A stretch of DNA of 64,000 nt, from assembly GCA_016794585.1 (NCBI GenBank), contig JAEUJM010000014.1, forward strand, positions 1 to 64,000, in the 5' to 3' direction. Origin of the DNA: Acidimicrobiales bacterium. GTDB lineage: Bacteria; Actinomycetota; Acidimicrobiia; Acidimicrobiales; DATDAH01. Both the position numbers and the translations under genes were made by a program. Positions within the stretch are counted from its first letter, which is position 1. Each line of letters starts with the position of its first letter. Below the pieces are notes generated by a model. That model saw nothing but the letters and a program-made list of their open reading frames with translations. It did no database searches and had not been told where the DNA came from. This document shows, piece by piece, positions 1 through 64,000 of this stretch.

Positions 1-164
1 CACGTCCCCCCGACTGGTTGGTGCGCGCCGAGGACACGGCCACGAGCCGACAGATCAACTGTCAGGCAACAAGGCCAGTCACACCGAGGGTCAGAACTCG
101 AGCCGGTCCCCGACGAGCACGAGTCCATCATGAGTGTCACACCCCGCTGGTGGACTGGGCGGCC

Positions 165-1097
165 ATGGACGAACACCAGCGAGCCCTCCACCGCCTCGGG
201 GCCACCCAGCATGCACTGGTCACCCGGCGACAGCTCGGCACCCACGGGTGGAGCCGGAGTCAGATCGACCGAGCCGTTGCCGCAGAGCGCCTACACGTCG
301 AGTACTCGGGCGTCTACAGGATTCCAGGCGCACCAGTCACCTCACATCAGCGCATCCTCGCCGCCGCCTTGGCTGCCCGAGCGCCCGGATCGCACCGCGC
401 CGCGGCCTCGCTCTGGGGTGCGGACCTCGGGCCGACACCACCGTTGGAGGTCCTCGCCGACGGGTCCCGGCACCCGCGTCCGCCGGGCGTCGTGGTGCAC
501 CGATCGGCGACCCTCGATCCGAGGGACGTGACCCGCCGCCACGGCATCCCGGTCACCAACCCGCTGCGGACCCTGGTCGACCTCGGCGCCGTCGCCACCC
601 ACGAGCAGGTGGAACTGGCGCTCGACTCGTTCACGTCCCGCAAGCTGATCACTGTCGCCGGCGCCCGGGCCTATCGGGACAAGCTCGCCGGCAGCGGCCA
701 GCGGGGCGTCGGCGTCCTCAGCGAGGTGCTCGACGGGCGGGTGCTCGGCGACCGGGCGCCCGACAGCGTCCTCGAGCCGGTGATGGCCCGGCTCTGCAAG
801 CGGTTCGGGCTGCCGATACCGGCGTTCCAGGTGTGGGTGCTCATCGACGGCGTCTGGCGCCGGCTCGACTTCGCCTATCTCGACGAGCTGGTCAACCTCG
901 AGGTCGACGGCTACGAGCACCACGGCGGCAACTACGAGCGATGGGAGAGCGACCTCGACCGCGACGCCGCGCTGACCGCCGACGGCTGGCGGGTCCTCCG
1001 GGTCTCCAAGGCCGGCGTCACCCGCCGCCCCGCAAAGACCGCCGCCCGAATCCGCGCCACTCTCGACCACCGCCGCCGCGAGCTCGAGGCGGCGTGA
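165..1097 (+). CDS. AbiEi-type wHTH / DUF559-like nuclease-fold protein
   Basis: The 310-residue protein starts with a winged-helix-like segment (about residues 1-60) of the type found in AbiEi antitoxin-domain proteins. It ends with a DUF559/Vsr-like region (about 215-290) that contains LDFAY, LEVDGYEHH and a later DGWRVLRVS strand. That order of acidic residues fits a PD-(D/E)XK nuclease fold. Such proteins are common, often multicopy, in actinobacteria, and their molecular role is mostly unproven. The ATG at 165 is chosen because the AbiEi-like homology begins there; the open frame continues upstream without recognisable protein sequence. No toxin partner is adjacent, so a toxin-antitoxin role is not supported here. 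Domain assignment is by recognition of motifs only. Confidence 0.75.
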   Translation: MDEHQRALHRLGATQHALVTRRQLGTHGWSRSQIDRAVAAERLHVEYSGVYRIPGAPVTSHQRILAAALAARAPGSHRAAASLWGADLGPTPPLEVLADGSRHPRPPGVVVHRSATLDPRDVTRRHGIPVTNPLRTLVDLGAVATHEQVELALDSFTSRKLITVAGARAYRDKLAGSGQRGVGVLSEVLDGRVLGDRAPDSVLEPVMARLCKRFGLPIPAFQVWVLIDGVWRRLDFAYLDELVNLEVDGYEHHGGNYERWESDLDRDAALTADGWRVLRVSKAGVTRRPAKTAARIRATLDHRRRELEAA

Positions 1098-1214
1098 TCG
1101 CCCAATCTCGACCCATCGACGCGCGCGTCGCTGCGGCGGCGGTCCATCAGAGAGCGAACCATCGGGTCCTTCGACCGTCGACCGAGCCACCGTGGCGGCC
1201 GCGCTGTCTTCTCC

Positions 1215-2282
1215 TCACGGTTGGCCCTGCGCCAACAAGGCCTCCCAGACCGCTGCATCGATCTCCAGCGACCGGACCAGGTCGAGCGCGTCTTCGTCGG
1301 TCACGAACTCGGCCTGCATGATCCCCACGACGTTGTCACCCTCCATCCAGAAGAGTCGGGGACCATCGCTCGACCCAGCAAGGGCTACGACCCGATCCCC
1401 GATCTGGTGGATCGTCACGGGATGCTCCGGGTTGTCGAGGGCGAAGCTCAGGAGCTCGTCATAGGCGGTCAGGGCCGTCCCGGACTGCAAGCTGAGCTCG
1501 ACCTCGCCCGGGCCGGCGAATGAGATCTCCGCCTCGCGGTCTCCGATGATGAACTCGCCGCTCGCCCAGCCCGCTCCGAGCGACTCCCACCCTGCAGGCA
1601 CTTCCTGGCAACACGGCGCCGCATCCGGGTTGAAGAGCGCGATGCCCCCGATGTCGTCCACGAACGCCCGCACCTCGTCCGGCGACACGTTCAGTCCCTC
1701 GACGTCGGCGACCGTGCCGCCGAACCCCACCTCGAATCGCGTCTGGTCGCCCGAGAATTCGCATACTTCAGTCACGACCACGTCCGCCATCGAGTCGACC
1801 GTGCACGTGCCCTGGGCCTGGTCGTCGTCCGTCGTCCACGTCTCGACCTCGATGATCGACCAGGGGTCATCGACACTGCGGTAGATGCGCAGGTACCCGG
1901 GAACCGAGGATTCGCCGGTGGAGGCCGCACCTGTGGATGGAGGCCCCCCGAAATCGGCCGACTCGTTCGCACTCGTCGCGGTGTAGCCCGGAGCGGTGAT
2001 CACGAGCGGTGGCAGGCCTTGGGGGGAGATCGCGCCGTCGCGAGGGTCGGGCCAGGTCGGCGTCGTCGGCGCGCTGTCGATTGTGTCGAGACGGTCGTGG
2101 TCGCGGACGGCGATCCAGAGCAGCGTGCCGAGCACCGCCGCGAACGCAACAAGGGCGAGTCGCAGGACGTAGCGGGGGCGGCGACTCACCCGGGCCGAGG
2201 CGTGGTCAGGGCGTCGCAGTGCGATGCCCTCGACCCCGGAGGCGGCGAGGCCGTCGAGGCGATCGCGCAGGGGCGTAGTCAT
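1215..2282 (-). CDS. Membrane-anchored protein cotranscribed with ECF sigma factor
   Basis: The 355-residue protein has a short cytoplasmic N-terminus, one transmembrane helix at about residues 36-57 and a large outside domain rich in Asp, Gly, Ser and Thr. Its ATG overlaps the stop of the sigma-factor gene by 4 bp, so the two are translationally coupled. Position and topology fit the partner membrane protein often found after SigE-family ECF sigma genes. No zinc-binding anti-sigma (HxxxCxxC) motif is visible, so calling it an anti-sigma factor is an inference. The outer domain, which includes a CCQE pair of cysteines, is not one I recognise. Confidence 0.7.
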   Translation of the reverse strand: MTTPLRDRLDGLAASGVEGIALRRPDHASARVSRRPRYVLRLALVAFAAVLGTLLWIAVRDHDRLDTIDSAPTTPTWPDPRDGAISPQGLPPLVITAPGYTATSANESADFGGPPSTGAASTGESSVPGYLRIYRSVDDPWSIIEVETWTTDDDQAQGTCTVDSMADVVVTEVCEFSGDQTRFEVGFGGTVADVEGLNVSPDEVRAFVDDIGGIALFNPDAAPCCQEVPAGWESLGAGWASGEFIIGDREAEISFAGPGEVELSLQSGTALTAYDELLSFALDNPEHPVTIHQIGDRVVALAGSSDGPRLFWMEGDNVVGIMQAEFVTDEDALDLVRSLEIDAAVWEALLAQGQP

Positions 2283-2752
2283 CGAGATACCTCCTCTTCG
2301 TCACCAGGGGCGAGCAAGGTGCCCAACGTCGCACGTGCCCTGCTCAGGTGCTGCTTCACACTGCCGCCTGACACGCCCATGGCGTCTGCGCATCCAGCGA
2401 CGTCGAGATCGAGCCAGTAGAAGAGGATCACCGCTTCGCGCTGTCGCCGCGAGAGGCGACGCAACGCTTCCAAGAGATCCTGATCACTCACCGAGAACAC
2501 AACGGGAACGTCGGGCACCACCGCGTCCAGTCGCTGACGCCGCACGCGGCGCCACCGGTTCCGGCACAGGTTGAGTGCCACGGTCCTGGTCCACGCCGCC
2601 GGGTCCGTTGATTCGAGGTCGTCCCACCGCTGCCACGCCCGCGTCAGCGCCTCCTGTGCTGCGTCGGCGGCATCGCCCCGGTCGAGCGTCGCGAGCCAGC
2701 ACAGGCGGAGGATCTGGTCCCGCTGCTCGCTGTAGAAGTCGCCGAAGTCCAT
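2279..2752 (-). CDS. SigE-family ECF RNA polymerase sigma factor
   Basis: The 157-residue protein has the two-domain layout of group 4 sigma factors. Region 2 spans about residues 1-75 (FYSEQRDQILRLCWL, then DAADAAQEALTRAWQRW). Region 4 spans about 95-145 (LSRRQREAVILFYWLDL, then the recognition helix GGSVKQHLSRARATL). The pattern matches the actinobacterial SigE family. It heads a two-gene unit with the overlapping membrane protein. Upstream lies a possible autoregulatory promoter, CAACC about 17 bp before GTTC, which is the AAC/GTT style of ECF promoters. The same 14-mer CAACCAGTCGGGGG occurs again at the left edge of the window. Confidence 0.9.
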   Translation of the reverse strand: MDFGDFYSEQRDQILRLCWLATLDRGDAADAAQEALTRAWQRWDDLESTDPAAWTRTVALNLCRNRWRRVRRQRLDAVVPDVPVVFSVSDQDLLEALRRLSRRQREAVILFYWLDLDVAGCADAMGVSGGSVKQHLSRARATLGTLLAPGDEEEVSR

Positions 2753-2827
2753 CGCCCCTGTTGAACCCCCGACTCCCCCGACTGGTTGACGCGCCGCCGA
2801 GCTTTCTCGACTGCAGCGCCGCTGCCG

Positions 2828-3574
2828 CTACAGCTCTTCGCCGGCGGAGGCCCAGAAGCTGCCGAGGATGGCGGCGACCTCTTCCGGGCGTTGTGCCGGC
2901 CACCAGTGGCCGCAGCCCTCGAGGAGCACGAGGCGGCCGTCGACACGGGTGGCGAGGCGCTCCCCGTAGCGGGCGTCGACATAGGGGTCGTCGGTGGCCC
3001 ACAGCGCCAGCGCGGGCCGGGTGTTGGCCTCCACCGCCTCCTGCCAGTCGTCGCCCACGGTGACGGCCGAGCGGTAGAGGGCGAGGATGGACGAGCGCAT
3101 GGTGTCGTCGATGCGGCCGGCGGCGGCCAGGGCCTCGTCGGCGGGCACGCCGGCATCGATCAGCACCGGGGCCATCGTCTCGGCGGTCATGGCGGCGACC
3201 ACCTGCTCCCCCACGTCGGGCGTCTGGAACAGCTGGGCGGCGTCGTGCCACGTGTACTCCACGTCGACCGGCCCGTTGCCGGCCACCCAGGTGCGCACGA
3301 GGTCGGGTCGGCTCGAGCCCACGTACTGCACGAGCAGCGACCCCCAGTCGTGGCCGACGAGGTCGACGGGGGCGCCGGTCGACTCGACCACACCTTCGAG
3401 CTCGTCCACCAGCCAGGCGGCGTAGGCCTCCTTCGAGCAGTCGAACCCGTCCGGCACCGGGCACCCGAACCCGGGCAGCGCCGGCGTCTCCACGTCGGTG
3501 CGGGACAGGTGCGAGCGCACCGCGTCCCACACGTGGAACGTGTCGGGCACGCCATGGACGAGGACCGCGGTCAT
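2828..3574 (-). CDS. Alpha/beta hydrolase, epoxide hydrolase/dehalogenase-like
   Basis: The 248-residue protein opens with the oxyanion motif HGVPDTFHVWD. A nucleophile elbow GHDWGS places Asp76 as nucleophile, an acid lies at Asp196 or Asp200, and His223 sits in EGCGHWWPAQ. An Asp nucleophile in HDWG is typical of epoxide hydrolases and haloalkane dehalogenases rather than serine esterases. The lid Tyr pair and the halide-binding Trp cannot be assigned by eye, so the substrate is unknown. The ATG is preceded by TAGACC six nucleotides upstream, fitting the leaderless pattern of this region. Confidence 0.85.
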   Translation of the reverse strand: MTAVLVHGVPDTFHVWDAVRSHLSRTDVETPALPGFGCPVPDGFDCSKEAYAAWLVDELEGVVESTGAPVDLVGHDWGSLLVQYVGSSRPDLVRTWVAGNGPVDVEYTWHDAAQLFQTPDVGEQVVAAMTAETMAPVLIDAGVPADEALAAAGRIDDTMRSSILALYRSAVTVGDDWQEAVEANTRPALALWATDDPYVDARYGERLATRVDGRLVLLEGCGHWWPAQRPEEVAAILGSFWASAGEEL

Positions 3575-3891
3575 TGCGACGGTCTACCGCACCAGCGCCG
3601 ACCCGACGCCCGAACGGTGCCCCGGGCTGCCCGACGATCGGTCTCGACCGGCCGTCGCCCGCCCCCCGGGGCGCCCGCACGGCCCGACGCCGGACCCGGG
3701 GACGCCGGCGCCGAGCCGTGATCGCCGCCGGTGAGCGACCGGCGCCGGGTCGCGGCACCCGCCCCACCGGCCGATTGAAGACGCCACCGTTCCGGGGCCG
3801 GAACGCGAGCGCGCGGGGGCGCGGACCGATGCACCAGCCGCCCGCCGGCGCGCCGCCGACTGTCGGGGAGCGGGCCCCAGCCGGTAGCGTC
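3575..3891. other. Intergenic stretch before bL37
   Basis: About 320 bp lie between the divergent alpha/beta hydrolase start and the hydrolase/bL37 locus. Frames are open in both directions but none has recognisable protein sequence or a ribosome-binding site. The only signal I see is the TAGCGT hexamer at 3885-3890 that would serve bL37. The rest looks featureless and GC-rich. Confidence 0.5.
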
Positions 3892-6465
3892 CTACCTCTT
3901 ATGTCGAAGAAGACGGACAAGCGCAAGACCAACGCCCGCCGCAAGAAGGCCAACCACGGCCGCAAGCCCAACGCGGGGCGGTAGCCCCACCCGCCGCATC
4001 GCCAGCACCCACTGACGGGCGGCCTGTCGCTTCAGGCCCAAGCCCCGGTTCTTCTGGCGGGCGGCGAAGCGCACGGGCGCGGTGCGCTTGAGACGCACCT
4101 CGAGCGGCACCTTGGGCTCGGGCTCGGGCGGCGGTGCCGGGATCTCGAGGCCGGCGGGGCGCCAGCGGCGGCACGGCTGACGACGCAGCGCGTCGAGCGG
4201 GGGCAGCTCGGGCGACGGCTGGCCGTCGCGGGGCACCCAAGAGCGCACGACGGGCAGGACCACCGATGACGGCAACAGGTCGTCGACCGCGACGTCCACG
4301 ACGACCTTGCGACCGTGGTCGTCGACCCCCTCGGGCCAGAGCGCCCCGAGCTCCCAATGGGGCTGGTTGCCGCCGGCGGCGGTGACGGTGATGCCGAGGG
4401 ACGAACCGGCCCGCACCAGGTGCGCCGCCGAGGGCACCGGCACCCGCACGAGGGCGAACTCCCCGTCGGGCAGCGGCGTGACGTCGTCCCGTCGATAGCT
4501 GAGCCACGGCAGCAGCTCGGTGGAGCGCTCGTCGTCGAGGGCCCGGGAGCTGGCCCGGATGGCCCCGACCTGGACGAAGGTCTCCCAGCCGTCGGGGCGG
4601 ACCTCGCTCACCACCACCTCGAGGTCGATGTCCGGCGCCGTGCTGCGGACCCAGAGGTCGATGCTGCACGTGCCGGCGAGCAGGACGTCGCGGTCGAACG
4701 GCGGCGTGGCGAACTGGAGCCCTCGTCCGCCGGCGGGGGGCCGCCAGTCGTACTCGACGACGGGGAAGTTCACGTCGGGGGCGTCACCCTTGGAGGTGCG
4801 CGGCCGGGCCGAGGGGTCGTAGTGGAAGCCGAGGGGTCGGGCGCCGGCGCGTGGAGGCGAGGACGAGAGCCGGTGGTCGGGGGCGAGGTACCAGCGCTCG
4901 GGACGGGCATCCGCCGGGGGCCAGCGGTCGAACGCCACCGAGAACGCGGCGTAGGGGTACCCCGGCGGCCGACCCGGTGCGGCGCCGTTGTCGAACCAGA
5001 CGAGGTAGGGCGGCGCCGCCAGGTAGGCCGCGAGGGCGTCGTCGAAGGAGCGCCCGGCAGCGTGGCGGAACTCGACGGGGAGCCCCTCGGGGAACATGTA
5101 CTCGGTGACCGTGTCCAGGTAGCGGCCGGCGGCCTCGGGCCACGTGGGCAGCTCCTCGCGGACGAAGAACGCCAGGAACTCGAGCCACTGGACCGCCGCC
5201 AGCGGGAAGCGGGTCTCCTCGTGGGTGCCGTTGTACGCGGCGAGCCGCACGACGGTGTCTTCCGGATACTTGTCCAGCAGGTCGGTGAACCACGGGCCGG
5301 ACTCCTGGTCCTGCCACGCGCCCAGGATCAGTGTCGGCACCCGGGTGCGGGCGGCCCACTCCTCGCCGTCGGCGTGGGCGAGGACGCCGCCCTCCTCCTG
5401 GTCGACGAACGCCCAGGCCGGCACGGCGTCGACGGCCTGCCCCCGCAACAGCTGGTTGTGCTCGCAGACCTCGTCACCCGCCGCGATGCGGGCCGCGACC
5501 CAGTCGTCCCACCCTCCGGGCTCGTAACGGGGCGGCTGCACCTGCGGGACCCCGCCCGGCGGGTCGACGGGGTCGACCTGCCACCCGGCGATGCCGCGGG
5601 CGAGGGCCACGTTCAGCACGCCGCCCGGGCGCCCGGCGGCGCCGTAGGGCCGGCCGCCGACCGCGGCGGGGGTGACGGCGGCGAGCGACGGCGGGTTGTA
5701 CGACGCGACGAGGAGTTGCTCGTAGCCGGGCATCGACCGGCCGATCATCCCGACCTTGGGTGAGCCGTCGCGCTTGCGGGCCACCCACGGCTGCGCCGCC
5801 ACGGCCTCGATGACGTCGTGGCCGTCGGTGCCCTGGATGGGCTCGAGCAGGAGGAACGAGCCCTCGGAGCCGGCGGACCCCCGGATCGCGGCACCGACCA
5901 CGGCGTAGCCGCACAAAAGAGCCAGGTTGGCCTCGGTGTTCAGGACGTTCTCGTTGGCGGGGTCACCGGTGGCGAAGTCCGGCTTCGAGTCCTTGTAGCC
6001 CGAGTACTGCACGAGGGTGGGGTACGGACCGTCCCCCCACTCGGCGGCGTCGGGCAGGCTCACGTTGATGCTGAGGAGGGCGCCGTCGCGGACCTCGACG
6101 TAGCCGTAGCCCGGCTCGAGGCGCTGGCCCCGGACCCGTTCGTCGAAGTCGTCGGGAAGGACGAAGGGGTCCAGCACCGTGACCGGCACGGCCTCCCGGC
6201 CGGCACCACCGTCGCCGTCGGTCCCCTCCCCCAGTACGAGCGTGTACGGGCCCGGGTCCAGGTGGCGGAACACCAGACCGCCGAGGCCCTTCAGGCCGTC
6301 GGTGACCCCGAGGTCGGCCAGCGTGAGGCGGTCGCCGAAGTGGTCGATGGCCCCGGCGCGCACGACCTCGCCGGTCGCGTCGCGCAGCTCGACGGGCGTG
6401 CCCGCCGGCCCGGTCACCGAGACCTGCCGGACGCTGCCCCGGACCGAGAAGGGAGATTCCGTCAC
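3892..6465 (-). CDS. CocE/NonD-family (X-Pro dipeptidyl-peptidase S15-like) hydrolase
   Basis: This is an 857-residue serine hydrolase. Residues 1-100 form a beta-rich extension. The catalytic domain follows with the oxyanion region YSGYKDSKPD, the nucleophile in GMIGRSMPGYEQ (Ser244), a GAWQDQESGP acid loop and NGTHEET for the histidine. A C-terminal X-Pro-peptidase jelly-roll domain (from about 560) ends with VPVPSAAHLVRAGSSL-type strands. The substrate could be an ester or a peptide. The start is the GTG at 6465, because the family homology begins with VTESPF and the divergent gene starts 20 bp away. The last ~30 residues are Leu/Ala/Val-rich only because they read antisense through the bL37 gene. 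Confidence 0.88.
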   Translation of the reverse strand: MTESPFSVRGSVRQVSVTGPAGTPVELRDATGEVVRAGAIDHFGDRLTLADLGVTDGLKGLGGLVFRHLDPGPYTLVLGEGTDGDGGAGREAVPVTVLDPFVLPDDFDERVRGQRLEPGYGYVEVRDGALLSINVSLPDAAEWGDGPYPTLVQYSGYKDSKPDFATGDPANENVLNTEANLALLCGYAVVGAAIRGSAGSEGSFLLLEPIQGTDGHDVIEAVAAQPWVARKRDGSPKVGMIGRSMPGYEQLLVASYNPPSLAAVTPAAVGGRPYGAAGRPGGVLNVALARGIAGWQVDPVDPPGGVPQVQPPRYEPGGWDDWVAARIAAGDEVCEHNQLLRGQAVDAVPAWAFVDQEEGGVLAHADGEEWAARTRVPTLILGAWQDQESGPWFTDLLDKYPEDTVVRLAAYNGTHEETRFPLAAVQWLEFLAFFVREELPTWPEAAGRYLDTVTEYMFPEGLPVEFRHAAGRSFDDALAAYLAAPPYLVWFDNGAAPGRPPGYPYAAFSVAFDRWPPADARPERWYLAPDHRLSSSPPRAGARPLGFHYDPSARPRTSKGDAPDVNFPVVEYDWRPPAGGRGLQFATPPFDRDVLLAGTCSIDLWVRSTAPDIDLEVVVSEVRPDGWETFVQVGAIRASSRALDDERSTELLPWLSYRRDDVTPLPDGEFALVRVPVPSAAHLVRAGSSLGITVTAAGGNQPHWELGALWPEGVDDHGRKVVVDVAVDDLLPSSVVLPVVRSWVPRDGQPSPELPPLDALRRQPCRRWRPAGLEIPAPPPEPEPKVPLEVRLKRTAPVRFAARQKNRGLGLKRQAARQWVLAMRRVGLPPRVGLAAVVGLLAAGVGLALVRLLRHKR
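3901..3984 (+). CDS. Ribosomal protein bL37-like micro-protein
   Basis: The 27-residue, extremely basic peptide begins MSKKTDKRK and ends in ARRKKANHGRKPNAGR. The NHG(K/R)(R/K)PNA ending is the hallmark of bL37, the tiny actinobacterial 50S subunit protein first seen in mycobacterial ribosome structures. The gene lies entirely antisense within the 3' end of the CocE-type hydrolase. A TAGCGT hexamer ends 10 bp before the ATG and no Shine-Dalgarno is present, so transcription probably starts just upstream. It is easily missed by gene finders because of its size. Confidence 0.85.
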   Translation: MSKKTDKRKTNARRKKANHGRKPNAGR

Positions 6466-6484
6466 GGTGGGGCAAGGTAGTGCC
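6466..6484. promoter_or_regulatory. Compact divergent promoter between two peptidase genes
   Basis: Only 19 bp separate the GTG starts of the CocE-type hydrolase and the prolyl oligopeptidase. On the minus strand TACCTT lies 8 nt before its GTG; on the plus strand CAAGGT lies 6 nt before its GTG. The two hexamers overlap. Neither gene has room for a Shine-Dalgarno leader, so both mRNAs are probably leaderless and fire from one shared melting site. Confidence 0.5.
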
Positions 6485-8578
6485 GTGGCGCCCGTCGAAC
6501 CGACCCCCGCCGGACCGGCGTCCGAGCCGGCCGTCCCGGCACCACCTCCCACCCGCCGCCTCGACCTCGTCGAGACGCTGCACGGCATCGAGGTCGCCGA
6601 CCCGTACCGGTGGCTCGAAGCCGACGACGACCCGGAGGTGACGGACTGGGTCGCGGCCCAGAACGCCCGTAGCCGAGCGCTCCTCGACGCGCTGCCCGGC
6701 CGGGACGCCATCCGGGCCCGACTCCTCCCGCTGTTGCAGGCGCCGGTCACCTCCGCCCCCCGGGTCAAGGGCGACCGCGTGTTCACCGTCGACCGGGGCG
6801 GCGACCGGGAACAGGCGGTGCTGTGCGTCCGCCCGGCCCTCGGCGCGACCCCCGAGGACCCGAGGGTGCTGGTCGATCCCGCCGCCCTCCTCGGCGACGC
6901 CACCGCCGCCCTCGACTGGTACCACCCCTCCCCGGACGGCCGACTCGTGGCCTTCGGCCTGTCCACCGGCGGAGACGAGCAGAGCACCCTGCACCTCCTC
7001 GACGTCGACGAGGGCGAGCTCCTCGCCGACGTGATCCCCCACGCCCGCGCCGCGTCCGTGGCCTGGCTGCCCGACGGGTCGGCGTTCGCGTACGCCCGCT
7101 ACCCGGACCCTGCCACCGTCGCCGAGGGCGAGGAGGGCTACGGCCGCCACCTGTGCTGGCACGTGGTCGGCACCGACCCGACCCTCGACCCGGTCGTGTT
7201 CCCCGCTCCCGAGGACCGCACCGCTTGGCCAGACGGGTCGCTCTCCGACGACGGGCGCTGGCTGCTGGTGCACGTCGCCTACGGCTGGAGCCGGGTCGAC
7301 GTGCACCTCCACGACCGCGAGGCAGGCACGTGGCGCGTGGTCAGCGAGGGCGTGGAGGCCGTCAACGGATTCGCCGTGGTCGGCGACCGGCTGGTGGGCA
7401 GCACCACCGTCGACGCCGACCGGGGCCGGATCGTCGCCGCGGCGCTCGACCAGCCCGGGGTCGAGGACTGGACGACCCTCGTGCCCGAGGGTGATGCCGT
7501 GATCGAGGGCTTCGTGGCCACCCCGGCGTCGCTCCTCGTGGCCTCGACCCGCCACGCCGAGGCCTTGCTCACCCGGTACGACCTCGACGGCTCGGGCGGC
7601 GAGCCCGTCACCCTGCCCGAAACCGGATCCCTGGCCGGCCTCTCCGGCTCGAGCGAACGCGACGAGGCGTTCTTCGCCTTCACGTCGTTCACCCGCCCTG
7701 CGCAGCTGTTCCGTTGGTCCCGGGCCGCGGGCGTGGCGCCTTGGAGCGAGCCGGCCGCCGGTCTGGAGCCGGACGCGTTCACGGTCGAGCGGCTCGAGTA
7801 CCCGTCCACCGACGGCGCCGCCATCTCGATGTTCGTGGTGCGCCGCCAGGACACCGTGCCCTCCCCCGACACCCGCACCGCGCTGACCGGCTACGGGGGG
7901 TTCGGCGTCACCATGAGCCCCGTCTACTCCCCCGCAGCGGTCGAGGTGGCCGGCCAGGGCGGCTGCTTCGCGGTCGCCTGCCTCCGCGGCGGGGCCGAGG
8001 AGGGCGAGGCCTGGCACCAGGCGGGCACCCGCGAGCGCAAGCAGCAGGTTTTCGACGACTTCCACGCCGCCGCCGACTGGTTGGTCGAGCAGGGGCGCAC
8101 CTCCCGCGAGCGACTGGCCATCCGCGGCGGCAGCAACGGCGGGTTGCTCGTCGGTGCCGCGCTGACCCAACGCCCCGACCTGTGCGCCGCCGTCCACTGC
8201 GCGGTGCCGCTCCTGGACATGGTGCGCTTCCACCGGTTCCTCATCGCCCGCCTCTGGATCCCCGAGTACGGCGATCCCGACGAGGCCGACGACCTGGCCT
8301 GGCTCCACGCCTACTCCCCTTACCACCGGGTCGTGGACGGCACCTGCTATCCCGCCGTCCTGCTCACCTCCGGTGAGGGGGACTCACGGGTCCACCCGAT
8401 GCACGCCCGCAAGATGGCGGCCCGGCTCCAGCGCGCCACCAGCTGCGGCGAGGCCCACCCCGTCCTGCTCCAGATCGAGGCCCGGGCCGGCCACGGCCAG
8501 GGCAAGCCCGTGGGCATGCAGGCCGACGAGCTCGCCGACGTGCTCGCCTTCTTCGGCCACCAGCTGGCCGGGGAGTGA
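6485..8578 (+). CDS. Prolyl oligopeptidase (S9A family serine peptidase)
   Basis: The 697-residue cytoplasmic peptidase would cleave after proline in short peptides. The N-terminal segment RLDLVETLHGIEVADPYRWLE is family-typical. A seven-bladed propeller follows (about 80-420), then the hydrolase domain with YGGFGVTMSPVYSP, Ser550 in RGGSNGG, Asp633 in GEGDSRVHP and His670 in GHGQGKP, so the triad is complete. Length matches the family (about 700). No signal peptide is visible. The GTG start is set by the first family residues and the leaderless hexamer. It is transcribed divergently from the S15-like hydrolase, giving a pair of peptidase-type genes with joint control. Confidence 0.93.
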   Translation: MAPVEPTPAGPASEPAVPAPPPTRRLDLVETLHGIEVADPYRWLEADDDPEVTDWVAAQNARSRALLDALPGRDAIRARLLPLLQAPVTSAPRVKGDRVFTVDRGGDREQAVLCVRPALGATPEDPRVLVDPAALLGDATAALDWYHPSPDGRLVAFGLSTGGDEQSTLHLLDVDEGELLADVIPHARAASVAWLPDGSAFAYARYPDPATVAEGEEGYGRHLCWHVVGTDPTLDPVVFPAPEDRTAWPDGSLSDDGRWLLVHVAYGWSRVDVHLHDREAGTWRVVSEGVEAVNGFAVVGDRLVGSTTVDADRGRIVAAALDQPGVEDWTTLVPEGDAVIEGFVATPASLLVASTRHAEALLTRYDLDGSGGEPVTLPETGSLAGLSGSSERDEAFFAFTSFTRPAQLFRWSRAAGVAPWSEPAAGLEPDAFTVERLEYPSTDGAAISMFVVRRQDTVPSPDTRTALTGYGGFGVTMSPVYSPAAVEVAGQGGCFAVACLRGGAEEGEAWHQAGTRERKQQVFDDFHAAADWLVEQGRTSRERLAIRGGSNGGLLVGAALTQRPDLCAAVHCAVPLLDMVRFHRFLIARLWIPEYGDPDEADDLAWLHAYSPYHRVVDGTCYPAVLLTSGEGDSRVHPMHARKMAARLQRATSCGEAHPVLLQIEARAGHGQGKPVGMQADELADVLAFFGHQLAGE

Positions 8579-8711
8579 CGGCGCACCGCTGACGAGCAGC
8601 GGGAGACCCGGGGCGACCCGTCGGCGGCGAGGTCCGCCCCTCTGGCGGCTGGGCGCAGGGTGCTGAGGACTGGGGGCTGAGGGGCTGGGGCTCGGGGCTG
8701 GGGTGGGAGAC

Positions 8712-10358
8712 CTACCGCGAGCCAGCGCCTCGGCGGCGCACGGCGCGGGCGGCACCCGCCCCCAGTGCGAGGGAGGCGCCGGCGGCCACCAGGCGCCGGC
8801 GGCGCCGGTCGCGCCCGATCGCGGCGTGGGCGGCGTTGGCCCCGCAGGCCCCGTGGACGCCGCCTCCCGGATGGGCCGAGGCCGACGCGAGGAAGAGCCG
8901 GTCGATCGGGGTCTCCGGGCGGCCCAGGCCCGGCACCGGCCGGAAGACCAGCTGCTGGTGGAGCTGGGCGGTACCCCCGTTGAGGTCGCCGCCGACGAGG
9001 TTGGCGTCGGCCGCCTCGAAGGTGGGCGGGGTGAACACGTGCCGGGCGAGGATGCGCTCGCTGAAGCCCGGCGCCATGCGCTCGATGCGGGCTTCCATAC
9101 GGGCCACGAAGCGACCCGTCTCCGCTTCGTCCCACCTCCCGGCCAATCCGTCGCCGCCGGCGTCTCCCTTCGCCTCGCGCGGGACGTGGGCGTAGGCCCA
9201 GGCCGACTCGGTGCCCGCCGGCGAGCGGCTGGGGTCGGTCGTGGTCATCTGGCCCATGACGAGAAAAGGTTGCGCGGGGAGCAGACCACGGGTGAGCTGC
9301 GCGGACATCTCGGAGAGCTCGTCGAGCGAGTCGGCGAGGTGCACGGTTCCGGCCCGCCCGACGTCGGGGTCGAGCCACGGGATGGGACCGTCGAGGGCCC
9401 AGTCGACCTTCACCGTGCCCGAGCCGTACTCGAACCGTCGAACGTCCTCCAGCAAGCGCCCCGGCAGGTGCTCGGCGGCCACGAGGTGCGAGTAGAGGGC
9501 GGGCGCGCCCACGTCGGCGAGGACCGCCCGGCGGGCGTCGTAGCGGGTGCCGTCGGCGTCGACGGCGGCCACGGCCCGGCCGCCCCGCACCTCGATCCCG
9601 GTCACCCGCACGCCGCACTCGATGCGCCCACCCCGTTCGACGAGTCGGCGCACGAGGGCGTCGGTCAGCGACTGGGCCCCGCCCGCGGGCACGGGAAAAC
9701 CGAGCTGCTGGCCGAGGCCACCCAGCAGCCACCCGAAGAGTCCGCCGCCGGTCGATTCGGGGCTCAAGTCGGTGTGGAGCGCGCAGCCCGCGAGCAGGAG
9801 CCCCCCTCCGTCGCCGCGGAACTCTTCGGCGGCGAGCCCACGCACCGACTGGAGGGCGAGGCGGGCGAAGGGCAGTGCGCGGGTGGGCCCCAGCGCAGCC
9901 GCCAGGCGGGCCCCCGGCAGGATCGGCGGGAAGGGGCGCAGCAACGCGTCGAGCAGTTCGGCGCCGACCTGCTCCCACAGCGTGTACAGGCGGCGCCAGC
10001 CGTCGCCGTCGCCCTCGGCGAAGCGGTCCAGGGATGCCGCCGTCGCGTCCACGTGGGTGGAGAGGAGGGCCGCCGGGCCGTCGGGCGTGGGGTGGGCGAC
10101 CACCAGCGGGGCCCGGCGCCACTCGAGCCCGTGTCGCTCGAGCGCGAGGTCCCGAAGGACCGGCGACGCCACGCCGAGCGGGTAGAAGGCGCTGAAGAGG
10201 TCGTTGCGGAAGCCGGGAGCGGTGACCTCGGCGGTCCGCACGGCGCCACCGGGCCCGTCGTTGGCCTCGAGCACCACCACGTCCCATCCGGCGTCGGCGA
10301 GGACGTTGGCGGCGACGAGCCCGTTGGGGCCCGCGCCCACCACCACGGCGTCGCTCAC
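8712..10358 (-). CDS. FAD-dependent phytoene-desaturase-like oxidoreductase (COG1233)
   Basis: The 548-residue protein begins with a dinucleotide-binding motif, VVVGAGPNGLVAANVLADAG, followed by an acidic residue at the end of strand 2 (VVLEA). It has the amine-oxidase/carotenoid-desaturase pattern through GGAVRTAE and the C-terminal FAD contact ASASAHPGGGVHGACG. A hydrophobic stretch near the C-terminus (LVAAGASLALGAGAA) may anchor it to the membrane. No carotenoid genes are nearby, so the substrate is open; family members act on carotenoids and other polyunsaturated lipids. The GTG at 10358 is chosen because the Rossmann motif starts within five residues. Confidence 0.85.
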   Translation of the reverse strand: MSDAVVVGAGPNGLVAANVLADAGWDVVVLEANDGPGGAVRTAEVTAPGFRNDLFSAFYPLGVASPVLRDLALERHGLEWRRAPLVVAHPTPDGPAALLSTHVDATAASLDRFAEGDGDGWRRLYTLWEQVGAELLDALLRPFPPILPGARLAAALGPTRALPFARLALQSVRGLAAEEFRGDGGGLLLAGCALHTDLSPESTGGGLFGWLLGGLGQQLGFPVPAGGAQSLTDALVRRLVERGGRIECGVRVTGIEVRGGRAVAAVDADGTRYDARRAVLADVGAPALYSHLVAAEHLPGRLLEDVRRFEYGSGTVKVDWALDGPIPWLDPDVGRAGTVHLADSLDELSEMSAQLTRGLLPAQPFLVMGQMTTTDPSRSPAGTESAWAYAHVPREAKGDAGGDGLAGRWDEAETGRFVARMEARIERMAPGFSERILARHVFTPPTFEAADANLVGGDLNGGTAQLHQQLVFRPVPGLGRPETPIDRLFLASASAHPGGGVHGACGANAAHAAIGRDRRRRRLVAAGASLALGAGAARAVRRRGAGSR

Positions 10359-10438
10359 GACGGGACCCCGGCGCTCACGACACCCTCGGCCGCGCGGCGC
10401 ATGGTCCGGTCGGCGCCCACCACGGCAGGATAGGCGCC

Positions 10439-11134
10439 ATGGCCTTGCGCACCGACGACCTCGCCGCCCCCGCCGGGGGCACACTCACGGCGTTCACGAA
10501 GGTGGCCATCGTCGCGGTGGCGGCGTACGCCGGGGCCCAGGTGATCGCCGACGTGGCCAGCCTGAAGATCGGCATCGTCGCAGGGCGGGCGGTGGACATG
10601 GGCACGTTCATCTACCCCATCACGTTCACGTTGCGCGATGTCGTGCACAAGGTGCTCGGTCGCAGCGCCGCCCGGACCCTCGTGATCACCTGTGGCGGGG
10701 TCAACCTGTTCATGGGTGCCTACTTCGCCTGGACGGCGAGTGTGGCGAGCGACCCCTCCTGGGGGCTCGGCGCCGAGTACTCGGCCATCCTGGGCCCGGT
10801 CTGGCGAATCGTCGTCGCCTCGATCGTGGCCGAGGTGGTCAGCGGCCTCGTCGACACCGAGGTGTACCACTGGTTCGTCACCCGGGTCACCACCCGCCAC
10901 CAGTGGGCCCGGGTGCTCACGAGCAACGCGGTCAGCGTGCCCCTCGACAGCCTGCTGTTCAGCGTGCTCGCCTTCGGCGCCCTCCCCTTCCTGGCCGATG
11001 ACGCGCTGACCCTGCCATGGAGCGCGGTGTGGGACATCGTCCTCGTCAACATCGCGGTCAAGGGCCTCGTGACCCTCGCCAGCGTCCCCCTCATCTACGT
11101 CGCGCCCGACCGCAATCGGGACGCGATCGACTAG
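10439..11134 (+). CDS. YhhQ/VUT-family membrane transporter (queuosine precursor type)
   Basis: The 231-residue integral membrane protein has about six hydrophobic helices and the family pattern around MGTFIYPITFTLRDVVHKVLG and a second DTEVYHWF region. Characterised YhhQ proteins import queuosine precursors (preQ0/preQ1), which supports the substrate suggestion, although no queuosine genes are nearby. CAGGAT lies 7 nt before the ATG, in line with leaderless initiation. It is the first gene of a plus-strand series that runs to about 17 kb and is divergent from the flavoprotein gene. Confidence 0.85.
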   Translation: MALRTDDLAAPAGGTLTAFTKVAIVAVAAYAGAQVIADVASLKIGIVAGRAVDMGTFIYPITFTLRDVVHKVLGRSAARTLVITCGGVNLFMGAYFAWTASVASDPSWGLGAEYSAILGPVWRIVVASIVAEVVSGLVDTEVYHWFVTRVTTRHQWARVLTSNAVSVPLDSLLFSVLAFGALPFLADDALTLPWSAVWDIVLVNIAVKGLVTLASVPLIYVAPDRNRDAID

Positions 11135-11143
11135 ACACGACCC

Positions 11144-11944
11144 GTGGCTCCCCGAAACGCGCCGACTGGCCGACCGGCCACGCCCCGCCCGGGGTCCCCC
11201 AGCGGCGAGCCGCCCGCGCACCACCACCGGCTCCATCGGCCATCGCGCCTGGTGATCCTGGTCGCGGCCTCGGTCACCGTCCTGGCCGTCGCCCTCGTCG
11301 TCGTGCCCCGCGTGCGCAGCGAAGACGCCGCTCCCGCCGACCGCACGGTGGACACCTACACCGTGCGTCTGGGCGACACGATCTCGTCGGTGGCGCAGCT
11401 GCACGGCACCACGAAGGAGGCGGTGCAAGAGGCCAACGGGCTGACCGACTCCTCGTCGATCGATCCGGGCAGCCAGATCGAGATCCCCCACCCCGGCTCG
11501 GCCGAGAGCGAGCTCCCCACCTTCCTCGCCGCCGATCCCGACCTCGTGGCCCTCCGCCCCACCTTCGCCACGGTGGCCACGCAGTACGACGTTCCCGTGG
11601 CCCTGCTCGAGTCCCTCGCCTGGCAGACGTCCGCGTGGGACGCCGACAAGGTCGGCGAGGAGGGTCGCCAGGGCATCGCCCAGTTGCGGCCGTCGACCGT
11701 GGACTACATCAACGACGAGCTGGTGACGGGGCCCGACCTCGATCCCACGGTCGCCGCGGAGAGCATCGAGCTGATGGCCGCCTACGTCGACGACCTGCTC
11801 CAGCAGACCGACGGGAGCTGGGCCGCCACCGCCGCCGCGTACCGCCTCGGCCTGTCGGCGGCGACGGCCCAGAACTGGGACGGGGACACGATCGGCTTCA
11901 TCACCACCGTCCTCGGCGGCGTGGCCAACTTCGAGGCGAGCTGA
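11144..11944 (+). CDS. LysM-domain cell-wall protein with transglycosylase-like domain
   Basis: The 266-residue protein has a basic proline-rich N-terminus, one membrane helix (about 36-55), a LysM domain (about 70-114: YTVRLGDTISSVAQLHGT and SQIEIPHPG) and a C-terminal region (about 140-260) resembling lytic transglycosylase folds (VPVALLESLAWQTSAWD, GIAQLRPST). LysM binds peptidoglycan, so the protein should act outside the membrane on the cell wall. The GTG is nine bases after the previous gene's TAG, and TAGACA formed by that stop sits 6 nt upstream of it. Whether the transglycosylase site is active cannot be judged; a catalytic Glu is present in ALLES. Confidence 0.82.
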   Translation: MAPRNAPTGRPATPRPGSPSGEPPAHHHRLHRPSRLVILVAASVTVLAVALVVVPRVRSEDAAPADRTVDTYTVRLGDTISSVAQLHGTTKEAVQEANGLTDSSSIDPGSQIEIPHPGSAESELPTFLAADPDLVALRPTFATVATQYDVPVALLESLAWQTSAWDADKVGEEGRQGIAQLRPSTVDYINDELVTGPDLDPTVAAESIELMAAYVDDLLQQTDGSWAATAAAYRLGLSAATAQNWDGDTIGFITTVLGGVANFEAS

Positions 11945-11945
11945 C

Positions 11946-12311
11946 GTGGCGCGGGCCGAACCGCTCGGCAAGGCCGGGGCCGCCCGCTTCGACCACCTGC
12001 CGCCGGCGGTGGTGGCCGGGGCGAAGGTGAAGCTGGCCCGACGGCTCCCCCGCCAGGCCGACGCGATGACCATCGGACGCACCATCTACGTGCGTCCCGG
12101 CCACGAGCAGAGCCAGAGCCTCCTCGCCCACGAGCTCGTGCACGTGCGCCAATGGCAGCGGTACGGCGCGTTCGGCTTCCTCCGTCGCTACCTCTGGGCC
12201 TACCTCCGCAACCTCGTCGCCCTCCGGGACCACATGGCCGCCTACCGCGCCATCCCCTTCGAGGCCGAGGCCCGAGAGGAGGCGGCGAAGTGGACGGCCC
12301 GCCACCGCTGA
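11946..12311 (+). CDS. Small HExxH (DUF4157-like) protein
   Basis: The 121-residue protein contains LLAHELVHVRQW, an HExxH zinc-metallopeptidase signature, flanked by MTIGRTIYVRPG upstream. That pairing resembles the DUF4157 domain often found near secreted or contractile-system proteins. No third zinc ligand or secretion signal is obvious, so peptidase activity is an inference. It starts one base after the LysM gene ends and overlaps the next gene by 22 bp, so it is part of the same unit. Confidence 0.75.
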   Translation: MARAEPLGKAGAARFDHLPPAVVAGAKVKLARRLPRQADAMTIGRTIYVRPGHEQSQSLLAHELVHVRQWQRYGAFGFLRRYLWAYLRNLVALRDHMAAYRAIPFEAEAREEAAKWTARHR

Positions 12312-12976
12312 CCCCGGCGCTCGTCGGGCTCGAGGTGGCCGACGACGCCGCCTCGTGGCGGGCCGGCGGGTTCACCGTCGGCGCCGACGACACGTGTCGG
12401 ATCGGTGCGGTCCTCGTGACCCTGCGCGGCCACGTCCACGGTCGGGGCATCTCGTCGTGGACCCTCACCGGCATCGCCGGGGAGCGCGCCGAGATCGACG
12501 GGGTGGTCACCGCCGGCGCCGGCGCCGTCGGCCTCGACGGGGGGCCGCCGTCCACCGAGCGGCCCGCGCACCCGAACGGTGCCCTCCTGATCGATCATGT
12601 GGTGATGACCACCCCCGATCCCGAGCGAACCATCGCCGCGCTCGAGGGTGCCGGCCTCGTGCACCGCCGGACCCGCCTCGCCGACGGCTACGCACAGCCG
12701 ATGCGCCAGGACTTCTTCCGGATGGGCGAGGTCATCCTCGAGCTCATCGGCCCACGCGAGCCCGACGCGACCCATGCCCACCGCCCGGCCCGCCTCTACG
12801 GCCTGGCCCACACCGTGGCCGACCTGGACGCGACGGCCGAGGCCCTCCGCGGGCGCATCACCACGCCGAAGGACGCGGTCCAGCCCGGGCGCCGCATCGC
12901 CACGCTGCGCACCAGAGACCTCGGCATCACCGTCCCCACCGCGTTCCTCTCGCCGGGGCCGGCAGCGCCCGGATGA
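12290..12976 (+). CDS. VOC (glyoxalase/bleomycin-resistance) superfamily protein
   Basis: The 228-residue protein carries a clear VOC half from about residue 100 (LLIDHVVMTTPDPERTIAAL, then MGEVILELIGP and LYGLAHTVADLDATAEAL). The first 100 residues may be a degenerate second half. VOC proteins are metal-dependent isomerases, dioxygenases or resistance proteins; the substrate here is unknown. The GTG at 12290 is preceded 7 nt upstream by a strong Shine-Dalgarno (AGAGGAGG, 12275-12282) inside the preceding gene, so the two coding regions overlap by 22 bp and are coupled. Confidence 0.8.
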   Translation: MDGPPPLTPALVGLEVADDAASWRAGGFTVGADDTCRIGAVLVTLRGHVHGRGISSWTLTGIAGERAEIDGVVTAGAGAVGLDGGPPSTERPAHPNGALLIDHVVMTTPDPERTIAALEGAGLVHRRTRLADGYAQPMRQDFFRMGEVILELIGPREPDATHAHRPARLYGLAHTVADLDATAEALRGRITTPKDAVQPGRRIATLRTRDLGITVPTAFLSPGPAAPG

Positions 12977-15030
12977 GCCGTCGCCGGCCGCTGGACCGCC
13001 GCCGCCTGCTCGTCGACGAGCTCCTGCCCCTCCTCGGCCTCGCCGGGTTCGGGTATGCGCTGCCCCTGCTGGATCTCCTCGGCGGCAACCCCGAGTTCCT
13101 GGTCGCCCACTACCTGACAGGCGCCTCCCTCGTGCTCGCCGCGCTGGTCCTCGCCCTGCTCCCGCCGCTCGTCGCCGCGGCGTCCGTCGCCGCGGCGGCG
13201 TGGTGGCGCCCCCGGGCCGGCCGCCTCCTCTGGTGCGGCTGGGTGCTGATCTTCGCCACCATGGCGGCCGGGTCGCTCCTACGCTCCCTCGACCTGCCCA
13301 GCGAGGCGCTTCAACTCCTCCTCGCGCTGGCCGGCGGGGCCGCCGCGTTGGTGGCGGCGCAGGGCTGGCGGGCGGCCCGCACCGGGTTCGCGTTCCTCGC
13401 CGCCACTCCCCTGATCGCCGTGGCGGCGCTGGTGGTCTGGTCACCTTCGGCCACCCTCGTCTGGCAGGGCGACGTGGGCGCGATCGAGGGCGTCGAGATG
13501 GCCGCTCCGGCGCCCGTCGTCGTCCTCCAGCTCGACGAGCTGCCACTCTCCTCACTGCTCCGGCCCGACGGCTCCATCGACGACGAGCGCTTCCCCAACT
13601 TCGCCCGGCTGGCCGGGCAGTCGACGTGGTTCGCCAATACGGTGGCCATCGCCCCCTCCACCACGGCGAGCGTCCCGGCGGCGGTCACCGGCACGGTGCC
13701 GGTGGAGGGCGAGCTCCCCACCGCGGCCGACCACCCCCGGAACCTGTTCACCCTCCTGGCCGGGACCCACGAGCTCCAGGTGGACGAGCCCGTGACCGCG
13801 CTGTGCCCGAACTCGCTGTGCGGAGGGTCGGTGGACTGGAGCGGCCTCGCCAACGACGCCCTGGGCGTCGCCGGGCAGCTCTGGTTGCCGCCGGGGCTGC
13901 GCGACCGCCTGCCCTCGGAGATCCAGGAGGCCGCCGACTTCGAGAACGTCGACGCCCTCGGCGGCGACTCGGCGCTGGACCGGCAGACCCGAGTGGAGCG
14001 TCACATCGACGAGATCGACGGCGGCGGCGACCGCCCGCCCCTCTGGTACGCGCACGTGGTGCTCCCCCACGTCCCGTGGTCGCTCGGCCGCGGCGGCGCC
14101 CAGTACCGCACCGACGCCGCCCTCGCCAACGGTCCGACGGACCTCGGCGATTGGGGTGACGACCCGGTGCTCGCTCGCGTGGGGCTCCAACGCCACCTGC
14201 TCCAGGTGGGGGCCACCGACCGGCTCCTCGGCCGGCTGATGGACCGCTTGGAGGACGAGGGCCTCTGGGACGACGCCCTGGTGGCTGTGGTCGCCGACCA
14301 CGGCGCCGCCTTCGACCCGAGCCGGCCCTACCGCGAGCCCACGACCCCCACCGCCCACGAGGTGTACCGCATCCCGATGTTCGTCAAGGTGCCCGGACAG
14401 AGTGTGGGCGACACCCGCTTCGACCTGACCTACAACGTCGACCTCCTGCCCACGATCCTCGACGTCGTGGGCGTCGAGGTCGACGACGGCCTGAACGGGC
14501 GGTCGATCGTCGATCCGGTGCCCGACCGGGCGATGGACGCCGCGCTCTACGTCGCCGACGAGGGCGAGGCCATCCACCCCGAGATCTCCTTCTCCCAGGT
14601 CACTGCGGTCGCCCGCCGCAACGCCGAGCTCCTCCCCGCTGGGCCGGGCTGGCACGGGGTCGTCGCCGGCGGGCCGCTCGGGCCACAGGTCGGGCTCGCG
14701 CTCGACGATCTCGAGGTGACCGGGTCGGGCCCCTTCACGTTCAGCCTCGAGCAGCAGGAGGACCTCGCCGCCGTCGACACCGAGGCCACCGACGCGCTCC
14801 CCTCCTTCGTCTGGGGCACCCTCAGCGGGTCCGAGGGCGCCGACGCCCCGACCGATCTCCTCGTCGTGCTCAACGGCACGGTGGCCGGGGCTCTCAGTCG
14901 CCTCGCCGGCGCCGGGACCTACGTCGGCGTGCTCGACGAGGACCTCATCCAGCAGGGGTCCAACGACGTCGTCGTGCTCGCCCCCGACGGCTCCGGGGGC
15001 TTCGCGACGCTCCCGACCGGGAACCCGTAG
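12973..15030 (+). CDS. Membrane-anchored sulfatase/phosphatase-superfamily protein
   Basis: The 685-residue protein has four or five N-terminal transmembrane helices (to about residue 165), then an alkaline-phosphatase-superfamily domain. The metal-site motifs are VVLQLDELP near 185, IAPSTTASVPA with the nucleophile Ser/Thr, VVADHGAAF, and HEVYRIPMFVKVPG with the later histidine. The architecture resembles LtaS-like or lipid-head-group phospho/sulfo-hydrolases acting outside the membrane. The ATG overlaps the VOC gene stop by 4 bp. The final 150 residues form an uncharacterised beta-rich tail. The substrate is unknown. Confidence 0.82.
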   Translation: MSRRRPLDRRRLLVDELLPLLGLAGFGYALPLLDLLGGNPEFLVAHYLTGASLVLAALVLALLPPLVAAASVAAAAWWRPRAGRLLWCGWVLIFATMAAGSLLRSLDLPSEALQLLLALAGGAAALVAAQGWRAARTGFAFLAATPLIAVAALVVWSPSATLVWQGDVGAIEGVEMAAPAPVVVLQLDELPLSSLLRPDGSIDDERFPNFARLAGQSTWFANTVAIAPSTTASVPAAVTGTVPVEGELPTAADHPRNLFTLLAGTHELQVDEPVTALCPNSLCGGSVDWSGLANDALGVAGQLWLPPGLRDRLPSEIQEAADFENVDALGGDSALDRQTRVERHIDEIDGGGDRPPLWYAHVVLPHVPWSLGRGGAQYRTDAALANGPTDLGDWGDDPVLARVGLQRHLLQVGATDRLLGRLMDRLEDEGLWDDALVAVVADHGAAFDPSRPYREPTTPTAHEVYRIPMFVKVPGQSVGDTRFDLTYNVDLLPTILDVVGVEVDDGLNGRSIVDPVPDRAMDAALYVADEGEAIHPEISFSQVTAVARRNAELLPAGPGWHGVVAGGPLGPQVGLALDDLEVTGSGPFTFSLEQQEDLAAVDTEATDALPSFVWGTLSGSEGADAPTDLLVVLNGTVAGALSRLAGAGTYVGVLDEDLIQQGSNDVVVLAPDGSGGFATLPTGNP

Positions 15031-15039
15031 CCTGCGCCC

Positions 15040-15648
15040 GTGCTCGATCACGTCTTCACCGACGCCATCGGGGCCCTCCGGGAAGCCCTGGTGAGCGCCA
15101 TGCTCGAGCGCCAGGCCTTCGAGGAGCGCTTCCAGGCCGACGTCCTGCTCGGCGACCTCACGTGGGAGACCAGCTACGGCCTGCCCGGCGAGGGGCTCCC
15201 GCCACGCATCCGGGCCGACATCACCTTGGACTGGCCGACGTGGGCCCAGAGCGCGTACCGCTCCTGGTTCATCGGCGAGGACTTCGACGAGGGCCCCCAC
15301 ATCGAGGTCGAGATCGTCCTGCGCATCCAGCGGCTCTCGAGCCAGCCCGACCTGCGGGCGGTGCTCTCGGTGCTGCCCGAGGCCAGCCCGACCATCGGCG
15401 ACGAGCGCCTCGAGCGGTCCAGCCCCACCGTGGAGATCGTCTACGACCGCGAGCTCGAGCACCCGCAGTACGCGCTCGAGATCTCGTACGACGGCTCCTA
15501 CGAGCTGGGCGAGGCGGCCCTCAGCGACGGCTCGATCCTCGACGACCACTTCAAGGACATGGGCGGCTGGATCGCGTCGATGCTCGTGGGCCTCGGCGAC
15601 GTCAAGCTGTCGTACCTGCCCCCCGACGTGGAGGACGACGAGCTCTAG
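15040..15648 (+). CDS. Conserved-looking hypothetical protein
   Basis: I do not recognise this 202-residue acidic protein. It is soluble, without a signal peptide or membrane helix, and rich in Glu, Leu and Asp with an amphipathic start (FTDAIGALREALVSAMLER). The coding call rests on codon bias and on a good start: a GTG exactly six bases after TAGCCT, whose TAG is the stop codon of the sulfatase gene. That arrangement suggests its own leaderless transcript beginning at the end of the upstream gene. Confidence 0.7.
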   Translation: MLDHVFTDAIGALREALVSAMLERQAFEERFQADVLLGDLTWETSYGLPGEGLPPRIRADITLDWPTWAQSAYRSWFIGEDFDEGPHIEVEIVLRIQRLSSQPDLRAVLSVLPEASPTIGDERLERSSPTVEIVYDRELEHPQYALEISYDGSYELGEAALSDGSILDDHFKDMGGWIASMLVGLGDVKLSYLPPDVEDDEL

Positions 15649-15720
15649 GGGCACCCCGGCTCGGCGGGCCGGCGCACCGGGCTACCGTGCGGCCGCACAC
15701 CGACCGCAGGGGGATCCGAG

Positions 15721-16215
15721 ATGGCGAACACCGACGACCGAAGCGCCGAGGCCCGCGCCGCGTACGAGCGCTACGTGGCCGAGCGGGGCCGGGTGGAGCG
15801 CGGCGAGCGCACGTGGGGCTCGCTGGCCGAGGAGTTCTTCACCGAGGACGTCGTGTTCATCGACCCGGCGTGGGGGCGCTCGGAGGGCCGCGCCGCGGTG
15901 ACCGAGTTCATGGACAATTCGATGCTCGGTCTCGAGGACTGGACCTTCCCCGAGGAGTGGATCATGGTCGACGGCGACCGGGTCGTGAGCTTCTGGTGGA
16001 ACCGCCTGCCGGGCACCGACGCCGAGGGCCGCCCGTACCAGGCGCCGGGCGTGTCGATCATGCGCTACGCCGGCGACGGCCGCTTCGACCACGAGCTCGA
16101 CATCCTCAACATGGCTGAGGTCATGGAGATCATCACCAACAGCGGGTGGGTGCCCCAGGGGCCGATGAACCTGCCCCCCAAGGAGCCGATCCGCCACACC
16201 ACACCCCCCGGATAG
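15721..16215 (+). CDS. SnoaL/NTF2-like domain protein
   Basis: The 164-residue protein has the NTF2-like order of helices and strands: AAYERYVAERGRVE, then LAEEFFTEDVVFIDPAWG, EGRAAVTEFMDNSM, VSFWWNRLPG and YAGDGRFDHELDILNMAEV. SnoaL-like proteins include isomerases, hydroxylases and many proteins with no known substrate. A purine-rich AGGGGGAT sequence precedes the ATG. It stands alone between the hypothetical gene and the FG-GAP protein. Confidence 0.8.
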   Translation: MANTDDRSAEARAAYERYVAERGRVERGERTWGSLAEEFFTEDVVFIDPAWGRSEGRAAVTEFMDNSMLGLEDWTFPEEWIMVDGDRVVSFWWNRLPGTDAEGRPYQAPGVSIMRYAGDGRFDHELDILNMAEVMEIITNSGWVPQGPMNLPPKEPIRHTTPPG

Positions 16216-16283
16216 GCCATGGAACGCCGGGGGCGGAGCACGTATCCTCTCCGCCACCGACGAGCACCAGTGGAGGGCGGGGC

Positions 16284-17150
16284 ATGGGGCACGGAGTTGA
16301 CGCAGCCGGTCGTGACGGGGGCACGGGGCGACGGCGCGCCGCACGGCTGGTCGCCGTGTGCGCGCTCGTGGTCCTCACGGCGTCGGCGTGCAACGTGCCG
16401 AGCGGTCCGCCGCCCGTCCTGAGCCAGTTCAAGTGGTTCCTGCGCAATTCGAACAGCGCCGGCAACCCATCGGTGAGTTTCCAGTACGGCTCACCGAACT
16501 CGGCCAGCGTCCCCATCGTGGGTGACTGGGACGGCGACGGCGACGAGACGATGGGCCTGTTCAACCAGGCCACCCGCACGTTCGCGTTGCGAAACACCAA
16601 CGGCGCCGGCGCCGCCAACCTCACCTTCGTCTTCGGACCGGCGAATCGCGCACTGTGGCCGGTTGCCGGCGACTGGGACGGCGACGGCGACGACACCATC
16701 GGTGTCGTCGACTATCAGAACGCCACTTGGTACCTGCGCAACACCAACAACACGGGCGGGTCGATCGGACCATTCACCTTCGGCGCCGCAGGTGACTTCC
16801 CGCTGGTCGGTGACTGGGACGGCGACGGAGATGACACCGTCGGCATCGTGCGGCCCAGCACCCGCAAGTGGTCGCTGCGCAACTCGAACACGCCGGGGGG
16901 CGGCAGCATCCCCGCGTTCACCTTCGGCCCCTCGACCGGCTACGCGATCCCCGTGGTGGGCGACTGGGACGGCGACGGCGACGACACCGTCGGCCGTTGG
17001 GTCCCCCAGACGCAGACCTGGTACCTGCGCAACTCGAACACGACAGGTGGCTCCAGCATCGCTCCGTTCGTCTACCGCACCGGCGCGAAGGTGCCGCTCG
17101 TGGGTGATTGGGACGGCAACGGCACCGACACCGTCGGCTACGGGACCTGA
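16284..17150 (+). CDS. Secreted FG-GAP/VCBS-like repeat protein
   Basis: The 288-residue protein has a basic start, a hydrophobic export segment (LVAVCALVVLTASAC) with a possible but imperfect lipobox at Cys, and then five repeats of about 50 residues. Each repeat ends in a Ca-loop-like unit of the type VGDWDGDGDDTVG preceded by W(Y/S)LRNSN. Such DxDGDGD loops bind calcium in FG-GAP and VCBS propeller repeats. The five repeats may form a small propeller at the cell surface. The start at 16284 follows GGAGGG with a 6-nt gap. No enzymatic domain is attached. Confidence 0.82.
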   Translation: MGHGVDAAGRDGGTGRRRAARLVAVCALVVLTASACNVPSGPPPVLSQFKWFLRNSNSAGNPSVSFQYGSPNSASVPIVGDWDGDGDETMGLFNQATRTFALRNTNGAGAANLTFVFGPANRALWPVAGDWDGDGDDTIGVVDYQNATWYLRNTNNTGGSIGPFTFGAAGDFPLVGDWDGDGDDTVGIVRPSTRKWSLRNSNTPGGGSIPAFTFGPSTGYAIPVVGDWDGDGDDTVGRWVPQTQTWYLRNSNTTGGSSIAPFVYRTGAKVPLVGDWDGNGTDTVGYGT

Positions 17151-17171
17151 CCCCCGGGGCGCCGCCGGCGG

Positions 17172-18026
17172 TCAGATGCCGAAAGGGCGGGGCGGGAGGT
17201 CCTGGAACTCGGGGAGGCGCTTCTCGGCCTTCGCCGCGAAGGTCTCGAGCATGTCGGTGGGCTGGAACATGCCGGTCTGCCAGGTGGCGATGTAGTTCAG
17301 GGCGTCGGCGACGGTGTGGTCGCGGCCGTAGTTGACCGTCTCCTTGGTGCCCCAGATGGCCAACGGCGACTTGCTGGCGATCTCTGCCGCGATCTCGAGC
17401 ACGCCGGCGAGCATCGTGTCGTGGTCGGCGAAGACCTGGTTGACGAGGCCGACCTCGGCGGCGCGGTCCGCGGGCATGCGCCGGCCGGTGTAGGCGAGCT
17501 CGCGGGCGACGCCCTCGGGGATGAGCTTGGGCAGCCGCTGGAGGGTGCCCACGTCGGCGGTCATGCCGATGTTGATCTCCTGGATGCAGAAGAAGGCGTC
17601 CACGGTGGCGTAGCGCATGTCGCAGGCGGTGACCATGTCGACCGCGCCGCCGATGCAGCCGCCCTGGATGGCGGCGAGCACGGGCATGCGGGCCCGTTCG
17701 AAGCAGGTGAAGGACTCCTGGAGCGCGAGGGCGGTGAGGCGCAGCTGCGCCCGCTGGCGGCCCATCTCGACGGGCGGGGCGTCGGGGTCACCGCCCCCGG
17801 TGAGGCCGTTGCCGGAGAAGACGCTCAGGTCCATGCCGGCGCTGAAGTGCTTGCCGGTCGACGACACCACGATGGCCCGCGCCGAGCCCTCGGCGTCGAT
17901 GCGGTTCACGATCTCGGGCAGCTCCCGCCAGAAGGCGGGCGTCATGGTGTTGAGCTCGTCCCCCCGGTTCAGGCGGATGTGCGCCACGTGGTCGGCGATG
18001 TCGACGTCGAAGCAGTCGTAACCCAT
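17172..18026 (-). CDS. Delta3,5-delta2,4-dienoyl-CoA isomerase-like crotonase
   Basis: The 284-residue crotonase-fold enzyme matches ECH1-type dienoyl-CoA isomerases. It has FSAGMDL for the first oxyanion loop, IQGGCIGGAVDMVTACDMRYA for the second, and the diagnostic EINIGMTADVGTLQRLPK segment, which holds the two acidic catalytic residues, followed by the RDHTVADALNYIATWQTGM tail seen in ECH1. It would reposition double bonds during degradation of unsaturated acyl-CoAs. TAGCGT lies 8 nt before the ATG. Its upstream region holds one copy of the dispersed repeat, but in the opposite orientation. Confidence 0.87.
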   Translation of the reverse strand: MGYDCFDVDIADHVAHIRLNRGDELNTMTPAFWRELPEIVNRIDAEGSARAIVVSSTGKHFSAGMDLSVFSGNGLTGGGDPDAPPVEMGRQRAQLRLTALALQESFTCFERARMPVLAAIQGGCIGGAVDMVTACDMRYATVDAFFCIQEINIGMTADVGTLQRLPKLIPEGVARELAYTGRRMPADRAAEVGLVNQVFADHDTMLAGVLEIAAEIASKSPLAIWGTKETVNYGRDHTVADALNYIATWQTGMFQPTDMLETFAAKAEKRLPEFQDLPPRPFGI

Positions 18027-18080
18027 GGGCCGCGACGCTACCGCGGGCGATCGCGTCGACCCGCCGCCGCATGGCGAGGC

Positions 18081-18146
18081 AGCGCCGCGGAGCGGTGCCG
18101 CGAGAGCGCGAACCGGATGCCGGAGGCGCTCCGACGAAGGAGGAGG
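18081..18146 (+). repeat. Dispersed 65-bp element, copy A
   Basis: This is one of three copies of a conserved intergenic element (others near 30.2 and 45.9 kb). It reads GCGGAGCGG near 18086-18094, GCGCGAACCGGATGCC at 18106-18121, then CCGACGAAGGAGG at 18131-18143. Hairpin 1 is GCC-GGA-GGC (18119-18127). Hairpin 2 pairs CTCC with GGAG around GACGAAGGA. This copy runs into the stop codon of the oppositely oriented adenosine kinase gene, so its Shine-Dalgarno does not serve a gene. Confidence 0.75.
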
Positions 18147-18148
18147 AG

Positions 18149-19156
18149 CTAGTCCAATGTGCCGGCGAGCTCGGCGAGGGAGGTCTCGGGGCGGGCGCCG
18201 TAGTGGCTGATGACCTCGCCGGCGGCGAGGGCGGCGAGACGACCGCAGCGCTCGAGGTCCTGGCCCGTGGTCAGGCCGTGGAGGAAGCCGGCGGCATAGA
18301 GGTCACCGGCGCCGGTGGTGTCGACCACGCCGCCATGGGGATGGATCGGGATCACGTGCTCCTCGTCGGCGGTGACGATGACGGAGCCCTTCTCGCTGCG
18401 GGTGAGACAGGCGATCTCGCAATGGCCCCGCACCTGGTCACGGGCGGCCTCCCACGAGTCGGCCTGGTAGAGCGACGTGATCTCGGCCTCGTTGGCGAAG
18501 AGCACGTCCACCCGCTCCTGCACGAGGGCCAGGAACTCGTCGCGGTAGCGGTCCACGCAGAACGAGTCGGACAGGCTCAGGGCGACCCGGTTTCCGGCGC
18601 CGCGGGCGTGGTCCATGGCCTTGACGATGGCGTCCTTGGCCGACGGCACGTCCCACAGGTAGCCCTCGGCGAGCACGACCTTGCCGCGGGCGACCAGGGC
18701 CTCGTCCACGTCGTCGGGCCCGAGGAGACCGGCCGTGCCGAGGAAGGTGTTGAGGGTGCGCTCGGCGTCGGGAGTGACGGCGATGAGGCAGCGGGCCGTG
18801 GACGGGCCCTCCGTGGCGGGGGTCGACGAGAAGGCGATGCCGAGCGACGTGATGTCGTGGGTGAAGATCTCCCCGAGCTGGTCGTCGCGGACCTTGCCCA
18901 CGAACCCGCCCGTGCCGCCGAACGAGGCCACGCCGGCGATGGTGTTGGCCACCGAGCCCCCGGAGCTCTCCTCGGCCGGCGGCATGGCCGCGTAGAGCGC
19001 GTCGGCCCGCTCGGCGTCGATCAGGCCCATCGCGCCCTTCACGAGCCCGTGCTCGGCGAGGAAGGCCTCCTCGACGGGGCTGATCACGTCGACGATGGCG
19101 TTGCCGATGCCGACCACGTCGAGGGGGCCGGCGGAGGGTGCGAGGTTCTCGGTCAC
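18149..19156 (-). CDS. PfkB-family adenosine kinase
   Basis: The 335-residue sugar/nucleoside kinase contains GGSVANTIAGVASFGG near residue 66 (substrate binding) and the catalytic DTTGAGDLYAAGFLHG near 290, where the Asp is the base and GAGD forms the anion hole. NEAEIT, LTRSEKGS and the lid region fit the adenosine-kinase branch of PfkB proteins. It would phosphorylate adenosine or a related nucleoside with ATP. TAACCT lies 9 nt before the GTG. It is divergent from pepN with a 50-bp gap. Confidence 0.87.
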   Translation of the reverse strand: MTENLAPSAGPLDVVGIGNAIVDVISPVEEAFLAEHGLVKGAMGLIDAERADALYAAMPPAEESSGGSVANTIAGVASFGGTGGFVGKVRDDQLGEIFTHDITSLGIAFSSTPATEGPSTARCLIAVTPDAERTLNTFLGTAGLLGPDDVDEALVARGKVVLAEGYLWDVPSAKDAIVKAMDHARGAGNRVALSLSDSFCVDRYRDEFLALVQERVDVLFANEAEITSLYQADSWEAARDQVRGHCEIACLTRSEKGSVIVTADEEHVIPIHPHGGVVDTTGAGDLYAAGFLHGLTTGQDLERCGRLAALAAGEVISHYGARPETSLAELAGTLD

Positions 19157-19206
19157 GAGGCGGGGAGGTTACTGCGACCGGTGGTGCGCACCCCTAACCT
19201 GCCCGG

Positions 19207-21807
19207 ATGGACCCGTACCGCCTGCCCCGCACGGTCGTGCCCTCCCACTACGACCTGCGCCTCACGCCGACACTCGACGCCGGCACCTTCACCGGGGCCG
19301 TCGCCATCGAGGTCGACGTGGCCGACGAGATCGACGAGGTGATGCTGAACGCCGCAGAGCTGACCATCGGCGAGGCGTGGCTCGAGAATCCCGAGGGCAT
19401 CCGCCGCAACGCCACCGTGACCCTCGACGAGGAGGCCGAGCGCGCCACCCTGGCCCTCGAGGAGCCGGCGGCGGCCGGGCCCTGGACGGTCCACCTCGCG
19501 TTCGCGGGGATCCTGAACGACAAGCTGCACGGGTTCTACCGGAGCACGTTCGTCGACGACGAGGGTGTCGAGCGGGTCATCGCCACCACGCAGTTCGAGG
19601 CCACCTCGGCCCGCCGGGCCTTCCCCTGCTGGGACGAGCCCGACTTCAAGGCCACCTTCGGGGTCACCCTCGTGGTCCCGGACGACCTGTTCGCGGTGTC
19701 GAACGGCGCCGAGATCGGGCGCGAGCCCGCCGGCGCCGGCACGGTTGCGGTCACCTTCGCCGACACCATGGTCATGTCCACCTACCTCGTGGCCTTCGTG
19801 GTCGGCCCCCTCGAGGCCACCGAGGTGGTCGACGCCGGCGGCACGCCACTGCGGGTGGTCCACCCGCTGGGCAAGGGACACCTGGCCGACTTCGCACTCG
19901 AGGTCGGGGCCTTCGCCCTCGCCTTCTTCGAGGAGTACTACGGCATCCCCTATCCCGGCGACAAGGTCGACCTCGTCGCCGTCCCCGACTTCGCCTTCGG
20001 GGCCATGGAGAACCTCGGCTGCATCACCTTCCGCGAGGTGCTGCTGCTCGTCGATCCCGACGCCGTCACCCAACCCGAGCTTCAGCGGGTGGTCGACGTC
20101 ATCGCCCACGAGCTCGCCCACATGTGGTTCGGGGACCTCGTCACCATGAAGTGGTGGAACGGCATCTGGCTCAACGAGGCCTTCGCCACCTTCATGGAGA
20201 TGCTCTGCACCGACGCGTTCCGGCCGGAGTGGGAGCGCTGGGTCGACTTCGGCCTGTCCCGCACCGCCGCGTTCGACGTCGACTCGCTGGCCTCCACCCG
20301 CCCCATCGAGTTCGAGGTGGTGTCCCCCGCCGACTCCGAGGGCATGTTCGACGTGCTGACCTACGAGAAGGGCGCCGCGGTCGTGCGCATGCTCGAGCAG
20401 TGGACCGGCCCCGACGACTTCCGAGCGGGCATCCGCAGCTACCTCGAGACCCATCGCTACGCCAACACCGAGACCACCGACCTCTGGGACGCCATCGAGG
20501 CCGCCAACCCCGGTCTGCCCGTGCGCAAGGTGATGGACAGCTGGATCTTCCAGGGCGGCTACCCCCTCGTGACCGTAGAGCGCACCCCCTCGGGGGTCCG
20601 CCTGAGCCAGCAGCGCTTCTCGTTCGAGGGCGGCGACGAGGTCACCCCGACCACGTGGTCGGTGCCCGTGCTGGTGCGGGCGGGCACCGACGAGGTCACC
20701 GCCGACGCCACGGACGGCGGCGGACCCGACGCAGACGCCACCGCGGTCAGCGGAGAGCGCGTCGAGCGGGCCCTTGTCGAAGGTGCCCCGATCGACCTCG
20801 AGCTGGGCGAGGTCGCCTGGGTGCAGGCCAACGCCAGCGGCAGCGGCTTCTACCGGGTCGACTACGACGCCGAACTGCGCACCGCCCTGGCCGCCCGCGC
20901 CCAGGAGGTCCTCGCTCCGATCGAGCGCTACGGCCTCGTCGACGACACCTGGGCCTCGGTGCTCGCGGGGCGCACCACCACGCCCGAGTTCTGCGAGTTC
21001 GTGGGCGGGTTCTCCGGCGAGACCGATCTCGCCGTGTGGCAGCGCCTGCTCGGGGCGCTCGACGCCCTCGACCGCCTCCTCGAAGGCGCGCCCCGCCAAC
21101 GCTTCCAGGGCTTCGTGCGCGACCTCGTCGGGCCGGCCGCGGCCCGCCTCGGCCCCTCCGGCGCCGCCGGTGAGCGCGACCGGGACCGCGAGCTGCGCGC
21201 CGCCCTCTTCACCGCGCTCGGCACCACCGGCGCCGACGCCGACGTCCGCGACCGTGCCCGCACCCTGCTCGCGAGCCACGACGCCGACCCGGGCGCGGTC
21301 GACCCGAGCCTCGCCGCGGCCGCGGTCGCCGTCATCGCGGCCACCGGCGACACCACCGACCGGGACGACTTCCTGGCCCGTTACCGGGCCGCCACCACGC
21401 CACAGGACGAGCAGCGGTACCTCCGGAGCCTGCCGGACTTCAACGACCCGGGGTCCTTTGCCGACACGTTGACCATGACCCTGAGCGAGGTGCGCAGCCA
21501 GGACGCCCCGTTCGTCCTCCGGCGGGCCCTCATCAACCGCGAGCGCGGTGCCGAGGCGTGGGCGTTCCTGCGTGACCATTGGGACGACGTGGGCCAGCGA
21601 CTCCCCTCGAACAGCATCGCCCGCCTCCTCGAGGGCGTGCGCTGGCTCTCCGACCCGGAGGTGGCCGCGGACGTCACCGCCTTCCTGGGCGACCACCCGG
21701 TGCCCCAGGGGGCACGCACCATCGCCCAGCACCTCGAGCGCCTGGCGGTCAACGTCGCTCTCCGCCGCCGCGAGGCCGACCGCCTCGCCGCCGTGTTCGG
21801 CGGCTGA
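19207..21807 (+). CDS. pepN: Aminopeptidase N, M1 zinc metallopeptidase
   Basis: The 866-residue enzyme has the complete M1 signature: GAMENLGCITFRE (from residue 266), zinc site HELAH at 301-305 and Glu324 in WLNEAFA, spaced 18 residues as required. The N-terminal beta-domain and the C-terminal helical ERAP1-like domain are both present, and the length fits actinobacterial PepN (about 850). It removes N-terminal amino acids from peptides in the cytoplasm. TAACCT stands exactly 6 nt before the ATG with no Shine-Dalgarno, a good example of leaderless initiation in this window. Confidence 0.95.
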   Translation: MDPYRLPRTVVPSHYDLRLTPTLDAGTFTGAVAIEVDVADEIDEVMLNAAELTIGEAWLENPEGIRRNATVTLDEEAERATLALEEPAAAGPWTVHLAFAGILNDKLHGFYRSTFVDDEGVERVIATTQFEATSARRAFPCWDEPDFKATFGVTLVVPDDLFAVSNGAEIGREPAGAGTVAVTFADTMVMSTYLVAFVVGPLEATEVVDAGGTPLRVVHPLGKGHLADFALEVGAFALAFFEEYYGIPYPGDKVDLVAVPDFAFGAMENLGCITFREVLLLVDPDAVTQPELQRVVDVIAHELAHMWFGDLVTMKWWNGIWLNEAFATFMEMLCTDAFRPEWERWVDFGLSRTAAFDVDSLASTRPIEFEVVSPADSEGMFDVLTYEKGAAVVRMLEQWTGPDDFRAGIRSYLETHRYANTETTDLWDAIEAANPGLPVRKVMDSWIFQGGYPLVTVERTPSGVRLSQQRFSFEGGDEVTPTTWSVPVLVRAGTDEVTADATDGGGPDADATAVSGERVERALVEGAPIDLELGEVAWVQANASGSGFYRVDYDAELRTALAARAQEVLAPIERYGLVDDTWASVLAGRTTTPEFCEFVGGFSGETDLAVWQRLLGALDALDRLLEGAPRQRFQGFVRDLVGPAAARLGPSGAAGERDRDRELRAALFTALGTTGADADVRDRARTLLASHDADPGAVDPSLAAAAVAVIAATGDTTDRDDFLARYRAATTPQDEQRYLRSLPDFNDPGSFADTLTMTLSEVRSQDAPFVLRRALINRERGAEAWAFLRDHWDDVGQRLPSNSIARLLEGVRWLSDPEVAADVTAFLGDHPVPQGARTIAQHLERLAVNVALRRREADRLAAVFGG

Positions 21808-21808
21808 G

Positions 21809-22945
21809 GTGCCAGGCTCCCGACCCCGGGCCGTCCGCCTGGGGGTCTTCGCCGTCGACTCCGACGCCGTGCAGATCGCCTGGGGCAAGCTCGGCCCGGG
21901 CCGCGTCGAGATCACCGTCGGCGACGACGCCAAGGAGGTGCACGCCGACGGCGGGCCCGGGGTCGTCTCGTTCCGGGGCCTCGCGCCCGACTCGCCGGGC
22001 GTGGTCGAGTTGACCGGCCCGGGGGTCCCGGGCGGCGCGCGCTCGCTTCCGTTCCGCACCCTGGCCGAACTGCCGGGCGCCGAGCGCTACCGGTTCGCGA
22101 CCGTCAGCGACACCCACATCGGCTGCCGGGCCTACGGCATGTTCCACACGATGCGCGAGAAGCCCCAGCCCGACGAGCCCTACACGGTGCGCATGGCACG
22201 GGGCGCGTTCGCCGAGGCCAAGGCCTGGGGGGCCCAGCGCCTCATCGCCAAGGGCGATGTCACCCACCACGGCGAGATCGAGAACTGGCTCACCTTCCGT
22301 GACCTGCTGGACGAGGCCGGCCTCGTGGGCGAGGCCATCCCCGGCAACCACGACGTCGAGGACCGTCGCGAGATCGATCCCGACGACGCGCTCGAGAAGA
22401 TCGGCCTCACCCCCATCCCCGAAGGCTGCCGGTGGTTCGACGTGCCCGGCCTGCGGGTCGTGCTCGTCGACTCGACCGTGCTCGAGGTGCGCCGCGGGTA
22501 CGTCGACCACCTGCACGACGTCGTCCGCGAGGCCGTGGGCTCGACGGGCCTCCCGGTGTGGATCGGCCTGCACCACCACCTCGAGCCGCTGCGGTGGTCG
22601 TACTTCTACCCGCCGGGCGTCCGCGGCGAGCACACGAACCGCTTCCTCGCCGAGATCGTCGCCGCCAATGCCAACGCCTTCATCACCAGCGGCCACACCC
22701 ACCGCAACCGCCGTCGCCAGGTGGGCTCGGTGGTGCTCACCGAGGTCGGCTCACCCCAGGACTACCCGGGCACCTGGGCGGCGTACACGGTGCACGACGC
22801 CGGGATCCGCCAGGTCACGTGGCGCACCGAGGACCCGTCCTGCACCCCGTGGATCGAGTACTCGCGTCGCGCCGCCGGGACCCTGTGGGGGCGCTGGTCC
22901 CCGGGCCGTCTCGACCAGCGCTGCTTCAACCACCTCTGGGTCTGA
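21809..22945 (+). CDS. Calcineurin-like metallophosphoesterase
   Basis: The 378-residue protein has a beta-rich N-terminal domain (about 1-85) and a metallophosphoesterase domain with all metal motifs: DTHIG, KGDVTHHGE, GNHDVED, GLHHHLEP and GHTHRN. This is the purple-acid-phosphatase/calcineurin fold with a dinuclear metal site. The substrate is unknown. No signal peptide is visible. The GTG lies one base after the pepN stop, so it is probably cotranscribed with pepN. Confidence 0.87.
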   Translation: MPGSRPRAVRLGVFAVDSDAVQIAWGKLGPGRVEITVGDDAKEVHADGGPGVVSFRGLAPDSPGVVELTGPGVPGGARSLPFRTLAELPGAERYRFATVSDTHIGCRAYGMFHTMREKPQPDEPYTVRMARGAFAEAKAWGAQRLIAKGDVTHHGEIENWLTFRDLLDEAGLVGEAIPGNHDVEDRREIDPDDALEKIGLTPIPEGCRWFDVPGLRVVLVDSTVLEVRRGYVDHLHDVVREAVGSTGLPVWIGLHHHLEPLRWSYFYPPGVRGEHTNRFLAEIVAANANAFITSGHTHRNRRRQVGSVVLTEVGSPQDYPGTWAAYTVHDAGIRQVTWRTEDPSCTPWIEYSRRAAGTLWGRWSPGRLDQRCFNHLWV

Positions 22946-22987
22946 ATCCGACGCCGCCCCCGAGCTCCGGGCGCCCCTCCACCGCGG

Positions 22988-23977
22988 CTACTGGCAGCGG
23001 AGCGGGAGGGTCGACCGCACCTGGCCCGAGTTCGGGCCGACCTGGAGGCACGACGAGTCGACCGCCTCGAAGTCCGCCCCGGTGAAGTCGGCCAGGGCCC
23101 GCAGCGCGTCGTTGTCCCAGTTCCCGTTGGGAGCGCCGCTGAGATACCAGGGCGACCCGTTGTCGGCCAGGATCATGCCGTGCACCTTGAGGGCATCGAG
23201 CACGGCCCGCACCTCGCCCGTGTAGCCGCTGATGTCCACCCCGGCCTTCATCCGGAACCAGGTGCCCATCGGGGGAAGGGCCGGGTCGCTGTCGCTCGAT
23301 GCCCGATGGCGGGCCGGCCAGACGTAGGCGTCCTGGGTGGCCGGGGCGGTGAAGCGGATGGCGTGGTCGATCGACCCCCGCCGGGCCTCGTTGTAGCGGA
23401 CGAGACCCGGGAAGATGGGGAGGCCGGCGGCGTCCGCCGAGGTCCAGCCCGCCGGGCGCACGGCGTTGCTGCGGAGGTCGAAGATGGCCCCGGAGCCGGC
23501 CCGCCAGTTACGCCGGCCGCCCGCCTTGTGGGCGTCGTAGAGCTCGTAGAGGCGGCAGGCCTGGGTGTCCACGGCGATGATGTGGCGGTCGCCGTCGCCG
23601 TCGGGGCCGCCCTCGATCTTGGGGTTCACCCGCACCGGGTAGGGGCCCGGGTCGCTCTCGTCGGCGTAGCGGAAGCTCACCCGGACCCGCCGGGTGGCGG
23701 CGTCCTCGCGCATGTACGGGATGCCGATGGGACCGCCGTCCCAGAGCCCGCTGCCGAAGTCGGCCTTGAGCGTGGCGTTGCGCCCGATGCTGCGGACGTA
23801 GGCGTCGGACTGCGGGAGCACGGGCAGATCGGACACGTCGGCGTGCCAGTAGTTGTCCGCCGGGAAGATCGAACAGGCCGACAGCGGGGGCGCCGCTTGC
23901 GCCGGAGCGGAGGGCGAGACCGCCATCACACCCGCGGCCGCGGCCAGCGCCCCGAGCACGGCCACCAGTCGCTTCAT
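22988..23977 (-). CDS. Secreted protein of unknown function
   Basis: The 329-residue protein has a classical signal peptide (MKRLVAVLGALAAAAGVMAV) with likely cleavage after AQA near residue 28. The mature part includes NYWHADVSDLPV, LWDGGPIGIPY, a GGPDGDGDRHIIAVD stretch and paired cysteines near its ends (CSIFP and the terminal RCQ). I recognise it as a type seen in actinobacteria but know no function. A GATACT hexamer and GGAGG both lie just before the ATG, so leaderless or Shine-Dalgarno initiation is possible. Confidence 0.8.
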   Translation of the reverse strand: MKRLVAVLGALAAAAGVMAVSPSAPAQAAPPLSACSIFPADNYWHADVSDLPVLPQSDAYVRSIGRNATLKADFGSGLWDGGPIGIPYMREDAATRRVRVSFRYADESDPGPYPVRVNPKIEGGPDGDGDRHIIAVDTQACRLYELYDAHKAGGRRNWRAGSGAIFDLRSNAVRPAGWTSADAAGLPIFPGLVRYNEARRGSIDHAIRFTAPATQDAYVWPARHRASSDSDPALPPMGTWFRMKAGVDISGYTGEVRAVLDALKVHGMILADNGSPWYLSGAPNGNWDNDALRALADFTGADFEAVDSSCLQVGPNSGQVRSTLPLRCQ

Positions 23978-24029
23978 GGCCTCCAGTATCGACCCTGACC
24001 GGCGGACGCTTGATGCAGGACCCGTCGCC

Positions 24030-24707
24030 TCAGACCAGCGACAGGACCAGGCCGGCCTGAGCCAGGTGGTACGTGACCATGATGGCCACCGAGCCCCAGG
24101 CGTAGAGCTTGACGAACTTGTTCCAGCCGATGAGGGCGTCCGACAGGTAGAAGAACGAGGCGCCGACGATGGCGAGCGCCGACGCCGTGCCGAACGCGCA
24201 GGCGACCATCACCGAGATGACGGTCATGTAGGCGGCCACGGGCACCGCCAGCTCGGGCTCGTCGCCCGTTCGCACGCCGTTGACCACCCGGCGCCCGACC
24301 ACCGCCATCGCCACCAGCACGACGGCGATGCCCACGGCCAAGGGGCCGCCTTCGATGCCGGCAGTGATCAGTCCGACGATGTAGGCGACGTGGCCGACGA
24401 GGAACGATCCCAGGCCCAGGATGAACCAGCGCTCGCTGGCGGCGTCATCCACGCCATCTTCGGGCTCAGCGTCGCCGCCGATCATCAAGAAGACGTCGCC
24501 GCCGAGCGAGAACACCAGCGCCACCACGAACCACGCCCGGGTGGTGGCGTCGGCGGGGTCGAGAGCGAGTGCCACGGCCAGCAACCCGATGGTCGTGGCC
24601 GGCTTGCACAGGAACTCCAACCGGCGATTTTCGGTGGCACGGGACACCCAGTCCCCCACCGCGAACACCCCGGTCACCGCCAACAGCGCCCACGCCAGTC
24701 CCGTCAC
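24030..24707 (-). CDS. Lysoplasmalogenase (YhhN/TMEM86 family)
   Basis: The 225-residue membrane protein has about seven or eight helices and the YhhN family signature: KPATTIGLLAVAL, SLGGDVFLM with its conserved Asp, FLVGHVAYIVGL with His, and a second Asp in FYLSDALIGWN. Family members hydrolyse the vinyl-ether bond of lysoplasmalogens. GAGAAT sits 6 nt before the GTG, consistent with a leaderless transcript. Confidence 0.87.
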   Translation of the reverse strand: MTGLAWALLAVTGVFAVGDWVSRATENRRLEFLCKPATTIGLLAVALALDPADATTRAWFVVALVFSLGGDVFLMIGGDAEPEDGVDDAASERWFILGLGSFLVGHVAYIVGLITAGIEGGPLAVGIAVVLVAMAVVGRRVVNGVRTGDEPELAVPVAAYMTVISVMVACAFGTASALAIVGASFFYLSDALIGWNKFVKLYAWGSVAIMVTYHLAQAGLVLSLV

Positions 24708-24729
24708 GCCGCCATTCTCCCCCGCCCCG

Positions 24730-25965
24730 TCAGGGCTCGCTGCGGGCGAGCTCGAGGGCGTCCTGCCAGTCCATCCCCTCGGTCAGGCGCTGGCGCCACT
24801 GCATCACGTGGCGGGGGCGGTTCCACCCCAGGGCGCCGACGAGGCGACCAGCGCGGCCGTAGAGCGCCACGAAGCGGCGCTCGGCCACGTCGCCGGTGAC
24901 GACCTGCACCTCGTCGTCGGGGCCGGAGCGGCCCGCGAGCTGGATCTTGCGGTCGTAGAGGTCGGACCAGAACCACGGCACCGGCTCGTACGGCAGGGCG
25001 ACCTCGTCGCTCGCCGCCAGCAGCCGGGCGGCGGCGGCCTGGGCCATCTCGATGGCGTTGTCCCAGTGCTCGACCCGCATGACCTCGCCGCCGAAGCGGG
25101 GGTTGGGCCACCGGGCGATGTCGCCGGCGGCGACCACGCCGGGTGCGGCCTGCGTGGTGGCGTCGCAGAGGACGCCGTTGTCGAGGGTGAGGCCCGAGCC
25201 CTCGAGCCACTCGGTGTTGGGGATCACGCCGATGCCGACCACCACCACCTCGGCATCGACGGTGGTGCCGTCGGCCAGGCGGACGCCGGTGACCCGCTCG
25301 GCGCCGTTCGCCCCTCCTACCGCCGACGTGAACCCGTCGACGCCCACACCGAGGCGGAGGTCGACGTCGTGCTCGCGGTGCAGATCACCCACCAGTGCGC
25401 CCATGTCGGCGCCGAGGGCCCGCTCGAGTGGTACCGGCAAGGCCTCGATCACGGTCACGTCGAGGCCCCGGGCCCGGCAGGACGCGGCCACCTCCGAGCC
25501 GATGAAGCCGGCGCCGATCACGGCGACCCGGGACGGCCCACGCTCGAGGTCGGCCCTCAAGGCGAGCGCGTCGTCGAGGGTGCGCAGCACGTGCACGCCG
25601 GCGAGGCCCTCGCCGCCGATCGTCCGGGGCCGACAGCCCGTGGCGATCACGAGGCCGTCGAAGCCCAGGCGGCCACCGTCGGCGAGCTCGACCTCCCGGG
25701 CGCCGAGGTCGAGGCCGACGGCGCGCTCGCCGAGGCGCCAGTCGAACGGGTCGGCGCCGTCGTCGTTGGGGGCCGCCGACGGCAGGACGATGCGGTCGAC
25801 GTCCCAGTCACCGGTCAGCACCTGCTTGGACAGGGGCGGCCGGTCGTAGGGCTGGTGGGGCTCCTCGCCGACCAGGGTGAGGGCCCCGTCGAAGCCCTGG
25901 GCGCGCAGGGCCTCCGCGGCCCGGAACCCGGCCAGGGACGCGCCGACGACGACGATGCGGTCCAT
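24730..25965 (-). CDS. FAD/NAD(P)-dependent ferredoxin reductase
   Basis: The 411-residue protein has two Rossmann motifs, VVVGASLAGFRAAEALRAQG at the N-terminus and VAVIGAGFIGSEVAA near residue 147, plus YDRPPLSK, the VIATGCRPR strand and the FAD-binding AAGDIARWPNP. This is the rhodocoxin/putidaredoxin-reductase type that passes electrons from NAD(P)H to a small ferredoxin. The ferredoxin gene is 64 bp upstream in the same direction, so the pair should form a P450- or oxygenase-type electron chain. No P450 gene lies in the window. ATG at 25965 is used; a GTG three bases earlier is possible. Confidence 0.9.
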   Translation of the reverse strand: MDRIVVVGASLAGFRAAEALRAQGFDGALTLVGEEPHQPYDRPPLSKQVLTGDWDVDRIVLPSAAPNDDGADPFDWRLGERAVGLDLGAREVELADGGRLGFDGLVIATGCRPRTIGGEGLAGVHVLRTLDDALALRADLERGPSRVAVIGAGFIGSEVAASCRARGLDVTVIEALPVPLERALGADMGALVGDLHREHDVDLRLGVGVDGFTSAVGGANGAERVTGVRLADGTTVDAEVVVVGIGVIPNTEWLEGSGLTLDNGVLCDATTQAAPGVVAAGDIARWPNPRFGGEVMRVEHWDNAIEMAQAAAARLLAASDEVALPYEPVPWFWSDLYDRKIQLAGRSGPDDEVQVVTGDVAERRFVALYGRAGRLVGALGWNRPRHVMQWRQRLTEGMDWQDALELARSEP

Positions 25966-26028
25966 CACGGGGACGTCAGCCGAGGAGCCGTGGTCGGTGG
26001 ATCAGGGAGCGGGATCGACGGGAAGCCG

Positions 26029-26220
26029 TCAGTCCTCGATGGCGATGGCCTGCTTCGGGCAGCGGCGGACCGCCTCCTCGAGCTTCGGGCGCATCTCCTC
26101 GGGCGGGTTCTCGTCGAGGACGTAGAGGAAGTCGTCGTCGCGCACCTCGAAGACCTCGGGGAGGATCCCCATGCACACGGCGTTGCTCTCGCACAGATCG
26201 AAGTCGACGACGACTCGCAT
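26029..26220 (-). CDS. 3Fe-4S ferredoxin of P450-partner type
   Basis: The 63-residue acidic ferredoxin starts MRVVVDFDLCESNAVC and has a C-terminal CPKQAI. The cluster motif is CxxNxxC...CP, where a normal 4Fe-4S ferredoxin would have a fourth Cys in place of Asn. Actinobacterial P450 partner ferredoxins are known to vary at this position (His, Tyr, Asn and others), which alters the redox potential. It precedes its probable reductase. A strong AGGAGGGA Shine-Dalgarno is present upstream, unlike many neighbours. Confidence 0.9.
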   Translation of the reverse strand: MRVVVDFDLCESNAVCMGILPEVFEVRDDDFLYVLDENPPEEMRPKLEEAVRRCPKQAIAIED

Positions 26221-26313
26221 GTTGTGTCCCTCCTGCGGGATCGGGCGGCTTGCCCCTCATCATGCCCCACTGCCGGGCCCCGCACGGACACGCAACGGCG
26301 GCGGCGCCGGCGT

Positions 26314-27951
26314 TCAGACCTCGGCCGCGGCGGGGTCGCCGGCGTCCACCCGCCAGGTGGATGCGGTCTCGATGCCGCTGTCGGGGTCGCGCACGTCGTC
26401 GAGCATCCGGAACTCGGCGGTCAGCGCCTCGGGGGTGGCCTCGATCACCAGATAGCCGTGGCCGTCGAGCTGCTGGCGCAGCTGCGGGGTGCGCTCGCTG
26501 ACGTCGTCGCTGAACAGGACCGACGAGATCGGCGGCGCCATGAACTCGGTGGCCACGAGCGGGCTGTCGGTGTCGAAGGGCACCTCGTTCACGGCGAGCA
26601 CCATGCCCTGGTGGTAGTCCCCGCTGATCACCACGGGGTTGTCGACCTCGGCGAGGAGGTCGATGACCTGCTGGCGGGCCACCGGGTAGCCGTCCCAGAG
26701 GTCGAGGAAGAACTTCGGCTCGTCACCGGTGCCGGCGTCGATCCCGGCCAGCGCCACCGGGGTGCCGAGCAGGTTCCACGACACCCCGCCCTGCCGCGCG
26801 GTCTCGTCCAGCCAGGCTTCCTGGTCGGCCCCGAGGCGGGTCCGCTCGTCGCCCACGGCGTCGCAGTGGCCGTAGTCGTAGGGCACGGTCTCCCCCCGGC
26901 AGGGCGGCTCGTCGGCGTACTGGCGCTCGTCGAGCAGATAGAGCCGGGCCAGGTCGCCGAACACCACGTCGTGGTAGATGTCGAGGTCGGGGCCGTCAGG
27001 AGGATCGAGGCGCACCGGCAGGTTCTCCCACCACGCCTGGTAGGCAGCCGTCCGCAGCTCGAGCACCGCCGCCGGCGGGTCGCCGTTGGGGAGGGTGTCG
27101 CCCATGTAGTTGTCGGACACCTCGTGGTCGTCCCACACGAGGGCGAAGGGTGCGGCGGCGTGCGCGGCCTGGAGGTCGGGATCGACCTTGTAGGACGCGT
27201 AGCGCAGGCGGAACTCCTCCAGCGTCTTCGGAGGGAGCGCGGGCAGGCTCGACCGGTTGCCGTCGGGGCCACCGGTGGCCGGCAGCTCGTAGATGTAGTC
27301 ACCCAGGTGGACCACGAGGTCGACGTCCTCGTCGGCGAGGTGGCGGTAGGCGGCGTAGAAGCCGGCCTCGAGGTGCTGGCAGTTGGCGATGCCGAGGCGC
27401 ACCTGCTCCGGCGACGCGTCCGCGGCCGGCAGGGTGCGGGTGCGCCCGACGGGGCTGGTGAAGTCGCCGACGCGGAATCGGTAGAAGTACTCGCCGGCAG
27501 GGTCGAGGCCCGTGGCGTCGACGTGGACGGAGTGCCCGAACTCGGGTGCGGCGGTGGCGACGCCGCTGCCGATCAGCTCGGTGAAGGCGTCATCGGTGGC
27601 GACGTCCCACGCCACGTCGACCGGCCCGCTCCCCATCCCGCCGGCGCCGTCCCGGGCCAAGGGGTCCGGGGCGAGGCGGGTCCAGAGGATCACCGAGTCG
27701 GGCCGCGGGTCGCCGGAGGCGACGCCGAGGGTGAAGGGGTCGGCGCGCAGGCTCGACGGCCCCGTCACCGCAGCGGTCGTCGGCGTCGGGGTGGCCCCGC
27801 CGCTCCCGGACGCGCCTCCCCCGCCGTCGCCACCATCGCCGCCGCTCCCGCAGGCACCGAGCGCCACCATCGAGGCGGCCCCGAGCAGGAAGCCCCGCCG
27901 GGTGACGCCACCGTTCAGGAGCCGTTCATCGCCTGTTCCCCGCGCGTTCAC
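26314..27951 (-). CDS. phoD: PhoD-type alkaline phosphatase, Tat-exported
   Basis: The 545-residue protein has a twin-arginine signal (TRRGFLLGAASMVALGACG) that also offers a lipobox-like Cys, a Gly/Ser linker, a PhoD N-terminal domain and the catalytic domain. The metal ligands appear in IANCQHLEAGFYAAY, HLGDYIYE, WDDHEVSDN and GDYHQGM. It releases phosphate from phosphodi- or monoesters outside the membrane. The GTG at 27951 has CAGAAT 6 nt upstream; an ATG at 27972 would add seven residues and cannot be excluded. It follows the thiolase operon but is probably independent. Confidence 0.9.
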   Translation of the reverse strand: MNARGTGDERLLNGGVTRRGFLLGAASMVALGACGSGGDGGDGGGGASGSGGATPTPTTAAVTGPSSLRADPFTLGVASGDPRPDSVILWTRLAPDPLARDGAGGMGSGPVDVAWDVATDDAFTELIGSGVATAAPEFGHSVHVDATGLDPAGEYFYRFRVGDFTSPVGRTRTLPAADASPEQVRLGIANCQHLEAGFYAAYRHLADEDVDLVVHLGDYIYELPATGGPDGNRSSLPALPPKTLEEFRLRYASYKVDPDLQAAHAAAPFALVWDDHEVSDNYMGDTLPNGDPPAAVLELRTAAYQAWWENLPVRLDPPDGPDLDIYHDVVFGDLARLYLLDERQYADEPPCRGETVPYDYGHCDAVGDERTRLGADQEAWLDETARQGGVSWNLLGTPVALAGIDAGTGDEPKFFLDLWDGYPVARQQVIDLLAEVDNPVVISGDYHQGMVLAVNEVPFDTDSPLVATEFMAPPISSVLFSDDVSERTPQLRQQLDGHGYLVIEATPEALTAEFRMLDDVRDPDSGIETASTWRVDAGDPAAAEV

Positions 27952-28008
27952 GCGGCGATTCTGGCACGCCACCGCCCCGGGGCCGGGGCGATGGCGTGCC
28001 GGCTCGAC

Positions 28009-29169
28009 TCAACCCGGCTTGTTGCCCGACACCACCCACATGGCGAAGAACTGCGAGCCGCCGCCGTAGGCGTGACCCAGCGCCGTCTTGGCACCGTCGA
28101 TCTGGTGCTCGCCGGCCTGGCCCCGCACCTGCATGGCCGACTCCGCGAAGCGGATCATCCCGGAGGCGCCGATGGGGTTGGTGGAGAGCACGCCGCCGGA
28201 AGGATTGATCGGCAGGTCGCCGTCCATCGCGGTGGCGCCCTCCTCGGTCATCTTCCAGCCCTCGCCCTGGGCCGCGAAGCCGAGGTTCTCCATCCACATG
28301 GGCTCGTACCAGGAGAAGGGCACGTAGATCTCGGCGACGTCGATCTCGGCCCGACGGTCCTTGATGCCGGCCTGGGCGAACACGTCGTCGGCGCACTGCT
28401 GGCCGGCGAGGGGGTTCACCGCGTCCCGGCCGGCGAACATCGTCGGCTCCGAGCGCATGGCCGTGCCGAGGATCCAGGCGGCGTTGCCGTTGGCGTCGCC
28501 ACCGGCCTCGTTCGAGATGACCAGCGCCGCGGCGCCGTCGGACGACGGGCAGGTCTCCGAGTACCGGATCGGGTCCCAGAGCATGATGGACTCCTCGATC
28601 TTCTCGAAGGTCACGTCGTGCTCGTGCAGGTGGGCGTACGGGTTCTTGAGGGCGTTCTGGCGGTCCTTCAGGGCCACCAGACAGCCGATGTGGGGTGGCG
28701 CGCCCGACCGGTGCATGTAGGCCCGGATGTGGGGGGCGAAGAAGCCGCCGGCACCCGCCACCAGCGGCGGCGAGAACGGCATCGGCAGCGACAGGGCCCA
28801 CATGGCCTCACTCTCGGACTGCTTCTCGAAGGCCACGGTGAGCACCCGCTCGTGGATGCCCGCCTGCACCAGCGACGCGGCGACGATGGCGGTCGACCCG
28901 CCCACGCTGCCGGCCGTGTGCACCCGGAGGAGCGGCTTGCCCACGCACCCGAGGGCGTCGGCAAGGTAGAGCTCGGGCATCATCACACCCTCGAAGAAGT
29001 CGGGGGCCTTGCCCACGACCACCGCGTCGATGTCGTCCCACGTCATCTCGGCGTCGGCGAGGGCGCGCTGTGCGGCCTCTCGCACGAGACCGGCGATGGA
29101 GACGTCGCCGCGGGTGGCGGTGTGGTTGGTCTGGCCGATGCCGACGATTGCTGCGAGCTGCTTGGCCAT
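28009..29169 (-). CDS. SCP2-thiolase-like protein (Ltp3 type)
   Basis: The 386-residue thiolase-fold protein resembles mycobacterial lipid-transfer-type thiolases such as Ltp3. Where a thiolase would have its nucleophilic Cys it reads RVHTAGSVGGST, so the Cys is absent. The C-terminal GHAYGGGSQFFAMW holds the usual active-site His. Related Ltp proteins act with DUF35 partners as retro-aldolases in steroid side-chain removal rather than as thiolases. Its ATG overlaps the stop of the other Ltp gene by one base (TGATG). It is the last gene of the KstR-box operon. Confidence 0.85.
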   Translation of the reverse strand: MAKQLAAIVGIGQTNHTATRGDVSIAGLVREAAQRALADAEMTWDDIDAVVVGKAPDFFEGVMMPELYLADALGCVGKPLLRVHTAGSVGGSTAIVAASLVQAGIHERVLTVAFEKQSESEAMWALSLPMPFSPPLVAGAGGFFAPHIRAYMHRSGAPPHIGCLVALKDRQNALKNPYAHLHEHDVTFEKIEESIMLWDPIRYSETCPSSDGAAALVISNEAGGDANGNAAWILGTAMRSEPTMFAGRDAVNPLAGQQCADDVFAQAGIKDRRAEIDVAEIYVPFSWYEPMWMENLGFAAQGEGWKMTEEGATAMDGDLPINPSGGVLSTNPIGASGMIRFAESAMQVRGQAGEHQIDGAKTALGHAYGGGSQFFAMWVVSGNKPG

Positions 29170-30227
29170 CAGCCTTCTCCTTCCAGGACGCACACGAGGT
29201 TCTGTTGCAGGCAGGGACCCGAGGTGGCGTGCGCCACCGCCCGGTCGGCGCCGCCGGCGGTGATGCGCTCGGCGGCCTCGCCGATGCGGATCAGGCCGGC
29301 GGCCATGACGGGGTTGGCCGCCAGGGCGCCACCGGAGGGATTGACCGCCACGTCGTCCCCCAGCCCGAGGGCGTCGGCCAGGATCAGCTCCTGGTGGGTG
29401 AACGGTGCGTGCAGCTCGGCGATGTCGATCTTGCCGTCGCCGACGCCCGCCTTCTGGCCCGCCAGGCGGGTCGACGGCGAGTCGGTGAGGTCGCGCACCC
29501 CGAGGGCGTGCGCCTCGACCCGGTGGTCGATGCCGCGGATCCACGCCGGCCGTTCGCACAGCTCACGGGCGAGGTCGCCGGCGGCGATGATCATCGCCGC
29601 GGCACCGTCGGTGATGGGCGGGCAGTCGTGCTTGCGCAGCGGGTTGGCCAGGTACGGCTCGGCCAGGATCTGCTCGACGGTGAAGTCGCCGGCGAGCTGC
29701 GCCTTGGGGTTGGCCTTGGCGTTGCCCCGGCTGCGCACCGCCACCTCGGCCAGGTCGGCCTCGGTGGCCTTGCCCGAGTCGAGCAGAGCGCGCGCCTGGA
29801 GACCGGCGATGCTCACCGCGTCGGGCCACAGCGGCGCCGTCACGTACGGCTCGAGCTGGGTGGTGAGCACCTTGGGCAGGTCGCCCGGGGACGACTTGCC
29901 GTAGCTGTAGATCAGCGCGGAGTCGATCTCGCCCATCTGGAGCTTCACCCAGGCCTCGTAGAGCGCCCACGCCCCATCGGCCTCGACGTGGCTCTCGCTG
30001 ATGGGCGGCCACGGCCCGATGGCGTCGAGGATGGTCACGAACGAGAAGGCCTGGCCGGCCAGGAAGTCGGTGCTCCCCGAGCAGGTGAAGCCGACGGTGT
30101 TGGCGCTGAGACCGGTGCGCTCCCAGAGCTCGCCGACCACCGGCATCATCATCTCGATCTCGTTGTAGCCCTCGATGCGTCGCTCGTGCTTCGACTGTGC
30201 GAAGGCGACAACCGCAACGTCTCGCAT
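29169..30227 (-). CDS. SCP2-thiolase-like protein (Ltp4 type)
   Basis: The 352-residue thiolase-fold protein begins MRDVAVVAFAQSKHERRIEG. It retains a Cys in VGFTCSGSTDFLAG, the position expected for the nucleophile, and has NPSGGALAANPVMAAG and a late HATSGPCLQQN. The pairing of this Cys-containing member with the Cys-less member downstream matches the Ltp4/Ltp3 neighbours of mycobacterial cholesterol loci. The probable role is carbon-carbon cleavage on a steroid or other branched acyl-CoA, together with the DUF35 proteins encoded just upstream. Its Shine-Dalgarno is provided by dispersed repeat copy B. Confidence 0.85.
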   Translation of the reverse strand: MRDVAVVAFAQSKHERRIEGYNEIEMMMPVVGELWERTGLSANTVGFTCSGSTDFLAGQAFSFVTILDAIGPWPPISESHVEADGAWALYEAWVKLQMGEIDSALIYSYGKSSPGDLPKVLTTQLEPYVTAPLWPDAVSIAGLQARALLDSGKATEADLAEVAVRSRGNAKANPKAQLAGDFTVEQILAEPYLANPLRKHDCPPITDGAAAMIIAAGDLARELCERPAWIRGIDHRVEAHALGVRDLTDSPSTRLAGQKAGVGDGKIDIAELHAPFTHQELILADALGLGDDVAVNPSGGALAANPVMAAGLIRIGEAAERITAGGADRAVAHATSGPCLQQNLVCVLEGEG

Positions 30228-30234
30228 CACACTG

Positions 30235-30307
30235 GCACCTCCTTCGTCGGTGCGCCTTCGGCATCCGGTTCGTTGGGTGCCGCAGTTCCGCTCCGCTCCG
30301 CTGCCTC
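30235..30307 (-). repeat. Dispersed 65-bp element, copy B, with ribosome-binding site
   Basis: Reading leftwards, this copy has GCGGAGCGGAGCGG, CGAACCGGATGCC, hairpin 1 GCC-GAA-GGC and hairpin 2 GCACC/GGTGC closing over GACGAAGGA. It ends in AAGGAGGTG a few bases before the GTG-ATG start of the Ltp4-type gene. The element fills nearly the whole 88-bp gap between the DUF35 and Ltp genes, and it partly sequesters the Shine-Dalgarno in hairpin 2. Confidence 0.78.
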
Positions 30308-30315
30308 GATCGTCA

Positions 30316-30840
30316 TCACATCTGCCCTTCGTAGGTCGAGGGGTCGGCGTCGGGCTCACCCGTCGGCCGCCACCACTTGATGTTCTCGAGGCTGGTCTCC
30401 AGCTCGTCGTCGTCCTTCCAGACCGCCTCCACCCGCAGGCCCATGCGCACGTCGTGGGCGGGCATCTCCTGGATCAGGCCGAACAGCGGGAGGTCGGCCC
30501 CGTCGACGAGCACGTTGGCGCTCACGTAGGGGATCTCCATCTGCTGGCCGTGGAACGGGACGTTGACCACGCAGAAGGTGGTCACGGTGCCCGTGTGGGG
30601 CAGCTCCACCTCGTCGGTGGTGGGCACGCCGTCGGTCGGGCAGGCGCCGCGCGGCGGCAGGTAGACCTTGCCGCACTTGGGGCAGCGCTGGCCCATGAGC
30701 TTCTTCTCCTTGACCGCTCGCAGGAAGCGGCTGGAGGCGGCGCCGGCCGTGTACTCGTAGTCGAGGTGCAGCGGCGTCTTGGTGCTGCGCACCGGCTCGA
30801 CGTCGGCCAGCGCCGGGATGGTCGTCAGATCGATGCCCAT
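30316..30840 (-). CDS. DUF35 OB-fold protein with zinc ribbon
   Basis: The 174-residue protein has the DUF35 layout: a helix (FLRAVKEKKLMG), a rubredoxin-like zinc ribbon (QRCPKCGKVYLPPRGACPTDG) and an OB fold (GTVTTFCVVNVPF to MGLRVEAVW). DUF35 proteins are obligate partners of Ltp-type thiolases and aldolases. Three Cys and an Asp are visible in the ribbon rather than four Cys. Start and stop overlap neighbours in the TGATG manner with the other DUF35 gene. Confidence 0.87.
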   Translation of the reverse strand: MGIDLTTIPALADVEPVRSTKTPLHLDYEYTAGAASSRFLRAVKEKKLMGQRCPKCGKVYLPPRGACPTDGVPTTDEVELPHTGTVTTFCVVNVPFHGQQMEIPYVSANVLVDGADLPLFGLIQEMPAHDVRMGLRVEAVWKDDDELETSLENIKWWRPTGEPDADPSTYEGQM

Positions 30841-31283
30841 CAGCTCTTCTCCTCCGGGACGAAGCAGGCGATGTCGTTGATGTGGCCTTCGCGCTCGTCG
30901 GCCCACTTCACGGCCACCCGCATGCCGGTCGCCATGGCGGACTCGTCGGCGTCCACCGCGTGGAGGAAGCCCACGTCGGCGCCGTCGAGCTTCACCAGGG
31001 CGAAGGCGAAGGGGTGGTCGAGCGGGTGCTCGGGACGGGGGTCGGCCACCCACGACCAGGTCAGGACCTCACCCGAGGTGCCCACCTCGACGAGCTCGGA
31101 GAGCTCCTCGGCGGTGACGGGGTCGTACTCGACCGGCGGCACGATCACCCGGCCGTCGGCCCCCCGCACCCCCAGCACGATCTGCTCGCGCAGACCGGTG
31201 AGGAAGGCGCTCATCGCCGGACCCACCGTCCGGGAGAACGGGTACTCGATGACCAGTGGTGCGCGTAGGACTTCCTGCTCCAT
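30840..31283 (-). CDS. DUF35 OB-fold protein lacking zinc ligands
   Basis: This 147-residue paralogue of the next DUF35 protein keeps the first helix (MSAFLTGLREQIVLG), the PPVEYDP turn and the OB fold (GTSGEVLTWSWV to TGMRVAVKW). The cysteines of the zinc ribbon are gone (VRGADGRVIVPPVEYDP). A degenerate-plus-intact DUF35 pair suggests a heteromeric partner for the two Ltp proteins. The combined size (about 320 residues) is close to that of single two-domain DUF35 proteins in mycobacterial steroid loci, an inference from memory. It is coupled to its neighbour by TGATG. Confidence 0.83.
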   Translation of the reverse strand: MEQEVLRAPLVIEYPFSRTVGPAMSAFLTGLREQIVLGVRGADGRVIVPPVEYDPVTAEELSELVEVGTSGEVLTWSWVADPRPEHPLDHPFAFALVKLDGADVGFLHAVDADESAMATGMRVAVKWADEREGHINDIACFVPEEKS

Positions 31284-31316
31284 GGGCTGAGCCTTTCGTC
31301 GCGTGAGCGAGGTCGA

Positions 31317-32399
31317 TCAGAAGGTGAGGACGGTGCGGACCACTTCGCCGCTGGTCATGGCGGTGAGGGCCTCGTTGACCTCGCCGATGTCCTTCTTGGC
31401 GCTGATCATGCCCTCGAGGTCGAGCTTCCCGGCCCGCCAGAGGCGCAGCAGGCGGTGGAAGTCGCTGCGGACGTCGGTGGAGCCGTAGTACGACCCCATG
31501 AAGACCTTCTCGGCGTAGAAGATCTCGAAGGCGTTGAACTCGACCATCTGGTCCATCTTCCCGACACCGACCACGACGGCGGTGCCGCCGCGGCGGACGG
31601 CGTCGAACGACGCCCGCATGGTGGCCGGGAGGCCGATGGCCTCGAAGGCGTAGTCGAACCCGTCGCCACCGGTGAGCACGCCCTGCAGCTCCGCCAGCTC
31701 GTCGGGCTTCACCGCGTGGGTGGCGCCGAAGGTCTTGGCGGTCTCGAGCTTCGAGTCGATCATGTCGACGGCGACGATCGTCGCGGCACCGGCGATGCGG
31801 GCGCCCTGGATGACCGAGATGCCCACGCCACCGCAGCCGAACACCACGACCGAGGAGCCGGGCGTGACCTTGGCGGTGTTGATGGCCGCGCCGACGCCGG
31901 TCATGACCGCGCACCCGACGAGCGAGGCCACGTCGAAGGGGATGTCGTCGTCGACCTTGATGGCGCCCTGCCAGGGCATGATCGTCTCGCGGGCCCAGGT
32001 GCCGGCGCCGGCCATGCCGAACACGCCGACGTCGCCGCGCTGGAACTTCTGCTGCACGGCCCACTCGAACTGCAACATCACACACAGGTGCGGGGACTTG
32101 TGGTCCACGCACATCGTGCACTTCCCGCACGGCGGCGACCAGGCCACGATCACGTGGTCACCCTCGGCGAGGTTGTCCACGCCGGCACCGACGGCGGTGA
32201 TGACGCCGGCACCCTCGTGGCCCAGCACGACGGGGGCGGGCTGCGGGAGCGAGCCGGTCATGGCGTGCAGGTCCGAGTGGCAGACGCCGGTGGCCTCGAT
32301 CTGGATCTTCACCTGGCCCGGACCGGGATCGGCGACGGTCAGGTCGTCGACGACCTCGAGGGTCTCGTCACCGGTGTTGTGCAGCAGTGCTCCTCGCAT
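31317..32399 (-). CDS. Zinc-dependent alcohol dehydrogenase (MDR family)
   Basis: The 360-residue enzyme has the catalytic zinc ligands Cys40 (GVCHSD) and GHEGAG, the structural zinc lobe CGKCTMCVDHKSPHLC and the NAD motif GCGGVGISVIQGA with Asp after strand 2 (VAVDM), which suggests NAD specificity. The type is close to class III and mycobacterial Zn-ADHs. As first gene of the operon with two DUF35 and two Ltp genes, it would oxidise a hydroxyl group on the same acyl-CoA or steroid intermediate. AAGGAG lies before the ATG after a leader of roughly 55-60 nt from the shared KstR-box promoter region. Confidence 0.9.
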   Translation of the reverse strand: MRGALLHNTGDETLEVVDDLTVADPGPGQVKIQIEATGVCHSDLHAMTGSLPQPAPVVLGHEGAGVITAVGAGVDNLAEGDHVIVAWSPPCGKCTMCVDHKSPHLCVMLQFEWAVQQKFQRGDVGVFGMAGAGTWARETIMPWQGAIKVDDDIPFDVASLVGCAVMTGVGAAINTAKVTPGSSVVVFGCGGVGISVIQGARIAGAATIVAVDMIDSKLETAKTFGATHAVKPDELAELQGVLTGGDGFDYAFEAIGLPATMRASFDAVRRGGTAVVVGVGKMDQMVEFNAFEIFYAEKVFMGSYYGSTDVRSDFHRLLRLWRAGKLDLEGMISAKKDIGEVNEALTAMTSGEVVRTVLTF

Positions 32400-32456
32400 C
32401 GGAGGCTCCTTCGTGGCGTGTCGTGGTGGTCTGGCGCGTGCGGTCGTGCCGTGGCG

Positions 32457-32487
32457 TTGCGGACTGTAGTGGAACGCGTTCTACTCT
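32457..32487. promoter_or_regulatory. KstR-type operator and divergent promoters
   Basis: Positions 32470-32483 read TGGAACGCGTTCTA, a full match to the KstR consensus TNNAACNNGTTNNA. The wider 18-bp AGTGGAACGCGTTCTACT is nearly a perfect palindrome. It sits in the 124-bp gap between the divergent Zn-ADH operon and the acyl-CoA synthetase. A plus promoter (TTGCGG at 32457, TCTACT at 32480) and a minus -10 (TACAGT, 32468-32463) flank or overlap it, so one bound repressor would silence both directions. Confidence 0.8.
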
Positions 32488-32523
32488 GGCGCGAGCAGGT
32501 CAGCCAACGAGGGGAAGATCGAC

Positions 32524-34077
32524 GTGGCCAGTCTCGGGTTTTGGAAGATCGGACAGGAGCAGCCGGACCGGCCGGCGCTGGTGACGCCGGACGGCACCGA
32601 GTACACGTTCGGTGAGCTGCTCGCGGCCACCAACAAGGTCACCCACGGCCTGCGTGCTCTCGGGCTCACCAAGGGCGACGCCATCGCCACGGTGCTGCCC
32701 AACGGCGCGGAGATGGTCGAGCTGTACATGGCCTGCCTTCAGGCCGGGCTCTACATCACGCCCGTCAACCACCACCTGGTGGCGGACGAGATCGCGTACA
32801 TCGTCCAGGACAGCGAGGCCAAGGTCCTGGTGGGCCACGAGCGCTTCGCCGAGGAGACCGCGAAGGCCGCCGACCAGGTCGACTTCCCCGCGGAGTGCCG
32901 CTTCGCCATCGGCGACGTGCCCGGCTTCCGCCCCTTCTCCGAGCTGACCGACGGCCAGCCCGACACGCTCCCCGAGGAGCGGTCGTCGGGTGCGGCCATG
33001 CACTACACCTCCGGCACGACCGGCAAGCCGAAGGGCGTCAAGCGCCCCGTCGTGGACATCGACCCCGACGTGTTCGGCGAGCTCTTCGCCGGCTTCCCGC
33101 AGATGTTCGGCATCACCCCGCTCGGCGACGGCGTCCACATCACGGGCTCGCCGCTCTACCACACGGCCGTCCTGCACTTCACCGGCAACTCGCTGCACCT
33201 CGGCCACCGCGTGATCCTCATGGACAAGTGGACGCCCGAGGGGATGCTCGAGCTCATCGACCGCTACAAGGTCACCCACAGCCACATGGTGCCGACGCAG
33301 TTCAACCGGCTCCTGGCCCTGCCCGACGACGTCAAGGCCAAGTACGACGTGTCGTCGACCCGCAACATGGTCCACGCCGCCGCTCCCTGCCCGCCCGACG
33401 TCAAGCGGGCGATGCTCGAGTGGTGGGGTCCGTCGATCTACGAGTACTACGCGGCCACCGAGGGTGGCGGCACCATCGTCACCCCCGAGGAGTGGCTCGA
33501 GAAGCCCGGCACCGTGGGCAAGGCGTGGCCCAACTCGGAGGTCGTCATCATGGACGACGAGGGCAACGAGCTCCCGGCCGGTGAGGTCGGCACGGTCTAC
33601 ATGCGCATGGGCACCGGCCAGGACTTCGAGTACAAGGACGACCCCGAGAAGACCGCCGAGAACCGCAAGAAGGGCTTCTTCACCGTCGGTGACATCGGCG
33701 TGCTCGACGAGGACGGCTTCCTGTTCCTGCGCGACCGCAAGAGCCACATGATCATCTCGGGTGGCGTGAACATCTACCCGGCCGAGATCGAGAACGCCTT
33801 GCTCGGCCATCCCAAGGTCGCGGACGCCGCCGTGTTCGGCATCCCCCACCCCGACTGGGGCGAGGAGGTCAAGGCCGTGGTCGAGCTGGTCGACGGCGTC
33901 GAGCCCAGCGACGAGGTGGCGCAGGAGATCCTCAGCTACTGCGGCGAGAAGCTGGCCAAGTTCAAGATCCCCCGCTCCGTGGACTTCACCGACGAGATGC
34001 CCCGGGACCCCAACGGCAAGCTCTACAAGCGCAAACTGCGGGACCCCTACTGGGAAGGCCACGACGCCAAGATCTGA
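32524..34077 (+). CDS. Acyl-CoA synthetase (FadD, AMP-forming)
   Basis: The 517-residue adenylate-forming ligase contains the P-loop YTSGTTGKPKGVKR, the A5-like YEYYAATEGGG, the hinge region GDIGVLDEDGFLFLRDRKSHMI and the C-terminal PNGKLYKRKLRD with the catalytic Lys. The length is typical of fatty or branched acyl-CoA synthetases. Control by the KstR-type box suggests it activates a steroid-derived or related carboxylic acid. The chain-length class cannot be read from the sequence, and I would not assign it to FadD19 specifically. GAGGGGAAG precedes the GTG. Confidence 0.9.
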   Translation: MASLGFWKIGQEQPDRPALVTPDGTEYTFGELLAATNKVTHGLRALGLTKGDAIATVLPNGAEMVELYMACLQAGLYITPVNHHLVADEIAYIVQDSEAKVLVGHERFAEETAKAADQVDFPAECRFAIGDVPGFRPFSELTDGQPDTLPEERSSGAAMHYTSGTTGKPKGVKRPVVDIDPDVFGELFAGFPQMFGITPLGDGVHITGSPLYHTAVLHFTGNSLHLGHRVILMDKWTPEGMLELIDRYKVTHSHMVPTQFNRLLALPDDVKAKYDVSSTRNMVHAAAPCPPDVKRAMLEWWGPSIYEYYAATEGGGTIVTPEEWLEKPGTVGKAWPNSEVVIMDDEGNELPAGEVGTVYMRMGTGQDFEYKDDPEKTAENRKKGFFTVGDIGVLDEDGFLFLRDRKSHMIISGGVNIYPAEIENALLGHPKVADAAVFGIPHPDWGEEVKAVVELVDGVEPSDEVAQEILSYCGEKLAKFKIPRSVDFTDEMPRDPNGKLYKRKLRDPYWEGHDAKI

Positions 34078-34098
34078 CGCTCGGCGGCGGCTTTCGTC

Positions 34099-34137
34099 GG
34101 AGGAAATAGCCCCCCGATTCCGGGGGCTATTTCCTCC
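34099..34137. terminator. 16-bp perfect hairpin after fadD
   Basis: Arms 34099-34114 and 34122-34137 are perfect complements (GGAGGAAATAGCCCCC and its inverse) with a 7-nt loop. It begins 22 bp after the acyl-CoA synthetase stop and ends before the next gene. There is no T-tract, as is common for actinobacterial terminators, so termination is likely but not proved. Confidence 0.65.
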
Positions 34138-34164
34138 AACAGCAGGGTGTGGCAGGGTCACGCC

Positions 34165-35532
34165 GTGCAATGGGCCGGGAAGGTGGGGATGGTCGGCCTC
34201 ACCGTCGCAGTGCTCGCCGGTGGGTGCGGCAGCGCCGGCGACGAGAGCGACACCGGCGCTCCGGCGGAGCTGTGTTCGGCGTACGAGCAGTTCGTCGAGC
34301 TCGAGGACGAGCTGCTGGCCCCCGAGGTCTTCGACCTGAGCGCCGGCGAGCTGCAGTCCGTCCTCGCCGACCGCAGCCGCGTCGCCGCTTCGATGGCCGA
34401 GGTGGCCGACGGTGACCTCGGCGAGGCGTTGCGGCCGACGGCGCGGTTCGACCCGGCTGCGGACGAGATCCTCGTCGAGGCATGGCGCGAGGACCGACAG
34501 GGGCTGCCCGCCGCCGGCGACAGCTGGACGACGAAGGCGCTCTCGGACCAGGACGAGCTGGTCGCGGACGACGGGGCCCGGATGGCCACGGGCGACTGGT
34601 TCTCTCGGAGCACCCAGCGCCGGGAGCTCCTCTATGTCACGTGCGTCGAACCCGGGCTGGCCGACGGACCGGACCAGGACCGGGCGGAGCGAGCACCGGA
34701 CGGACTGATCAGCTACTTCCGGTTCGCCGATGTCGCCACCGCCACCGGGGAGCGACTCGCGGTCACGACCAGGGGCGACGAGGCCGAGTCGCCCTTCAGG
34801 CTGCCCACGGGATGGCGGTCACCGTTGTACGGCGACGCGGTGGGCGATCGGGTGGTGTTCAACGCGGCCCACGGCGATCGAGTCGGACTCCTGTCGTTCG
34901 ACCTCTTGTCGTCCGACTCCCAGAGCGACGCCGAGGTCGCCTACGACGGCGACGTCCCGCTCTCGTGCCCGTCGCTCTCGAGCGACGGCCGGTCCATCCT
35001 CGCTCCTGAGCAGTCCTTCAGCGGCGACGACCGAGGGGTGTTCGAGGTGCGCGCCGAGGACGTCGAGCCGCTCGGTCTCGACCTCGCGTTGCAGGGGTGC
35101 ACCGCGGCGGTCGGCGACGACCACCTGCTGGTGGCCCCTGCCGCTGCGTCCCTGGCCGATCCCGTCACCGCCTCGCTGATGACCCGGGAGGGCTCGGACC
35201 TCCGGTCCATCGATCTGCCGGCCCACTGCAACGTGACCCTCGGTGACGTGCACGGCACCGCCGACCGAGCGGCACTGTCGCTGCGCTGCGCCGACCCCGG
35301 CGACAGCGGGCTGTGGACCGTCGACCTGGAGTCCTTCGAGGTCGCGCACCTGGTCACCGGAGCGGTCGGCACCCCCAAGTGGTCGCCAGACGGCGAGTGG
35401 CTGACGTTCGCCTACGCCCCCGTCGAGACGCTATCGGGCCACCTGGACATCTGGCTGGTGAAGGCCGACGGGACCGGCGCCCAAGAGCTCGTGGAGGGCG
35501 GCGCTTTCCCGATCTGGCTGCCCGAGCGGTGA
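34165..35532 (+). CDS. Lipoprotein with WD40-like/PD40 propeller motif
   Basis: The 455-residue protein has a short hydrophobic leader (MVGLTVAVLAGGC) with a probable lipidation Cys, then an acidic mature part. Near the C-terminus VGTPKWSPDGEWLTFAY followed by DIWLVKADGTG is a PD40/TolB-type propeller blade; weaker blades precede it (CPSLSSDGRSI). It is probably an extracytoplasmic sensor or binding protein of unknown ligand. The GTG at 34165 is preferred since CAGGGT lies 6 nt before it; a GTG at 34147 would add six residues. Confidence 0.75.
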   Translation: MQWAGKVGMVGLTVAVLAGGCGSAGDESDTGAPAELCSAYEQFVELEDELLAPEVFDLSAGELQSVLADRSRVAASMAEVADGDLGEALRPTARFDPAADEILVEAWREDRQGLPAAGDSWTTKALSDQDELVADDGARMATGDWFSRSTQRRELLYVTCVEPGLADGPDQDRAERAPDGLISYFRFADVATATGERLAVTTRGDEAESPFRLPTGWRSPLYGDAVGDRVVFNAAHGDRVGLLSFDLLSSDSQSDAEVAYDGDVPLSCPSLSSDGRSILAPEQSFSGDDRGVFEVRAEDVEPLGLDLALQGCTAAVGDDHLLVAPAAASLADPVTASLMTREGSDLRSIDLPAHCNVTLGDVHGTADRAALSLRCADPGDSGLWTVDLESFEVAHLVTGAVGTPKWSPDGEWLTFAYAPVETLSGHLDIWLVKADGTGAQELVEGGAFPIWLPER

Positions 35533-35589
35533 CTTCGACGCGGGCCGAGCGTTCCGGGAGCCCTCGAACCGCCGGCAACCGCTCGACGC

Positions 35590-35672
35590 TTCTCAGAATC
35601 GTCAGCCTGGGCGGGCCACCGGGTTCTCGGAACACGGCGGCCGCCTGAGGCGGCTTGACGCTTCCGAGAACC
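35590..35672. promoter_or_regulatory. Array of three TTCTCRGAA-like palindromes and nested hairpin
   Basis: Three 9-bp near-palindromes occur at 35590-35598 (TTCTCAGAA), 35624-35632 (TTCTCGGAA) and 35662-35670 (TTCCGAGAA). The last two extend to 11-bp inverted repeats (GGTTCTCGGAA / TTCCGAGAACC) that enclose a GCCGCC-TGA-GGCGGC hairpin at 35640-35654. This could be a terminator for the lipoprotein gene, an operator for the following LLM oxidoreductase gene, or both. Confidence 0.5.
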
Positions 35673-35719
35673 AGACGATCGGGGCGCGGCGCCGGCGGTC
35701 GAGCGGGTAGGGCCCGGGC

Positions 35720-36685
35720 ATGGTTGCCATCGGGTACACGATCATGAGCGAGCAGGCGGGGCCGGCGCAGATCGTCGGCGACGCCCTCCAGGCCGAGGCG
35801 CGGGGGTTCGACTTCCTCGCCGCCTCCGACCACCACGCGCCGTGGCTGGAGGAGCAGGGCCACTCGCCGTACGTCTGGTCGGTGCTCGGCGCGGTGGCCC
35901 AGGCCACGGACGAGATCGGGATGATGACCTACGTCACGTGCCCGACCATGCGGTACCACCCGGCGGTGGTGGCGCAGAAGGCGGCGACGATCCAGCTGCT
36001 CTCCGAGGGGCGCTTCACCCTCGGGCTCGGCGCCGGCGAGAACCTGAACGAGCACGTGGTGGGCCTCGACTGGCCGCCGGTCGACGTGCGCCACGACCGC
36101 CTCGAGGAGGCCCTCGCCATCATCCGGCCGATGCTCGACGGCGAGACCGTGACCTTCCGGGGCGAGTACCTCTCGGCCGAGGCGGCCGGGCTCTGGGATC
36201 TGCCGTCGACGCCGCCGCCCATCGGCCTGGCCGTCTCCGGGCCGGCGTCGTGCACCCTCGCCGGCGAGCAGGCCGACGTGATGATCGCGGTCGAGCCGAA
36301 GGCCGACCTCGTCGAGCGCTTCGAGGGCGCCGGCGGCGCCGGCAAGCCCAAGGTGGGCCAGCTGGCAATCAGCTACGACCCCGACCCGGCGCTGGCCCGC
36401 AAGCGGGCGCGCGAGCAGTTCCGCTGGTTCCTCGGCGGCTGGGACGTCAACGCCGAGCTGCCCGGCCCCCGCCACTTCGCCTCCGCGTCGCAGGCCGTGA
36501 CTGAGGACGACGTGGCCGAGCAGATCCCCTGCGGCGACGACGTCGACGCCGTGGTGGCGGCCGTCCGCGAGTTCAGCGACGCCGGGTTCACCCACGTGGC
36601 CCTGGTCCAGATCGGCGGCGACCACCAGGAACCGTTCTTCGACTGGGCCGAGTCCGACCTCCTCCCCGCACTCCGGGAGATCTGA
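35720..36685 (+). CDS. F420-dependent LLM oxidoreductase (TIGR03557/G6PDH-like family)
   Basis: The 321-residue TIM-barrel enzyme shows the family blocks GYTIMSEQAGPAQIV, GFDFLAASDHHAPWL, QGHSPYVWSVLGAVA, TCPTMRYHPAVVAQKAAT, LGLGAGENLNEHVVG and a late SGPASCTLAG. These match the F420-dependent glucose-6-phosphate-dehydrogenase-like group (TIGR03557). It should use coenzyme F420; the substrate is unknown. TAGGGC lies 6 nt before the ATG, fitting leaderless initiation. Its upstream region contains the triple palindrome array. Confidence 0.88.
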   Translation: MVAIGYTIMSEQAGPAQIVGDALQAEARGFDFLAASDHHAPWLEEQGHSPYVWSVLGAVAQATDEIGMMTYVTCPTMRYHPAVVAQKAATIQLLSEGRFTLGLGAGENLNEHVVGLDWPPVDVRHDRLEEALAIIRPMLDGETVTFRGEYLSAEAAGLWDLPSTPPPIGLAVSGPASCTLAGEQADVMIAVEPKADLVERFEGAGGAGKPKVGQLAISYDPDPALARKRAREQFRWFLGGWDVNAELPGPRHFASASQAVTEDDVAEQIPCGDDVDAVVAAVREFSDAGFTHVALVQIGGDHQEPFFDWAESDLLPALREI

Positions 36686-36694
36686 GCGGCTCCG

Positions 36695-37003
36695 TCACCC
36701 GCCAGGAAGCGGGTCCGCGTCGCGGTCAGCCCGGATCTGAGCCACCAGCTCCTCGGCTCGGCCAGGAGCAAGGCCGTTCGTCGAGGACAGCGGTCGTCGG
36801 CGTGCGTCCTCCATGCGCTCGCGCAGCCGCTCCGCTTCCTCGAGAGCAGGAGCCCCACGCCGGAACCGCAGCCGATCAGGTCGGATCACCACGGCGACGG
36901 CCCGGCCGTTCCGTGTGATCGTGATCTCGTCACCCTCCACGACCCGGTCCAGGATCGCCGCCAAGGAGGCGCTGGCCTCGGAGACGCTCATCGTCAACGC
37001 CAT
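36695..37003 (-). CDS. Phd/YefM-family antitoxin, no adjacent toxin
   Basis: The 102-residue protein has the Phd/YefM DNA-binding fold: MSVSEASASLAAILDRVVEG, then EITITRNGRAVAVVIRPD. The C-terminal third (residues 55-102) is longer and charged, as expected for toxin binding. Antitoxin genes of this family normally precede a RelE or Doc toxin, but here the downstream side is the convergent LLM gene, ending 9 bp away, and no toxin is seen. It could be an orphan regulator. ATG at 36991 is an alternative start. Confidence 0.82.
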   Translation of the reverse strand: MALTMSVSEASASLAAILDRVVEGDEITITRNGRAVAVVIRPDRLRFRRGAPALEEAERLRERMEDARRRPLSSTNGLAPGRAEELVAQIRADRDADPLPGG

Positions 37004-37075
37004 GACGGAGATGTTGACCGAAGCAGAGGTCTGATGAACGGTGATTTCCCGGACGCCGGCCCTAACGTCGGCGCC

Positions 37076-37363
37076 GTGATCATCGTGACCGGGAGCGTCG
37101 TCGTCCGACCCGAGGATCTCGACGAGGCGGTGGCCGTGTCGCTCGAGCACGTGCGCCGCTCGCGCACCGAGCCGGGGTGCCTGCTGCACTCGGTGCACCA
37201 CGACGTGGAGGACCCGAACCGGCTCGTGTTCCTCGAGCAGTGGGCCGACCGGGCCGCGCTCGACGCCCACTTCGCCGTGCCCGCATCGCTCGAGTTCGTG
37301 ACCCGGCTGTCCGCGCTCGCCACCGAGCCGCCGACGATGGAGATCCACGACACCGCCGGCTGA
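37076..37363 (+). CDS. Antibiotic biosynthesis monooxygenase (ABM) domain protein
   Basis: The 95-residue single-domain protein has the ABM ferredoxin-like fold: MIIVTGSVVVRPEDLDEAVA, SRTEPGCLLHSVHHDVEDPN, FLEQWADRAALDAHFA. Such proteins are quinol monooxygenases (YgiN-like) or small heme/oxygen enzymes, usually dimeric. The GTG at 37076 is 7 nt after TAACGT and matches the usual N-terminus; an ATG at 37034 with AGAGG upstream would add 14 non-homologous residues. It is divergent from the Phd gene. Confidence 0.85.
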   Translation: MIIVTGSVVVRPEDLDEAVAVSLEHVRRSRTEPGCLLHSVHHDVEDPNRLVFLEQWADRAALDAHFAVPASLEFVTRLSALATEPPTMEIHDTAG

Positions 37364-37411
37364 CCGGCGCCCGACTTCACCGCACCCCCGATCGGCGACG
37401 ACACTGACACC

Positions 37412-38449
37412 GTGGCCGACGAGGAGGCGCCTGCCGAGGACGAGCAGCCGAGCGGGCTGAAGGCGACCTACCTGCACCGCCGTGCCCAGGTCGAAGAGCT
37501 CCTCGAGCTGGCCGCCACCACGGCGTGGGCGCCGGTCGTGCTCGCCCGCGAGGCCTACCAGCGCGACCGGGACATCGGCGGCGCCGTGCTCGCCGGCGCC
37601 ATCGCCTTCCGGGTCTTCGTCTGGCTGCTGGCCGCCTCGCTCGTCGCCGTCGCCGGCCTCGGCTTCGCCGCCGCCGCAGGCGAGGACTCCGGCGAGGTCA
37701 GCACCAACCTCGGGGTGACGGCGTTCGCGGCCAGCTCGGTGGCCAAGGCCGCCAACGACGTCCAGCGCAGCCGGTGGATCCTGTTGGGCCTCGGCCTCTG
37801 GGCCCTGTACTCGGCCAGCAAGCACGCGCTGCGATCGATGTGGGTGACGAGCGCGCTCGTGTGGCGAGTGCCGATGACCAAGCCCCCGACGGTCGCCGGC
37901 GTGGCCGGGTACAACGTCGTGTTCCTGGGCATGGTGGCAACCACGGCGGTCGCGAACCGCCTCCGCGACCTGCTGCCCGGACCAGGGCTGGTCATCACCC
38001 TCGCCGTGGTGCTGATCTTCGGCCTGCTGATGTGGGCCGGCCTCCTGGGCCTCCCCCGACCGAACCTCCCGTACACGGCGGTCCTCCCGGGCGCCACGGT
38101 CCTGGCCCTCGGCCTCCAAGCCATGCACCTGATCTCACTGTTCTGGCTCCCCCACGCGGTCGAGAGCTCTTCGGAGACGTACGGCACCATGGGGATCGCG
38201 GTCGCCATGCTCCTGTGGCTCTACTTCTACGGGCGCCTCGTCGTGTTCGCCGGGGTCCTCAACGCCACGCTGTGGGAGCGCTACAACGAAGCCGGCGACG
38301 CGCCCGACCTGGTGGGCGCCGGCGCCGACCCAGTGATGGCAGCGGGCCTCGCCGCGCTCACCGACCTCCGGGAGCGGGCCCGCACCCGGAGGGAGCGAAA
38401 GGCCGAGGCGACGAGGGCGTCCGCCGCCGAGGAGGACCCGGGACCCTAG
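37412..38449 (+). CDS. YihY/BrkB-family membrane protein
   Basis: The 345-residue protein has six hydrophobic segments between residues 55 and 290 and family features such as RDRDIGGAVLAGAIAFRVF, SRWILLGLGLWALYSASKHALR and a final YFYGRLVVFAGVLNATLWERY. The YihY family is of unsettled function (once annotated as RNase BN). Both tails are charged and cytoplasmic. GACACT lies 6 nt before the GTG. Its TAG overlaps the stop of the convergent KstR-like gene within one CTAG palindrome. Confidence 0.85.
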   Translation: MADEEAPAEDEQPSGLKATYLHRRAQVEELLELAATTAWAPVVLAREAYQRDRDIGGAVLAGAIAFRVFVWLLAASLVAVAGLGFAAAAGEDSGEVSTNLGVTAFAASSVAKAANDVQRSRWILLGLGLWALYSASKHALRSMWVTSALVWRVPMTKPPTVAGVAGYNVVFLGMVATTAVANRLRDLLPGPGLVITLAVVLIFGLLMWAGLLGLPRPNLPYTAVLPGATVLALGLQAMHLISLFWLPHAVESSSETYGTMGIAVAMLLWLYFYGRLVVFAGVLNATLWERYNEAGDAPDLVGAGADPVMAAGLAALTDLRERARTRRERKAEATRASAAEEDPGP

Positions 38450-39042
38450 GCCTCGTGGGGCTCGATCAACAGGCGGGCGGCGAGCTCGAGCTCGTCGCCG
38501 ACCTTACCGATGCCGGACCAGCCGTTGACCCACCCCACGAGTGCGGCGTACCAGATCCACCCGAGCATGCGGACGATGCCGGCACGGGTGTCGACGTCGA
38601 AGTCGTCGGGGAAGGCCCGGTCCTGGATGCGGGCCATGGTCGTGCCGACCACCTGCTGGCACTCGATCACCTTCGGGTCGGCGGCGGCCAGCGCGGTGAT
38701 CACCGCCTCGCTGAGCTTCGGCTCGCGCTCCATGGCGCGGGTGGCCCGCCGCAGGATGTCGACCATGCGGTCGGCGGTGGTGGCCCCCGTCGGCGGCCGC
38801 CGGGCGATCTGGCCCTCGAGGTCCTCGACCCACTCGACCAGCGCCTCGGCGAGGACGTGGTCCTTGGACGAGTAGTACCGGTAGATGGTGCCCAGCGCGA
38901 CGTCGCTGCGCGCCGAGAGGTCGCGCATCTGCACGGCGTCGTAGCCGCCGCCGGCGCCGAGGTCGATGGCCGCGCCGATGACCCGGCGACGGCGCTCGGC
39001 CTGGCTCTTGCTGAGGGCGGTGCCCGGTTCGACCGTGGTCAC
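38446..39042 (-). CDS. KstR-like TetR-family transcriptional repressor
   Basis: The 198-residue regulator closely follows KstR of mycobacteria by eye. The N-terminal helix-turn-helix region reads RRRRVIGAAIDLGAGGGYD then AVQMRDL, DVALGTIYRYYSSKDHVL, and the ligand domain contains AMEREPKLSEAVITAL, IWYAALVGWVNGW and a final ELAARLLIEP. KstR represses cholesterol-degradation genes and is released by a steroid-CoA intermediate. A perfect KstR box lies at 32470. The KstR identity is based on remembered sequence similarity. TAGCCT stands 7 nt before the GTG. No KstR box is visible at its own promoter. Confidence 0.82.
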   Translation of the reverse strand: MTTVEPGTALSKSQAERRRRVIGAAIDLGAGGGYDAVQMRDLSARSDVALGTIYRYYSSKDHVLAEALVEWVEDLEGQIARRPPTGATTADRMVDILRRATRAMEREPKLSEAVITALAAADPKVIECQQVVGTTMARIQDRAFPDDFDVDTRAGIVRMLGWIWYAALVGWVNGWSGIGKVGDELELAARLLIEPHEA

Positions 39043-39072
39043 CCGGGCGAGGCTACGCGGATTCGGCCCCCG

Positions 39073-39357
39073 CTAAGCAGGTTGCCAGCGCGAGGGGTGC
39101 TTCGCCGCCGCCTCCGCCGCCTGCGCGGCCCGTTCGGCCCGGCGGGCGGTGAGGTCCACGACCGTGGACGGGTCGGGCGCCGACGGGTCGAGGAGGATCA
39201 CGCCGTTCGAGGGGTGGAACTCGGCCGGGTCGCTCCTCGTCACCCGACGGAGGGCGGCGCGGCGCCGTTCGTAGGGGCTGATCCAGTCGGGGCCGTACAG
39301 GAGGCGGTTGCGGTGGTGCTTCGACGCCCCGACGCCATCCGAACGTGCAGCCAACAT
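39073..39357 (-). CDS. Small hypothetical protein
   Basis: I do not recognise this 94-residue, Ala- and Arg-rich soluble protein. It contains LLYGPDWISPYERRRAALR, FHPSNGVILLDPSAPDPS and a C-terminal alanine-rich helix likely to form a coiled coil. A G-rich stretch (AGGGGGG) lies about 9 nt before the ATG. Codon bias is good, and the overlapping frame has proline-rich shadow-like sequence, so I prefer this one. It sits 30 bp upstream of the KstR-like gene in the same direction. Confidence 0.55.
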   Translation of the reverse strand: MLAARSDGVGASKHHRNRLLYGPDWISPYERRRAALRRVTRSDPAEFHPSNGVILLDPSAPDPSTVVDLTARRAERAAQAAEAAAKHPSRWQPA

Positions 39358-39490
39358 GGCTCGACCCCCCTTCAGGATCTCCTACCTGCCCCTCCATCGG
39401 TGAGTACGGCACGGTCCTGAGCGATCGTCACGCGCCTGCAACACCAGGCACGCGATCGCAATCCGAGGGGGGAGACCGGGAGTGTCGGGG

Positions 39491-40807
39491 TCAGGTGGAG
39501 GTGGCGGGGGCGTGCTCGGTCAGCGCGTCGTCGTCGGCGAGGCCGTCGGCCACGATCGTGCCCTCGGTGACCGAGCCCTCGCCGCTGCCCTCGAGGCCCC
39601 GCAGCCAGTCGCGGTGGACACCGTCGAGGAAGCGCTCGACGCCCTCGATCACCGGCGCGGTGCGGGGTGACACGAAGATGTCGAACGCGTGCTGGGCACC
39701 GTGGAGCTCGGCGTAGACGACCGGCTGGGTCGAGGTCGCCCGCAGGCGCTCGACGAAGAGCCGGGCGTCCTCGAGCGGGGCGAGCGTGTCGCGGTCGCCG
39801 TGGATCACGAAGAAGGGCGGGGCGTCGGCCCGGACGCAGTCGATGGGTGAGGCCTTCGCGAACTTCTCGGGGTCGTCGGCCAGGTAGGCCTTCATCACGT
39901 AGGGCTCGATGAACATCGGGAGGAAGCCCTTGGTCTGGGTCTTCAGCCGATCGGTGAAGTCGTAGACGCCGTAGAACGGCACGGCCGCCTGCACGGACGT
40001 GTCGGCGTCCTCGAAGCCCGGCTGGTACTCGGGGTCGCCCATGGTGAGGGCCATCAGCGCGGTGAGGTGGCCGCCGGCCGAGCCCCCGGTGACCGCGATG
40101 AAGTCGGGGTCGATGCCGTACTCGTCGGCGTGCTCGCGGATCCACGCCAGCGCGGCCTTGAGGTCGATGAGGTGGTCCGGGAAGGTGGCCGCCGGGCTGA
40201 GGCGGTAGTTCACGTTGAAGCCGACCCAGCCGTTGGCGGCGAGGTGGCCGAGGAGAGGGATGCCCTGCTCGCGCTTGTCGCCGATGACCCAGCCGCCGCC
40301 GTGGATCTGCATGATCGCGGGGCGCATCTTGCCGGCGGCGCCTTCCTCACGCGGCAGGAAGACGTCGAGCTTCAGCGTGCGGCCCCCCGCCCGGCGGTAG
40401 ACCACGTCCTTGATGACCCGCGCCTCGGGGCGGCGGAACAGGAAGGGGACGAACACGTGGCGGCGGGGCACCCGGGGGGCGCCGTCGTGGTCGTCGACGA
40501 GCTCCTCCATGGCGTCGCGCACGGTGACCGCGGCCCGCCGGCCCCGCACCACGAGGACCCAGAGCCCGACCCAGGAGAGGAAGGTGAGGCCCAGCGCCAC
40601 CCAGCCCGGCCAGGCGTCGAGGGCGCCCGTGTAGATGAAGAACAGCGTGGCGAGCGCCTGCCAGACCAGGTGGTGCCCGGCCAGCTCGATGGTCATCCAC
40701 GAGGCGAAGAACGTGGGCACCAGCAGCACGCGGTTGTTGGTCGGGAGGAAGGCGTTGACGGTGAAGGCGAACCCGACGACGCTCACGAGCAGAAAGAGCC
40801 ACGACAC
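39491..40807 (-). CDS. Membrane-anchored alpha/beta hydrolase (HSL/LipO-like esterase)
   Basis: The 438-residue protein has three transmembrane helices in its first 90 residues, then a hormone-sensitive-lipase-type domain with HGGGWVIGD (oxyanion), GGSAGGHLTAL (nucleophile Ser), HGDRDTLAP (acid) and a His in HGAQHAFD. Layout and motifs resemble mycobacterial LipM/LipO-like carboxylesterases. It should hydrolyse short- or medium-chain lipid esters at the membrane. It is divergent from a wax ester synthase gene, suggesting linked synthesis and breakdown of neutral lipids. Confidence 0.87.
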   Translation of the reverse strand: MSWLFLLVSVVGFAFTVNAFLPTNNRVLLVPTFFASWMTIELAGHHLVWQALATLFFIYTGALDAWPGWVALGLTFLSWVGLWVLVVRGRRAAVTVRDAMEELVDDHDGAPRVPRRHVFVPFLFRRPEARVIKDVVYRRAGGRTLKLDVFLPREEGAAGKMRPAIMQIHGGGWVIGDKREQGIPLLGHLAANGWVGFNVNYRLSPAATFPDHLIDLKAALAWIREHADEYGIDPDFIAVTGGSAGGHLTALMALTMGDPEYQPGFEDADTSVQAAVPFYGVYDFTDRLKTQTKGFLPMFIEPYVMKAYLADDPEKFAKASPIDCVRADAPPFFVIHGDRDTLAPLEDARLFVERLRATSTQPVVYAELHGAQHAFDIFVSPRTAPVIEGVERFLDGVHRDWLRGLEGSGEGSVTEGTIVADGLADDDALTEHAPATST

Positions 40808-40824
40808 GCCTCTATTGTGCCAGC
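40808..40824. promoter_or_regulatory. 17-bp bidirectional promoter with overlapping -10 elements
   Basis: Only 17 bp lie between the two GTG starts (40807 minus, 40825 plus). The plus strand has TATTGT (40813-40818) and the minus strand CACAAT (40819-40814); each is followed by exactly 6 nt before its GTG. The first bases of the two start codons are 18 bp apart. This is the geometry expected for a symmetrical -10 that fires both ways and gives two leaderless mRNAs. Confidence 0.65.
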
Positions 40825-42225
40825 GTGCAGCGACTGTCCGGACTCGACGCGACCTTCCTCTACCTCGAGACGCCGACGCTGCACATGCACGTCGCCATGA
40901 CCGCGGTGTTCGACCCCTCGACCATGCCCGGGGGCTACTCCTTCGAGAAGGTGAAGGAGTTCATCGGCAACCGGGTCCATCTGATCCCGCCGTTCCACCA
41001 GCGCCTCGTCGAGGTGCCGTTCCGGCTCAACCACCCCCTGTGGGTCAAGGACCCGGAGTTCGACCTCGACTACCACGTTCGGCGCATCGGGGCGCCGTCG
41101 CCGGGCGGCCCCGCCGAGCTGGGCAAGGTCGCCGGGCAGATCGCCAGCACCCCGCTCGACCGCAGCCGCCCGCTCTGGGAGGCCTGGGTCGTGGAGGGCC
41201 TCGCCGACGACAACGTCGCGCTGGTGGCCAAGGTGCACCACTGCGGCGTCGACGGCAGCGCCGGTGCGCAGTTCATGGTGCACCTCTTCGACCTCGAGCC
41301 CGACGCCGAGGGTCCCGACGGCCCCACGCCCATCGAGACCGAATCCGTCCCCTCCGACGGCGAGTTGATGTACCACGCCGCCGCCTCGCGCATGCGCCAG
41401 CGGCTCAACATCGTCCCGCTCGTGGGCAAGACCCTTTCCTCGGCCGCCTCGCTGATCGCCTCGCGGAACAGCGCCGACCGGCCCTCGGGCGCCCTGCCCC
41501 TCACCGCGCCCGCGACGCCGTTCAACGCCGCCATCTCCTCCAAGCGCAACGTGGCCTTCAGCCGGGTGCAGCTCGCCGACATGAAGGCCATCAAGAACGC
41601 CGCCGACGCCACGGTGAACGACGTCGTGCTCGCCATCTGCTCGGGCACCCTGCGCCGCTACCTCGAGTCGCGCGACGCCCTGCCCGACACGCCGCTGCTC
41701 GCGGTGTGCCCCGTCGCGGTCACGCCCGATGAAAAGGCCGGCAGCAGCGCCAACTCGGTGTCGGCCATGTTCACCTCGCTGGCGTCGGACATCGCCGACC
41801 CGGCCCTGCGCCTGGCGGTGATCTCCGAGAACACGAAGGGCGCCAAGGAGGACCACAACGCCATCGGCGCCGACATGCTCCAGGGCTGGACCGAGTTCGC
41901 GGCGCCGAACACCTTCGCCCTCGCCGCCCGGCTGTACTCGTCGATGAACCTGGCGGACCGGCACCGGCCCATTCACAACCTGGTGATCTCGAACGTGCCC
42001 GGCCCGCCGTTCCCGCTCTACTTCGCGGGCGCCGAGCTCCAGGCCGCCTACCCCATGGGGCCGGTCATGGAGGGCGCCGGGCTCAACATCACGGTGATGA
42101 GCTACCGGGACTCGGTCGACTTCGGCTTCATGGTCTGCGACGAGCTTCTGCCCGACGTGTGGGACCTCGCCGACTGCGTCGAGCCCGCCTTCCAGGAGCT
42201 GTACGAGGCCGTCGTCGGCCGCTGA
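40825..42225 (+). CDS. Wax ester synthase/diacylglycerol acyltransferase (WS/DGAT)
   Basis: The 466-residue acyltransferase begins MQRLSGLDATFLYLE and carries the catalytic HHxxxDG motif as VHHCGVDGSAG near residue 143. The C-terminal VISNVPGPPFPLYFAGA and ITVMSYRDSVDFGFMVCDE are family blocks. It makes triacylglycerol or wax esters from acyl-CoA for storage. Length agrees with the mycobacterial Tgs family. The start is fixed by the 17-bp divergent promoter. Confidence 0.93.
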   Translation: MQRLSGLDATFLYLETPTLHMHVAMTAVFDPSTMPGGYSFEKVKEFIGNRVHLIPPFHQRLVEVPFRLNHPLWVKDPEFDLDYHVRRIGAPSPGGPAELGKVAGQIASTPLDRSRPLWEAWVVEGLADDNVALVAKVHHCGVDGSAGAQFMVHLFDLEPDAEGPDGPTPIETESVPSDGELMYHAAASRMRQRLNIVPLVGKTLSSAASLIASRNSADRPSGALPLTAPATPFNAAISSKRNVAFSRVQLADMKAIKNAADATVNDVVLAICSGTLRRYLESRDALPDTPLLAVCPVAVTPDEKAGSSANSVSAMFTSLASDIADPALRLAVISENTKGAKEDHNAIGADMLQGWTEFAAPNTFALAARLYSSMNLADRHRPIHNLVISNVPGPPFPLYFAGAELQAAYPMGPVMEGAGLNITVMSYRDSVDFGFMVCDELLPDVWDLADCVEPAFQELYEAVVGR

Positions 42226-42256
42226 GCACCGGGCGCCGTGGCGATGCCCGGCGCTC
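42224..42256. terminator. Imperfect hairpin after WS/DGAT gene
   Basis: Arms 42224-42234 (GAGCACCGGGC) and 42246-42256 (GCCCGGCGCTC) pair at 10 of 11 positions with an 11-nt loop. The hairpin begins inside the TGA of the acyltransferase gene. No T-tract follows. It is a likely terminator before the TetR promoter. Confidence 0.5.
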
Positions 42257-42338
42257 CTCGACCGTGATCCAGAGCGGCGGGGCGGACGAACGAGGGCGGT
42301 GAAGCCTCCGCCCTGCCCGCACCACGCCGGCCCGCCCC

Positions 42339-42393
42339 TTGACGGGCGCCCGCTCGCCTGTCATTCTCCGAACAGTGTCAGGAACTACTAACA
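42339..42393 (+). promoter_or_regulatory. Promoter and candidate operator of the TetR gene
   Basis: TTGACG (42339-42344), a 17-bp spacer and CATTCT (42362-42367) form a sigma70-type promoter. Transcription should begin at about the GTG at 42375. TGTCAG-N6-CTAACA (42376-42393) is an 18-bp imperfect palindrome lying over the first codons; it would suit autorepression by the encoded TetR protein. Confidence 0.55.
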
Positions 42394-42989
42394 GTCCTCG
42401 GATTGCAGCACGCCGTCAGGCGACGCGCGCCGAGATCCTGGCCGCGGCCTGGACACTGGCCCAGGAGCAGGGCCTGGCCGGCCTGTCGCTACGCGAGCTG
42501 GGCAACCGCGTCGGAATGCGGGCCCAGTCGCTCTACGGCTACTTCGGCTCGAAGAACGACATCTACGACGCGATGTTCGCCGACGGCTGGCGCGCCCTGC
42601 TGGCTGAGGGCATCTGGCCGGGCCCCGAGGCTCCCGTCGACCGGGAGCGGTTCAAGGCGGGGGCGCGCCAGTTCGTGGCGTTCTGCCTCGCCGACCCGGT
42701 GCGTTTCCAACTCCTGTTCCAACGCACGATCCCCGGCTTCGAGCCGTCGGCCGAGTCCTACGCCGTGGCCCTGGAGGTGCTCACGGGTGTCGAACGCGCG
42801 TCGGCCGCGCTCGGCATCACCGACCCGGCCCACCTCGATCTCCAGACCGCCCTGATCAGCGGTCTGATCTCGCAGCAGATCGCCAACGACCCCGGCGGCG
42901 ACCGATGGGTGCGCCTTCTCGACGAGGCCCTCGACATGTACCTCGACCACGTCCTCACCGACGACCGACCCGACAGGAACGCCTCATGA
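42375..42989 (+). CDS. TetR-family regulator
   Basis: The 204-residue protein has the TetR helix-turn-helix at residues 12-60 (ATRAEILAAAWTLAQEQG, LSLRELGNRVGMRAQSLYGYFGSKNDIYDAMF) and a TetR_C-type ligand domain (FVAFCLADPVRFQLLFQRTIPGF). It overlaps the mycothiol-dependent enzyme gene by 4 bp, so it probably regulates that small operon in response to an unknown ligand. GTG 42375 is favoured because the promoter leaves no leader; the longer frame would start within the -35 box. Confidence 0.88.
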   Translation: MSGTTNSPRIAARRQATRAEILAAAWTLAQEQGLAGLSLRELGNRVGMRAQSLYGYFGSKNDIYDAMFADGWRALLAEGIWPGPEAPVDRERFKAGARQFVAFCLADPVRFQLLFQRTIPGFEPSAESYAVALEVLTGVERASAALGITDPAHLDLQTALISGLISQQIANDPGGDRWVRLLDEALDMYLDHVLTDDRPDRNAS

Positions 42990-43744
42990 CGACGAGCACC
43001 CCCACCGACGTCGCCTCGATCGATCCGATCGACCACCGCGCCGCCATGGCGCTGGCTGCGGTGGAGTTTGAGCGCTTCGGCGCTCTCCTCGCCGCCCTCG
43101 GACCCGACGACTGGACTCGATCGACCGACTGCCCCGCCTGGGACGTGCGGGCCATGGTGGCCCACGTCGTCGGCGCGATGGCGGGCAACGCGTCGATGCG
43201 GGAGAACCTGCGCCAGCTGCGCCTCGCCCGCAAGGGCGACGGCCCCCTCGTCGACGAGCTCAGCGCCCTGCAGGTCGCCGACCGGGCCGCCGACGGCCCC
43301 GACGCCCTCCTCGCCGAGTACGAGCGACTGGTGACCCCGGCGGTCAAGGGCCGGACCCGGGTGCCCGGCCCGGTGCGCTCGCTCGCCCGCATGGACGTCG
43401 AGATGCCCTACGGCACCGAGCGCTGGACCCTCGGCTACCTGGTGGACACCATCTACACCCGCGACGTCTGGATGCACCGCGTCGACATCGCCCGCGCCAC
43501 GGGGCGCCCCCTCGAGCTGACCGCGGACCACGACGGTCGCCTCGTGGCGGACGTCGTGGCCGAGTGGGCCCGCCGCCACGGCAGCGCCTTCACCCTCGTC
43601 CTCGACGGGCCGGCCGGTGGCGCCTTCGTCTCGTCGGGCGAGAGGCCCGCCGAGGAGCTGTGCCTCGACGCCGTCGAGTTCGCCCGCACCGTCGCCGGCC
43701 GCGAGCCCGGCGTTGGCCTCCTCGCCACCGCCGTCGCGTTCTGA
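42986..43744 (+). CDS. Mycothiol-dependent maleylpyruvate-isomerase-family enzyme (TIGR03083)
   Basis: The 252-residue DinB-like four-helix protein contains the family start FERFGALLAALGPDDWTRSTDCPAWDVRAMVAHVVG with the metal-binding His, and later TLGYLVDTIYTRDVWMHRVDIARATG with two more His residues. A C-terminal SCP2-like domain (FTLVLDGPAGGAF) completes it. The family uses mycothiol as cofactor for isomerisation or transfer. Its presence argues that the host makes mycothiol. It is cotranscribed with TetR. Confidence 0.88.
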   Translation: MTTSTPTDVASIDPIDHRAAMALAAVEFERFGALLAALGPDDWTRSTDCPAWDVRAMVAHVVGAMAGNASMRENLRQLRLARKGDGPLVDELSALQVADRAADGPDALLAEYERLVTPAVKGRTRVPGPVRSLARMDVEMPYGTERWTLGYLVDTIYTRDVWMHRVDIARATGRPLELTADHDGRLVADVVAEWARRHGSAFTLVLDGPAGGAFVSSGERPAEELCLDAVEFARTVAGREPGVGLLATAVAF

Positions 43745-43809
43745 TCCGACCAGCCCGTCCCGCCCGAATCCCCCCAGACCCCAGCACCACCGACCGAGGA
43801 GTGCCCGTC

Positions 43810-44676
43810 GTGCACCACTGCTTCCCCCTCCGCCCCACCCACCTCGCCACCCTCGCTGCGGTCCTGGTGCTGCTCGTCGCTGGCTGCTCCAGCAGCGGCG
43901 ACGCCGATCGCGCCGACGACGCGACCGGGGTGGAGACGTCCACGAGCGCGGTTCCCGAGACCGCACCCGACACGTTGAACGTCGTAGCGACCGACTACGG
44001 CTACGCCCTCGACACCGAGCAGGTGGCCGCGGGCCTGGTCACCGTGAACCAGGACAACCAGGGCGCGGAGAACCACCAGGTGACCCTCGTGCGCCTGGAG
44101 GACGGCCAGACCCCTGCCGCGGTCGCCGACGGCCTGAGCGCCCAGGGTGACGGCTTCATCGACGCCGCCAATTACGCGGGCGGGCCGAACAACACCATCG
44201 CGGGCGAGACCGGCTCGGCCACCGTGCCGCTCACCGAGGGCAGCTACGCGCTGGTCTGCTTCATCCCCAACCAGGACGGCGAGTCCCACTACGCCCTCGG
44301 CATGCTGGGCGAGGTCGAGGTCGTCCCGGCGGCGGACGAGGCGGCCCCCGCGGACCCGCCAGCGGCCGACGCGTCGGTGTCCCTCGTCGACTTCGCCTTC
44401 GAGGGCGACGACGACCTCCCGACTGCCGGCACCATCGAGGTCACCAACGACGGCACGCAGGCCCACGAGTGGACGGTCGGCAACCTCGACAACACCGTCG
44501 GGACCGGGCTGTCGGCCATCGCCCCCGGGGCCGTGGCCTACGTCCCCATCGACGTCGCCCCCGGCGACTACAGCTACAACTGCTTCGTGGCCGACCCCGA
44601 GACACAGGCCCCCCACATCGCGCTGGGCATGACCGCGCAGGTCACGCTCCCCGGCCAGGGTGCAGGGTCGGGCTGA
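43810..44676 (+). CDS. Lipoprotein with two cupredoxin-like domains
   Basis: The 288-residue protein has a lipoprotein signal (LATLAAVLVLLVAGC) and two plastocyanin-type domains. Domain 1 (about 55-175) has ENHQVTLV, CFIP, then HYALGM. Domain 2 (about 185-285) has HEWTVG, NCFVAD, then HIALGM. Each shows a His-Cys-His-Met set of type 1 copper ligands. A tandem blue-copper lipoprotein would carry electrons or copper at the outer face of the membrane. GAGGAG sits 9 nt before the GTG at 43810; a GTG at 43801 is too close to it. Confidence 0.82.
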   Translation: MHHCFPLRPTHLATLAAVLVLLVAGCSSSGDADRADDATGVETSTSAVPETAPDTLNVVATDYGYALDTEQVAAGLVTVNQDNQGAENHQVTLVRLEDGQTPAAVADGLSAQGDGFIDAANYAGGPNNTIAGETGSATVPLTEGSYALVCFIPNQDGESHYALGMLGEVEVVPAADEAAPADPPAADASVSLVDFAFEGDDDLPTAGTIEVTNDGTQAHEWTVGNLDNTVGTGLSAIAPGAVAYVPIDVAPGDYSYNCFVADPETQAPHIALGMTAQVTLPGQGAGSG

Positions 44677-44692
44677 CCCCCGAGGTCTCCTG

Positions 44693-45862
44693 TCAGATCA
44701 GACCGGACTCCTCGGCCCGCTTCTGCAGGCCGCGGGCGATGACGATGCGCTGGATCTCGCTGGTGCCCTCGCCGATGATCATCAGCGGCGCGTCCCGGTA
44801 GTACCGCTCGACCGGGAACTCGGTGGTGTACCCGTACCCGCCGTGGATGCGCAGGGCCTCGGTGGCGATCTCGAAGGCCGACTCGGAGGCGAACAGCTTG
44901 GCCATGCCCGCCTCGACGTCGGCCCGCTCGCCCCGGTCGAACTTCTCGGCCGCGCTCTTCACGAGCAGGCGTGACGCCTCGAGCTTCGTGGCCATGTCCG
45001 CCAGCTTGAAGGCGATGGCCTGGTGCTTGGCGATGGGCACCCCGAAGGTCTCGCGCTGCTGTGCGTACGAGAAGGCGGCGTCGTAGGCGGCACGACCCAC
45101 GCCGACGGCCCGGGCGGCGATGTTGATGCGCCCGAGCTCGAGCGAGCTGAGGATGAAGTGCATGCCGCGCCCCAGGCCCTCGGGCCCTCCGAGGACGTTC
45201 TCGGCCGGGACGCGGTGGTCGGTGTAGGTCATCTCGACGGTCTCGATGCCGCGGTAGCCGAGCTTGTCGATGTGGCGGCTGACCCCGATGCCCTCGAAGG
45301 AGGCGCCGGGCTCCTTCTCGACGATGAAGCAGGTGATGCCCTCAGGCGTCCGCGCCGCCAGCGCCACCAGGCCGGCCCGCTCGCCGTTGGTCACCCACAT
45401 CTTCGTGCCGTTCACGACGTACTCGTCGCCATCGGGCACCGCCTTGGCCCGCAGGGCCTGGCTGTCGCTCCCCGAGTCGGGCTCGCTGAGCGAGAACGCC
45501 GCCCGCACCTCGCCCTCGGCCATCGCGGGCAGCCAGCGGGCCTTCTGCTCGTCGGTGCCGAACCGCTTGATGAGGTTGGCGGCGATCATGTGGGTGTTGA
45601 GCACCCCCGAGAGCGTCATCCACCCGTACGCCAGCTCCTCGATGACGCGGGCGTAGGTGATGACGTCGAGGCCGAGGCCGCCGTGCTCCGGCGGGATCGT
45701 CGCCCCGAACAGGCCGAAGGCCCGCATCTGGGCGACCATGTCCTCGGGGTACTCGTCGGCGTGCTCGAACGCCGACGCCTGGTCCATGACGTCCTTGCGG
45801 ATCCAGGAACGGATGGCGCCGACGAGCTCGTCGGCCAGCTGCGGGTCGGTGGCGGCCGTCAC
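44693..45862 (-). CDS. Acyl-CoA dehydrogenase
   Basis: The 389-residue flavoenzyme shows the family signatures AAFSLSEPDSGSD (FAD/substrate) and QRETFGVPIAKHQAIAFKLADMATKLEAS, and a late RIHGGYGYTTEFPVERYYRDA followed by GEGTSEIQRIVIARGL, where the catalytic Glu sits. It oxidises an acyl-CoA to its 2-enoyl form and passes electrons to ETF. The chain type is unknown. Its GTG is preceded by AAGGAGGTG, supplied by copy C of the dispersed element. Confidence 0.93.
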   Translation of the reverse strand: MTAATDPQLADELVGAIRSWIRKDVMDQASAFEHADEYPEDMVAQMRAFGLFGATIPPEHGGLGLDVITYARVIEELAYGWMTLSGVLNTHMIAANLIKRFGTDEQKARWLPAMAEGEVRAAFSLSEPDSGSDSQALRAKAVPDGDEYVVNGTKMWVTNGERAGLVALAARTPEGITCFIVEKEPGASFEGIGVSRHIDKLGYRGIETVEMTYTDHRVPAENVLGGPEGLGRGMHFILSSLELGRINIAARAVGVGRAAYDAAFSYAQQRETFGVPIAKHQAIAFKLADMATKLEASRLLVKSAAEKFDRGERADVEAGMAKLFASESAFEIATEALRIHGGYGYTTEFPVERYYRDAPLMIIGEGTSEIQRIVIARGLQKRAEESGLI

Positions 45863-45866
45863 CTTC

Positions 45867-45932
45867 GCACCTCCTTCGTCGGTGCCCCTTCGGGATCCGG
45901 TTCGCGCTCGTGCTGCTCCGCTCCGCTCCGCA
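45867..45932 (-). repeat. Dispersed 65-bp element, copy C, with ribosome-binding site
   Basis: Reading leftwards it has GCGGAGCGGAGCGGAGC, GCGCGAACCGGATCCC, hairpin 1 CCC-GAA-GGG, and hairpin 2 GCACC/GGTGC around GACGAAGGA. It ends AAGGAGGTG five nucleotides before the GTG of the acyl-CoA dehydrogenase gene. Relative to copies A and B, both sides of hairpin 1 have changed (G-C to C-G), which keeps the pairing. Confidence 0.78.
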
Positions 45933-46043
45933 ACGTCTGGAAGTTCACCGCCCGATCGTAGGCAGGTGTACGGATGGTGAACGGCTCCGGGCGCCCTCTA
46001 CTACTGTCCCCCACCTCACCCGGGGGACGCGCGGAGGAACGTG

Positions 46044-48524
46044 ATGCAACGGTTCTGGATGAAGTTGGCGGTGTGGCTGGGCAAGCACGCGGGCGTGGTG
46101 GCCGTGGGCGGCCTGTTGGTGACCCTGCTCTTCGGGTTCGGCATCACCCAGCTCGAGTTCCAGACCGGCCAGGACAGCTACTTCAACAAGGACGACCAGG
46201 TCTACAAGGACTCGGTCGCCTACCAGGACCTGTTCGGCGGCCAGGCCATGCTCACCCTCGTCACGATGGACGAGGGCCACACCATCGACGAGCTCTTCAC
46301 CGAGGAGAACCGGGCGAAGTTCACCGAGGCCGCCGAGGAGCTGCGGGCCGACGAGCACATCGAGGGGGTGATCACCCCGGTCGACATCATGGACTTCAAC
46401 GCCGCCCTGGTCGACAGCGAGTCGGGCAATCCCCTCGACAGCGTCGCCGGCGCCGCGCTGTTCCGGGCCACCACCGACGATCCCACCGAGGAGGGGCGCG
46501 CCGCCCGCACCGCCGACGCGGCGGTGACCCTCGAGCGCCTCGAGGCCATCCCGCCCGAGGACCGCAACCTCGACAACCCCGAGTGGGTCGACTTCCTGCT
46601 CCGCGACAACGAGGGCAACATCCGCGTCGCCCTGCTGTCGTTCTTCCCCGACGACACCCACGCGCAGATGATCACCCGCCTCCCGGGCAACGCCTCGATC
46701 GAGGAGGAGGGCAACGGTGCCACTGTCACCAAGGAGGTCACGGCGGACCTCGAGTTCGACGGGGCGACGGTGACGACGACGGGCGCGCCCGTCCTGCTGC
46801 AGGACATCAACGAGTACCTGACGGGCGGCATGTTGACCCTCGGGGCCATCGCCGCCGCGATCATGGTGCTGATCCTGCTCATCTTCTTCAACGTGCGCTG
46901 GCGGCTCCTCCCGCTCGGCGTCATCATCGTCGGTCTCATCTGGGCCTTCGGCGCCGCCGGCTTCCTCGGCATCCCCCTCACCATCGTGACCATCGCCGGG
47001 CTGCCGGTGATGATGGGCATCGGCATCGACTACGCGATCCAGATGCACGCCCGGGTGGAGGAGGAGGTGGTCATCGACCACATGCGCCACCCGATCCAGG
47101 AGACCGCCCGCAACCTGTGTCCGGCGCTGCTCGTCGTCACCTTCGACGCGGTGTTCGCCTTCTGCGCCCTGCAGTTCGCCAAGGTCCCCATGATCCGCGA
47201 CTTCGGCCTTCTGCTGGCGGTCGGCATCGCCGTCATCTGCTTCGCCAGCATCATCATCCCGCTGGCCGCGCTGGGCATCCGTGAGTTCAAGTCCCCCACC
47301 AAGGGCCGGGACTTCCGCGAGGGCCCGCTCGGTCGCCTCGTCGTGTTCATGGGTTCGGTGCCGGCGTGGTCGGCCATCCCCCTCGCCATCGCCAGCGTCG
47401 CCATCTTCTTCGGCGGCATGGCCGTCGAGGACGACCTCACCCTGCAGACCGACCCCATCAAGTGGGTGAACCAGGACACGCAGGTGATCCGCGACATCAA
47501 CACGATCGACGAGGAGACGGGCTCCTCCAGCGAGCTCGGCATCTTCATCCAGAGCGACGACGTCTTCACCCAGGAGAACGTCACGTTCATGCACGAGTTC
47601 ACCCAGGAGCAGCTGGCCGAGCACCCCGAGGACCTGCTGACGCCGTCGAGCATCGTGGCCACGGTCAGCGACCTGCTCGTCGTCCCCGGCGGGGCCTCGG
47701 TGCCGCCCACCGCCGAGGAGGTCCGGGCGGCCTACGAGGTGGCGCCGCCCGACATCCAGCAGTCGCTCGTGTCGCCCGACGGCGACGCCATGAACCTGAT
47801 CTTCCGGGCCGGGCCGAGCTCGCTCGAGGAGCGGGCACTGGTGGTCGACGAGATCGAGGAGTCGGTCGACCCGCCCTCTGGCGTCTCGGCCACCCCGTCC
47901 GGCCTCGCCGTCGTCGGCGTGGGCCTGCTCGAGAACCTCGAAGCCAACCGCATCGAGCTCACCTACCTGGCGCTCGCCTTCGTGTTCATCTTCCTCACCG
48001 TCCGGATGCGCAGCGTGGTGCGGTCGCTGCTGTCGCTGGTGCCGGTGCTGATCGCCGTGGGCGCGGCCTCGTTGGTCGCCTTCGTGTTCGACCTGAAGCT
48101 CAGCCCGATGACCGCCATCGGTGGGCCCCTCGTGATCGCGGCGTGCACCGAGTTCACGTCGCTCATCCTGTTGCGCTTCGTCGAGGAGCGCGAGCGGGGG
48201 GCCTCGCCGCGCGAGGCGGTCGACGTCGCCGCCGGGCGCACCGGCCGGGCCTTCATCGTGTCGGCCATGACCGCCATCGCCGGCGTGGCCGTCATCGCCA
48301 CCTCGTCGCTCCCGCTGCTGCGGGACTTCGGCATCCTCGTGGCCATGAACGTGGCGGTCGCCCTGTTCAGCGCCCTCGTGGTCCTGCCCCCGATGTTGGT
48401 CTGGGCGGACAGCCGCAAGCACGCCTGGGTGTCGAAGGGCCTGGCCAAGCCCGACCGGGTGGTCGAGTACGTCCCGACACCGCCCGGCCCGCACGACCCC
48501 GAGGGCGCCCACGCCCGGGTCTGA
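46044..48524 (+). CDS. MMPL/RND-superfamily transporter
   Basis: The 826-residue protein has the duplicated 12-helix RND layout. TM1 is at residues 18-40, a periplasmic loop runs to about 260, helices 2-6 follow (MVLILLIFFNVRWRLLPLGV, PVMMGIGIDYAIQMHARVEEE), and then a second half with the same order (ELTYLALAFVFIFLTVRMR, IGGPLVIAACTEFTSLILLR). MMPL and HpnN-like proteins export lipids, hopanoids or siderophores. GIGIDYAIQ is the proton-relay helix. GGAGGA lies 5 nt before the ATG at 46044. No partner gene is adjacent. Confidence 0.9.
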   Translation: MQRFWMKLAVWLGKHAGVVAVGGLLVTLLFGFGITQLEFQTGQDSYFNKDDQVYKDSVAYQDLFGGQAMLTLVTMDEGHTIDELFTEENRAKFTEAAEELRADEHIEGVITPVDIMDFNAALVDSESGNPLDSVAGAALFRATTDDPTEEGRAARTADAAVTLERLEAIPPEDRNLDNPEWVDFLLRDNEGNIRVALLSFFPDDTHAQMITRLPGNASIEEEGNGATVTKEVTADLEFDGATVTTTGAPVLLQDINEYLTGGMLTLGAIAAAIMVLILLIFFNVRWRLLPLGVIIVGLIWAFGAAGFLGIPLTIVTIAGLPVMMGIGIDYAIQMHARVEEEVVIDHMRHPIQETARNLCPALLVVTFDAVFAFCALQFAKVPMIRDFGLLLAVGIAVICFASIIIPLAALGIREFKSPTKGRDFREGPLGRLVVFMGSVPAWSAIPLAIASVAIFFGGMAVEDDLTLQTDPIKWVNQDTQVIRDINTIDEETGSSSELGIFIQSDDVFTQENVTFMHEFTQEQLAEHPEDLLTPSSIVATVSDLLVVPGGASVPPTAEEVRAAYEVAPPDIQQSLVSPDGDAMNLIFRAGPSSLEERALVVDEIEESVDPPSGVSATPSGLAVVGVGLLENLEANRIELTYLALAFVFIFLTVRMRSVVRSLLSLVPVLIAVGAASLVAFVFDLKLSPMTAIGGPLVIAACTEFTSLILLRFVEERERGASPREAVDVAAGRTGRAFIVSAMTAIAGVAVIATSSLPLLRDFGILVAMNVAVALFSALVVLPPMLVWADSRKHAWVSKGLAKPDRVVEYVPTPPGPHDPEGAHARV

Positions 48525-48573
48525 CCCCGACCGCCCGGCCGGCGCCGCCACGCCCGGCCGGCAGCTGCTGACC

Positions 48574-48612
48574 GTCCCCGACGTCGGCCCCCACCGGGCC
48601 GGCGCCGGGGAC
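48574..48612. terminator. Bidirectional hairpin between convergent genes
   Basis: Arms 48574-48590 and 48596-48612 pair at 15 Watson-Crick positions plus one wobble of 17, with a 5-nt loop. The hairpin lies between the ends of the MMPL gene and the mucin-like gene, so it can terminate transcription from both sides. It has no T-tract. Confidence 0.6.
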
Positions 48613-48622
48613 CGTCGCAGGG

Positions 48623-49186
48623 CTAGGGCGCCAGCGTCGTGGTGGTGGTGCTCGTCGACGTCGTGGTCGGAGGCGCCGTCGTGGTCGTGGGCGCCGCCGT
48701 CGTGGTCGTGGGCGCCGCCGTGGTCGTGGTCGGCGCCGCCGTCGTGCTCGTCGTGGTGCTCGACGTGGTCGACGACGTCGTGGTCGAGCTGGACGAGGTG
48801 GTCGTCGTGGGCGAGTCGTCGTCACCGCCGCTCGCGAACACCGCCACCGCGATGGCGATCAGGAAGACCAGCACCAGCACGATGGCCACGATGACCGAGG
48901 TCTTCTGGTACCACGGCGGCTCGTCCTCTTCCGGGCCGTAAGGTCCGCCGGGCCCGCCCGGGCCCCCGGGACCGCCACCGTCGGGGGGCAGCGGCGGCTG
49001 GGGCGGCACGTCGTAGTGGACCGCTTCGGTGCCGCCGGCGGGGGTGACGGCGCCCCCGACCTGCGTCGGGTCGGCGCCAGGCCCGGTGGCGCCGGTCGCG
49101 CCCGTGGGCGCCCCGGCGGGCTGGGTCGGGGGCCCCGCCGGGTCACCGAAGACGGAGTTGCCCGGTTGGGTCGGGTTGTCGCTCAT
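48623..49186 (-). CDS. Single-pass membrane protein with Thr-rich mucin-like tail
   Basis: The 187-residue protein has a Pro/Gly-rich cytoplasmic half (PGGPGGPGGPYGPEEDEPP), one transmembrane helix at about 98-119 (VIVAIVLVLVFLIAIAVAVFA) and an external tail of Thr, Ser, Ala and Pro in repeated AAPTTTT units. Such tails are candidates for O-mannosylation and act as stalks. No sortase signal is present and I know no function. The repeats are also visible in the DNA as 21-24-bp units between about 48650 and 48760. AGGAG precedes the ATG. Confidence 0.75.
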   Translation of the reverse strand: MSDNPTQPGNSVFGDPAGPPTQPAGAPTGATGATGPGADPTQVGGAVTPAGGTEAVHYDVPPQPPLPPDGGGPGGPGGPGGPYGPEEDEPPWYQKTSVIVAIVLVLVFLIAIAVAVFASGGDDDSPTTTTSSSSTTTSSTTSSTTTSTTAAPTTTTAAPTTTTAAPTTTTAPPTTTSTSTTTTTLAP

Positions 49187-49315
49187 GGCTGGCTCCTGGC
49201 CGCGTCGGTGCAGGGGACGGCATCGACGGTAGTCCGACGCCCCCGCCCCTGGGTCGACCCTGCGTGACCCCCCGGTGACTACGGTCGCGGGACAGGGAGA
49301 CGAAAGGGGAGCCCG

Positions 49316-50059
49316 ATGGGCAACGCACGTGCACTGGGAGCCGAGGCGCTCGGCACCTTCTGGCTGGTACTCGGCGGCTGCGGGTCGGCGGTGCTCGCAG
49401 CCAAGTTCGGTGAGGCCGACGGGCTCGACGGCATCGGCATCGGCCTGCTCGGGGTGTCCCTCGCGTTCGGTCTGACCGTGGTCACCGGGGCGTACGCCCT
49501 GGGCCACATCTCGGGCGGCCACTTCAACCCGGCGGTGACGGTCGGGCTCTGGGCCGCGAAGCGCTTCGAGGCCCGCAACGTCGTGCCGTACGTCGTCGTG
49601 CAGGTGATCGGGGCCATCGCCGCCGCCGGCGTGCTGCTGCTCATCGCCGACGGCCGACCGGGGTTCGAGACCGAGGGAAACTTCCTCGCCGCCAACGGCT
49701 TCGGCACCACGGGCTCACCCGGCCAGTACTCGATGCTGTCGGGCATCGTCGTCGAGGTGGTGTTCACCGCCGTGTTCCTGTGGGTGATCCTCGGCGTCAC
49801 CGACCGCCGGGCGCCCGCAGGGTTCGCACCGCTGGGCATCGGTCTCTCGCTGGCCCTCATCCACCTCGTCACCATCCCGGTGACGAACACCTCGGTCAAC
49901 CCGGCGCGGTCCACCGGACCGGCGCTGTTCGTGGGTGGCGACTGGCTGGGCCAGCTCTGGTTCTTCTGGCTCTTCCCGATCGTCGGTGCGCTGGTCGGCG
50001 CCGGTCTCCACCGGGCCCTGTCGGGGCACCACGAACCGGGCGACGCCGAGATCAGCTGA
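49316..50059 (+). CDS. aqpZ: Aquaporin Z-type water channel
   Basis: The 247-residue major intrinsic protein has six helices and two NPA boxes, [12 protein letters not shown] and [13 protein letters not shown]. The Arg after the second NPA and the aromatic/His filter positions fit water-selective AqpZ rather than glycerol facilitators, which carry [22 protein letters not shown]-type helices are family-like. A Shine-Dalgarno AAAGGGGAG precedes the ATG. It is a single gene. Confidence 0.93.
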
Positions 50060-50086
50060 CGCTGACGGGGGTCACGCCCGGGCGCC

Positions 50087-51574
50087 TCAGGGCCGGACGG
50101 TGTTGACCCCATCGGTGGACACCAGGTCCACGCCGGCGCCCACCCATTCGGTGGCCTCCATCTCGGCCAGCAGGCCCGGGTCGTCGACCCGGGCGTAGCA
50201 GCGGTCGCCCTCGAGCAGGTCGGCGATGACGAGGCCCCACTCCGCAGCGCCGTCGCGCCCGTGGGCCACCGTGTAGCTGGCGACGACCGCCGGGCCGGAC
50301 GCCTCGTCACGGATGGCGCGCTGGGGCGCCTCGTCCACCGCCCCCTGCACCTCGGACTCGGCCGGCCAGTCGAGAGGCCCGGGCGTCGTGGAGTACACCC
50401 CGAAGGCGTGCTTCGTCATGTGCATGCCCACGCCCGAGACCATCCCGTAGGAGCCCGGGTCCTCGCGGAGGGTCTGAGCCATGGCGGCCAGGGACTGGGT
50501 GACGTAATTGCTGCCGGCGCCACCGGCGAAGGGCAGGCCGCCGGTGACCGTGAGCGCGCGCTCGTCGTCGGCGGCGATGCCGAGTGCGTCGGTGGCGAAG
50601 TGCAGGGAGCTGGCGAAACAGGAGTACAGGTCGAGGTGGGCCACGTCGTCGATGCCCACCCCGGCGACCCGCAAGGCCTCGGCCCCGGCGCCGGCCATGG
50701 CGGGCGAGCGCCAGAGGTCCTCGCGCTCGGCCACGTAGATCGGGTCCGACGCGTAGCACCAGCCCCGCAGGTAGACCCGCTGCTCCGGCGGCACGCCGAG
50801 CTCGTCGGCCTTCTCGTGGCTGGCCACGATCACGGCGGCGCCGAGGTCCACGTCCATCACCGACACCGTGAGCTTCGTGTACGGGTAGCCGACCATGCGG
50901 TTCTCGGCCGTCGGGGTGATGAGCTCGTCGGCGGTGCGGGCGGTCGGGAACCAGGCGAAGGGGTTGGACGCGGCGACCTCGGTCATCGGGGCCATGAGCG
51001 CGCCGATGCCGGCCCGGTAGTCGTCGGGCGCCACCCCGAGATGGGCGCGCCGGGCGACGTCCCAGACCGGGAAGGTCAACCACGCCTGGAACACCTGGTG
51101 GGCGATCTCGGCGGGATGGAACGGGTCCTCGAAGGGGAAGGGGTTGCGGTCCGTCGCGGGGTGGCTCCACTCGGGCTTGCGGCCGTCCTTCTTCATCCGC
51201 CGCTTCGTGGCGAGGGCCTCGGCTCCGACGATCACGCCGACGTCGATGTCGCCGGACGCGATGACGTCGGCCAGGTGCTGCACCAGGAGCTGCGGGGTGG
51301 TGCCACCCATGCCCGAGTAGTGGCCGTGCCGGCAGGCGACACCCAGTCGCTCGGCGAGGCGGGCCGCCGGATCGTCGTACTCCCAGCTCTGGCAGTGGAC
51401 GACGTTGAAGCTGTCGATGGCCTCGAGCACGCCGCGCCCCCGACTGTCGGCGGCGGCATCTCGAACCGCCTGCTCCCAGATCGCGAGGGGCTCGGGCGAC
51501 TCGCCGTCTTCCGGGCGCACGACCGACTGGGCGACGCCGATGAGACAGGCCGAGCGGGGGTCGGGCCCAGTCAC
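50087..51574 (-). CDS. Thiolase-like protein type 1 (TLP1) with extra C-terminal domain
   Basis: The 495-residue thiolase-fold protein lacks the nucleophilic Cys: the expected site reads CRHGHYSGMGGTTPQ. The later LYSCFASSLHFATDALG and TGGLPFAGGAGSNYV are family blocks. The last ~90 residues (from AVVASYTVAHGRDG) match the additional domain of actinobacterial TLP1 proteins. These bind CoA derivatives, but their reaction is uncertain. It lies 7 nt after the crotonase gene in the same direction and should work on the same acyl-CoA. GTG 51574 is the first usable start after that stop. Confidence 0.85.
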   Translation of the reverse strand: MTGPDPRSACLIGVAQSVVRPEDGESPEPLAIWEQAVRDAAADSRGRGVLEAIDSFNVVHCQSWEYDDPAARLAERLGVACRHGHYSGMGGTTPQLLVQHLADVIASGDIDVGVIVGAEALATKRRMKKDGRKPEWSHPATDRNPFPFEDPFHPAEIAHQVFQAWLTFPVWDVARRAHLGVAPDDYRAGIGALMAPMTEVAASNPFAWFPTARTADELITPTAENRMVGYPYTKLTVSVMDVDLGAAVIVASHEKADELGVPPEQRVYLRGWCYASDPIYVAEREDLWRSPAMAGAGAEALRVAGVGIDDVAHLDLYSCFASSLHFATDALGIAADDERALTVTGGLPFAGGAGSNYVTQSLAAMAQTLREDPGSYGMVSGVGMHMTKHAFGVYSTTPGPLDWPAESEVQGAVDEAPQRAIRDEASGPAVVASYTVAHGRDGAAEWGLVIADLLEGDRCYARVDDPGLLAEMEATEWVGAGVDLVSTDGVNTVRP

Positions 51575-51581
51575 CGCGACG

Positions 51582-52391
51582 TCACCGCCCCGTCCACTGC
51601 GGCGGACGCTTCTCGGCGAAGGCACGCGGGCCCTCCTTCGCGTCCTCGGACGAGAACACGACGCCGCTCAGCTCCTCCTCGACCTTGTACGCGGCCTCGA
51701 GGTCGAGGGCCAGCCCGCGCAGCACGCTCTCCTTCGTGGCCTGGACGGCCAGCGGCGCGTTGGCGGTGATGCGGTGCGCCCACTCCCGGGCACGGTCGAG
51801 CAGTTGGTCGGGCTCGACGATCTCGTTGAGAAGGCCGACCTCCAGCGCCCGCTGGGCGGGAAAGGCCTCGGCGGTGAGCAGGAACTCCATGGCCGCCGGG
51901 AACGCGAGCTGGCGGGGCAGCCGCACGGTGGTGCCACCGCCGGCGAACAGGCCCCGCTTCGGCTCCATGACCCCGAAGGTGGCGTCCGGTGTGGCGATGC
52001 GCAGGTCCACGCCACCGAGCATCTCCATCCCGCCGGCCACGCACGGACCGCCCACCGCGGCGATGATCGGCTTGTAGATCTTGGCGTTGCGCAGGACCGC
52101 GCGGGTGCCGTCGCTGAGCCGGCAGCCGTCGATCTCGGTGACCTCACCGCTGGCGATCTTGGTGTGGAGCTCGGTGATCTGCGGGATGTAGGTCTTGAGG
52201 TCGGCGCCGGCCATGAAGGCCCCCTCCACCCCGGTGACGATCGCCACCCACGCCTCGTCCTCGTCCTTGAACCGGCGCCACGCGGCCGCCAGGTCGCGGA
52301 AGTGGTACATGTCGAGGGCGTTGCGGGTCTCGGGCCGGTCGATGGTGATGAGCGCGACGTGGTCGTCGCCGAGGTCGTAGTGGATCGGCAT
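51582..52391 (-). CDS. Enoyl-CoA hydratase/isomerase (crotonase family)
   Basis: The 269-residue crotonase has VTGVEGAFMAGADLKTYI (first oxyanion loop) and IIAAVGGPCVAGGMEMLGGVDLRIA (second), then FGVMEPKRGLFAGGGTTVRLPRQL. One catalytic Glu is conserved (MEPK); the second position in this family is less clear, so hydratase or isomerase activity remains open. TACGGT is 8 nt before the ATG at 52391; another ATG at 52418 would add nine residues. It is divergent from the MFS gene. Confidence 0.88.
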   Translation of the reverse strand: MPIHYDLGDDHVALITIDRPETRNALDMYHFRDLAAAWRRFKDEDEAWVAIVTGVEGAFMAGADLKTYIPQITELHTKIASGEVTEIDGCRLSDGTRAVLRNAKIYKPIIAAVGGPCVAGGMEMLGGVDLRIATPDATFGVMEPKRGLFAGGGTTVRLPRQLAFPAAMEFLLTAEAFPAQRALEVGLLNEIVEPDQLLDRAREWAHRITANAPLAVQATKESVLRGLALDLEAAYKVEEELSGVVFSSEDAKEGPRAFAEKRPPQWTGR

Positions 52392-52432
52392 CGAGCGACA
52401 CCGTAGCCAGGGCGGCATCTAGGGTCGGCCCC

Positions 52433-53845
52433 ATCGCCACCGTCGCCCCGAGCATCGAGACCATCCCACGCCGAGCCTGGCTCGTCCTCGCCGTCGCGAG
52501 CATCGCCGGGTTCGCCGGGGCACTCGACCTGTCGATGCTGTTCGTCGCCTACCCCGCCATCAGCGACGCGTTCCCCTCGACGCCGGCCGCGCTCCTCTCG
52601 TGGGTGGTCACGATCTACAGCATCGTGCTGGCGTCGCTGCTGATCCCGAGCGGGCGCCTCGCCGACCGGCTCGGACGGCGCCGCATGTTCCTCGTCGGCA
52701 CCGCCGTGTTCGGCGTCGGTGCCCTGGCCTCCGGTCTCGCGCCCGGCCCCGTGTGGCTCATCGCCGCCCGGGCGGGCCAGGCCGTGGGTGGAGCGCTCAT
52801 CCTGCCCGCCTCGATGGGCGTGCTCCTCTCCGAGTTCCCGGCCTCGCGCAGGGGGACGGCCATCGGCACCTGGGGCGGGGTCGGCGGTATCGCCACGGTG
52901 GCCGGCCCGGCCATCGGATCGGCGCTGCTCGCCGCCGGCGGGTGGCGCTGGGTCCTGCTGATCAACGTGCCGTTGGCCCTGATCGCGTTCGTCGGGGGCG
53001 CCCGGACGTTCCGCGAGTCCGTGGACGCCGACGCCCGGGTGGGCGACCTCGCCGGATCGGCCATCCTCATGGTCGCGGTCGCGGCGATGGCGCTGTCCAT
53101 CACCCAGGGCCCCGAACGGGGCTGGACGGACCCCGTGGTGCTCGGGTCGGCCCTCGTCGCCGTGGTCGCCGCGGCGGCGCTGGTGCGCCGCTCGTCCCGC
53201 CAGGCCGACCCGGTGCTGGACCTCGACCTGCTCGCCGACCCTCTGTTCCGCGCCTCGAACGTGGTGGCCTTCACCTTCTCCACCGCCTTCTTCGCCATGT
53301 TCTTCGGCCTCGTGCTCTTCGCCACGGAGGTCTGGGAAACGCCCCACTCACGAGCCGGGCTCTACGTGATCCCCGCCCAGATCACGGCGGCGACGCTGTC
53401 GTTCGCCGGGGGCAAGCTCGCCGACCGGGTGGGCCACCGCCGCGTGATGGTCCCCGGTGCGCTGTCGTTCGCCGCCGGCAGCCTGCTGCTGTTGCTCGCC
53501 GTCGGTGACCGGGACACCTTCGGGGTGTGGGTGGTCGCCCTCGTCTTGATGGGGGCGGGCATCGGCGCCGTGTTCCCGTCGTTCCAGAGCGGCGCCGTGC
53601 ACGGGGTGGCCAGCACGAAGTTCGGGATCGCCGCCGCGACGACCCAGACCAACAGCCGCATCGCCGGCACGTTCGGCGTCGCCGTGGCGGTCGTGCTCGT
53701 GGGCGGTGCCACCACCGGCGACGCCGCGGGGTTCGACCGCCTCTGGCTGTTCCTCGCCGCGCTCGCCGTCGTGTCCGCGGTGGCTTCGTGGCGGGTCGAC
53801 ACCCGGGGCGCGACCACCCCCGATCCGGTGCCCCTGATCCCCTAG
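52433..53845 (+). CDS. MFS drug/metabolite exporter (DHA2-like), probable non-ATG start
   Basis: This major-facilitator protein has the A motif GRLADRLGRRRMF and about 12-14 helices (SWVVTIYSIVLASLLIPSG, LIAARAGQAVGGALILPASM, WVLLINVPLALIAFVGGAR). The first canonical codon, ATG 52535, falls in the middle of helix 1. The residues before it (RRAWLVLAVASIAGFAGALD) complete a normal first helix, yet no ATG, GTG or TTG lies in frame upstream. TAGGGT followed by 7 nt and an ATC at 52433 matches the leaderless pattern, so an ATC start is proposed. It is probably an exporter; substrate unknown. Confidence 0.8.
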   Translation: MATVAPSIETIPRRAWLVLAVASIAGFAGALDLSMLFVAYPAISDAFPSTPAALLSWVVTIYSIVLASLLIPSGRLADRLGRRRMFLVGTAVFGVGALASGLAPGPVWLIAARAGQAVGGALILPASMGVLLSEFPASRRGTAIGTWGGVGGIATVAGPAIGSALLAAGGWRWVLLINVPLALIAFVGGARTFRESVDADARVGDLAGSAILMVAVAAMALSITQGPERGWTDPVVLGSALVAVVAAAALVRRSSRQADPVLDLDLLADPLFRASNVVAFTFSTAFFAMFFGLVLFATEVWETPHSRAGLYVIPAQITAATLSFAGGKLADRVGHRRVMVPGALSFAAGSLLLLLAVGDRDTFGVWVVALVLMGAGIGAVFPSFQSGAVHGVASTKFGIAAATTQTNSRIAGTFGVAVAVVLVGGATTGDAAGFDRLWLFLAALAVVSAVASWRVDTRGATTPDPVPLIP

Positions 53846-53856
53846 TGTCCCTCTCC

Positions 53857-55326
53857 ATGGGGGATCTCTGGCACGAGACGGATCTGTTCATCGACGGGGC
53901 GCGGGTGGCGGCCGAGGGAGGCGCCACCTACGACAACGTCAATCCCGCGACCGGTGAGGTCATCGGCGTCGCCGCCGACGCCTCCGAGGCGGACCTCGAC
54001 CGCGCCATCGGCGCGGCGCGGCGGGCCTTCGACGAGACGGGCTGGGCCACCGACGTCGAGCTCCGCGTGCGCTGCCTGCGCCAGCTGCACCAGGCCCTCG
54101 TGGACCACCAGGAGGAGATCCGGGCCATGACGGTGGCCGAGGTGGGCGCCCCGGTCGCCCTCACCTACGGGCCGCAGCTCGACGTCCCCCTCGAGTTCCT
54201 CACCTACTACGCCGACCTCGCCGAGCAGTACGCCTGGAGCGAGGACCTCGGCAACGCCGAGCCCATGGGCATCCCCTCGCACCGCTGGATCGAGAAGGAA
54301 GCCGTGGGCGTGGTGGGGGCCATCACGGCCTGGAACTTCCCCCACCAGCTCAACCTCGCCAAGATCGGGCCCGCCTTCGCGGCCGGCAACACCGTGGTGC
54401 TCAAGGCCGCGCCGGCCACGCCCTGGTCGGCACTGGTGCTCGGGCGCCTCGCCCAGGAGCACACCGACATCCCGCCCGGCGTGCTCAACATCATCACCGC
54501 CGAGCGCAACGACATCGGCGAGGCCATCACCACCGATCCTCGGGTCGACCTCGTCACCTTCACGGGGTCGACCGCCGTGGGGCGACGCGTCATGGCGGCC
54601 GCCGCCGACACCGTGAAGAAGGTGTTCCTCGAGCTCGGCGGCAAGTCGGCGTTCGTGGCCTTGGACGACTGCGACATGAGCGGCGCGGCCGGCGCCGCCG
54701 CCTTCGGCGTCTGCACCCACGCCGGCCAGGGGTGCGCCATCCCCACCCGCCTCCTGCTCCCCCGCTCCCGCTACGACGAGGGCGTCGAGATCGCCAAGAG
54801 CGTCCTGGAGTCGATGCCCTATGGCGACCCCACCGACCCCGCCAACTTCATGGGCCCGCTCGTCACCGAGCGCCAGCGCGAGCGCGTGGGCGGCCTCGTC
54901 AAGGGCGCGGTCGACGAGGGTGCCACCCTCGTCACCGGCGGCAAGGTCCCCGAGCACCTCGACCGGGGCTGGTTCTACGAGCCCACGCTCCTGATCGACG
55001 TCGATCCCGACGCCACCATCGCCCAGCAGGAGGTGTTCGGGCCCGTGCTCGCCGTGATCCCCTACGACGGCACCGACGACGAGGCCGTCCGCATCGCCAA
55101 CAACTCCGTCTACGGGCTGTCGGGCGCGGTGATGTCCGCCGACAACGAACGAGCGAAGGCCGTGGCCCGACGCATCCGCACCGGCACGCTCATGATCAAC
55201 GGCGGCATCTACTACAGCCCCGACGTGCCCTTCGGCGGCTACCGCCAGTCCGGGGTCGGCCGCGAGATGGGCGTCGCCGGCTTCGAGGAGTACCTCGAGA
55301 CCAAGGCCTTCGCCGAGCCCGCCTGA
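53857..55326 (+). CDS. Aldehyde dehydrogenase (NAD(P)-dependent)
   Basis: The 489-residue enzyme has the family motifs ITAWNFPHQLNLAKIGPAFA, VTFTGSTAVGRRV, the general-base Glu in LELGGKSAFV, the nucleophilic Cys in HAGQGCAIPTR and EVFGPVLAVIPY. All catalytic residues are present. The aldehyde is unknown. The upstream MFS gene ends in TAG, and this TAG begins the hexamer TAGTGT that lies 8 nt before the ATG. The gene may be transcribed both from its own start and with the MFS gene. Confidence 0.94.
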   Translation: MGDLWHETDLFIDGARVAAEGGATYDNVNPATGEVIGVAADASEADLDRAIGAARRAFDETGWATDVELRVRCLRQLHQALVDHQEEIRAMTVAEVGAPVALTYGPQLDVPLEFLTYYADLAEQYAWSEDLGNAEPMGIPSHRWIEKEAVGVVGAITAWNFPHQLNLAKIGPAFAAGNTVVLKAAPATPWSALVLGRLAQEHTDIPPGVLNIITAERNDIGEAITTDPRVDLVTFTGSTAVGRRVMAAAADTVKKVFLELGGKSAFVALDDCDMSGAAGAAAFGVCTHAGQGCAIPTRLLLPRSRYDEGVEIAKSVLESMPYGDPTDPANFMGPLVTERQRERVGGLVKGAVDEGATLVTGGKVPEHLDRGWFYEPTLLIDVDPDATIAQQEVFGPVLAVIPYDGTDDEAVRIANNSVYGLSGAVMSADNERAKAVARRIRTGTLMINGGIYYSPDVPFGGYRQSGVGREMGVAGFEEYLETKAFAEPA

Positions 55327-55348
55327 TCCCACCGAGGCGACCGCCGAC

Positions 55349-56299
55349 GTGACCGAGCTGCCCTTCGTTCCGGACCTGGGCGGACCTCGCACGCGCCGGG
55401 TGCAGGTGGGGCTCTACCTGCCGCAGCTGCGCATGGACTACGCCACCATCGAAGAGCGCGTGCTCATGGCCGAGAACCTCGGCTTCCACTCGGTGTGGTT
55501 CATGGACCACCTCGCCGCACCGGCGATGCCTGAGGCGGACACGCTGGAGGGGTGGACGGTGGCCGCCGCGCTCGCGCGACGCACGTCGCGCATCCGCCTC
55601 GGCCACCTGACCCTGTGCACCTCGTTCCGCCACCCCGCCCTGCTGGCCAAGATGGCCGCCACCCTCGACGTCATCAGCGAGGGGCGCCTCGACCTCGGTC
55701 TCGGGTGGGGCTCGGTGGAGGAGGAGCTGCGCACCTTCGGCTTCCCTGACGAGCCCGCGAAGGTGCGGGCCACGCGCCTCGTCGAGTCCCTCGAGGTGCT
55801 CGACCGGATGTTCACGGGCGAGCCCTTCTCGTTCAAGGGACGGTTCCACCAGCTGCGCAACGCCATCGGGCGCCCCGTGCCGGTGCAGCAGCCGCGCATC
55901 CCCATCCACATCGGGGGCGGCGGGAAGCGCTTCACCCTGCCCATCGCCTCGCACTACGCCGAGTGGTGGAACTGCCCGTCCTACGCCGTCGACCGGCTCG
56001 AGGAGCTGATCCCCCTCGCCCACCCCGCGCACGTCTCGGTCCAGCACGTGGTCGCCCTGGCCTCGAGCAGAGCGGATCGGGACGAGGTCGTCGAGGCGGC
56101 CGAGCGCCGCTTCGGCGGGTGGGGCGGGCTGATCGTGGGCACGCCGTCCGAGGTCGCCGAGGCCCTCAACCGCGAGGTCGAGATGGGGGTGGAGATGTTC
56201 ATCTGCCAGTTCTCCGACTTCGGCAGCCCCAAGTCCCTGCGCCTCTTCGCCCGGGAGGTCCTGCCGGCCCTGCGTTCCACCCTCACGCTCGAGCGCTGA
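55349..56299 (+). CDS. F420-type luciferase-like (LLM) oxidoreductase
   Basis: The 316-residue TIM-barrel flavin/F420 enzyme shows RVQVGLYLPQLRMDYATI, GFHSVWFMDHL, IRLGHLTLCTSFRHPALLAKMAATLD, GRLDLGLGWGSVEEEL and IHIGGGGKRFTL. These are the usual blocks of the LLM class, with an insertion typical of F420-dependent members. The reaction is unknown. It starts 22 bp after the aldehyde dehydrogenase and is probably cotranscribed with it. Confidence 0.87.
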   Translation: MTELPFVPDLGGPRTRRVQVGLYLPQLRMDYATIEERVLMAENLGFHSVWFMDHLAAPAMPEADTLEGWTVAAALARRTSRIRLGHLTLCTSFRHPALLAKMAATLDVISEGRLDLGLGWGSVEEELRTFGFPDEPAKVRATRLVESLEVLDRMFTGEPFSFKGRFHQLRNAIGRPVPVQQPRIPIHIGGGGKRFTLPIASHYAEWWNCPSYAVDRLEELIPLAHPAHVSVQHVVALASSRADRDEVVEAAERRFGGWGGLIVGTPSEVAEALNREVEMGVEMFICQFSDFGSPKSLRLFAREVLPALRSTLTLER

Positions 56300-56392
56300 C
56301 GCCGGACGCCCAGGCGCGGGGCAGGCGACCGCCACGACTCACAGGTAACCGAGTGGTCACGTTCGCGGGCACGGCGAGTCACAGGGTGCTAG

Positions 56393-56860
56393 CCATGGCG
56401 CGACGCCGGCGGCTTCCCGGCCACGTTCTTCGCGATCGTGTCCCTCGGGGTGATCGGGCTCTACATCTCGTACATCATCCCGGTGTTCCTGCGCCTCCGG
56501 CAGGGGGAGAACTTCGAGCGGGGACCCTGGAACCTGGGGCGCTGGAGCTACATCGTTGGCTGGGCGGCCGTGATCTGGGTGGTGTTCATCTCCATCCTCT
56601 TCCTCGTCCCGCAGTTCAGCCCGATCACCTGGGCGAGCTTCAACTACACCCCGGTGGCCCTCGGGGCGCTGATGATCTTCGTCTTCGGGTACTGGCTGCT
56701 CTCGGCCCGCAGGTGGTTCAAGGGACCACAGGTCATGGGCACGCCCGAGGAGCTGGCCGCGCTGGAGGCCGAACTGGAGGCCGTGGCGGCCGGCAAGGCG
56801 CCCGCCTCGGAGTTCACCGCCATGGAGGACGAGATGGAGCGGCGCCCCGACGAGCGGTAG
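56393..56860 (+). pseudogene. C-terminal remnant of an APC-family amino-acid permease
   Basis: The frame from 56393 encodes only the last three helices of an amino-acid/polyamine permease: FFAIVSLGVIGLYISYIIPV, the loop LRLRQGENFERGPWNLGRWS, VGWAAVIWVVFISILFLVP and ALGALMIFVFGYWLLSARRWFKGP. Full-length relatives have about 500 residues, so roughly 350 N-terminal residues are missing. An in-frame TAG stands at 56390. GTG 56438 could start a 140-residue protein, but transport would be impossible. It is likely the scar of a deletion next to the betaine-type catabolic genes. Confidence 0.75.
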
Positions 56861-56875
56861 CACCGGTTCTGACGT

Positions 56876-56913
56876 GGCAGGGTGGGGTCGGCCGTGGCCG
56901 GCCCCACCCTGCC
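56876..56913. terminator. 18-bp hairpin with 2-nt loop
   Basis: Arms 56876-56893 and 56896-56913 are complementary over 18 positions (17 Watson-Crick and one G-T), separated by just two bases. It stands between the permease remnant and the phosphotransferase gene. It is likely a strong terminator or cruciform-prone element and has no T-tract. Confidence 0.6.
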
Positions 56914-56944
56914 CACGGCCGTCCCGACGGGCGGAGGGGAATGC

Positions 56945-57874
56945 GTGCACGACGAACCGGAAGAGCTCACGGCCTTGCTGGACCAGGTGCCCGGCTGGGC
57001 CGGGCGGCGGCGGAACGTGCGCCCGCTCGTCGGCGGCATCACCAACCGGAACTGGCTCGTCTCCGTGGGCGACGAGCGCTTCGTGGTCCGCTCCCCCGGC
57101 GCAGGCACCGACCTGCTCGGTATCGACCGCGACCACGAGTACGAGGCCGCCCGTCAGGCGGCGGCCCTCGGCGTGGGACCCGAAGTGGTGGCCTTCGTGG
57201 ACGATTCACTGGTCACCCGATTCATCGACGGCGCCTCCACGCTGACCCCCGAGGAGGCACGGGACCCGGCCACACTCGCAGCCGTGGCCGAGACCCTGCG
57301 CACCGTGCACGACGCCGCGCCCATCACCGCGGTCTTCGACTGGTACGCGATCCCTGCCGCCTACGCCGCGACCGCCCGGGCCCACGGCGTCGTCGTCCCC
57401 GCGGCCGACGACCTCGCGATGGCCCAGGCCGCCGAGCTGCACCGGGCCTTCGCCTCGGCACCTGATCACCCCGTCCCTGCCCACAACGACCTGCTCGGGG
57501 CCAACTTCCTCCTGGACGGCGATGCACGGATCTGGATCGTCGACTGGGAGTACGCCGGCATGAACGACCGCTTCTTCGACCTCGGGAACTTCGCGGTCAA
57601 CAACGGCCTCGACGACGCCGGTGACGAGATCCTCCTCGAGGGGTACTTCGGCGAGCTGACCAACGGGCGCCTCGCCCGCCTCCGCCTCATGAAGGTCATG
57701 AGCGACCTGCGCGAGGCCATGTGGGGGGTCGTGCAGCAGGCGGTCAGCACCCTCGACGTCGACTTCGAGGCCTACGCCGCCGAGCACTTCGACCGCCTCC
57801 TCTCCAACGCCGGCAGGCCGGGCTGGTCCCGGCTCCTTGCCGACGCCGCCACCGGGTGTGGCCTCGATGACTGA
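56945..57874 (+). CDS. Aminoglycoside phosphotransferase/choline-kinase-like protein
   Basis: The 309-residue kinase-fold protein has LVGGITNRNWLVSVGDERFVVR (nucleotide loop with Lys replaced in context by RFVVR), VPAHNDLLGANFLLD (catalytic loop with HND) and WIVDWEYAGMNDRFFDLGNFAVN (metal-binding DWE). The order is that of choline/ethanolamine kinase-like proteins. The substrate may be choline, given the dimethylglycine-dehydrogenase-like gene that overlaps its last 8 bases. GGAGGGG stands 5 nt before the GTG, which sets the start. Confidence 0.86.
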   Translation: MHDEPEELTALLDQVPGWAGRRRNVRPLVGGITNRNWLVSVGDERFVVRSPGAGTDLLGIDRDHEYEAARQAAALGVGPEVVAFVDDSLVTRFIDGASTLTPEEARDPATLAAVAETLRTVHDAAPITAVFDWYAIPAAYAATARAHGVVVPAADDLAMAQAAELHRAFASAPDHPVPAHNDLLGANFLLDGDARIWIVDWEYAGMNDRFFDLGNFAVNNGLDDAGDEILLEGYFGELTNGRLARLRLMKVMSDLREAMWGVVQQAVSTLDVDFEAYAAEHFDRLLSNAGRPGWSRLLADAATGCGLDD

Positions 57875-60311
57875 CCGGGCCCGGGTCGTCGTCCTCGGCG
57901 GCGGCGTCGGCGGGGCGTCCATCGCCTACCACCTCGCCGAGGCCGGGTGCACCGACGTCGTCCTCGTCGAGCGGGCCGAGCTGACCAGCGGCAGCACCTT
58001 CCACTCCGCCGGCCTGGTGGGCCAGCTCCGGAGCTCGCTGCCGCTGACCCGCATGATGATGCACAGCGTCGACGTGTACCGCCGGCTCGAAGCCGAGTCC
58101 GCGGAGACGGGACGGGCCCTCGGCTGGCGTGAGGTCGGCTCGCTGCGGCTGGCCGCCACCCCCGAACGTCTCGAGGAGCTCCGCCGGCAGCAGGGCTGGG
58201 CCACCACCTTCGGCCTCCCCATGGAGCTGCTCGGCCCGGCCGAGGCCCAGGCGCTGTTCCCGCTGATGGACCCGACGGGCGTGCTCGGGGCCGCCTGGCT
58301 GCCGACCGACGGCTACCTCGATCCCAGCGGCCTCACCCTCGCCCTCGCCGGTGCCGCCAAGGCCAAGGGGGTGCGGGTGCAGACCGGGACGCGGGTGGTC
58401 GACCTCGTGGTGCGCGGCGGCCGCATCGCCGCGGTGGTCACCGACCAGGGCACCATCGAGGCCGAGGCGGTGGTCGCCGCCTGCGGCATGTACACCCCGA
58501 AGGTCGCCGCCATGGCGGGTGTGCACGTTCCCATCATCCCGATGGCCCACCAGTACCTGATCACCAAATCGGTGGACGGGGTCACCGAGGACCTCCCCCA
58601 GCTGCGCGACCCGGACAACCTCGTGTACTTCCGGCGCGACGGTTCCGGACTGGTGCTCGGCGGCTACGAGCGGGAGCCCGCGCCCTGGGCGCTCGACGGT
58701 GTCCCCGAGGACTTCAACAACCGCCTTCTGTCCGAGGACTGGGACCGCTTCGCCCCGCTCATGGCCAACGCCTGCCGGCGCGTGCCGGCGGTCGAGGAGG
58801 CCGACATCGTCCAACTGTTGAACGGCCCGGAGGCCTTCACCCCGGACAACGAGTTCATCCTGGGCGAGAGCGACGTGGCCGGCTTCTTCGTGGCCGCCGG
58901 CTTCTGCGCGCACGGGATCGCGGGGGCCGGCGGAGTCGGGCGGGTGATGGCCGAGTGGATCGTCGACGGCCGACCGAGCTTCGACACCTGGAAGATGGAC
59001 ATCCGCCGGTTCGGCCCCCAGTACCGCAGCCAGGCCCACACCCTCGCCCGCACCGTCGAGGTCTACGCCACCTACTACGACATCCACTACCCGAACGAGG
59101 AGCGTCAGGCCGGGCGGCCGCTGCGCCGCTCCCCCGCCTACTCGGCGCTGGCCGCGCTCGGCTGCACCTTCGGCGAGAAGAGCAGCTGGGAGCGGCCGAA
59201 CTGGTTCGAGCCGAACGCCGCCGCCGGCGACCCTGCGAGCCGCCCCCGCGGGTGGGCCGGCGAGCACTGGAGCCCGGCCATCGGGGCCGAGGCCCTGGCC
59301 TGCCGCGATGTCGCCGCACTCTTCGACGAGACGAGCTTCTCGAAGGTCGAGGTCACCGGCTCCGGGGCCACGGCCTTCCTCGAGCGGATCTGCGCCAACC
59401 GCGTCGACCGGCCCGTCGGCTCGGTCACCTACACGCAGCTGACCAACGAGGAGGGCGGCATCGAGTGCGACCTCACCGTCACCCGCCTCGACCACGACCG
59501 CCACCTGCTCGTGACCGGCACGGCCTTCGGGAACCACGACCTCTCGTGGATCCACCAGCAGCAGCGCCGGCTGCCCGAGGGCGACGGGTGCGAGGCCCGC
59601 GACGTCACCTCGGCCTGGGCCTGCTTCGGGCTCTGGGGCCCGCAGGCGCGCACCATCCTCCAGCGCCTGACCCGCAGCTCGCTCGCCAACGACGACTTCC
59701 CCTACCTCACCGCCCAGCGCCTGTCGGTGGGCTCGGTCCCGACGGTCGCCGTGCCCGTCACCTTCGTGGGTGAGCTCGGGTGGGAGCTCTACTGCCCCAC
59801 CGAGTACGGAGCGACCCTGTGGGACGCCCTGTGGGAGGCGGGGCGACCCGAGGGGATGGTGGCCGGCGGCTACCGCGCCATCGACTCGCTCCGGGTGGAG
59901 AAGGGCTACCGCGTCTGGGGCCAGGACCTGACGCCCGAAGACACCCCGTTCGAGGCCGGCCTGGGCTTCGCGGTCGCGCTGGACAAGGACGTCGACTTCG
60001 TGGGGCGGGAGGCCCTGCGGGCGGCGAAGGCGGGCGGGGTGCGGCGGCGCCTGCGCACCCTCGTGCTCGCCGACCCGCTGGCGGTGCCGCTCGGCTCCGA
60101 GCCGGTCCGCGTCGACGGCACGCTCGTGGGACGGGTCACCAGCGGCAACCAGGGATACCGCACCGGCAGGGCATTGGCCTTCGCCTACCTCGACGTCGAC
60201 CACGCCGAGATCGGCCGTCCCGTCGAGGTGCAGGTCTTCGGCGAGTGGATCCCCGCCGAGGTGGCGCCCACCGCCGTCTACGATCCCAGCGGCAGCCGCA
60301 TCCGAACCTGA
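57867..60311 (+). CDS. Dimethylglycine/sarcosine-dehydrogenase-like flavoprotein fused to GcvT domain
   Basis: The 814-residue protein is a DAO-GcvT fusion. The FAD domain has VVVLGGGVGGASIAYHLAEAG, SGSTFHSAGLVGQLR with the His that is flavinylated in DMGDH relatives, and a long substrate domain to about 400. Then comes a linker FAO_M region (LARTVEVYATYYDIHYPNEE) and an aminomethyltransferase GcvT domain (SKVEVTGSGATAFLERI to VPVTFVGELGWELYCP). The GcvT part passes the formaldehyde unit to tetrahydrofolate. Dimethylglycine, sarcosine or a related N-methyl amine is the likely substrate. It overlaps the upstream kinase gene by 8 bp. Confidence 0.9.
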   Translation: MTDRARVVVLGGGVGGASIAYHLAEAGCTDVVLVERAELTSGSTFHSAGLVGQLRSSLPLTRMMMHSVDVYRRLEAESAETGRALGWREVGSLRLAATPERLEELRRQQGWATTFGLPMELLGPAEAQALFPLMDPTGVLGAAWLPTDGYLDPSGLTLALAGAAKAKGVRVQTGTRVVDLVVRGGRIAAVVTDQGTIEAEAVVAACGMYTPKVAAMAGVHVPIIPMAHQYLITKSVDGVTEDLPQLRDPDNLVYFRRDGSGLVLGGYEREPAPWALDGVPEDFNNRLLSEDWDRFAPLMANACRRVPAVEEADIVQLLNGPEAFTPDNEFILGESDVAGFFVAAGFCAHGIAGAGGVGRVMAEWIVDGRPSFDTWKMDIRRFGPQYRSQAHTLARTVEVYATYYDIHYPNEERQAGRPLRRSPAYSALAALGCTFGEKSSWERPNWFEPNAAAGDPASRPRGWAGEHWSPAIGAEALACRDVAALFDETSFSKVEVTGSGATAFLERICANRVDRPVGSVTYTQLTNEEGGIECDLTVTRLDHDRHLLVTGTAFGNHDLSWIHQQQRRLPEGDGCEARDVTSAWACFGLWGPQARTILQRLTRSSLANDDFPYLTAQRLSVGSVPTVAVPVTFVGELGWELYCPTEYGATLWDALWEAGRPEGMVAGGYRAIDSLRVEKGYRVWGQDLTPEDTPFEAGLGFAVALDKDVDFVGREALRAAKAGGVRRRLRTLVLADPLAVPLGSEPVRVDGTLVGRVTSGNQGYRTGRALAFAYLDVDHAEIGRPVEVQVFGEWIPAEVAPTAVYDPSGSRIRT

Positions 60312-60329
60312 GGCACGCCCTCTCAGCGG

Positions 60330-60343
60330 CGTCCCGCGGAACG
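60330..60343 (+). repeat. 14-bp direct repeat flanking HNH gene (left)
   Basis: CGTCCCGCGGAACG occurs here and again at 62056-62069 in the same orientation, on either side of the DUF222-HNH gene. It overlaps the left arm of the terminator hairpin. Confidence 0.6.
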
Positions 60344-60358
60344 CCCGGAGCGTTCCGC
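60336..60358. terminator. 9-bp hairpin between convergent genes
   Basis: GCGGAACGC (60336-60344) and GCGTTCCGC (60350-60358) are perfect complements with a 5-nt loop. The hairpin lies between the convergent ends of the dehydrogenase fusion gene and the HNH gene and should terminate both. Confidence 0.6.
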
Positions 60359-60372
60359 TGAGTGGCTGGCGG

Positions 60373-61974
60373 TCAGTTCTGTCGGTCTCGGACGGAGAGG
60401 ATGGCCCAGGAGAGGTCGTCGGCCCGGACCCGGGTGCCGTCCCAGAGGCTCATGGCGGTGTCATCGGTGATGTCGAGGCCTTCGGCGAGGTTGCGCAGCT
60501 CGAGCTCGTCGTCGACGCGGCCCGCCGGGGTGTGGGCAAGGGGCTCGCGGCCAGGCCGGTGCACCAGGACCTCGCCCAGCAACACCTCGATGCGATAGCC
60601 GCCCTCGTGCACCAAGCGGTGGTGGAACGCGCACAACGTGATCAGGTTGTCCAACTGGTTCGGCCCGTGATGCTCACGATGCACGATGTGATGCGCGTGG
60701 AGCCGCCCGAGCAGATCACACCCCGGAAACTGGCAACACCCGTCGTCGCGGATGCCCAACTCCCTGCGCAAGCGCGTCGACATCGTCTTGAATGCCTTGC
60801 CCACCAGGCGCGGCGTGCCATCAGGGCCCACCGCGATCGTGAAGCTCGTGGCATCACAGGCCAGGCGGCGGGCCGTCTCCGGCGAGAGGTTCGGGCCCCC
60901 CTCGAGCCGACACACCCCGTCGGCGTCGAGCGCCAGGACCTCCTCCTCGACCAGCACCACCACCGTCGCGGTCGGATCGCTCACCAGGCCCGACCGCCCG
61001 CCGTTGTCTGTTCCGGGCGCTGCGGCGCCATTCCCAGGCGCGGTCGCGGCTTCGGGCGTAGCGGCGGCTTCGGGCGTGGGAGTGGCTCGGGGGGTAGCGG
61101 GCGCCTCACCGCCGCCGGTCGCCGAGGCACTCCCGGCGCGGGCGCCGGACTCCGCGCCGGTGTCGGTGTCGGCAGCGGCGGCGCGATCGGCGCCGTTATC
61201 GGCGGGTTCTGTTCCGATCGAGGCTCGCGAGGCCGCACCACCGCCGGTGAGGGCCATCTCGCACACCGCCACCAGGGCGTCGGCTTGGCGGGCCGCCTTC
61301 GGGTCGTCACCCGGCTGAGGCAACGGAACGCCCTGATCGTCGACCGGGCGTTCCGCAGAACGCTTCGTCGCCGGCACCGTCACCGCCCCGATCGCCGCGA
61401 TCACGACCTGCGCTTCCTCGGGCGCCAACCGACCCCGGAAACACACCATCCCGTCATCGTCCACCCACCACTCGAAACACCGCCTCGCATGGCGATCCTC
61501 CGCCGCCTGATCGTCGAGGCGGCCCGTGCGGCGGTAGCCCTTCACCATCTTCTCGAGCATGGCCGCCGTCGCGTGCAACGCGTAATGCACCAAGAACTCC
61601 TCGGCCACCGGCCCATCCACCACCCGCGAGATGGCCCGCACCTGCGAGTAGGAGAGCTCGCCCCTCGAGAACCGCGCCCGCACCAACGAAAGGACCTCCA
61701 GCGCATGGGCGACCCGCAGATGCTCCTGGGCGGTACGCAGGCTCATCCCGCACTGCCAACTCAACCAGTGCGTGCACGACCGGCACTCCCACTGCCCCCA
61801 CCCCTCCCGCCGATCGAACTCCGCCACCAGCAACAACCACCGGCACAACGCCGCCGCCAGATGCCCCGACAACGTCTTGATCTCCGCCTCCAACCGCTCG
61901 GTCGCCATCTCCGCCGCCCGCTCCATCACCCCCACCCCGATATCGCTGACCTCTTCGACGAACACCGTGGACAT
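60373..61974 (-). CDS. DUF222 / HNH endonuclease-domain protein (13E12-repeat family)
   Basis: The 533-residue protein has an N-terminal DUF222 domain (about 20-240: THWLSWQCGMSLRTAQEHLRVAHAL, RGELSYSQVRAISRV), a low-complexity Ala/Thr/Pro/Glu linker (about 245-320) and a C-terminal HNH motif, CQFPGCDLLGRLHAHHIVH then LITLCAFHHRLVHEGG. The two CxxC-like cysteine pairs bind the structural zinc. The family is abundant and multicopy in actinobacteria, related to the REP13E12 repeats of M. tuberculosis, and is thought to be mobile. GGAGG lies 8 nt before the ATG. Confidence 0.9.
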   Translation of the reverse strand: MSTVFVEEVSDIGVGVMERAAEMATERLEAEIKTLSGHLAAALCRWLLLVAEFDRREGWGQWECRSCTHWLSWQCGMSLRTAQEHLRVAHALEVLSLVRARFSRGELSYSQVRAISRVVDGPVAEEFLVHYALHATAAMLEKMVKGYRRTGRLDDQAAEDRHARRCFEWWVDDDGMVCFRGRLAPEEAQVVIAAIGAVTVPATKRSAERPVDDQGVPLPQPGDDPKAARQADALVAVCEMALTGGGAASRASIGTEPADNGADRAAAADTDTGAESGARAGSASATGGGEAPATPRATPTPEAAATPEAATAPGNGAAAPGTDNGGRSGLVSDPTATVVVLVEEEVLALDADGVCRLEGGPNLSPETARRLACDATSFTIAVGPDGTPRLVGKAFKTMSTRLRRELGIRDDGCCQFPGCDLLGRLHAHHIVHREHHGPNQLDNLITLCAFHHRLVHEGGYRIEVLLGEVLVHRPGREPLAHTPAGRVDDELELRNLAEGLDITDDTAMSLWDGTRVRADDLSWAILSVRDRQN

Positions 61975-62049
61975 GACCGAAACCTCCGAGGACCCTGGGC
62001 GGCGAGACACCCCCATCATCCCCACCCCCACTGACACTCACCGGCACCC

Positions 62050-62075
62050 CGAAAACGTCCCGCGGAACGTTTTCG
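62050..62075. promoter_or_regulatory. 9-bp inverted repeat upstream of HNH gene
   Basis: CGAAAACGT (62050-62058) and ACGTTTTCG (62067-62075) form a perfect 9-bp inverted repeat with an 8-nt spacer. It lies about 76 bp upstream of the HNH start and overlaps the right 14-bp direct repeat. It could be an operator or the end of the HNH unit. Confidence 0.4.
62056..62069 (+). repeat. 14-bp direct repeat flanking HNH gene (right)
   Basis: Second copy of CGTCCCGCGGAACG, matching 60330-60343. Together they bracket the DUF222-HNH gene over about 1.7 kb. Confidence 0.6.
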
Positions 62076-62131
62076 CCGGCGGTCGATCGCCTCCACGATG
62101 GGTGGTCGCGCCGTCCTGGCGGCGAGGCAAG

Positions 62132-62151
62132 TTACGTAATACACTAATCCT
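62132..62151 (+). promoter_or_regulatory. AT-rich promoter and palindrome before RHH gene
   Basis: This is one of the most AT-rich spots of the window. TTACGTAA (62132-62139) is palindromic within GTTACGTAATAC, and TACACT (62140-62145) makes a good -10. Transcription would begin near 62152, giving an 80-nt leader before the ribbon-helix-helix gene. The palindrome is a candidate site for autoregulation. Confidence 0.5.
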
Positions 62152-62232
62152 GTGTGGAGATCCGAGCTTCGGCAGGCGCCATGGCCCTTCGCCCGACCTT
62201 CCACCGTCTGCTGCCGTGAGCGGAGGCCCACG

Positions 62233-62514
62233 ATGAGTGACGCCAACGACGCCTACCTGACGAAGTCTGGTCGCCGCCTCACCGGTGCCGACCTCGACGC
62301 CCTCGCCGACGAGGTCGAGCATGCGGACTACCCCGTCGAGCAGATCAAGCCCCGGCGGGGCCGCCCGCCGCTCGGCTCGGGTCCTTCCGAGGTGGTGCCG
62401 GTCCGGCTCGACCCAGAGCTCCGGGAAGCGGTCAGCGCCCGAGCCGACGCCGACGACACCTCGACCAGCGAGGTCATCCGGCGGGCGCTGCGGGCGTTCC
62501 TCGACGTGGCCTGA
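62233..62514 (+). CDS. Ribbon-helix-helix DNA-binding protein with AT-hook-like motif
   Basis: The 93-residue protein has an acidic N-terminus (YLTKSGRRLTGADLDALADE), a KPRRGRPPLG segment resembling an AT-hook, and a CopG-type ribbon-helix-helix (VVPVRLDPELREAVSARADADDTSTSEVIRRALRAFL). This order is typical of antitoxin-like RHH proteins. No toxin gene follows; the next gene is a DNA methyltransferase. GGAGG precedes the ATG. A GTG at 62152 in frame, directly after TACACT, would give a longer but non-homologous N-terminus. Confidence 0.82.
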   Translation: MSDANDAYLTKSGRRLTGADLDALADEVEHADYPVEQIKPRRGRPPLGSGPSEVVPVRLDPELREAVSARADADDTSTSEVIRRALRAFLDVA

Positions 62515-62579
62515 TCCCACCGGGCTGGCTCGCAGTCGTCACGAACCAGGTGGCCAGGCTGTCGTAGTGTCCACCCGGC

Positions 62580-64000
62580 ATGGCTGACGAGCTGGACGGA
62601 CTCTTGGCGAGGGTGGACGACGCCGCCCTGCGCGCCGACCTGCGCACCCACATCGATCGCCTCCGTTCCAAGCGCAGCTTCGGACTGGTCTTCGAGTCGC
62701 ACCTCCCCGAGCGGGTGCGGCTGCCCGAGCACCCGGTGCGGGTGGGCGCCAGCGTCGCCCTCCGGGACGACCCGAAGAGCGCCACCTACGAGGTGCTCGG
62801 CGTCGAGGCCGGCCGGGCCGCGGTCCGGAAGATGCGTCACCCCGACGGCTCGCGTCTCTCGGCCGAGGAGCAGTCCGAGTCGGTGGTCGAGGACCACCCC
62901 GTCGACGACCTGGTGGTGATGGCCGACTTCGGCGACCCCATCTATCCCGGGCTGCGCCGGCTGGGGTCGGTGGACCGCGGTGGCGACAAGCCGGCGCACG
63001 TGGTGGTCAAGGGCGAGAACCACCACGTCCTGAGCGCCCTCCAGTTCACCCACGCCGGCAAGGTCGACTGCATCTACATCGACCCGCCGTACAACACCGG
63101 GGCCCGGGACTGGAAGTACGACAACAACTACGTCGACGACACCGACGCCTACCGCCACAGCAAGTGGCTGGCGTTCATGGAGCGGCGCCTGCTGTTGGCC
63201 AAGGAACTCCTCAACCCGGCGGCGTCCGTCCTCATCGTGACCATCGACGAGAAGGAGTACTTGCGACTGGGAATGCTGTTGGAGCAGGTGTTCCCGGGCA
63301 CCAAAGTGCAGATGGTCACTGTCGTTATCAATGCCCCCGGTCAAGCCCGGAGGCATGAGCTGGCACGCGTCGACGAGTACGCGTACTTCCTCTTCTTCGG
63401 CTCGTGTGAGCCGGCGGCAGTCAGTGACGACCTCCTGAACGACCGCCCGACCGGCGACCCAGACCGGGTCCGATGGGAGTCGCTTCTGCGGAGCGGGACG
63501 AACTCGCGCCGGTCGGACCGCCCAGCGCTCTTCTTTCCAGTCTTCGTGTCCACTGATGGGACGGAGATCGTTGCGGTTGGGGACTCGAAGCCAGTGGGTA
63601 CGCCGCGGTCTGATTGGAGTGTTCCGCCGAACGCTCATGCAATCTGGCCGATCAAGAGCGACGGCGCCGAGGGCAACTGGAGGACATCGCCGGCTTACCT
63701 CCGAGAGCTCCGTGCCGGCGGATTCGTCCGACTTGGCGAGGCCCGAGTCGACGAAGGCCGAGGGACGATCTGGTACCTCGGCAAGTCGGCACTCAGGAAG
63801 ATCAGGGAGGGTGAGATCGAGGTCATCGGCAAGGACGACCAGGGCGCCGTTGAAGTTCGTCATGCTGCGGGAACCGGTTCTCGAACAACGACAGCCAAGA
63901 CCGTCTGGAACCGTCCGGCGCACCATGCGGGCTGGCACGGCAGCGCGTTGATCCGAAGCATGCTTCCGGGACGGAGCTTCCCGTTCCCGAAGTCGCTTTA
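62580..64000 (+). CDS. Type III-like DNA N6-adenine methyltransferase (Mod), cut by window end
   Basis: The first 473 codons are present and the frame stays open at the window edge. The sequence begins MADELDGLLARVDDAALRADL, reaches KGENHHVLSALQ and the catalytic IYIDPPYNTG (about residue 165), then FMERRLLLAKELL and VLIVTIDEKEYLRLGML. This is the beta-class order of type III Mod and related methyltransferases, with the target-recognition region after DPPY and a FPKSLY block reached at the edge. A Res subunit would be expected beyond 64000. From about 63300 the GC content at third positions falls, marking a recombined recognition domain. Confidence 0.87.
   Translation, partial: MADELDGLLARVDDAALRADLRTHIDRLRSKRSFGLVFESHLPERVRLPEHPVRVGASVALRDDPKSATYEVLGVEAGRAAVRKMRHPDGSRLSAEEQSESVVEDHPVDDLVVMADFGDPIYPGLRRLGSVDRGGDKPAHVVVKGENHHVLSALQFTHAGKVDCIYIDPPYNTGARDWKYDNNYVDDTDAYRHSKWLAFMERRLLLAKELLNPAASVLIVTIDEKEYLRLGMLLEQVFPGTKVQMVTVVINAPGQARRHELARVDEYAYFLFFGSCEPAAVSDDLLNDRPTGDPDRVRWESLLRSGTNSRRSDRPALFFPVFVSTDGTEIVAVGDSKPVGTPRSDWSVPPNAHAIWPIKSDGAEGNWRTSPAYLRELRAGGFVRLGEARVDEGRGTIWYLGKSALRKIREGEIEVIGKDDQGAVEVRHAAGTGSRTTTAKTVWNRPAHHAGWHGSALIRSMLPGRSFPFPKSL

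Follow-up and report, generated by a model that had tools for sequence, protein, structure and literature searches.

A bL37 ribosomal protein gene nested antisense in a CocE-type hydrolase frame: probable read-through from an inserted neighbour

In the genome of an Acidimicrobiales bacterium, the frame of a CocE-type hydrolase gene runs through the whole of a bL37 ribosomal protein gene on the other strand and ends there in a membrane-like segment. Did the overlap give the hydrolase a membrane tail, or is the tail a passive consequence of one gene running into another? In the window (i.e. the entire stretch analysed, 64,000 nucleotides of contig JAEUJM010000014.1), bL37 lies wholly inside the hydrolase frame, on the opposite strand and codon on codon; past the bL37 ATG, the hydrolase frame holds two more codons and then its stop, positioned between the bL37 -10 box and the ATG. 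The full antisense nesting claimed in a preliminary description of this DNA is thus borne out, with 3901-3984 lying in register within 3892-6465. Gene callers easily overlook a gene of 84 bp that lies within a convincing frame of 857 codons. The features of the locus are the following:

2828..3574, minus strand: alpha/beta hydrolase gene on the other side of bL37 (neighbourhood reading)
3885..3890, plus strand: predicted -10 box TAGCGT of bL37 (TANNNT spacing; 16 nt before the ATG)
3892..6465, minus strand: CocE/NonD (X-Pro dipeptidyl-peptidase S15-like) hydrolase, 857 aa, GTG start (domain and TIGRFAM matches)
3892..3978, minus strand: antisense-of-bL37 tail of the hydrolase, residues 830-857 and stop, hydrophobic, lacking hydrolase codon usage
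3901..3984, plus strand: bL37 gene, 27 aa, ATG to TAG (profile and PDB matches, genomes of relatives)
3979..4149, minus strand: window-specific C-terminal extension of the hydrolase (residues 773-829); codon usage is coding-like, and the final two codons overlap the bL37 stop region
4168..6465, minus strand: hydrolase part common to homologues, residues 1-766, to the conserved R.QPCR motif (homologue comparison)
6485..8578, plus strand: S9 prolyl oligopeptidase gene, directly after bL37 in relatives (synteny)

Identity of the two genes

Plus-strand positions 3901-3984 (84 bp with the stop) encode MSKKTDKRKTNARRKKANHGRKPNAGR, followed by the stop codon. This peptide aligned over its full length with the profile NF047428 (ribo_Myco_bL37; profile positions 1-24 of 24), at a score of 21.2 bits, which is below the curated cut-off of 30 bits, the naming rule of a model labelled for mycobacteria. 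The KANHGxxPN core is kept, and A17, N18, H19, G20, P23 and N24 are invariant among 14 aligned sequences (the window and 13 relatives), all 14 of which matched NF047428 at E <= 0.1 (best, 3.5e-11). When the PDB was searched with the window sequence alone, bL37 chains were found (best E, 0.011), and with the 14-sequence profile, all five distinct sequences at E <= 10 were bL37 or bL37-like (best E, 8.7e-5). Among the relatives compared (98 other genomes of the same order, from other families and genera) together with the genome itself, bL37 matches were present in 86 of 99; in a larger draw from the order, bL37-like genes were identified in 348 of 397 genomes, again with the own genome included. 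The same 27 residues, without a change, occur in two other genomes. No match at E 0.1 was found in 13 of the 99 genomes (e.g. G003, G014, G019 and G057), several of them rated more than 90% complete, which may reflect divergence or true loss. The own genome, rated 98.4% complete, has one such match, i.e. bL37 is single copy. The preliminary identification as bL37 agrees both with this spread among genomes and with the PDB profile search; homologues of the 27-residue peptide, the absence of which from relatives would speak against it, were checked for and are present.

Judged from the sequence comparisons, we assign the product of 3901-3984 to bL37 with high confidence, with putative binding to the ribosome. 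It has in common with bL37 of mycobacterial and Cutibacterium ribosomes (NF047428; PDB 5o60, 7kgb, 8crx) the KANHGK/RPN core, the size and the basic composition, but has 27 residues rather than 24, and its gene is nested antisense. In C. acnes, bL37 is located beneath the tip of the 5S rRNA and close to the peptidyl-transferase centre (PMC10085706).

A TANNNT motif starts 10 to 20 nt 5' of the bL37 start codon in 71 of 83 loci, compared to 23 of 1405 control windows further upstream (the loci are the window and 82 of the 85 fetched relatives, L061-L145; L104, L120 and L142, in which the ORF was not recovered, were left out). In M. tuberculosis, TANNNT serves as the -10 motif, with its centre 7-12 bp ahead of the transcription start, and leaderless transcripts are common (PMC3898074); bL37 thus probably has its own promoter and a leaderless or nearly leaderless mRNA. 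In those same 71 loci bL37 looks leaderless or nearly so; for M. tuberculosis, PMC3898074 records that ribosomal proteins on leaderless mRNA were not found.

The hydrolase frame has its likely start at GTG 6465 and its stop at 3892-3894. A TACCTT sequence starts 14 nt upstream of the GTG, and the hydrolase mRNA is predicted to be leaderless. The protein scores 109.5 bits against TIGR00976 (cut-off, 66.3 bits) and contains two Pfam domains above gathering, PF02129 (Peptidase_S15, 74.8 bits) and PF08530 (PepX_C, 82.3 bits), in line with its earlier description as a CocE-type hydrolase. Both domains are shared with the CocE/NonD family (TIGR00976), but the first cysteine of the C...RGQPCR end is missing, no signal peptide is seen by eye, and 91 residues follow the motif. 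Most homologues have a hydrophobic export signal or a lipobox at the start (signal peptides were judged by eye throughout); neither is present in the window protein, L047, L059 or L060. A search for close relatives of the hydrolase by peptide patterns in genome contigs gave 80 pattern matches, none of which was confirmed.

Neighbours of bL37 and the order of events

The S9 gene lies directly 3' of bL37 in 8 of 82 relatives, starting at +109 to +238 from the bL37 start. In the window, an S9 gene that is 49-62% identical to those of the relatives (the match to L106 covers only 83 residues) is on the same strand as bL37, starting at +2584, with the hydrolase in the gap. Because S9 adjoins bL37 in eight relatives and is 2.5 kb away in the window with the hydrolase between them, gene order suggests that the hydrolase is the newcomer, inserted between two old neighbours. 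A close bL37-S9 pair was also present in L196, L158 and L163 of a second, partly overlapping set of loci (in this set, L162 gave no bL37 and L159 was left out). Relocation of bL37 alone, in its simple form, was considered and rejected: bL37 is still on the same side of its old partner S9, with the hydrolase in between.

Other minus-strand genes occupy the bL37-S9 gap in other genomes: L181 has a TetR-type gene there, whereas the genes of L192 and L199 are HODM-like, that of L192 ending 3 nt after bL37. With TetR, HODM-like and CocE genes found there depending on the genome, the gap has the appearance of a repeated insertion site.

On the upstream side, 60 of 83 loci encode YchF, often with DUF192 and RsmI, on the opposite strand, and 15 of 83 have a PHP-domain gene on the same strand. 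In the own genome, the PHP-ychF-DUF192 group is on another contig (C41), with no bL37 there, and bL37 is thus separated from its old upstream neighbour too; as far as gene order tells, both sides of bL37 are rearranged, the PHP-bL37 break included. In most of the order (L061-L145), the divergent ychF-DUF192-rsmI group is about 0.05-2.5 kb upstream of bL37; YchF is a member of a ribosome-binding GTPase family, and RsmI is a 16S rRNA methylase.

A CocE gene was found in none of the 82 other bL37 neighbourhoods, so that it stands beside bL37 in one locus of 83, the window. Convergent GDPD genes near bL37 end 3 to 153 nt downstream of its stop codon in 18 of 18 loci, with no overlap. The overlap is a one-off, and the window is the exception among convergent bL37 neighbours. 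In the open-licence literature, which was the scope of the search, no description of such an antisense pair at bL37 was found.

The C-terminal extension and the antisense tail

For comparison of the C-termini, 41 homologue frames were read (29 + 12), of which 40 were counted as complete; L048 (cut off at the end of its contig) and L162 (a distant match over part of the sequence) were not part of the count, and, among three other CocE paralogues in the own genome, the C-terminus was read for L057 only. Complete homologues end within about 32 residues of R.QPCR in 36 of 40 cases; the window hydrolase continues for 91. The four that run on are L055, L058, L147 and L154. L055 and L058 have hydrophobic C-terminal tails of their own, differing in sequence from that of the window; one of these comes after an LPVTG motif. 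The tail of the window was found at none of the 40 ends, i.e. homologues away from bL37 do not carry it. When 395 genomes of the class, the own genome included, were searched with the 69-residue tail, no credible relative was found. The best other match (E 4.8e-4, in one genome) crosses a stop codon and is followed by a graded run of similar weak matches, and was taken as noise. Nor did matches of the tail to bL37 loci go beyond chance.

A codon-usage score derived from 27 other frames of the window separates two parts of the extension. In the body of the hydrolase, the score per codon averages 0.33 (55-codon windows). Residues 773-829 score 0.14, a value reached by 0.75% of 2655 wrong-frame windows; the nested residues 830-857 score -0.97, less than any 28-codon window of the body (minimum, -0.18). 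Thus, the extension looks coding until about the 3' end of bL37, beyond which the sequence belongs to bL37. Coding-like usage in both frames over the shared stretch was not observed, bL37 scoring +0.22 in its own frame where the hydrolase scores -0.97. In 3985-4170, a stop is present in just one of the three minus frames (near 4030), so that a frame ending in this region without a stop of its own would run into bL37 in two frames of three.

The tail, LAAVVGLLAAGVGLALVRLL, is as quoted in the preliminary description, and its membrane-like character stands: the best 19-residue Kyte-Doolittle mean (KD19) is 2.49, with basic flanks beside the hydrophobic segment. Read in register on the other strand, AAG becomes CTT (Leu), CGC becomes GCG (Ala), AAC becomes GTT (Val) and GCC becomes GGC (Gly). 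Of the 83 loci, 71 have an open frame antisense to bL37, and in 67 the antisense of bL37 reaches a KD19 of at least 1.6. Among 5000 random synonymous recodings of the window bL37, 98.5% stay open and 92% reach 1.6, compared to 0.9% of 694 antisense stretches of other genes. An open, hydrophobic antisense frame is expected from the composition of bL37. The window value of 2.49 is, however, at the high end of this null, being reached by only 1.8% of recodings.

Explanations of the overlap

The likely explanation, in our judgement, is that a hydrolase gene was inserted beside an old bL37 gene and reads through into it passively, which accounts for nearly all of the observations. We favour it because the homologues lack the tail, hydrolase usage is not seen in the last 28 codons, and the antisense of bL37 is hydrophobic in most genomes regardless of its neighbours. 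Under this scenario, bL37 would be an old, independent gene with a promoter of its own and probably a leaderless mRNA; a CocE-type gene would have been inserted on the opposite strand between bL37 and S9 in the lineage of this genome, as synteny supports, and would have lacked a stop codon of its own, either on arrival or later. Having no stop, the hydrolase frame would continue through bL37 to the first in-register stop, just inside the bL37 promoter region. The last 28 residues would then be the reverse complement of Lys-, Arg- and Asn-rich codons, read as Leu, Ala, Gly and Val, a membrane-like segment formed passively, and the protein sequence of bL37 would have been kept despite the overlap. 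Two points count against a purely passive reading, namely the high rank of the tail among the recodings and the coding-like residues 773-829; given the latter, part of the extension looks like a real reading frame rather than a simple stop loss at the domain end.

The pair is a known kind of overlapping genes with an unusual polarity, the small gene being old and the long gene new. In laoB/ECs5115 of E. coli O157:H7, a small gene is likewise embedded antisense to a larger one, but there the small gene is young and arose by overprinting (PMC5810103), whereas at bL37 an ancient small gene is covered by a long newcomer. Elongation of a 3' end after stop disruption, as described in PMC3887535, extends a gene into its neighbour with no need of selection, as proposed here for the hydrolase; that model concerns same-strand overlaps, whereas bL37 and the hydrolase are on opposite strands and completely nested. 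The locus would thus offer a clear polarised example of an old, conserved microgene overrun by an inserted neighbour, as opposed to a new gene born on an old one. It also means that membrane-like antisense tails over basic ribosomal genes are not to be read as function without orthologues.

An unlikely alternative is that the tail is a selected membrane anchor: through the overlap, a hydrolase with no signal peptide would have acquired a C-terminal transmembrane helix and would now be tethered by it to the inner membrane face. The KD19 of 2.49 with basic flanks fits such an anchor, L055 and L058 (2 of 40 homologues), with their independent tails, provide some family precedent for C-terminal anchoring, and residues 773-829 could be a linker. 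However, comparable hydrophobicity is expected of nearly any bL37 antisense, the nested codons do not show hydrolase usage, and most homologues appear by eye to have an N-terminal export signal, which the window protein lacks. Moreover, third positions of bL37, which coincide with the first positions of the tail codons, vary between the window and 20 relatives as much as they do among these relatives (rank 15 of 21; with 27 codons, a weak test), so no brake from a second frame is seen. Also unlikely is the birth, in one step, of a working C-terminal membrane anchor from the antisense of a basic RNA-binding peptide, fused to the hydrolase by insertion and expressed in antagonism with bL37. Of the two options left by the preliminary description, passive read-through is favoured by the homologue ends, codon usage and generic antisense hydrophobicity, and a membrane tail created by the overlap is literally possible but, as a function, unsupported. 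None of the observations calls for a selected anchor or for transcriptional coupling.

Regulatory coupling, whereby convergent transcription or antisense RNA would tie hydrolase expression to bL37 supply, seems very improbable. If both genes are expressed, their transcripts must share 84 bp or more, and TANNNT boxes are near the starts of both; yet the arrangement occurs in one genome only, and the convergent GDPD neighbours of 18 loci all avoid overlap. Two terminator-like matches were detected in 3560-4200 (mean of 0.2 in shuffles), but both are weak, one inside the overlap and the other over the bL37 promoter, and folds are unremarkable (best z-score of three, -2.0).

That an assembly or sequencing error removed the hydrolase stop or shifted the frame, so that the overlap would be an artefact, would fit the single genome and homologues that end about 85 residues earlier, but is highly improbable given hydrolase-like codon usage up to about residue 820, a stop in only one of three minus frames in 3985-4170, whereby most frame shifts would still reach bL37, and a 94 kb contig in a genome of such high rated completeness.

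Elsewhere in the window, a gene for a sigma-70-type (ECF-like) sigma factor is located at 2279-2752 on the minus strand and is followed by one for a 355-residue protein with no Pfam match (region 1215-2752, minus strand), possibly the anti-sigma factor of this sigma factor.

Follow-up and report, generated by a model that had tools for sequence, protein, structure and literature searches.

Bidirectional promoters of bacteria are defined by transcription starts on both strands that lie 7-25 bp apart, typically 18 bp. Work on symmetric bacterial promoters has concentrated on Escherichia coli and Salmonella, in which leaderless mRNAs are uncommon. The commonest spacing of bidirectional promoters is 18 bp, and the small variation around it arises from the variable distance between the -10 element and the transcription start (PMC12825309). 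It has also been reported that in E. coli the two directions do not compete at basal activity, and that repression of one direction is seen only when the other is strongly activated (PMC12825309). With respect to leaderless genes, the passages of PMC3898074 considered here mention closely juxtaposed divergent promoters and the leaderless prpD/Rv1129c pair, and give no 18-bp class. In a literature search that covered few subscription journals, divergent leaderless genes with an 18-bp spacing were not found described.

The window analyzed here, a stretch of 64,000 nucleotides from an Acidimicrobiales bacterium, holds a divergent gene pair whose arrangement corresponds to this geometry (Table 1). 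The plus strand between 40805 and 40827 reads CACGCCTCTATTGTGCCAGCGTG, and the first bases of the two GTG start codons, at 40825 for the WS/DGAT gene and at 40807 for the esterase gene, are 18 bp apart. A40814 occupies position -11 of the plus promoter and is paired with -7 of the minus promoter, while T40818 occupies -7 of the plus promoter and is paired with -11 of the minus promoter, so that -11A and -7T coincide on opposite strands as in a symmetric promoter. The original prediction had described two GTGs 18 bp apart, with TATTGT and CACAAT overlapping by five bases and each lying 6 nt from its start codon, and this layout proved exact to the base. As a single stretch of five bases forms both -10 cores at 18 bp, the two sides count as one observation and not as two.

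Each side shows the arrangement of a leaderless gene: 6 nt separate the -10 element from the start codon, and no Shine-Dalgarno sequence stands at usable spacing before either GTG. No TANNNT other than TATTGT is present in the 250 bp upstream of either start, and a search for operator-like inverted repeats at the site was negative. A scan with the sigma-70 consensus gave no match, although such a scan is uninformative for promoters like this one.

Table 1. Coordinates of the gene pair and of the predicted promoter features between its start codons
Feature	Position	Strand	Details
WS/DGAT-family wax ester synthase/diacylglycerol acyltransferase	40825..42225	+	466 aa, GTG start; TIGR02946, PF03007, PF06974
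Alpha/beta-hydrolase esterase (BD-FAE, LipQ-like)	39491..40807	-	438 aa, GTG start, hydrophobic N-terminus; PF20434
Intergenic region between start codons	40808..40824		17 bp, entire gap
Predicted -10 element TATTGT, WS/DGAT gene	40813..40818	+	6 nt, then GTG
Predicted -10 element CACAAT, esterase gene	40814..40819 (read 40819-40814)	-	6 nt, then GTG
Symmetric core ATTGT/ACAAT (ANNNT), common to both -10 elements	40814..40818	both	five bases
TGG, candidate extended -10 (TGN), esterase side	40820..40822	-	weak; not kept in orthologs

The identity of both genes, originally named a wax ester synthase and a membrane esterase, is borne out at the family level by profile matches. The synthase scores 508 bits against TIGR02946 (curated cut-off 310) and its translation holds the active site HHxxxDG as HHCGVDG. 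The esterase belongs to the BD-FAE/hormone-sensitive-lipase-type alpha/beta hydrolases (PF20434, 161.7 bits, cut-off 26.8), with HGGG present as IHGGGW and GxSxG as GGSAGG. Its best NCBIfam match is LipQ (NF052354), at 294.6 bits and below the cut-off of 700, and it is best described as a LipQ-like esterase of BD-FAE fold. Neither open frame has a start codon further upstream than its GTG, and both GTGs agree with orthologous N-termini; in the case of the synthase, VQRLSGLDAT aligns with the M-E/Q-RLSGLDA of most divergent orthologs. The pair is flanked on both sides by genes for TetR-family regulators (38446-39042 on the minus strand and 42339-42989 on the plus strand), the first of which is KstR-like with 150 bits, below the cut-off of 280. 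Among named relatives of the esterase, the nearest (58-63% identity) come from Myxococcota/Deltaproteobacteria MAGs, and relatives from within the order are no closer to it. No divergent WS/DGAT gene was detected beside the esterase in these MAGs, and a gene transfer is possible.

The leaderless signature was examined in 2.04 Mb of the window's genome (72% G+C), with starts picked by coding signal only. Among the 1066 starts with at least 50 bp upstream, ANNNT is found at spacer 6 in 169, compared to 6-30 (mean about 18) at the background spacers 0-5 and 11-24; the corresponding figures for TANNNT are 91 of the 1066 and about one. Leaderless-like ANNNT-6-RTG starts are thus common in this genome.

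The same signature is conserved before the esterase gene, which was detected in 112 of 397 genomes of this order. Where the start is clear, ANNNT stands at spacer 6 in 39/73 orthologs (40/74 counting the window), against 0-10 at every other spacer. Three of these 39 share the CACAAT of the esterase side in the window. The base at -12 is C in 20, G in 13 and A in six, and in none of them T, which may point to a weak promoter or to another sigma factor. Unlike in these orthologs, T occupies -12 in about half of the spacer-6 ANNNT starts of the window's genome. Of the relatives inspected, 31 carry WS/DGAT divergent beside the esterase. Its starts look leaderless at gaps of up to 74 bp between the two genes, and at gaps of about 90 bp and above they are mostly Shine-Dalgarno-like. 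In five of the six other short-gap relatives, ANNNT lies at spacer 6 or 7 before WS/DGAT.

Both sides of the site rank at the 12th-14th percentile among the leaderless-like starts of the genome. Position -12 is T on the plus side and C on the minus side, and neither side has a consensus -35. T at -18, a frequent but not defining feature of symmetric promoters, is replaced by C on both sides, since both genes start with GTG and +1 is therefore G. With low scores, no -12T on the minus side, no -18T and no consensus -35, the label "textbook" given to this promoter at first was too strong. Judged by these features, it is a plausible promoter but not a strong one, and the WS/DGAT direction (TANNNT) is more likely to be favored than the esterase direction (VANNNT).

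The frequency of the 18-bp distance was surveyed in 2.26 Mb of the same genome, which were gene-called in pieces by a simple caller. There are 330 divergent pairs in these pieces, and four of them are exactly 18 bp apart, all four with the shared core; these were called with starts chosen without promoter information. The other distances between 10 and 60 bp hold 0.86 pairs each on average, and 51 bp also holds four. Because some pieces had been picked for containing matches to the pattern, the genome-wide estimate was based instead on the whole-genome list of matches to CAYN6ANNNTN6RTG. About 50 of these 54 matches were inspected, and five correspond to real divergent gene pairs, one of which came in addition to the four with motif-aware starts: the pair of the window, a DnaJ-domain protein with a DUF983 protein, a HAD hydrolase with a pyridine nucleotide-disulphide oxidoreductase, a GDT1 antiporter with a methyltransferase, and an NAD-dependent epimerase with a Zincin_2 metallopeptidase. 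From neighboring distances, about 0.6 such core pairs would be expected, giving Poisson probabilities (approximate, owing to the simple gene caller) of about 0.0005 with the window's pair included and about 0.004 when it is left out.

Raw pattern counts were tried as evidence and rejected, since most of what they record is CAY triplets that fall by chance close to leaderless starts. CAYN6ANNNTN6RTG is not enriched, with its 54 matches against 76 for the reversed control, and TANNNT-6-RTG preceded by CAY matches 19 times at 18 bp, 20 times at 21 bp and seven times at 15 bp in this genome. For this reason, only evidence at the level of genes separates the real cases. Other close arrangements were also called in the 2.26 Mb. 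In four divergent pairs, which may be real or an artefact of the simple caller, the start codons overlap as CATG (distance -1). When motif-aware starts are used, the two pairs at 23 bp, a spacing likewise published for bidirectional promoters, look leaderless in either direction.

The Zincin_2/epimerase pair offers the strongest support for an 18-bp symmetric class. Its intergenic region recurrently reads CAY..GCATSGTAGG..RTG across 30 family-representative loci, with GCATSGTAGG as a symmetric core. The distance between start codons is 18 bp in five and 19 bp in eight of these loci (13/30), with both frames open. A pattern for the 18-bp form of this promoter matches in 36 of 198 genomes, compared to one for the reversed control, and in genomes taken one per family, 8/12 matches abut a Zincin_2 gene by coordinates.

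According to these data, we consider that the 17 bp between the two GTGs constitute a single bidirectional promoter that would give two leaderless mRNAs, with a probability of roughly 0.8. As had been originally proposed, the site is best read as a pair of leaderless starts placed about a single symmetric -10, and the distance of 18 bp agrees with PMC10268837 and PMC12825309. RNA polymerase would bind the common A-T core in either orientation and melt it, and transcription would start 7 bp downstream of the core, at the G of GTG on each strand. The ribosome would then read each mRNA directly, without a Shine-Dalgarno site. The -11A of one -10 is base-paired with the -7T of the other, a geometry from which the spacing of 18 bp would follow, and leaderless starts would fix the start codons too. 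Transcription would proceed in both directions, with steric exclusion between two polymerases and little coupling at basal activity. We regard the site as a real and probably functional symmetric leaderless promoter, belonging to a class that recurs in this lineage.

It could be argued that a real leaderless promoter serves the esterase only, that WS/DGAT is transcribed with an ordinary leader from inside the esterase coding region, and that the TATTGT of the plus strand is a by-product of the esterase -10. In favor of this, it is the -10 of the esterase that is widely conserved, and in relatives with a wide gap WS/DGAT mostly carries a Shine-Dalgarno-like leader. Against this, the WS/DGAT GTG has neither a Shine-Dalgarno sequence nor a second TANNNT in the 250 bp upstream, TATTGT is closer to the common TANNNT than the esterase element is, and other short-gap relatives also hold ANNNT before WS/DGAT at spacer 6 or 7, and this explanation is improbable. 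It is also improbable that the spacing is a coincidence, in which a deletion brought two ordinary leaderless promoters together and 18 bp is one distance of many. Relatives with the same genes at 27, about 26, 65, 74 bp and larger distances fit this idea, as do the four pairs at 51 bp in the gene-called sample. However, 18 bp is the distance at which one core serves both sides, core pairs exceed the number expected at this distance even when the window is left out, and the Zincin_2/epimerase pair keeps 18-19 bp across many families.

The original prediction also tied the promoter to the making and breaking of neutral lipid. The most similar esterase ortholog with a divergent WS/DGAT lies 27 bp from it, and none of the orthologous pairs inspected in relatives has the 18-bp spacing, which within this set is unique to the window's genome; the proposed coupling or mutual exclusion is consequently not conserved. 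Divergent synthase-esterase pairs are also found in Amycolatopsis, Nocardioides and Rhodococcus at 37 bp or more, a distribution indicating that the pair is old in Actinobacteria. Being old and present at other distances, it does not need a shared promoter for whatever joins these genes. Coupling or exclusion of lipid synthesis and breakdown at the promoter of the window itself is possible. The further claim that the promoter is a switch selected for mutual exclusion may draw on the wide conservation of the divergent pair and on the fact that one core cannot hold two polymerases (PMC12825309), but it is unlikely. The 18 bp are not kept for these genes, the other four 18-bp pairs join apparently unrelated functions, the site lacks an operator-like inverted repeat, and the absence of competition at basal activity was established on tested E. 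coli promoters (PMC12825309).

We give even odds to a broader proposal, in which leaderless translation and -10 symmetry together form a distinct minimal unit, with divergent start codons locked 18-19 bp apart, each being the +1 of the same -10. If this is true, any leaderless promoter would be a ready promoter for an RTG-starting frame on the opposite strand, so gene pairs could be captured in this way, and some of them, like Zincin_2/epimerase, would have been kept over a whole bacterial order. As the geometry would fix the start codons in high-GC bacteria rich in leaderless genes, coding pairs that share one -10 could be found from the genome sequence alone. This makes the influence of promoter symmetry on gene order testable with existing transcript maps, and would provide conserved natural examples for the study of polymerase competition.

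Among described systems, the bidirectional promoters of Warman et al. 2021, as related in PMC10268837 and PMC12825309, share with the window the reciprocal -11A/-7T, the 18 bp and a polymerase that uses one core in two orientations. In contrast to them, the starts of the window are predicted leaderless GTGs, such that the geometry would fix the gene starts too; its predicted +1 is G, and it lacks the usual -18T. Regarding gene content, a TAG synthase gene also adjoins a LipQ-type esterase gene in M. tuberculosis (Rv2484c and LipQ, Rv2485c; PMC10699116), on one strand as indicated by the c suffixes, whereas the genes are divergent in the window and in many Actinobacteria. The leaderless mRNAs of M. 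tuberculosis (PMC3898074) resemble those predicted here in having TANNNT some 7 bp ahead of the start codon, using both ATG and GTG and not requiring a -35; what distinguishes the window is that one -10 would be common to two leaderless genes.
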